DNA of 10,354 bases, taken from positions 1 to 10,354 of the forward strand of contig JAAXVX010000030.1 of NCBI GenBank assembly GCA_013335275.1, written 5' to 3'. Position numbers and translations under genes: made by a program. This document shows positions 1 through 10,354 of the stretch, piece after piece (the first letter of the stretch is position 1; the number at the start of each line of letters is the position of its first letter). Below the pieces are notes generated by a model. That model did not search any database. It had not been told where the DNA came from and saw nothing but the letters and a program-made list of their open reading frames with translations. Source of the stretch: Bacteroidales bacterium. GTDB lineage: Bacteria; Bacteroidota; Bacteroidia; Bacteroidales; UBA932.

Positions 1-585
1 CATTACGTGAATCGGGGAGTGGTTCATCATTAGCGGGCGCACAATAACAAGATATAAAGCATATACGAAGCAGCTGATGAGCACTATGAGATTTCCTTCA
101 AGTGTGCCGGTCTGGTTAAATCCTCCACTCTTTGCAGTGTAAAGTATAAGTGCAGCTCCGGCCATCCCGATAAAAACCCCCGAAGCTTTCTTAAAAGTGA
201 CGTGCTCCTTAATTATGAGAGCCGCAAAAATCATTGTTATTATAGGAGTTATGGTTATAATAAGCGAAGCATCAACGGGAGATGTTTTCGCAAGACCGGC
301 CAAAAACGAAAGCTGGTTTAACGTAGTTCCAAAAATTCCACTAAGAAATAAAAGAACATGTTCCCTGGGTGAAAATGATTTCCCGTCTTTCTTTATAATA
401 AACGAGAGGAGAAGAAATGAAATAAAGGCAAATGTTATTCTAAGCTGGGACAGTCCAAACGGGTCTATCCACCTTGGAGTGATTTCTCTCGAAACAGGAA
501 GGTTAATAGCAAAAAGGGTATTTGCAGCAACAATAAGCAATATTCCCTTTGTTCTGTCCGAAAGACCGGAGTACCAGTTATTCAT
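1..585 (-). CDS. EamA/DMT-family transporter, partial (C-terminal part beyond left edge)
   Basis: Partial integral membrane protein of the drug/metabolite transporter superfamily; 195 codons are present and the frame is open to base 1. Seen: a short polar N-terminus, then hydrophobic segments at about residues 13-30, 48-63, 77-97, 105-125, 135-150 and 164-183. The first EamA repeat spans about residues 13-150 and includes the typical ending 'IIKEHVTFKKASG'. The second repeat begins near residue 163 ('EGNLIVLISCFVYALYLV', then 'RPLM'). Members export or import amino acids, nucleotides or other small metabolites; the substrate cannot be read here. The ATG at 585 overlaps the end of the SulP gene by 8 bases (ATGAATAA), so translation is probably coupled. 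A GGAG lies about 12 bases upstream. Being last in a sulfur-linked gene set, it could export an amino-acid-like sulfonate, but that is only inference. Confidence 0.88.
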   Translation of the reverse strand, partial: MNNWYSGLSDRTKGILLIVAANTLFAINLPVSREITPRWIDPFGLSQLRITFAFISFLLLSFIIKKDGKSFSPREHVLLFLSGIFGTTLNQLSFLAGLAKTSPVDASLIITITPIITMIFAALIIKEHVTFKKASGVFIGMAGAALILYTAKSGGFNQTGTLEGNLIVLISCFVYALYLVIVRPLMMNHSPIHVM

Positions 586-2314
586 TCCTGTGCTTTATTT
601 GGTGCAACTCCTGCTCTCTCACAATTTCTGCAGCTTTTGCAAGTGCCAGCTGGATATGCGGGAAAATATACTCTCTTCCGATTTCATCTGCAAACCCCGA
701 CTTAGAAAGAGTCTCAAGCACATTTTCACTAACTCCGGAAAGAATAACATGAATTTTTTCCTTTCTGGATCTTTTCCATAAATTTCGGAGGTTATTAAGT
801 CCGGTAGAATCCATAAAAGGTACCTTCCTCATTCGTATAACCCTAACTTTCAATATATGGTGTGATGTAACATCCAGTTCGTCCAGCTTGTTTGCGAGCC
901 CGAAAAAGAAAGGACCGTCAATTTCGTAGACTTCAACTCCCTTGGGAATATCCAGAATTTCAATATCACTGGTATTTTCATCGTTTTCCGTTCCCGATAA
1001 AAATGGTTGCCCTATGACTGTGATGGTAGATGTCTCTGAAACTCGTTTTACAAACAGAATAATGGCAAGTACTACACCAACCTCAATGGCAACAGTTAAA
1101 TCGACAATTACTGTCAGAAAGAATGTAAGCAGCAAAACAGCAACATCGGCTCTGTGCCCTTTCATCAGATATTTGAATGTTCTCCATTCACTCATATTGT
1201 AGGCAACAATTATCAGAATAGCGGCAAGACACGATAGCGGTATATATACCGCATATGGCATTAAAAACAAAAATATAATTATCAGGACAATTGCGTGAAT
1301 GATACCGGCAACGGGAGTCTTTCCGCCATTATTAATATTTGCCATAGTTCTGGCAATAGCACCGGTAGCCGGAATACCTCCAAAAAAAGGTGTAACGATA
1401 TTTGCTATTCCCTGGCCTATAAGTTCTGTGTTTGAGTCGTGTTTTTTCCCGGTAACCCCGTCTGCGACCATTGCCGATAGTAAGGACTCAATTGCGCAAA
1501 GCAATGCGATTGTAATAGCTGGCTGAAAAAGCAGCTTAATTGCCTCAAAATCAATTTTTGGAGTTACTGGTTTTGGAAGCGGTATTCCTCCGGCAAGTTC
1601 GGGAAATTTACTGCCGATAGTGGCAAATTCAATACCCATATAGCGGGAAAGAATAAGAGCAGCTATGGTTCCGAATATAATTGCAATAAGGGAGCCCGGA
1701 ACTTTGGTCGTAATTTTTGGCCAGAATATTATTATGAACAGGCAAAATAATCCAAGGGCAGCTTCCCAGAAATTAATAGTTGATATGTTCTGAAAATAGC
1801 TTATCCATTTAGGAATAAACTCAGAAGGGACTTCAGTTATTGTGAGACCTAATAAGTCCTTTATTTGTGTTGAGAAGATAACAAGAGCAATTCCACTGGT
1901 AAAACCAACAACAATAGGATAGGGGATAAACCGGATGATATTGCCGAGTTTGAAAACTCCCATTGCCACAAGCATTATTCCGGCAAGTACTGTTGCTATT
2001 ATTAGCCCGGACATACCGTACTCGGATACAATTCCAAAAACAATTACAATGAATGCTCCGGTTGGTCCTCCTATCAGAAAGTTGGACCCTCCAAAAAGTG
2101 AAGTCAGCAAACCTGCAACAATTGCTGTTATCAGGCCTTGCTGCGGAGTCACTCCGGATGCTATACCAAATGCAATGGCAAGTGGCAGGGCTATTATTCC
2201 TACAATAATTCCGGCAATAAGATCGGATGTGAATTTTTTCTTGTTATAGCCGCTGTCTTTTCTGAAAAGGCCGAAAAATTTTGGCCGAAAGACCGAAGAT
2301 ATCTGAAAATCCAT
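578..2314 (-). CDS. SulP-family inorganic anion transporter with STAS domain
   Basis: Secondary membrane transporter of the SulP/SLC26 family (sulfate, bicarbonate or other anions), 578 aa, a normal bacterial length. Seen: the transporter domain starts with 'DLIAGIIVGIIALPLAIAFG' (31-50), followed by 'GGPTGAF' (82-88), 'PYPIVVGFTSGIA' (131-143) and 'GGIPATGAIARTMANINNGG' (312-331), all typical of the family. The core runs to about residue 423. A STAS domain fills about 459-567, with the characteristic 'MDSTG' at 501-505. There is no fused carbonic anhydrase. The ATG at 2314 is preferred over an in-frame TTG at 2350 because the TTG lies upstream of a good candidate -7 element and homology begins after the ATG. 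The substrate is unresolved: sulfate or sulfite would fit the neighbouring cysteate synthase, but bicarbonate and dicarboxylate carriers belong to the same family. Confidence 0.93.
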   Translation of the reverse strand: MDFQISSVFRPKFFGLFRKDSGYNKKKFTSDLIAGIIVGIIALPLAIAFGIASGVTPQQGLITAIVAGLLTSLFGGSNFLIGGPTGAFIVIVFGIVSEYGMSGLIIATVLAGIMLVAMGVFKLGNIIRFIPYPIVVGFTSGIALVIFSTQIKDLLGLTITEVPSEFIPKWISYFQNISTINFWEAALGLFCLFIIIFWPKITTKVPGSLIAIIFGTIAALILSRYMGIEFATIGSKFPELAGGIPLPKPVTPKIDFEAIKLLFQPAITIALLCAIESLLSAMVADGVTGKKHDSNTELIGQGIANIVTPFFGGIPATGAIARTMANINNGGKTPVAGIIHAIVLIIIFLFLMPYAVYIPLSCLAAILIIVAYNMSEWRTFKYLMKGHRADVAVLLLTFFLTVIVDLTVAIEVGVVLAIILFVKRVSETSTITVIGQPFLSGTENDENTSDIEILDIPKGVEVYEIDGPFFFGLANKLDELDVTSHHILKVRVIRMRKVPFMDSTGLNNLRNLWKRSRKEKIHVILSGVSENVLETLSKSGFADEIGREYIFPHIQLALAKAAEIVREQELHQIKHRNE

Positions 2315-2338
2315 TATATAAACTTTTGATTGAGGGCG

Positions 2339-2369
2339 CAAAAGTAACAATTATAATCTACCCAATCAA
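2339..2369 (-). promoter_or_regulatory. Candidate Bacteroidota-type promoter for the SulP gene
   Basis: Read on the minus strand, TTG (2369-2367), then exactly 20 bases, then TACTTTTG (2346-2339). This matches the Bacteroidota vegetative pattern TTTG-N19-21-TAnnTTTG except for the first T. The -33 half lies inside the last codons of the cysteate synthase gene. The -7 half ends 24 bases before the ATG at 2314, leaving room for a short leader. It suggests that SulP and the following transporter can be expressed apart from the upstream genes. Motif match only; AT-rich DNA gives chance hits. Confidence 0.5.
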
Positions 2370-3644
2370 CTTAAACAATTCCTCAGCCTTTTTGATAATC
2401 TCTTTAGTGTCAGATTGACTGCTTATTATAGCGTCTGGCTTAAGGTAATAAAGTTTATTTTCCGAACGAAACCTCTTTTCTCCTCCACCGGTAATATTGA
2501 GCATTAAAATCTTTTCACGTTCTACTTTACCGGAATTTATACTTTTAATCATGCCGGAGAGAGCTATTCCCGCAGCAGGGTGTATATCAATTCCTTCTGT
2601 TTGTTCAAACAGAGTACAGGCTTTCTCCAGTTCTCCGTTGTCTGCAATTTCTATATCTCCGTTCGTATCAGACAAGGCATCAAACAAACCTCCGGGAACA
2701 GAGTAGGGAGGTCTTCGGTTTGATAGAACTTTTGCCGCAATGAGCAATGCTTTTTGTCTTGATTCGTCTTCATCTGCAGGAAGGAGGTCGCGGCTGGAGA
2801 CTTTCCATGCATCATACATAGGGGTAAACGGGATATTCTGAGAAGGCACGAGTGTCATTTTATGGTTCCCGTATCTTCCGTCTTCAATCAGCCTCAAATT
2901 GGCCTCCCATGCTGCAATAGTACCTGTCCCGCTTCCTATCGCCTGAAAGTAATAGTCCGGAATACGTCCGATTGTTGTTGCTGCAGACAGAACTGTTGTT
3001 CCCATTCCATCTCTTCTCGCTACATTTTTTGCACCGCCTTCTTCAAAGAACATTCCGGACAAACAAATTTTGTTTGCAAGGTCAATTGCGTCGTAATAAT
3101 CGGAACCTGTTGGTGTTGATATCAGTTTTACACAATTGTTTATTGGAGTGTCAAACCACAGAGCATCCAAATTGTCCTCAGGAACGACAATCAAAAGAGG
3201 AATATTGTTTTCTGAACAGACTTTAGCAAAAGCCCGCGAAGTATTTCCTGCAGAAGCTACAACAATGACTCCCTTCTGTTCCGGTTTTAATCTTGCGCAA
3301 ACAGAATATGCCTCAGTCTCTTTAAAAGAACATGTATCCATCTTTGCTCCAATTTCCGGCCAGTAACCGCTAAAAGTTATATACAGGTTTTCCAGATCCA
3401 GCACTTTAGCTAATTTTTCACTTTTATATGTAACAGGAAATGAGGAATTTGCAAGTTGTCTGCTGATAGGCAGCCAGTCCGAAAATTTATAGAAACCATG
3501 GGAATCGTCTTTCAGATTGAGTTGCTTATTATTATAAACCGCTCTTATCAATGATGGTTTGCTGTAATTAGGGTCTGAAAGCAGCCATCCTGTGTCGTCA
3601 AAAATATCGCCGGTAGCGATGTTTTGTAATTTATATTTTGTCAT
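2358..3644 (-). CDS. Cysteate synthase-like PLP enzyme (threonine synthase fold)
   Basis: Likely cytosolic PLP enzyme that makes L-cysteate from O-phospho-L-serine and sulfite; 428 aa from the ATG at 3644. Seen: 'KSEKLAK..DLENLYITFSGYWPE' (74-97), the PLP-lysine motif 'TCSFKE' with K108, the substrate-binding loop 'SAGNTSRAFA' (131-140), 'EGGAKNVARRDGMGT' (202-216), the phosphate-binding glycine loop 'GSGTG' (237-241), 'RPPYSVPGG' (311-319) and 'NITGGG' (383-388). These match from memory the Methanosarcina cysteate synthase over almost the full length, including the unusual FSGYWPE and RPPYS motifs, and fit it better than ordinary threonine synthase. The N-terminus (1-55) lacks the zinc-ribbon-like cysteines that I recall in the archaeal enzyme. 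In Bacteroidota, cysteate feeds sulfonolipid (capnine-type) synthesis; in methanogens it feeds coenzyme M. No acyltransferase or CoM genes are in view. A threonine synthase paralogue of other specificity remains possible. Confidence 0.82.
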   Translation of the reverse strand: MTKYKLQNIATGDIFDDTGWLLSDPNYSKPSLIRAVYNNKQLNLKDDSHGFYKFSDWLPISRQLANSSFPVTYKSEKLAKVLDLENLYITFSGYWPEIGAKMDTCSFKETEAYSVCARLKPEQKGVIVVASAGNTSRAFAKVCSENNIPLLIVVPEDNLDALWFDTPINNCVKLISTPTGSDYYDAIDLANKICLSGMFFEEGGAKNVARRDGMGTTVLSAATTIGRIPDYYFQAIGSGTGTIAAWEANLRLIEDGRYGNHKMTLVPSQNIPFTPMYDAWKVSSRDLLPADEDESRQKALLIAAKVLSNRRPPYSVPGGLFDALSDTNGDIEIADNGELEKACTLFEQTEGIDIHPAAGIALSGMIKSINSGKVEREKILMLNITGGGEKRFRSENKLYYLKPDAIISSQSDTKEIIKKAEELFKLIG

Positions 3645-3650
3645 ATAGTA

Positions 3651-3681
3651 CAAAAATATCTATTTTCGAATTGTCCTGCAA
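3651..3681 (-). promoter_or_regulatory. Candidate Bacteroidota-type promoter for the cysteate synthase gene
   Basis: Read on the minus strand, ATTG (TTG at 3681-3679), exactly 20 bases, then TATTTTTG (3658-3651), a good match to TTTG-N19-21-TAnnTTTG. It sits in the 52-base gap after the membrane Hdr-like gene. The -7 box ends only 6 bases before the ATG at 3644, so a transcript from here would be almost leaderless. If so, cysteate synthase can be made without the Hdr module. No hairpin with a T-run terminator was seen in the gap, so readthrough from the Hdr genes is also likely. Confidence 0.45.
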
Positions 3682-3696
3682 TACTATTATTATCTT

Positions 3697-5490
3697 TTAT
3701 ACCATCTGCTCTGCAACAATCTGTGCAATATCTGCAGTAGGTTTGCCGTTAATGTTTTTAAAGCTTTTATAACACAACGGACAGGCAGTTACCAATTCAT
3801 CCGGATTGTTCTCAAAAAGAGTGGCAAGAGCTGCTTTTGTAATCCCGTTACGTTCCTCTTTATCAAGCGAAAGACTGCCAAGACTTCCTCCGCAGCAATG
3901 GCTCTTTCCCCTCTCTTCCGAAGCAAATCTTAATTCTCCGGCCTTCATTAAAATCTCTCTGGGCTGTTCAAAAATTCCGGAACCTCTCCCAAGGTCGCAA
4001 GGGTCGTGAAAAACGAAGCTCTTGCCGGATTTGTTTATTGCTATTTTCCCTTCATTAAGGAGGCGGTTTATATATTCTGTATGATGGACAACTTCAATTC
4101 CGGGCAAATCATATTCTTCCCTGAAAACCTTGTAGCAAATAGGGCAGGAGAGCAAAAGAGTTTTAGCTCCGGAATTGATAATTGTCTGCCTGTTTTTTTC
4201 AATAAGCTCTTTCGCAGAATATGTGTCTCCCGAAAGCATTAAAGGCCTTCCACAGCAAATTGAACCGTCTTTGTCCATAAATGAAAACTGTGTACCGGAT
4301 TTTTGCAGAATTTTAAAAAGAGAGTTGTAAATAACAGGAGTTAGATGGGTCATGCAACCTGCATAGTAAAGAACATCTGATTTATTTACATTTGTGTGAA
4401 TTTCTGACAGATATGCCATTCGGAGTCTCTTTTCGGAAATTTCCTCTTCTCTTTTTAATACTTTAAGTTTGCAGCTGTCTATTTCTACCGGACACATCTC
4501 AACGCATCTCCCGCACATAAGGCATTTGTCTGCATGATTCATTGAACCCGGCAACCTGCGGCGCATCAATCTCAGGTAATATACCGAAGTAAACTTTGAA
4601 TTTTCACTTTTTACTGCCATAGGGCATGCATCAATACAAATACCGCAGCTTGAGCAGGAATATATTTCACTTTCGGCATAGCCATCTCTTGAAGATGTTG
4701 CCCTGATACCTGAGTTTCTCATCCAGATAAGAAATATTTCTGTAGGAATATGCATGTATCTGGAAAATGGGAGGGCAAACAAAAATGCTCCCAGAGTGAG
4801 TGAGTATGCCCACCATACAGGCTGGATGAGACTTTCATTTGTTGCAAATGTATTGAATACTCTGTTGATTGTTATTGTTAAAAAACTTCCGCCGCTTATT
4901 CCGGCAGTAAAACTTTCGGCAAAGAGCCTAAGGGGAAATATGAGCCAAAGCGAATATAATGCAATCTTATCACCGGTTCTTAGTTTGGTTGTTCTCTTCA
5001 TACCTACAATGGCAGAGCGGAATCTTTTATAAATGGCAATTCCCACACCCGAAAGAACTATTAAAAGAAACAGGTCCATAAGGAAAAAGAAAAAATCTCC
5101 TCTCAGGGTTTCGTGAGTTTTCATTACAAAATACCGGAAGAAAACAGGATAGTAGAGAACTCCTAACCTTTGAGGGGTATAAAGCATAACCTCAATATGG
5201 CCAATGAATATGAGCATGAACCATCCAAAGGCAATGCTTGCATGCATATAGCCAAGCCTTATGTTTCTTTTGAAAATCTTAAGGTGCAAAAGACAATCGA
5301 CAATTATGTCCCGGAAAGTTTTAAAAATTGCAAAGGAGAATGTGTGTTTAAGCAGTTTCATTTTTTCTTCTGCCGAAAGCTTTGCAATAATTTTAAATCC
5401 TCCCACTGAAAGGTAGAGAATAATAAAAACCATTCCCAGAGTAAACGGGATGACAAATGGGTCAAATGCAAAAACTATACGCTCTCTCAT
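3697..5490 (-). CDS. Membrane HdrE-HdrD-like fusion: cytochrome b domain, two [4Fe-4S] clusters, two CCG domains
   Basis: Probable quinone-reactive, catalytic membrane subunit of an Hdr-like complex, 597 aa. Seen in order: an N-terminal membrane part with hydrophobic segments near 12-37, 51-69, 85-104, 133-154, 177-196 and 225-244, resembling the NarI/HdrE cytochrome b fold, with possible haem-ligand histidines H83, H98 and H247; two ferredoxin motifs, C279/C282/C285/C289 and C323/C326/C329/C333; then two complete CCG (cysteine-rich) motifs, C379-C412C413-C449xxC452 and C498-C532C533-C570xxC573. Complete CCG motifs bind the non-cubane [4Fe-4S] clusters that cleave disulfides in HdrB/HdrD. The gene follows the small ferredoxin with a 1-base gap. 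Relatives with this layout include HdrDE, DsrMK and Hmc subunits; the exact substrate (a thiol/disulfide or a sulfur carrier) cannot be read. GlpC/LutA-type dehydrogenase subunits are less likely given the HdrA and HdrB neighbours. Confidence 0.88.
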   Translation of the reverse strand: MRERIVFAFDPFVIPFTLGMVFIILYLSVGGFKIIAKLSAEEKMKLLKHTFSFAIFKTFRDIIVDCLLHLKIFKRNIRLGYMHASIAFGWFMLIFIGHIEVMLYTPQRLGVLYYPVFFRYFVMKTHETLRGDFFFFLMDLFLLIVLSGVGIAIYKRFRSAIVGMKRTTKLRTGDKIALYSLWLIFPLRLFAESFTAGISGGSFLTITINRVFNTFATNESLIQPVWWAYSLTLGAFLFALPFSRYMHIPTEIFLIWMRNSGIRATSSRDGYAESEIYSCSSCGICIDACPMAVKSENSKFTSVYYLRLMRRRLPGSMNHADKCLMCGRCVEMCPVEIDSCKLKVLKREEEISEKRLRMAYLSEIHTNVNKSDVLYYAGCMTHLTPVIYNSLFKILQKSGTQFSFMDKDGSICCGRPLMLSGDTYSAKELIEKNRQTIINSGAKTLLLSCPICYKVFREEYDLPGIEVVHHTEYINRLLNEGKIAINKSGKSFVFHDPCDLGRGSGIFEQPREILMKAGELRFASEERGKSHCCGGSLGSLSLDKEERNGITKAALATLFENNPDELVTACPLCYKSFKNINGKPTADIAQIVAEQMV

Positions 5491-5491
5491 A

Positions 5492-5821
5492 TTACCCTTT
5501 ATTTAATTTTCTTTTAATCAAAACTATTGCGTGTCTTGTGTTAATGCCGCGCGGACATACAAGAGTACATTTTCCGCACATCATACAACCTTCCAGAAGA
5601 GCAACGGCTTCTGTATCCATTCCTACTTCCAGCAGATGCAATGCCTTTCGAAAGCTGATTTTGTCGAAAACTCCTGCACTGCAGGAAGCGACACAAGAAC
5701 CACAAGCTATGCAAGTTGAAATACCCGGTTCGCCGGCAAGAATTTCCCTGAAAAGCGAGTTGTCCGAAACATCCAGATCAATCTGGGAACTGGGTGAAAG
5801 CCGGTATCCGAAGCGGTTCAT
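5492..5821 (-). CDS. Small HdrC-like ferredoxin with two [4Fe-4S] clusters
   Basis: Electron-transfer protein of 109 aa, soluble, presumably docking on the membrane subunit encoded next. Seen: two four-cysteine [4Fe-4S] motifs, C37/C40/C43/C47 ('CIACGSCVASC') and C79/C82/C85/C89-P ('CMMCGKCTLVCP'), separated by a 31-residue helical stretch as in HdrC. The first motif lacks the usual proline after its last cysteine (S48 instead). The ATG at 5821 overlaps the stop of the flavoprotein gene by 4 bases (ATGA), and the next gene starts 1 base after its stop, so the three are almost surely co-translated. It is the second HdrC homologue in the module, which suggests two separate electron branches meeting at the flavoprotein (inference). 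Confidence 0.87.
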   Translation of the reverse strand: MNRFGYRLSPSSQIDLDVSDNSLFREILAGEPGISTCIACGSCVASCSAGVFDKISFRKALHLLEVGMDTEAVALLEGCMMCGKCTLVCPRGINTRHAIVLIKRKLNKG

Positions 5822-6837
5822 TGGAGGGCTTTGTTTGAAAGGTAATTGTGGATAGCAAGAGCAGAAGCCCTGGCTTCGCTTAATGTTTCGGGAATAGTTT
5901 TTGGGCCGGTGACTGCACCTGCCAGAAAAATACCCTCTTTCCCGCTGTCATACATCTTTGTTATAGAATCAGAGGGCTCAATAAATCCATCTTCTGCCCT
6001 GTTTAAAGAAAGAATTCCGGAAATTTCCCCAATAGAATTATTGCTTATCATTCCGGTCATCAGGACGAGAAGGTCAAGTGACACTTTTAATGGTTTGGAC
6101 GAAAGTGTATCCTCTGCCTTAATTACAACTTTGCCGGTAAAATCTTCCGATACTTCAGAAACTCTGCCTCTTATAAATCTTACCCTGTATTTATTTTGTG
6201 CTTTCAGATAGAGATCCTCGTACTTTCTTCCAAACATTCTCAAATCCATATAGAAACAGAACACTTCTGAATCCGGAAACTTCTCCCTGATTTCACATGC
6301 CTGTTTAACAGCTGTCACGCAACACACTTTTGAACACTGTCTGTTGCAGATTTTCTCATCTCTCGATCCTACGCAGTGGACAAAACCTACTTTAGAAGGA
6401 TTATTAATATTTACTCCTTTCCCTGTTTTAAACCATTTTTCCAAATCGGAACTTGTGATTACACCATTGTAAATACCATAGCCGTATTCCTCTTTTTTTT
6501 CTGCAGGGAAAAGTGAAAATCCTGCGCATACTAAAATTGCAGAAACAATCTCTTCTTTTCCTCCGGAAAGCTTAACACGGAAATTGTTCCCCTCTTTATC
6601 CGCTTTCTCGACAATAGTATTAAGATATACCGGAGTGTGTTCTACCGGCTTGATTAATTTATACAATACTGTTTCGGCACTCTCTCCTTCGGGGAAAAGC
6701 CTGTCCCATTTGGCAAGATGTCCACCCAGTGTATCGTCTTTCTCAACAATTACAGGCTTATAGCCAAGGAGGTTCAGCTGATTTGCTGCTTCGAGCCCGG
6801 CAGGCCCGCCTCCGATTATTAATACCCTGTCTGTCAT
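5818..6837 (-). CDS. Short HdrA-like FAD oxidoreductase with a [4Fe-4S] site
   Basis: FAD-dependent electron-transfer subunit of the Hdr-like complex, 339 aa, cytosolic. Seen: an N-terminal Rossmann nucleotide-binding motif 'IIGGGPAGLEAA' (7-18) followed by the acidic 'VEKDDTLGG' (31-39); the HdrA signature 'CVGSRD' (155-160) leading into a cysteine set C155, C164, C168, C172, C173 that would hold the conserved HdrA [4Fe-4S] cluster; and a C-terminal FAD-contact segment 'GIFLAGAVTGPKTIPETLSE' (302-321), the hallmark of HdrA/QmoA. It lacks the extra N- and C-terminal ferredoxin domains of methanogen HdrA (about 650 aa) and is nearer in size to sHdrA and QmoA. The start ATG overlaps the HdrB-like stop by 4 bases. 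Whether it bifurcates electrons cannot be decided from sequence reading; the missing ferredoxin domains argue for simple electron transfer. Confidence 0.9.
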   Translation of the reverse strand: MTDRVLIIGGGPAGLEAANQLNLLGYKPVIVEKDDTLGGHLAKWDRLFPEGESAETVLYKLIKPVEHTPVYLNTIVEKADKEGNNFRVKLSGGKEEIVSAILVCAGFSLFPAEKKEEYGYGIYNGVITSSDLEKWFKTGKGVNINNPSKVGFVHCVGSRDEKICNRQCSKVCCVTAVKQACEIREKFPDSEVFCFYMDLRMFGRKYEDLYLKAQNKYRVRFIRGRVSEVSEDFTGKVVIKAEDTLSSKPLKVSLDLLVLMTGMISNNSIGEISGILSLNRAEDGFIEPSDSITKMYDSGKEGIFLAGAVTGPKTIPETLSEARASALAIHNYLSNKALQ

Positions 6838-7850
6838 ATTTTGTATTTATCCTCTTTGTTGTATGTAATCCCGATCTTATCCAGCAGCGGTTCAACTGCA
6901 GTCTGGTGCATTTGTAAACCGAGGTCCCACGGGTCGTACCCAAGAACAAGACCGGCAACCTCTTCATAAGTAAATACGGGAATTCCTTTTGAGTCCGCAC
7001 CATATGTCTTTCCTTCAAGCTCCTCAATTACATATTGCCAGCGATCCAGAAAATAAGGACATCCAGGGCAGTTTGTGATTATCATATCAGGCTTGAAAGG
7101 AGCCATGGATTCAAATTTCTTGTGGGTATTCGATAATGAGTAACCTCTGTTCGCCTGGACAAGATATTGCCTGAACCCGAAACCGCAGCAGTGCCTTCTC
7201 TCCGGGTAATCAATTACAGTTCCTCCCCACGCTTCTGCCATCCCTGTAAGAACATACGGATATTCAGCACCACCAACACCCTTTGAAGGAAACATTTTAG
7301 AATAGTGACAGCCAATATGTTCAACAACTCTGAGCGGTTCTCCTGTAGTCTTGTTCACCAGCCGGTATTTCCCGCTTTCAAGTATCTTATTTCTCAGTTT
7401 ATAAATTACATCACTGGCATGAACAACGCTTTTGGGTATTTTAAATTCTCTTTTTGATGCTTCCCACAGAAGCTCCCTTATTTTAGCTTCCAATTCAGGA
7501 TAGTGAAACCATGTATTGATTATTTCGTTATATATTCCAAAAGAGGTAATACAGGAGCAAACATAATTTTCATATCCGGCTTCGGTCATCAGCGCAAACT
7601 GGCGTGCCACAATTGTCATTAATGTTTCCTGAGGGATTGAGTCACTGTGATATGCAATACCTCCACAGGTTGTATGGTGAGGTGTTTCAAAAAAGTCAAG
7701 TCCCAGTCTGTCTCTGACGATATCTAAAAATACTTTTTCTGAAGCAGGAAAGAAGTTCTGGCGTATACAGCTTCTTACATAAAAATAATGATCATCCGGT
7801 ATATCCTTTTGGTATTCACTCCAGATTTTCTTTTTCCCTTCTACAATCAT
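6834..7850 (-). CDS. HdrB-like CCG-domain protein with an altered first cysteine motif
   Basis: Soluble subunit of the Hdr-like complex, 338 aa. Seen: two cysteine-rich (CCG) regions. The C-terminal one is complete: C181, C221C222-G223, C261xxC264. The N-terminal one is altered: C28, then 'TTCGG' with T61 in place of the first cysteine of the pair (C62 remains), then 'VCSC' giving C98 and C100, a CxC instead of CxxC. In methanogen HdrB both motifs bind non-cubane [4Fe-4S] clusters, so the first site here probably holds a different cluster or none. The C-terminus (about 285-338) is rich in aromatic and charged residues. The gene starts 6 bases after the HdrC-like gene and overlaps HdrA by 4 bases. 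Family assignment is firm; substrate is unknown. It could serve as a partner for a sulfur-carrier protein as proposed for sHdrB1. Confidence 0.87.
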   Translation of the reverse strand: MIVEGKKKIWSEYQKDIPDDHYFYVRSCIRQNFFPASEKVFLDIVRDRLGLDFFETPHHTTCGGIAYHSDSIPQETLMTIVARQFALMTEAGYENYVCSCITSFGIYNEIINTWFHYPELEAKIRELLWEASKREFKIPKSVVHASDVIYKLRNKILESGKYRLVNKTTGEPLRVVEHIGCHYSKMFPSKGVGGAEYPYVLTGMAEAWGGTVIDYPERRHCCGFGFRQYLVQANRGYSLSNTHKKFESMAPFKPDMIITNCPGCPYFLDRWQYVIEELEGKTYGADSKGIPVFTYEEVAGLVLGYDPWDLGLQMHQTAVEPLLDKIGITYNKEDKYKI

Positions 7851-7856
7851 AATTTC

Positions 7857-8549
7857 TTAAATGTAATGTTCTTCTGAGTTTATCGTAAATATTTGTCTGC
7901 AATATTCCTCGTCACTCAACCCCAGTTCTTTGGCTCGTTTTTTTGAAATTGTTTCGATTTTTTCCATACGCTCTGTTGCTCCGGTTACATCAAATATTCT
8001 TTTGAGTTCATCTAAATCGCTTTGAGGAATTTTTCTCAGAATTCCCGGTCCCTCTCCATCAAGATTTGAGCCGACTCTTTTATGAACGGCATCAAGATTA
8101 TCTTCAATCCATTTTCCAACAGGTCCGTTTTCCGGATGGTCGGAATAATGAAAAGTTCTTGGATACACGCAATATCCATAGTTAAGGATATTGCCGCACA
8201 AAGCTCTGTTTAGAACTAATTGCTGTCGTCCTTTTTCAGAATCAATGAAGTATCCTAGTTCCTGGGAGAGATTTCTTAATGCCTGAATAATAAGCCCCGG
8301 GCCATTCTTTCTGGGACATCTTGTAATGCAGGACATACATTGTCCGCAATACCAAATAGTTTCACTCCTTAGCAGTTTCTCAATTTCGTCTTCGTCTTTT
8401 GACTGAACTGTATCAGTTATGATTCTGGGATCATATTTGTAAAATTCGGCAGCAGGGCAGATAGCCGTGCAGGTACCACAGTTTATACAGGCATTGAGAC
8501 CCTCTTTAAAGCGGTAGTCCTCCATCAGCCTGTCGTAAAGCATTCCCAT
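7857..8549 (-). CDS. HdrC-like iron-sulfur protein with long C-terminal extension
   Basis: Electron-transfer subunit of 230 aa that probably pairs with the HdrB-like protein encoded next. Seen: two [4Fe-4S] motifs, C21/C24/C27/C31-P ('CINCGTCTAICP') and C68/C71/C74/C78-P ('CGQCMSCITRCP'), the standard HdrC arrangement. About 150 residues follow, including 'ALCGNILNYGYCVYP' (116-130) and a charged helical end containing 'DELKRIFDVTGATERMEKIE' (179-198). From memory this tail resembles the HdrC1 proteins of sulfur-oxidiser sHdr clusters rather than short methanogen HdrC. ATG at 8549 was chosen; M3 at 8543 is an alternative. There is no clear Shine-Dalgarno. It lies 10 bases after the MarR gene, so the regulator and this gene share a transcript. 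Confidence 0.87.
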   Translation of the reverse strand: MGMLYDRLMEDYRFKEGLNACINCGTCTAICPAAEFYKYDPRIITDTVQSKDEDEIEKLLRSETIWYCGQCMSCITRCPRKNGPGLIIQALRNLSQELGYFIDSEKGRQQLVLNRALCGNILNYGYCVYPRTFHYSDHPENGPVGKWIEDNLDAVHKRVGSNLDGEGPGILRKIPQSDLDELKRIFDVTGATERMEKIETISKKRAKELGLSDEEYCRQIFTINSEEHYI

Positions 8550-8559
8550 TATTTAATTC

Positions 8560-9000
8560 TCATTTTTTCTCAAGCGAATCGATGTTTTTTGCCATCTTGT
8601 TGAGAACATTGATAAATATCAGTAACTCTTCCTTTGGGATATCCCGGATTATTCCATCGGTCGATTCCAAGGCAATCTTTGTTATTTCTTCCTTTATTAT
8701 TATTGCCCTTTCCGTAATGTGAATCTGGTTTAACCGGCGATCCGACTTGTCAGAAATTCTGTTTACCAGTCCTTTCTTTTCAAGAGCATCAATGAGTTTC
8801 GTTACGGAATTCTTATCTTTGAAAATAATATCTGCAATTTTTTGCTGAGATAAAACTCCTTCGTCCCAGAGAGTATCCATGACAAGGAATTGTTCAGGTG
8901 TAAGATTAAAACCGTGTTTCTGGAAAATGGAATTCATGTATTGCTTAAATTTGCAATGGACCAGATTTAGAAATACACCCACCTGTTTGTTAAGTATCAT
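8560..9000 (-). CDS. MarR-family transcriptional regulator
   Basis: Winged-helix DNA-binding regulator, 146 aa, typical family length, acting as a dimer. Seen: N-terminal dimerisation helix (about 5-28), 'LTPEQFLVMDTLWDEG' (33-48), the helix-turn-helix 'SQQKIADIIFKDKNSVTKLI' (51-70) with recognition helix about 63-76, the wing with 'DKSDRRLNQIHIT' (84-96), and the C-terminal dimerisation helices (97-146). It is the first gene of the leftward set, 10 bases before the Hdr module, and its promoter region contains an inverted repeat, so it probably controls itself and the downstream genes. The ligand is unknown. The only cysteine, C16 in the first helix, might sense oxidants or sulfur species, but it does not line up with the reactive cysteine of MgrA/OhrR as I recall them. 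Confidence 0.92.
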   Translation of the reverse strand: MILNKQVGVFLNLVHCKFKQYMNSIFQKHGFNLTPEQFLVMDTLWDEGVLSQQKIADIIFKDKNSVTKLIDALEKKGLVNRISDKSDRRLNQIHITERAIIIKEEITKIALESTDGIIRDIPKEELLIFINVLNKMAKNIDSLEKK

Positions 9001-9034
9001 ATTTGATAGTATATGCTTTTACTATTGCAAATAT
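8999..9034. promoter_or_regulatory. Imperfect inverted repeat, candidate MarR operator
   Basis: Left arm ATATTTG-ATAGTA (8999-9011), spacer of 8 bases, right arm TACTAT-TG-CAAATAT (9020-9034). The arms are complementary over 13 bases apart from a 2-base insertion in the right arm. The left arm reaches the start codon of the MarR gene, and the right arm overlaps a -7-like element (TATATTTG) on the minus strand. Position and symmetry fit an autoregulatory MarR site, though this is not shown. Confidence 0.6.
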
Positions 9035-9035
9035 A
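9028..9035 (-). promoter_or_regulatory. Candidate -7 element for the MarR-Hdr operon
   Basis: TATATTTG on the minus strand (9035-9028) matches the Bacteroidota -7 consensus TAnnTTTG. It lies 27 bases before the MarR start codon and inside the right arm of the inverted repeat, where a bound repressor would block it. No good TTTG/TTG stands 19-21 bases upstream, so the promoter may be weak or need an activator. Confidence 0.4.
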
Positions 9036-9050
9036 ACCCTTTTTTCATTA

Positions 9051-9078
9051 ATTTGTAATAGTGATAAGTATTTTATCA
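9051..9078. promoter_or_regulatory. Third operator-like repeat copy plus TGATAA dyad upstream of rmuC
   Basis: ATTTGTAATAGT (9051-9062) differs at one base from ATTTGCAATAGT, the minus-strand reading of 9032-9021 in the MarR inverted repeat. It is directly followed by a perfect dyad TGATAA-gtatt-TTATCA (9062-9078) that ends 18 bases before the rmuC ATG. Both lie in the divergent region shared by the MarR and rmuC genes. They could extend the MarR operator or bind another regulator. No convincing promoter for rmuC was recognised here. Confidence 0.35.
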
Positions 9079-9096
9079 ACAATCTCAATTTAAGCT

Positions 9097-10354
9097 ATGA
9101 ACACCCTTGTAATATTACTCGCAACCCTTCTGATTATTATCCTTTTGATCTTTTTGATTATGAAGTTTGCATCCTTTTCCGAAAACCTGAGAAGAGTAGA
9201 AACTGCATTCAAGGATGATATGAGGTTTCTAACGTCGGAGATTCAAAACATAGGTAAAGAGAACAGAGGTGAGCTATCGGACTCTCTAAAGGAGTTTTCT
9301 GCTCAAATAACATTGAATATGAAGGCATTTCAGGAGTCCTCGGATAAAAGCCTTGCGCTTCTCTCAGAACTTCAGCGGGAAAAACTCTCACAAATAGAAA
9401 ACCGGCAGAGCGAGATGATTAAGAATACCGAAGAAAAACTTGAGCAGATAAGAGTCACAGTTGCGGAGAAGCTTGAAAAAACACTTAGCGACAGACTTGG
9501 GCAAAGTTTTGAAACAGTTGGGAAACAACTGATGGAGGTTCAAAGAGGGCTGGGCGAAATGCAAACCCTTGCACAGGATGTTGGCGGGTTAAAGCGGGTA
9601 TTAAGCAATGTGAAGATGAGGGGTGGAATAGGGGAGGTTCAGCTTTCAATGCTCCTTGAGCAGATACTTGCTCCTGAACAGTATGAATCCAATGTAAAGA
9701 CAAAACACAATGGTAAAGATTTTGTGGAATTTGCAATTAAGCTTCCAGGGAAAGATGAACAAAACAAATACATCTGGCTTCCTATTGATGCAAAGTTTCC
9801 AAAGGAGTATTATGAATCTCTTCAGAATGCCTATGATACCGGAGATATAATTAAAATAGACAAGGAGCAGAAGATTCTGGAAAATGCCATTAAGAGCATG
9901 GCAAAAGACATATGCGATAAATATATAGACCCGCCTTATACAACGGATTTTGCAATAATGTTTCTGCCTTTTGAGGGTATTTTTGCAGAAGTTGTGCGCA
10001 AAGCCTCTTTACTTGAGGAGATTCAGCAGAAATACAAGGTGCTCATAACCGGTCCAACCACATTTGCGGCAATACTCAATTCTCTGCATATGGGATTCCG
10101 CACTCTTGCAATTGAAAAGCGGAGCAGCGAAGTATGGACAATACTGGGAGCTGTTAAAAGGGAGTTTGATATATTCGGCGGGCTTCTCAATAAAGCACAG
10201 AAGAATATTCAGGGAGGTCTGGATGATATTGACAAACTTGTGGGTACAAGAACTAAAGCAATTCAAAGAAAGCTTCGCGGGGTAGAGTCTCTTGATGAAG
10301 AGACCACCAAACTCATAATGGAAGGTTCTCAAGGCGAAAAAACCACGATGGAAG
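9097..10354 (+). CDS. rmuC: RmuC family protein (DNA recombination/rearrangement limiting), partial at right edge
   Basis: Membrane-anchored RmuC protein; 419 codons are present and the frame is open at the right edge. In E. coli RmuC (475 aa) is linked to limiting recombination at inverted repeats and has a PD-(D/E)XK-like nuclease fold. Seen: an N-terminal transmembrane anchor (3-22), a long heptad-like coiled coil (about 27-165), then the conserved core: 'NVKMRGGIGEVQL' (171-183), 'WLPIDAKFPKEYY' (227-239), 'DPPYTTDFAIMFLPFEGIF' (278-296), 'ITGPTTFAAILNSL' (317-330) and 'RKLRGVESLD' (391-400), which normally lies close to the C-terminus. Likely nuclease-like residues are E180, D231 and K233 (inference). 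The ATG at 9097 gives the expected anchor; there is no Shine-Dalgarno. It diverges from the MarR operon with 96 bases between them and has no evident functional link to it. Confidence 0.95.
   Translation, partial: MNTLVILLATLLIIILLIFLIMKFASFSENLRRVETAFKDDMRFLTSEIQNIGKENRGELSDSLKEFSAQITLNMKAFQESSDKSLALLSELQREKLSQIENRQSEMIKNTEEKLEQIRVTVAEKLEKTLSDRLGQSFETVGKQLMEVQRGLGEMQTLAQDVGGLKRVLSNVKMRGGIGEVQLSMLLEQILAPEQYESNVKTKHNGKDFVEFAIKLPGKDEQNKYIWLPIDAKFPKEYYESLQNAYDTGDIIKIDKEQKILENAIKSMAKDICDKYIDPPYTTDFAIMFLPFEGIFAEVVRKASLLEEIQQKYKVLITGPTTFAAILNSLHMGFRTLAIEKRSSEVWTILGAVKREFDIFGGLLNKAQKNIQGGLDDIDKLVGTRTKAIQRKLRGVESLDEETTKLIMEGSQGEKTTME

What the first reader, a model, noticed from the sequence alone, without database searches (positions are those of the whole stretch)
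2358..8549. Cysteate synthase directly downstream of an Hdr-like complex: possible route from reduced sulfur to sulfonate
Cysteate synthase consumes sulfite and O-phosphoserine. sHdr-type complexes are thought to yield sulfite from carrier-bound sulfur. The two next to each other, with a SulP anion carrier behind, suggest that this module supplies or recycles sulfite for cysteate, and hence for sulfonolipids or another sulfonate. An alternative is that a cysteate-derived thiol (coenzyme M-like) is the disulfide substrate of the Hdr module. I know of no described operon joining these.
Basis: inference. Interest (0 to 1): 0.72.

Follow-up and report, generated by a model that had tools for sequence, protein, structure and literature searches.

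The report
Sulfite-supply complex for sulfonolipid synthesis
In anaerobic Bacteroidales bacteria, the genes for an iron-sulfur redox complex lie beside the enzyme that turns sulfite into cysteate, the first building block of sulfur-containing membrane lipids, which suggests that the complex makes the sulfite these lipids need.

Summary
A five-gene Hdr-like cluster (C1-B1-A-C2-D, 8549-3697) is followed by a true cysteate synthase (CysS) and a SulP carrier. It is not unique: of 199 family genomes 78 have both D and CysS, adjacent in 70. Cysteate fatty acyltransferase (CFAT) of sulfonolipid synthesis occurs in 87 of 92 D genomes. In two relatives CFAT, a ketoreductase-like SDR, Hdr and CysS form one cluster; in two others Hdr sits with CFAT and a second cysteate-synthase-like enzyme. 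In sister genomes a FocA-like channel holds the Hdr place (9 of 9 read). ATP sulfurylase (0 of 30 searched) and siroheme sulfite reductases (0 of 32) were not found. Best reading: a membrane-anchored, sHdr-like complex makes sulfite for cysteate and sulfonolipids, most likely by oxidising persulfide sulfur with menaquinone; the channel would import sulfite instead. It is not a member of sHdr as defined: no LbpA was found and hyp is missing. Direction, substrate and quinone use are inferred, and 18 CysS genomes have neither Hdr D nor a channel known beside CysS. Structure prediction was never available. I found no paper that joins these.

The parts
9006..9025 (.). Dyad upstream of MarR (AGTAA-N6-TTACT type), candidate MarR operator
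   Evidence: Found 18-33 bp before MarR; 22 of 31 distinct upstreams match 9 or 10 of 10 positions against 4.6% of shuffles (3 of the 6 FNT-type upstreams do); the motif was defined on these same related sequences
9028..9035 (-). TAnnTTTG box (Bacteroidetes -7 element, recalled) next to the dyad
   Evidence: Present in 31 of 31 MarR upstreams
8560..9000 (-). MarR-family regulator, first gene of the unit
   Evidence: PF01047 57 bits; conserved in Hdr-type and FNT-type loci
7857..8549 (-). C1: HdrC-like, two 4Fe-4S clusters
   Evidence: 8 cluster Cys in 48 of 48
6834..7850 (-). B1: HdrB-like, one complete CCG site, one altered site
   Evidence: C181 C221 C222 C261 C264 and C28 C62 C100 in 50 of 50
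5818..6837 (-). A: short HdrA-like FAD/4Fe-4S subunit
   Evidence: Full-length match to 6tjr; C155 C168 C172 C173 in 51 of 51
5492..5821 (-). C2: HdrC-like, two 4Fe-4S clusters
   Evidence: 8 Cys in 49 of 49
3697..5490 (-). D: membrane domain fused to two 4Fe-4S sites and two CCG domains (in place of sHdrB2)
   Evidence: Cys ligands in 52 of 52, His 69, 83 and 247 in 52 of 52, His 98 in 51 of 52
2358..3653 (-). Cysteate synthase
   Evidence: TIGR03844 469.7 bits, cut-off 324.9; 9k3c
578..2350 (-). SulP anion carrier with STAS domain; substrate unknown
   Evidence: PF00916 304 bits; sulP subfamily over cut-off, DauA below cut-off
1..585 (-). EamA/DMT exporter, cut by the contig end
   Evidence: 2A78 and YddG models below cut-off

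Best explanation
The Hdr-like proteins form a membrane-anchored complex that makes sulfite inside the cell for cysteate synthase. Cysteate is then condensed with a fatty acid by CFAT and reduced by an SDR to capnine-type sulfonolipids. Most likely C1-B1-A-C2-D oxidises a persulfide (from sulfide or a cysteine desulfurase) to sulfite: R-S-S- + 3 H2O gives R-S- + HSO3- and four electrons. The electrons would pass through FAD and the 4Fe-4S clusters to menaquinone at the membrane domain of D, and on to fumarate. A MarR regulator probably controls this supply module together with CysS. Sister species have a FocA-like channel in its place and would import sulfite. Shown: gene content, linkage, co-occurrence, ligand conservation, replacement by the channel, and failure to find the usual sulfite routes. 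Inferred: the reaction, its direction, the sulfur carrier, the quinone link, and sulfite as the channel's cargo.
For: Adjacency in 70 of 78 genomes, and in different chromosomal settings. CFAT in 87 of 92 D genomes; the 5 without it are all under 90% complete. One cluster VOC-CFAT-SDR-C1-B1-A-C2-D-CysS in L103 and L104; the L103 CFAT scores 542 bits to 7u7h and 540 to 28eh (cysteate-C-fatty acyltransferase) against 232 for serine palmitoyltransferase. Hdr with CFAT (455 and 429 against 185 bits) and a CysS-like enzyme in L087 and the same set, CFAT 75% identical and cut by the contig end, in L086. Of 14 D genomes without TIGR03844 CysS, 10 have the second enzyme, next to CFAT in 9. FNT in the Hdr place in 9 of 9 genomes of the window's genus that have CysS but no D; these 9 have CFAT and no B1. 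On the CysS tree the FNT label needs 4 changes, at least 2 forced by well-supported branches, inside an 18-row clade with Hdr. Of 13 Hdr genomes searched for FNT only one has it. ATP sulfurylase 0 of 30, 13 of them with D; siroheme reductases 0 of 32, 15 with D; CysD/CysH domain in 12 of 92 D genomes. Of the pathway steps only sulfite formation is an unassigned redox step. Gene order equals shdr C1-B1-A-(H)-C2-B2; B1 is 40.5% identical to a cyanobacterial plasmid cluster of that order that ends in a gene with weak similarity to sulfide:quinone reductases.
Against: 27 of 105 CysS genomes have no D; 9 of these have the channel beside CysS. For the other 18 I found no sulfite source; 8 of the 18 were searched for FNT and one has it, not beside CysS. 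34 of 80 named CysS loci show neither module, 3 of them at contig ends. G401 (99% complete) has Hdr, a CFAT-like gene at 58% and an FNT gene, but neither cysteate synthase type. LbpA, said to be universal beside sHdr, was not found. TusA and DsrE were not sought. The channel is nearest to formate channels (two genes tested) and has not been shown to carry sulfite. The membrane domain of D has no Pfam match and only a weak local likeness to NarI. Only 3 of 6 FNT-type MarR upstreams carry a strong dyad. The window's own incomplete genome shows no CFAT, though the near twin G442 (D 97% identical) does.
Confidence: 0.58

Rival explanations
1. The complex supplies sulfite in the opposite redox sense. 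It reductively cleaves thiosulfate or an S-sulfo thiol (R-S-SO3-), an analogue of a heterodisulfide, to sulfite plus a thiol or sulfide, with menaquinol (and proton motive force) as donor.
For: CCG clusters of HdrB reduce disulfides (recalled); D has hydrophobic segments and conserved His; SulP could import thiosulfate (inference); it explains the linkage and the channel swap equally well.
Against: Thiosulfate reduction by menaquinol is uphill (potentials recalled); gene order and the short A resemble sulfur-oxidising Hdr clusters. No thiosulfate enzyme was noticed by eye beside the unit, but none was searched for.
Confidence: 0.2
2. The complex and CysS are linked only by shared regulation, for example both answer sulfide, sulfite or thiol stress through MarR, with no substrate passing between them.
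For: A MarR gene and a dyad head the unit; Hdr is not adjacent to CysS in 8 of 78 genomes.
Against: CFAT, which carries no such dyad in the 20 loci scanned, still co-occurs with D in 87 of 92 genomes; one-cluster cases L103 and L104; a channel takes the exact place of the complex, with more than one change on the tree.
Confidence: 0.12
3. One reading: a thiol made from cysteate (coenzyme M-like) is the disulfide substrate of the Hdr module.
For: Hdr homology; CysS also serves CoM synthesis in methanogens (recalled; papers listed).
Against: CFAT, which would use the cysteate, is present in 101 of 105 CysS genomes; an anion channel replaces the Hdr, which makes little sense for a disulfide reductase. 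ComDE was not searched for.
Confidence: 0.04
4. A Qmo-like electron donor for APS reductase: SulP imports sulfate, APS is formed, and the Hdr complex feeds menaquinol electrons to APS reductase to give sulfite.
For: Membrane-linked Hdr proteins next to a sulfate-permease-like carrier.
Against: ATP sulfurylase 0 of 30, 13 of them D genomes; CysD/CysH domain in only 12 of 92 D genomes. AprA was not searched for.
Confidence: 0.02

Closest known systems
Sulfur-oxidising Hdr-like complex, sHdr (Hyphomicrobium denitrificans shdrC1B1AHC2B2 with LbpA)
   Same: Order C1-B1-A-C2-B2; short FAD subunit A matching 6tjr over its full length; two HdrC-like and two HdrB-like parts; proposed product sulfite
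   Different: No hyp/sHdrH gene; B2 is fused to a membrane domain and a ferredoxin domain (D); no LbpA found; linked to lipid synthesis genes
QmoABC / membrane Hdr of sulfate reducers
   Same: Hdr-type subunits tied to the membrane, presumably to menaquinone
   Different: A is single and short; ATP sulfurylase not found (0 of 30)
EtfD-type iron-sulfur-binding reductase (9ojn; EtfD name recalled)
   Same: Best PDB match of D, over the ferredoxin and CCG part
   Different: D ends at about 600 residues; no ETF gene is in the window's unit
Sulfonolipid pathway: cysteate synthase, CFAT/SulA, 3-ketocapnine reductase (Chryseobacterium gleum, Alistipes finegoldii; PMC11211663, PMC9304779)
   Same: The same enzymes or their homologues are encoded
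   Different: The word sulfite does not occur in either main text, and I saw no Hdr complex in the passages shown
FNT channels (FocA, NirC, HSC)
   Same: The gene that replaces Hdr is over the family cut-off (TIGR00790) and nearest to FocA (two genes tested)
   Different: Below the FocA equivalog cut-off; sits between MarR and CysS

Membership tests
Cysteate synthase (TIGR03844) | Score over the curated cut-off | tested here: met
   469.7 against 324.9 bits; 9k3c E 3e-173
Cysteate synthase (TIGR03844) | Forms cysteate from O-phosphoserine and sulfite (recalled) | not testable with these tools
   Needs an assay
sHdr | Gene order C1-B1-A-C2-B2 | tested here: met
   Window and 31 of the 39 named Hdr-CysS loci; of the other 8, 3 lack C1-B1 and 5 begin inside the cluster. 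B2 is present only as the CCG part of D
sHdr | hyp (sHdrH) gene between A and C2 | tested here: not met
   A and C2 overlap by 4 bases in the window
sHdr | LbpA, lipoate-binding, two conserved Cys, beside the hdr genes (PMC6067878) | tested here: not met
   One GCV_H protein per genome in 30 of 30, also in genomes without Hdr; 0 or 1 Cys in the 12 of 13 Hdr-genome proteins read in full
sHdr | Short HdrA without extra domains | tested here: met
   339 aa; 6tjr 5-328 to 4-335, 223 bits; that 6tjr is sHdrA is recalled
sHdr | Lipoate assembly genes, TusA/DsrE carriers | not tested
   -
sHdr | Needed for sulfite formation | not testable with these tools
   -
Methanogen HdrABC | Subunits over the HdrA/B/C equivalog cut-offs | tested here: not met
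   B1 136 of 450 bits, A 252 of 1100, C1 83 of 270
QmoABC | QmoC model and sulfate activation | tested here: not met
   C1 43 of 300 bits; ATP sulfurylase 0 of 30
Sulfonolipid gene set | CFAT encoded in the genome | tested here: met
   101 of 105 CysS genomes, 87 of 92 D genomes; not found in the window's own 83% complete genome, found in its near twin G442
Sulfonolipid gene set | 3-ketocapnine reductase (SDR) | tested here: inconclusive
   An SDR in the CFAT cluster of L103, L104, L105 and L114 and next to CFAT in 18 of 20 further loci; activity not known
FocA formate channel | Score over TIGR04060 cut-off | tested here: not met
   229 and 241 of 290 bits, two genes

The most novel reading that the evidence does not exclude
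An Hdr complex of a new kind for biosynthesis: anaerobic, menaquinone-linked oxidation of sulfide-level sulfur to sulfite without the lipoate carrier LbpA, dedicated to a membrane lipid. It would let fermenting Bacteroidales make a sulfonate from sulfide, and it is evolutionarily interchangeable with a sulfite channel.
Probability: 0.42. Interest if true: 0.86.

Novelty: new variant of a known kind. Interest (0 to 1): 0.72.

Why it matters
Sulfonolipids of Bacteroidota are reported to act on host immunity (PMC11211663, passages). In the passages I saw, no paper says where strict anaerobes that lack sulfate assimilation get the sulfite for them. If this reading holds, it names the source, gives a genomic marker for producers that use sulfide, and shows an sHdr-like machine working without LbpA and for biosynthesis. 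It also predicts that some producers depend on outside sulfite through an FNT channel. All of this can be tested by deletion, rescue and isotope label in cultured strains.

Tried and rejected
Chance adjacency: rejected (70 of 78). Sulfate assimilation, siroheme reductases and a Qmo/APS route as sulfite source: not supported. Filing as sHdr: rejected on LbpA and hyp. Class-wide survey: CysS in only 4 of 395 genomes, too thin for adjacency counts. A true sHdr reference from the plasmid collection: an Acidithiobacillus hit was not an sHdr cluster, while a Picosynechococcus plasmid gave a cluster of the same order. Protein-database searches with B1 and the first part of D listed only the best 120 of thousands; the named ones were Bacteroidota, so they gave no outside comparison. 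Profile match of D to NarI: weak (probability 3%, local PFSR..HI match only). A shared operator upstream of CFAT: not found in 20 loci. Paper searches: in this open-access library only; none joins sulfonolipid with heterodisulfide (0 papers). Of the 8 papers that hold sulfonolipid and sulfite I opened one, which concerns sulfoquinovose in the passages shown (PMC13232883); the other 7 were seen as listing only.
Full report
What is there. The window is one whole contig of a 1.92 Mb, 424-contig, 82.6% complete genome. Its minus strand carries MarR, C1, B1, A, C2, D, cysteate synthase (CysS), SulP and a partial EamA gene, tightly packed, with 4-base overlaps at B1/A and A/C2. CysS is over the curated cut-off of TIGR03844 (469.7 against 324.9 bits) and matches a solved cysteate synthase over residues 4-427. 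C1 and C2 each have two 4Fe-4S motifs. A is a short HdrA-like FAD protein. B1 has one complete and one altered CCG site. D joins a membrane domain, two 4Fe-4S motifs and two complete CCG sites. In alignments of 48 to 52 sequences, the window's included, the cluster-binding cysteines are invariant. B1 has a mean column identity of 85% in 19 rows and D 67% in 26 rows (different row sets).

Is it conserved? A scan of named genomes found 90 CysS-encoding stretches and kept 80 loci, by title from Bacteroidota or (L021) an uncultured bacterium. Of these 80, 39 have Hdr genes directly upstream of CysS, 7 have an FNT gene there, and 34 have neither; 3 of the 34 begin within 0.5 kb of CysS. All five subunits are seen in 31 of the 39; 3 lack C1 and B1, and 5 begin inside the cluster. 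In an even draw over the class, CysS occurs in 4 of 395 genomes. In the window's family it occurs in 105 of 199, D in 92 and B1 in 91, at E 1e-60 or better. 78 genomes have both D and CysS; in 70 the two are on one strand with 21-133 bp between the matched stretches, median 58. Of the other 8, 2 have them 3.5-3.7 kb apart on the same strand, 1 has them 121 kb apart, and 5 have them on different contigs. Fisher tests for co-occurrence give 7e-18 for D with CysS and 3e-23 for D with CFAT; relatedness is not removed from these figures. The unnamed and named sets share genomes: by equal contig lengths G404 is CP006772, G442 is L004 and G505 is L040.

Link to sulfonolipids. In G438 (L087) and G395 (L086), which have no CysS over the TIGR03844 cut-off, the Hdr genes sit with an alpha-oxoamine synthase (no C1 was labelled in L087). 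In L087 this enzyme is nearest to 7u7h (455 bits; that 7u7h is the SulA structure is recalled) and 28eh, named cysteate-C-fatty acyltransferase (429 bits), with serine palmitoyltransferase far behind at 185 bits; the L086 copy, cut by the contig end, is 75% identical to it. Both loci also hold a threonine/cysteate-synthase-like PLP enzyme, below the TIGR03844 cut-off, and a VOC-like protein. Using the L087 enzyme as CFAT query, 118 of 199 family genomes have it at E 1e-75 or better: 101 of 105 CysS genomes and 87 of 92 D genomes. The five D genomes without it are 77-89% complete. Of 14 D genomes without TIGR03844 CysS, 10 carry the second synthase-like enzyme (41% identical in G400), next to CFAT on the same contig in 9 and on another contig in G400. 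G401, G515, G575 and G580 do not; the last three are under 90% complete, and in G580 D runs into a contig end, but G401 is 99% complete and is a real exception. In L103 and L104 one cluster reads VOC-CFAT-SDR-C1-B1-A-C2-D-CysS (SDR of both and VOC of L103 by Pfam). The L103 CFAT scores 542 bits to 7u7h and 540 to 28eh, against 232 to serine palmitoyltransferase. The published pathway is cysteate synthase, CFAT, then an NADPH-dependent 3-ketocapnine reductase (PMC11211663, passages seen; PMC9304779, passages seen). So the neighbourhood holds the first three steps plus one redox complex of unknown purpose, and the only unassigned redox need in those steps is sulfite (that CysS uses sulfite is recalled).

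The swap. In the nine genomes of the window's genus that have CysS but no D, one FNT channel gene lies directly before CysS: 9 of 9 read (L101; L106-L113). MarR precedes it in seven; in L113 carB does, and in L110 the contig ends. In the two genes tested this channel is over the family cut-off and below the FocA equivalog cut-off; the one compared with solved structures is nearest to formate channels. All nine have CFAT and none has B1. Of 30 genomes searched for FNT, 7 have it; of the 13 with D only G401 does. On a quick tree of 87 CysS proteins the FNT label needs 4 changes, at least 2 forced by well-supported branches, inside an 18-row clade (SH-aLRT 96) that also holds 7 Hdr and 3 reduced-Hdr rows. 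So the state has changed more than once in front of the same enzyme; the direction of each change is not known. A single channel can stand in for a five-subunit redox complex if both deliver the same small anion, and CysS uses sulfite. This is the strongest argument for sulfite supply, but the channel's cargo is not known.

Other sulfite sources. ATP sulfurylase was not found in 30 genomes, 13 of them with D, nor siroheme sulfite/nitrite reductase in 32, 15 of them with D; control genomes rang in both (5 and 11 of 14). The CysD/CysH domain is found in 43 of 199 genomes, 12 of them among the 92 D genomes, some in frames far too long for CysD or CysH. 18 CysS genomes have neither D nor an FNT gene known beside CysS. 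8 of these were searched for FNT, and one has it, on another contig than CysS; the other 10 were not searched. Their sulfite source is unexplained and counts against a universal rule.

Is it sHdr? sHdr clusters are hdrC1B1A-hyp-hdrC2B2, always with LbpA, and oxidise persulfide sulfur to sulfite (PMC6067878, passages and part 1 of the Discussion seen; PMC12423496, passages seen). The order of the five subunits is the same and A matches 6tjr over its full length. B1 and C1 are 40.5% and 46.6% identical to a Picosynechococcus plasmid cluster C1-B1-A-C2-B2 that ends in a gene with weak similarity to sulfide:quinone reductases; B1 against methanogen HdrB reaches only 72-111 bits. But hyp is absent and no LbpA was found: each of 30 genomes has one GCV_H protein, also those without Hdr, and the 12 read in full from 13 Hdr genomes have 0 or 1 cysteine where LbpA has two (the thirteenth was not found by my pattern). 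So it may work like sHdr but is not filed as one.

Mechanism. I propose oxidation of a persulfide to sulfite with four electrons to menaquinone through D. D has four hydrophobic segments and invariant His 69, 83 and 247, with His 98 in 51 of 52. Its best PDB match is an iron-sulfur-binding reductase (9ojn), and a short stretch resembles the last heme helix of NarI (PFSR..HI, probability 3%; the heme role is recalled). Recalled potentials (HSO3-/HS- about -0.12 V, menaquinone about -0.07 V) would allow this, with fumarate as sink. The reverse sense, cleaving thiosulfate or S-sulfo thiols, would also yield sulfite and cannot be excluded from sequence. In three loci of one lineage C1 and B1 are missing beside A-C2-D-CysS (L009, L015, L040), and in four genomes where the only B1 lies away from D (G424, G505, G568, G586) it is 63-64% identical. 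Of the stretches fetched around such B1 copies, L093, L095 and L096 show NifX-like, Mrp-like or CoA-disulfide-reductase-like neighbours, L092 does not, and the listing of L094 was cut (product names or judged by eye).

Regulation. Upstream of MarR a dyad AGTAA-N4..9-TTACT follows a TAnnTTTG box: 31 of 31 distinct upstreams have the box, and 22 of 31 match 9 or 10 of 10 dyad positions against 4.6% of shuffles. Of the 6 FNT-type upstreams among them 3 do. The motif was drawn from these related sequences, so this describes rather than tests it. CFAT and SDR, which lie directly or one gene behind a gyrB-like gene in 20 of 20 loci (judged by eye; SDR in 18), show no such dyad. So the regulated unit appears to be sulfite supply plus CysS.

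Print status. Within the library searched (open-access PMC only) no paper holds both sulfonolipid and heterodisulfide, and the 6 papers with cysteate synthase and heterodisulfide reductase concern methanogens or methane-oxidising archaea, by title (listing only). Of 8 papers with sulfonolipid and sulfite one was opened (PMC13232883, passages), without bearing. PMC11129491 mentions capnine lipids in anaerobic isolates (passages seen).

Noticed in passing
L087 10455-11528, L103 13000-14079, L104 3104-4171, L114 5009-6109, L086 6535-7782: A VOC/glyoxalase-superfamily protein (355-366 aa; 415 aa as called in L086) lies in the cluster with CFAT; L103 by Pfam, L104 and L114 by similarity to the L087 protein, L086 by eye. 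Function unknown, candidate extra step of sulfonolipid synthesis.
   Followed up: partly
L087 2946-4202, L086 8622-9941, L114 7377-8600: A second threonine/cysteate-synthase-like PLP family, below the TIGR03844 cut-off where scored, beside CFAT: probably an unnamed cysteate synthase.
   Followed up: partly
L092 8028-9715, L093 9105-10858, L095 7770-9552, L096 4757-6082: Paralogous C1-B1 pairs (B1 alone labelled in L096), in L093, L095 and L096 near NifX-like, Mrp-like or CoA-disulfide-reductase-like genes; L092 shows no such neighbours.
   Followed up: partly
L131 7113-12853: Picosynechococcus sp. PCC 7003 plasmid with C1-B1-A-C2-B2 plus an FAD gene weakly similar to sulfide:quinone reductase; no lipoate-binding protein is annotated in the 19 kb stretch.
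   Followed up: partly
L083 4621-13907, L085 5572-14857: Where Hdr stands without CysS (g210) it is flanked by a class I aminotransferase-like gene, a long-chain acyl-CoA ligase and an acyltransferase-like gene (products tested in L083 only).
   Followed up: partly
L098 9263-10255, L119 5624-6586, L121 5468-6460: An exchanger-like membrane protein (about 320-330 aa, judged by eye) lies directly beside lone CysS genes; a similar-looking gene family lies upstream of Hdr in many rumen loci.
   Followed up: no
L133-L152: CFAT lies directly or one gene behind a gyrB-like gene (judged by eye) in 20 of 20 loci, a stable place for sulfonolipid genes.
   Followed up: no
window 1-2350: SulP and EamA follow CysS in both Hdr and FNT loci of this genus, though not in every one; cargo unknown, possibly sulfur oxyanion uptake and cysteate or sulfonate export.
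   Followed up: no
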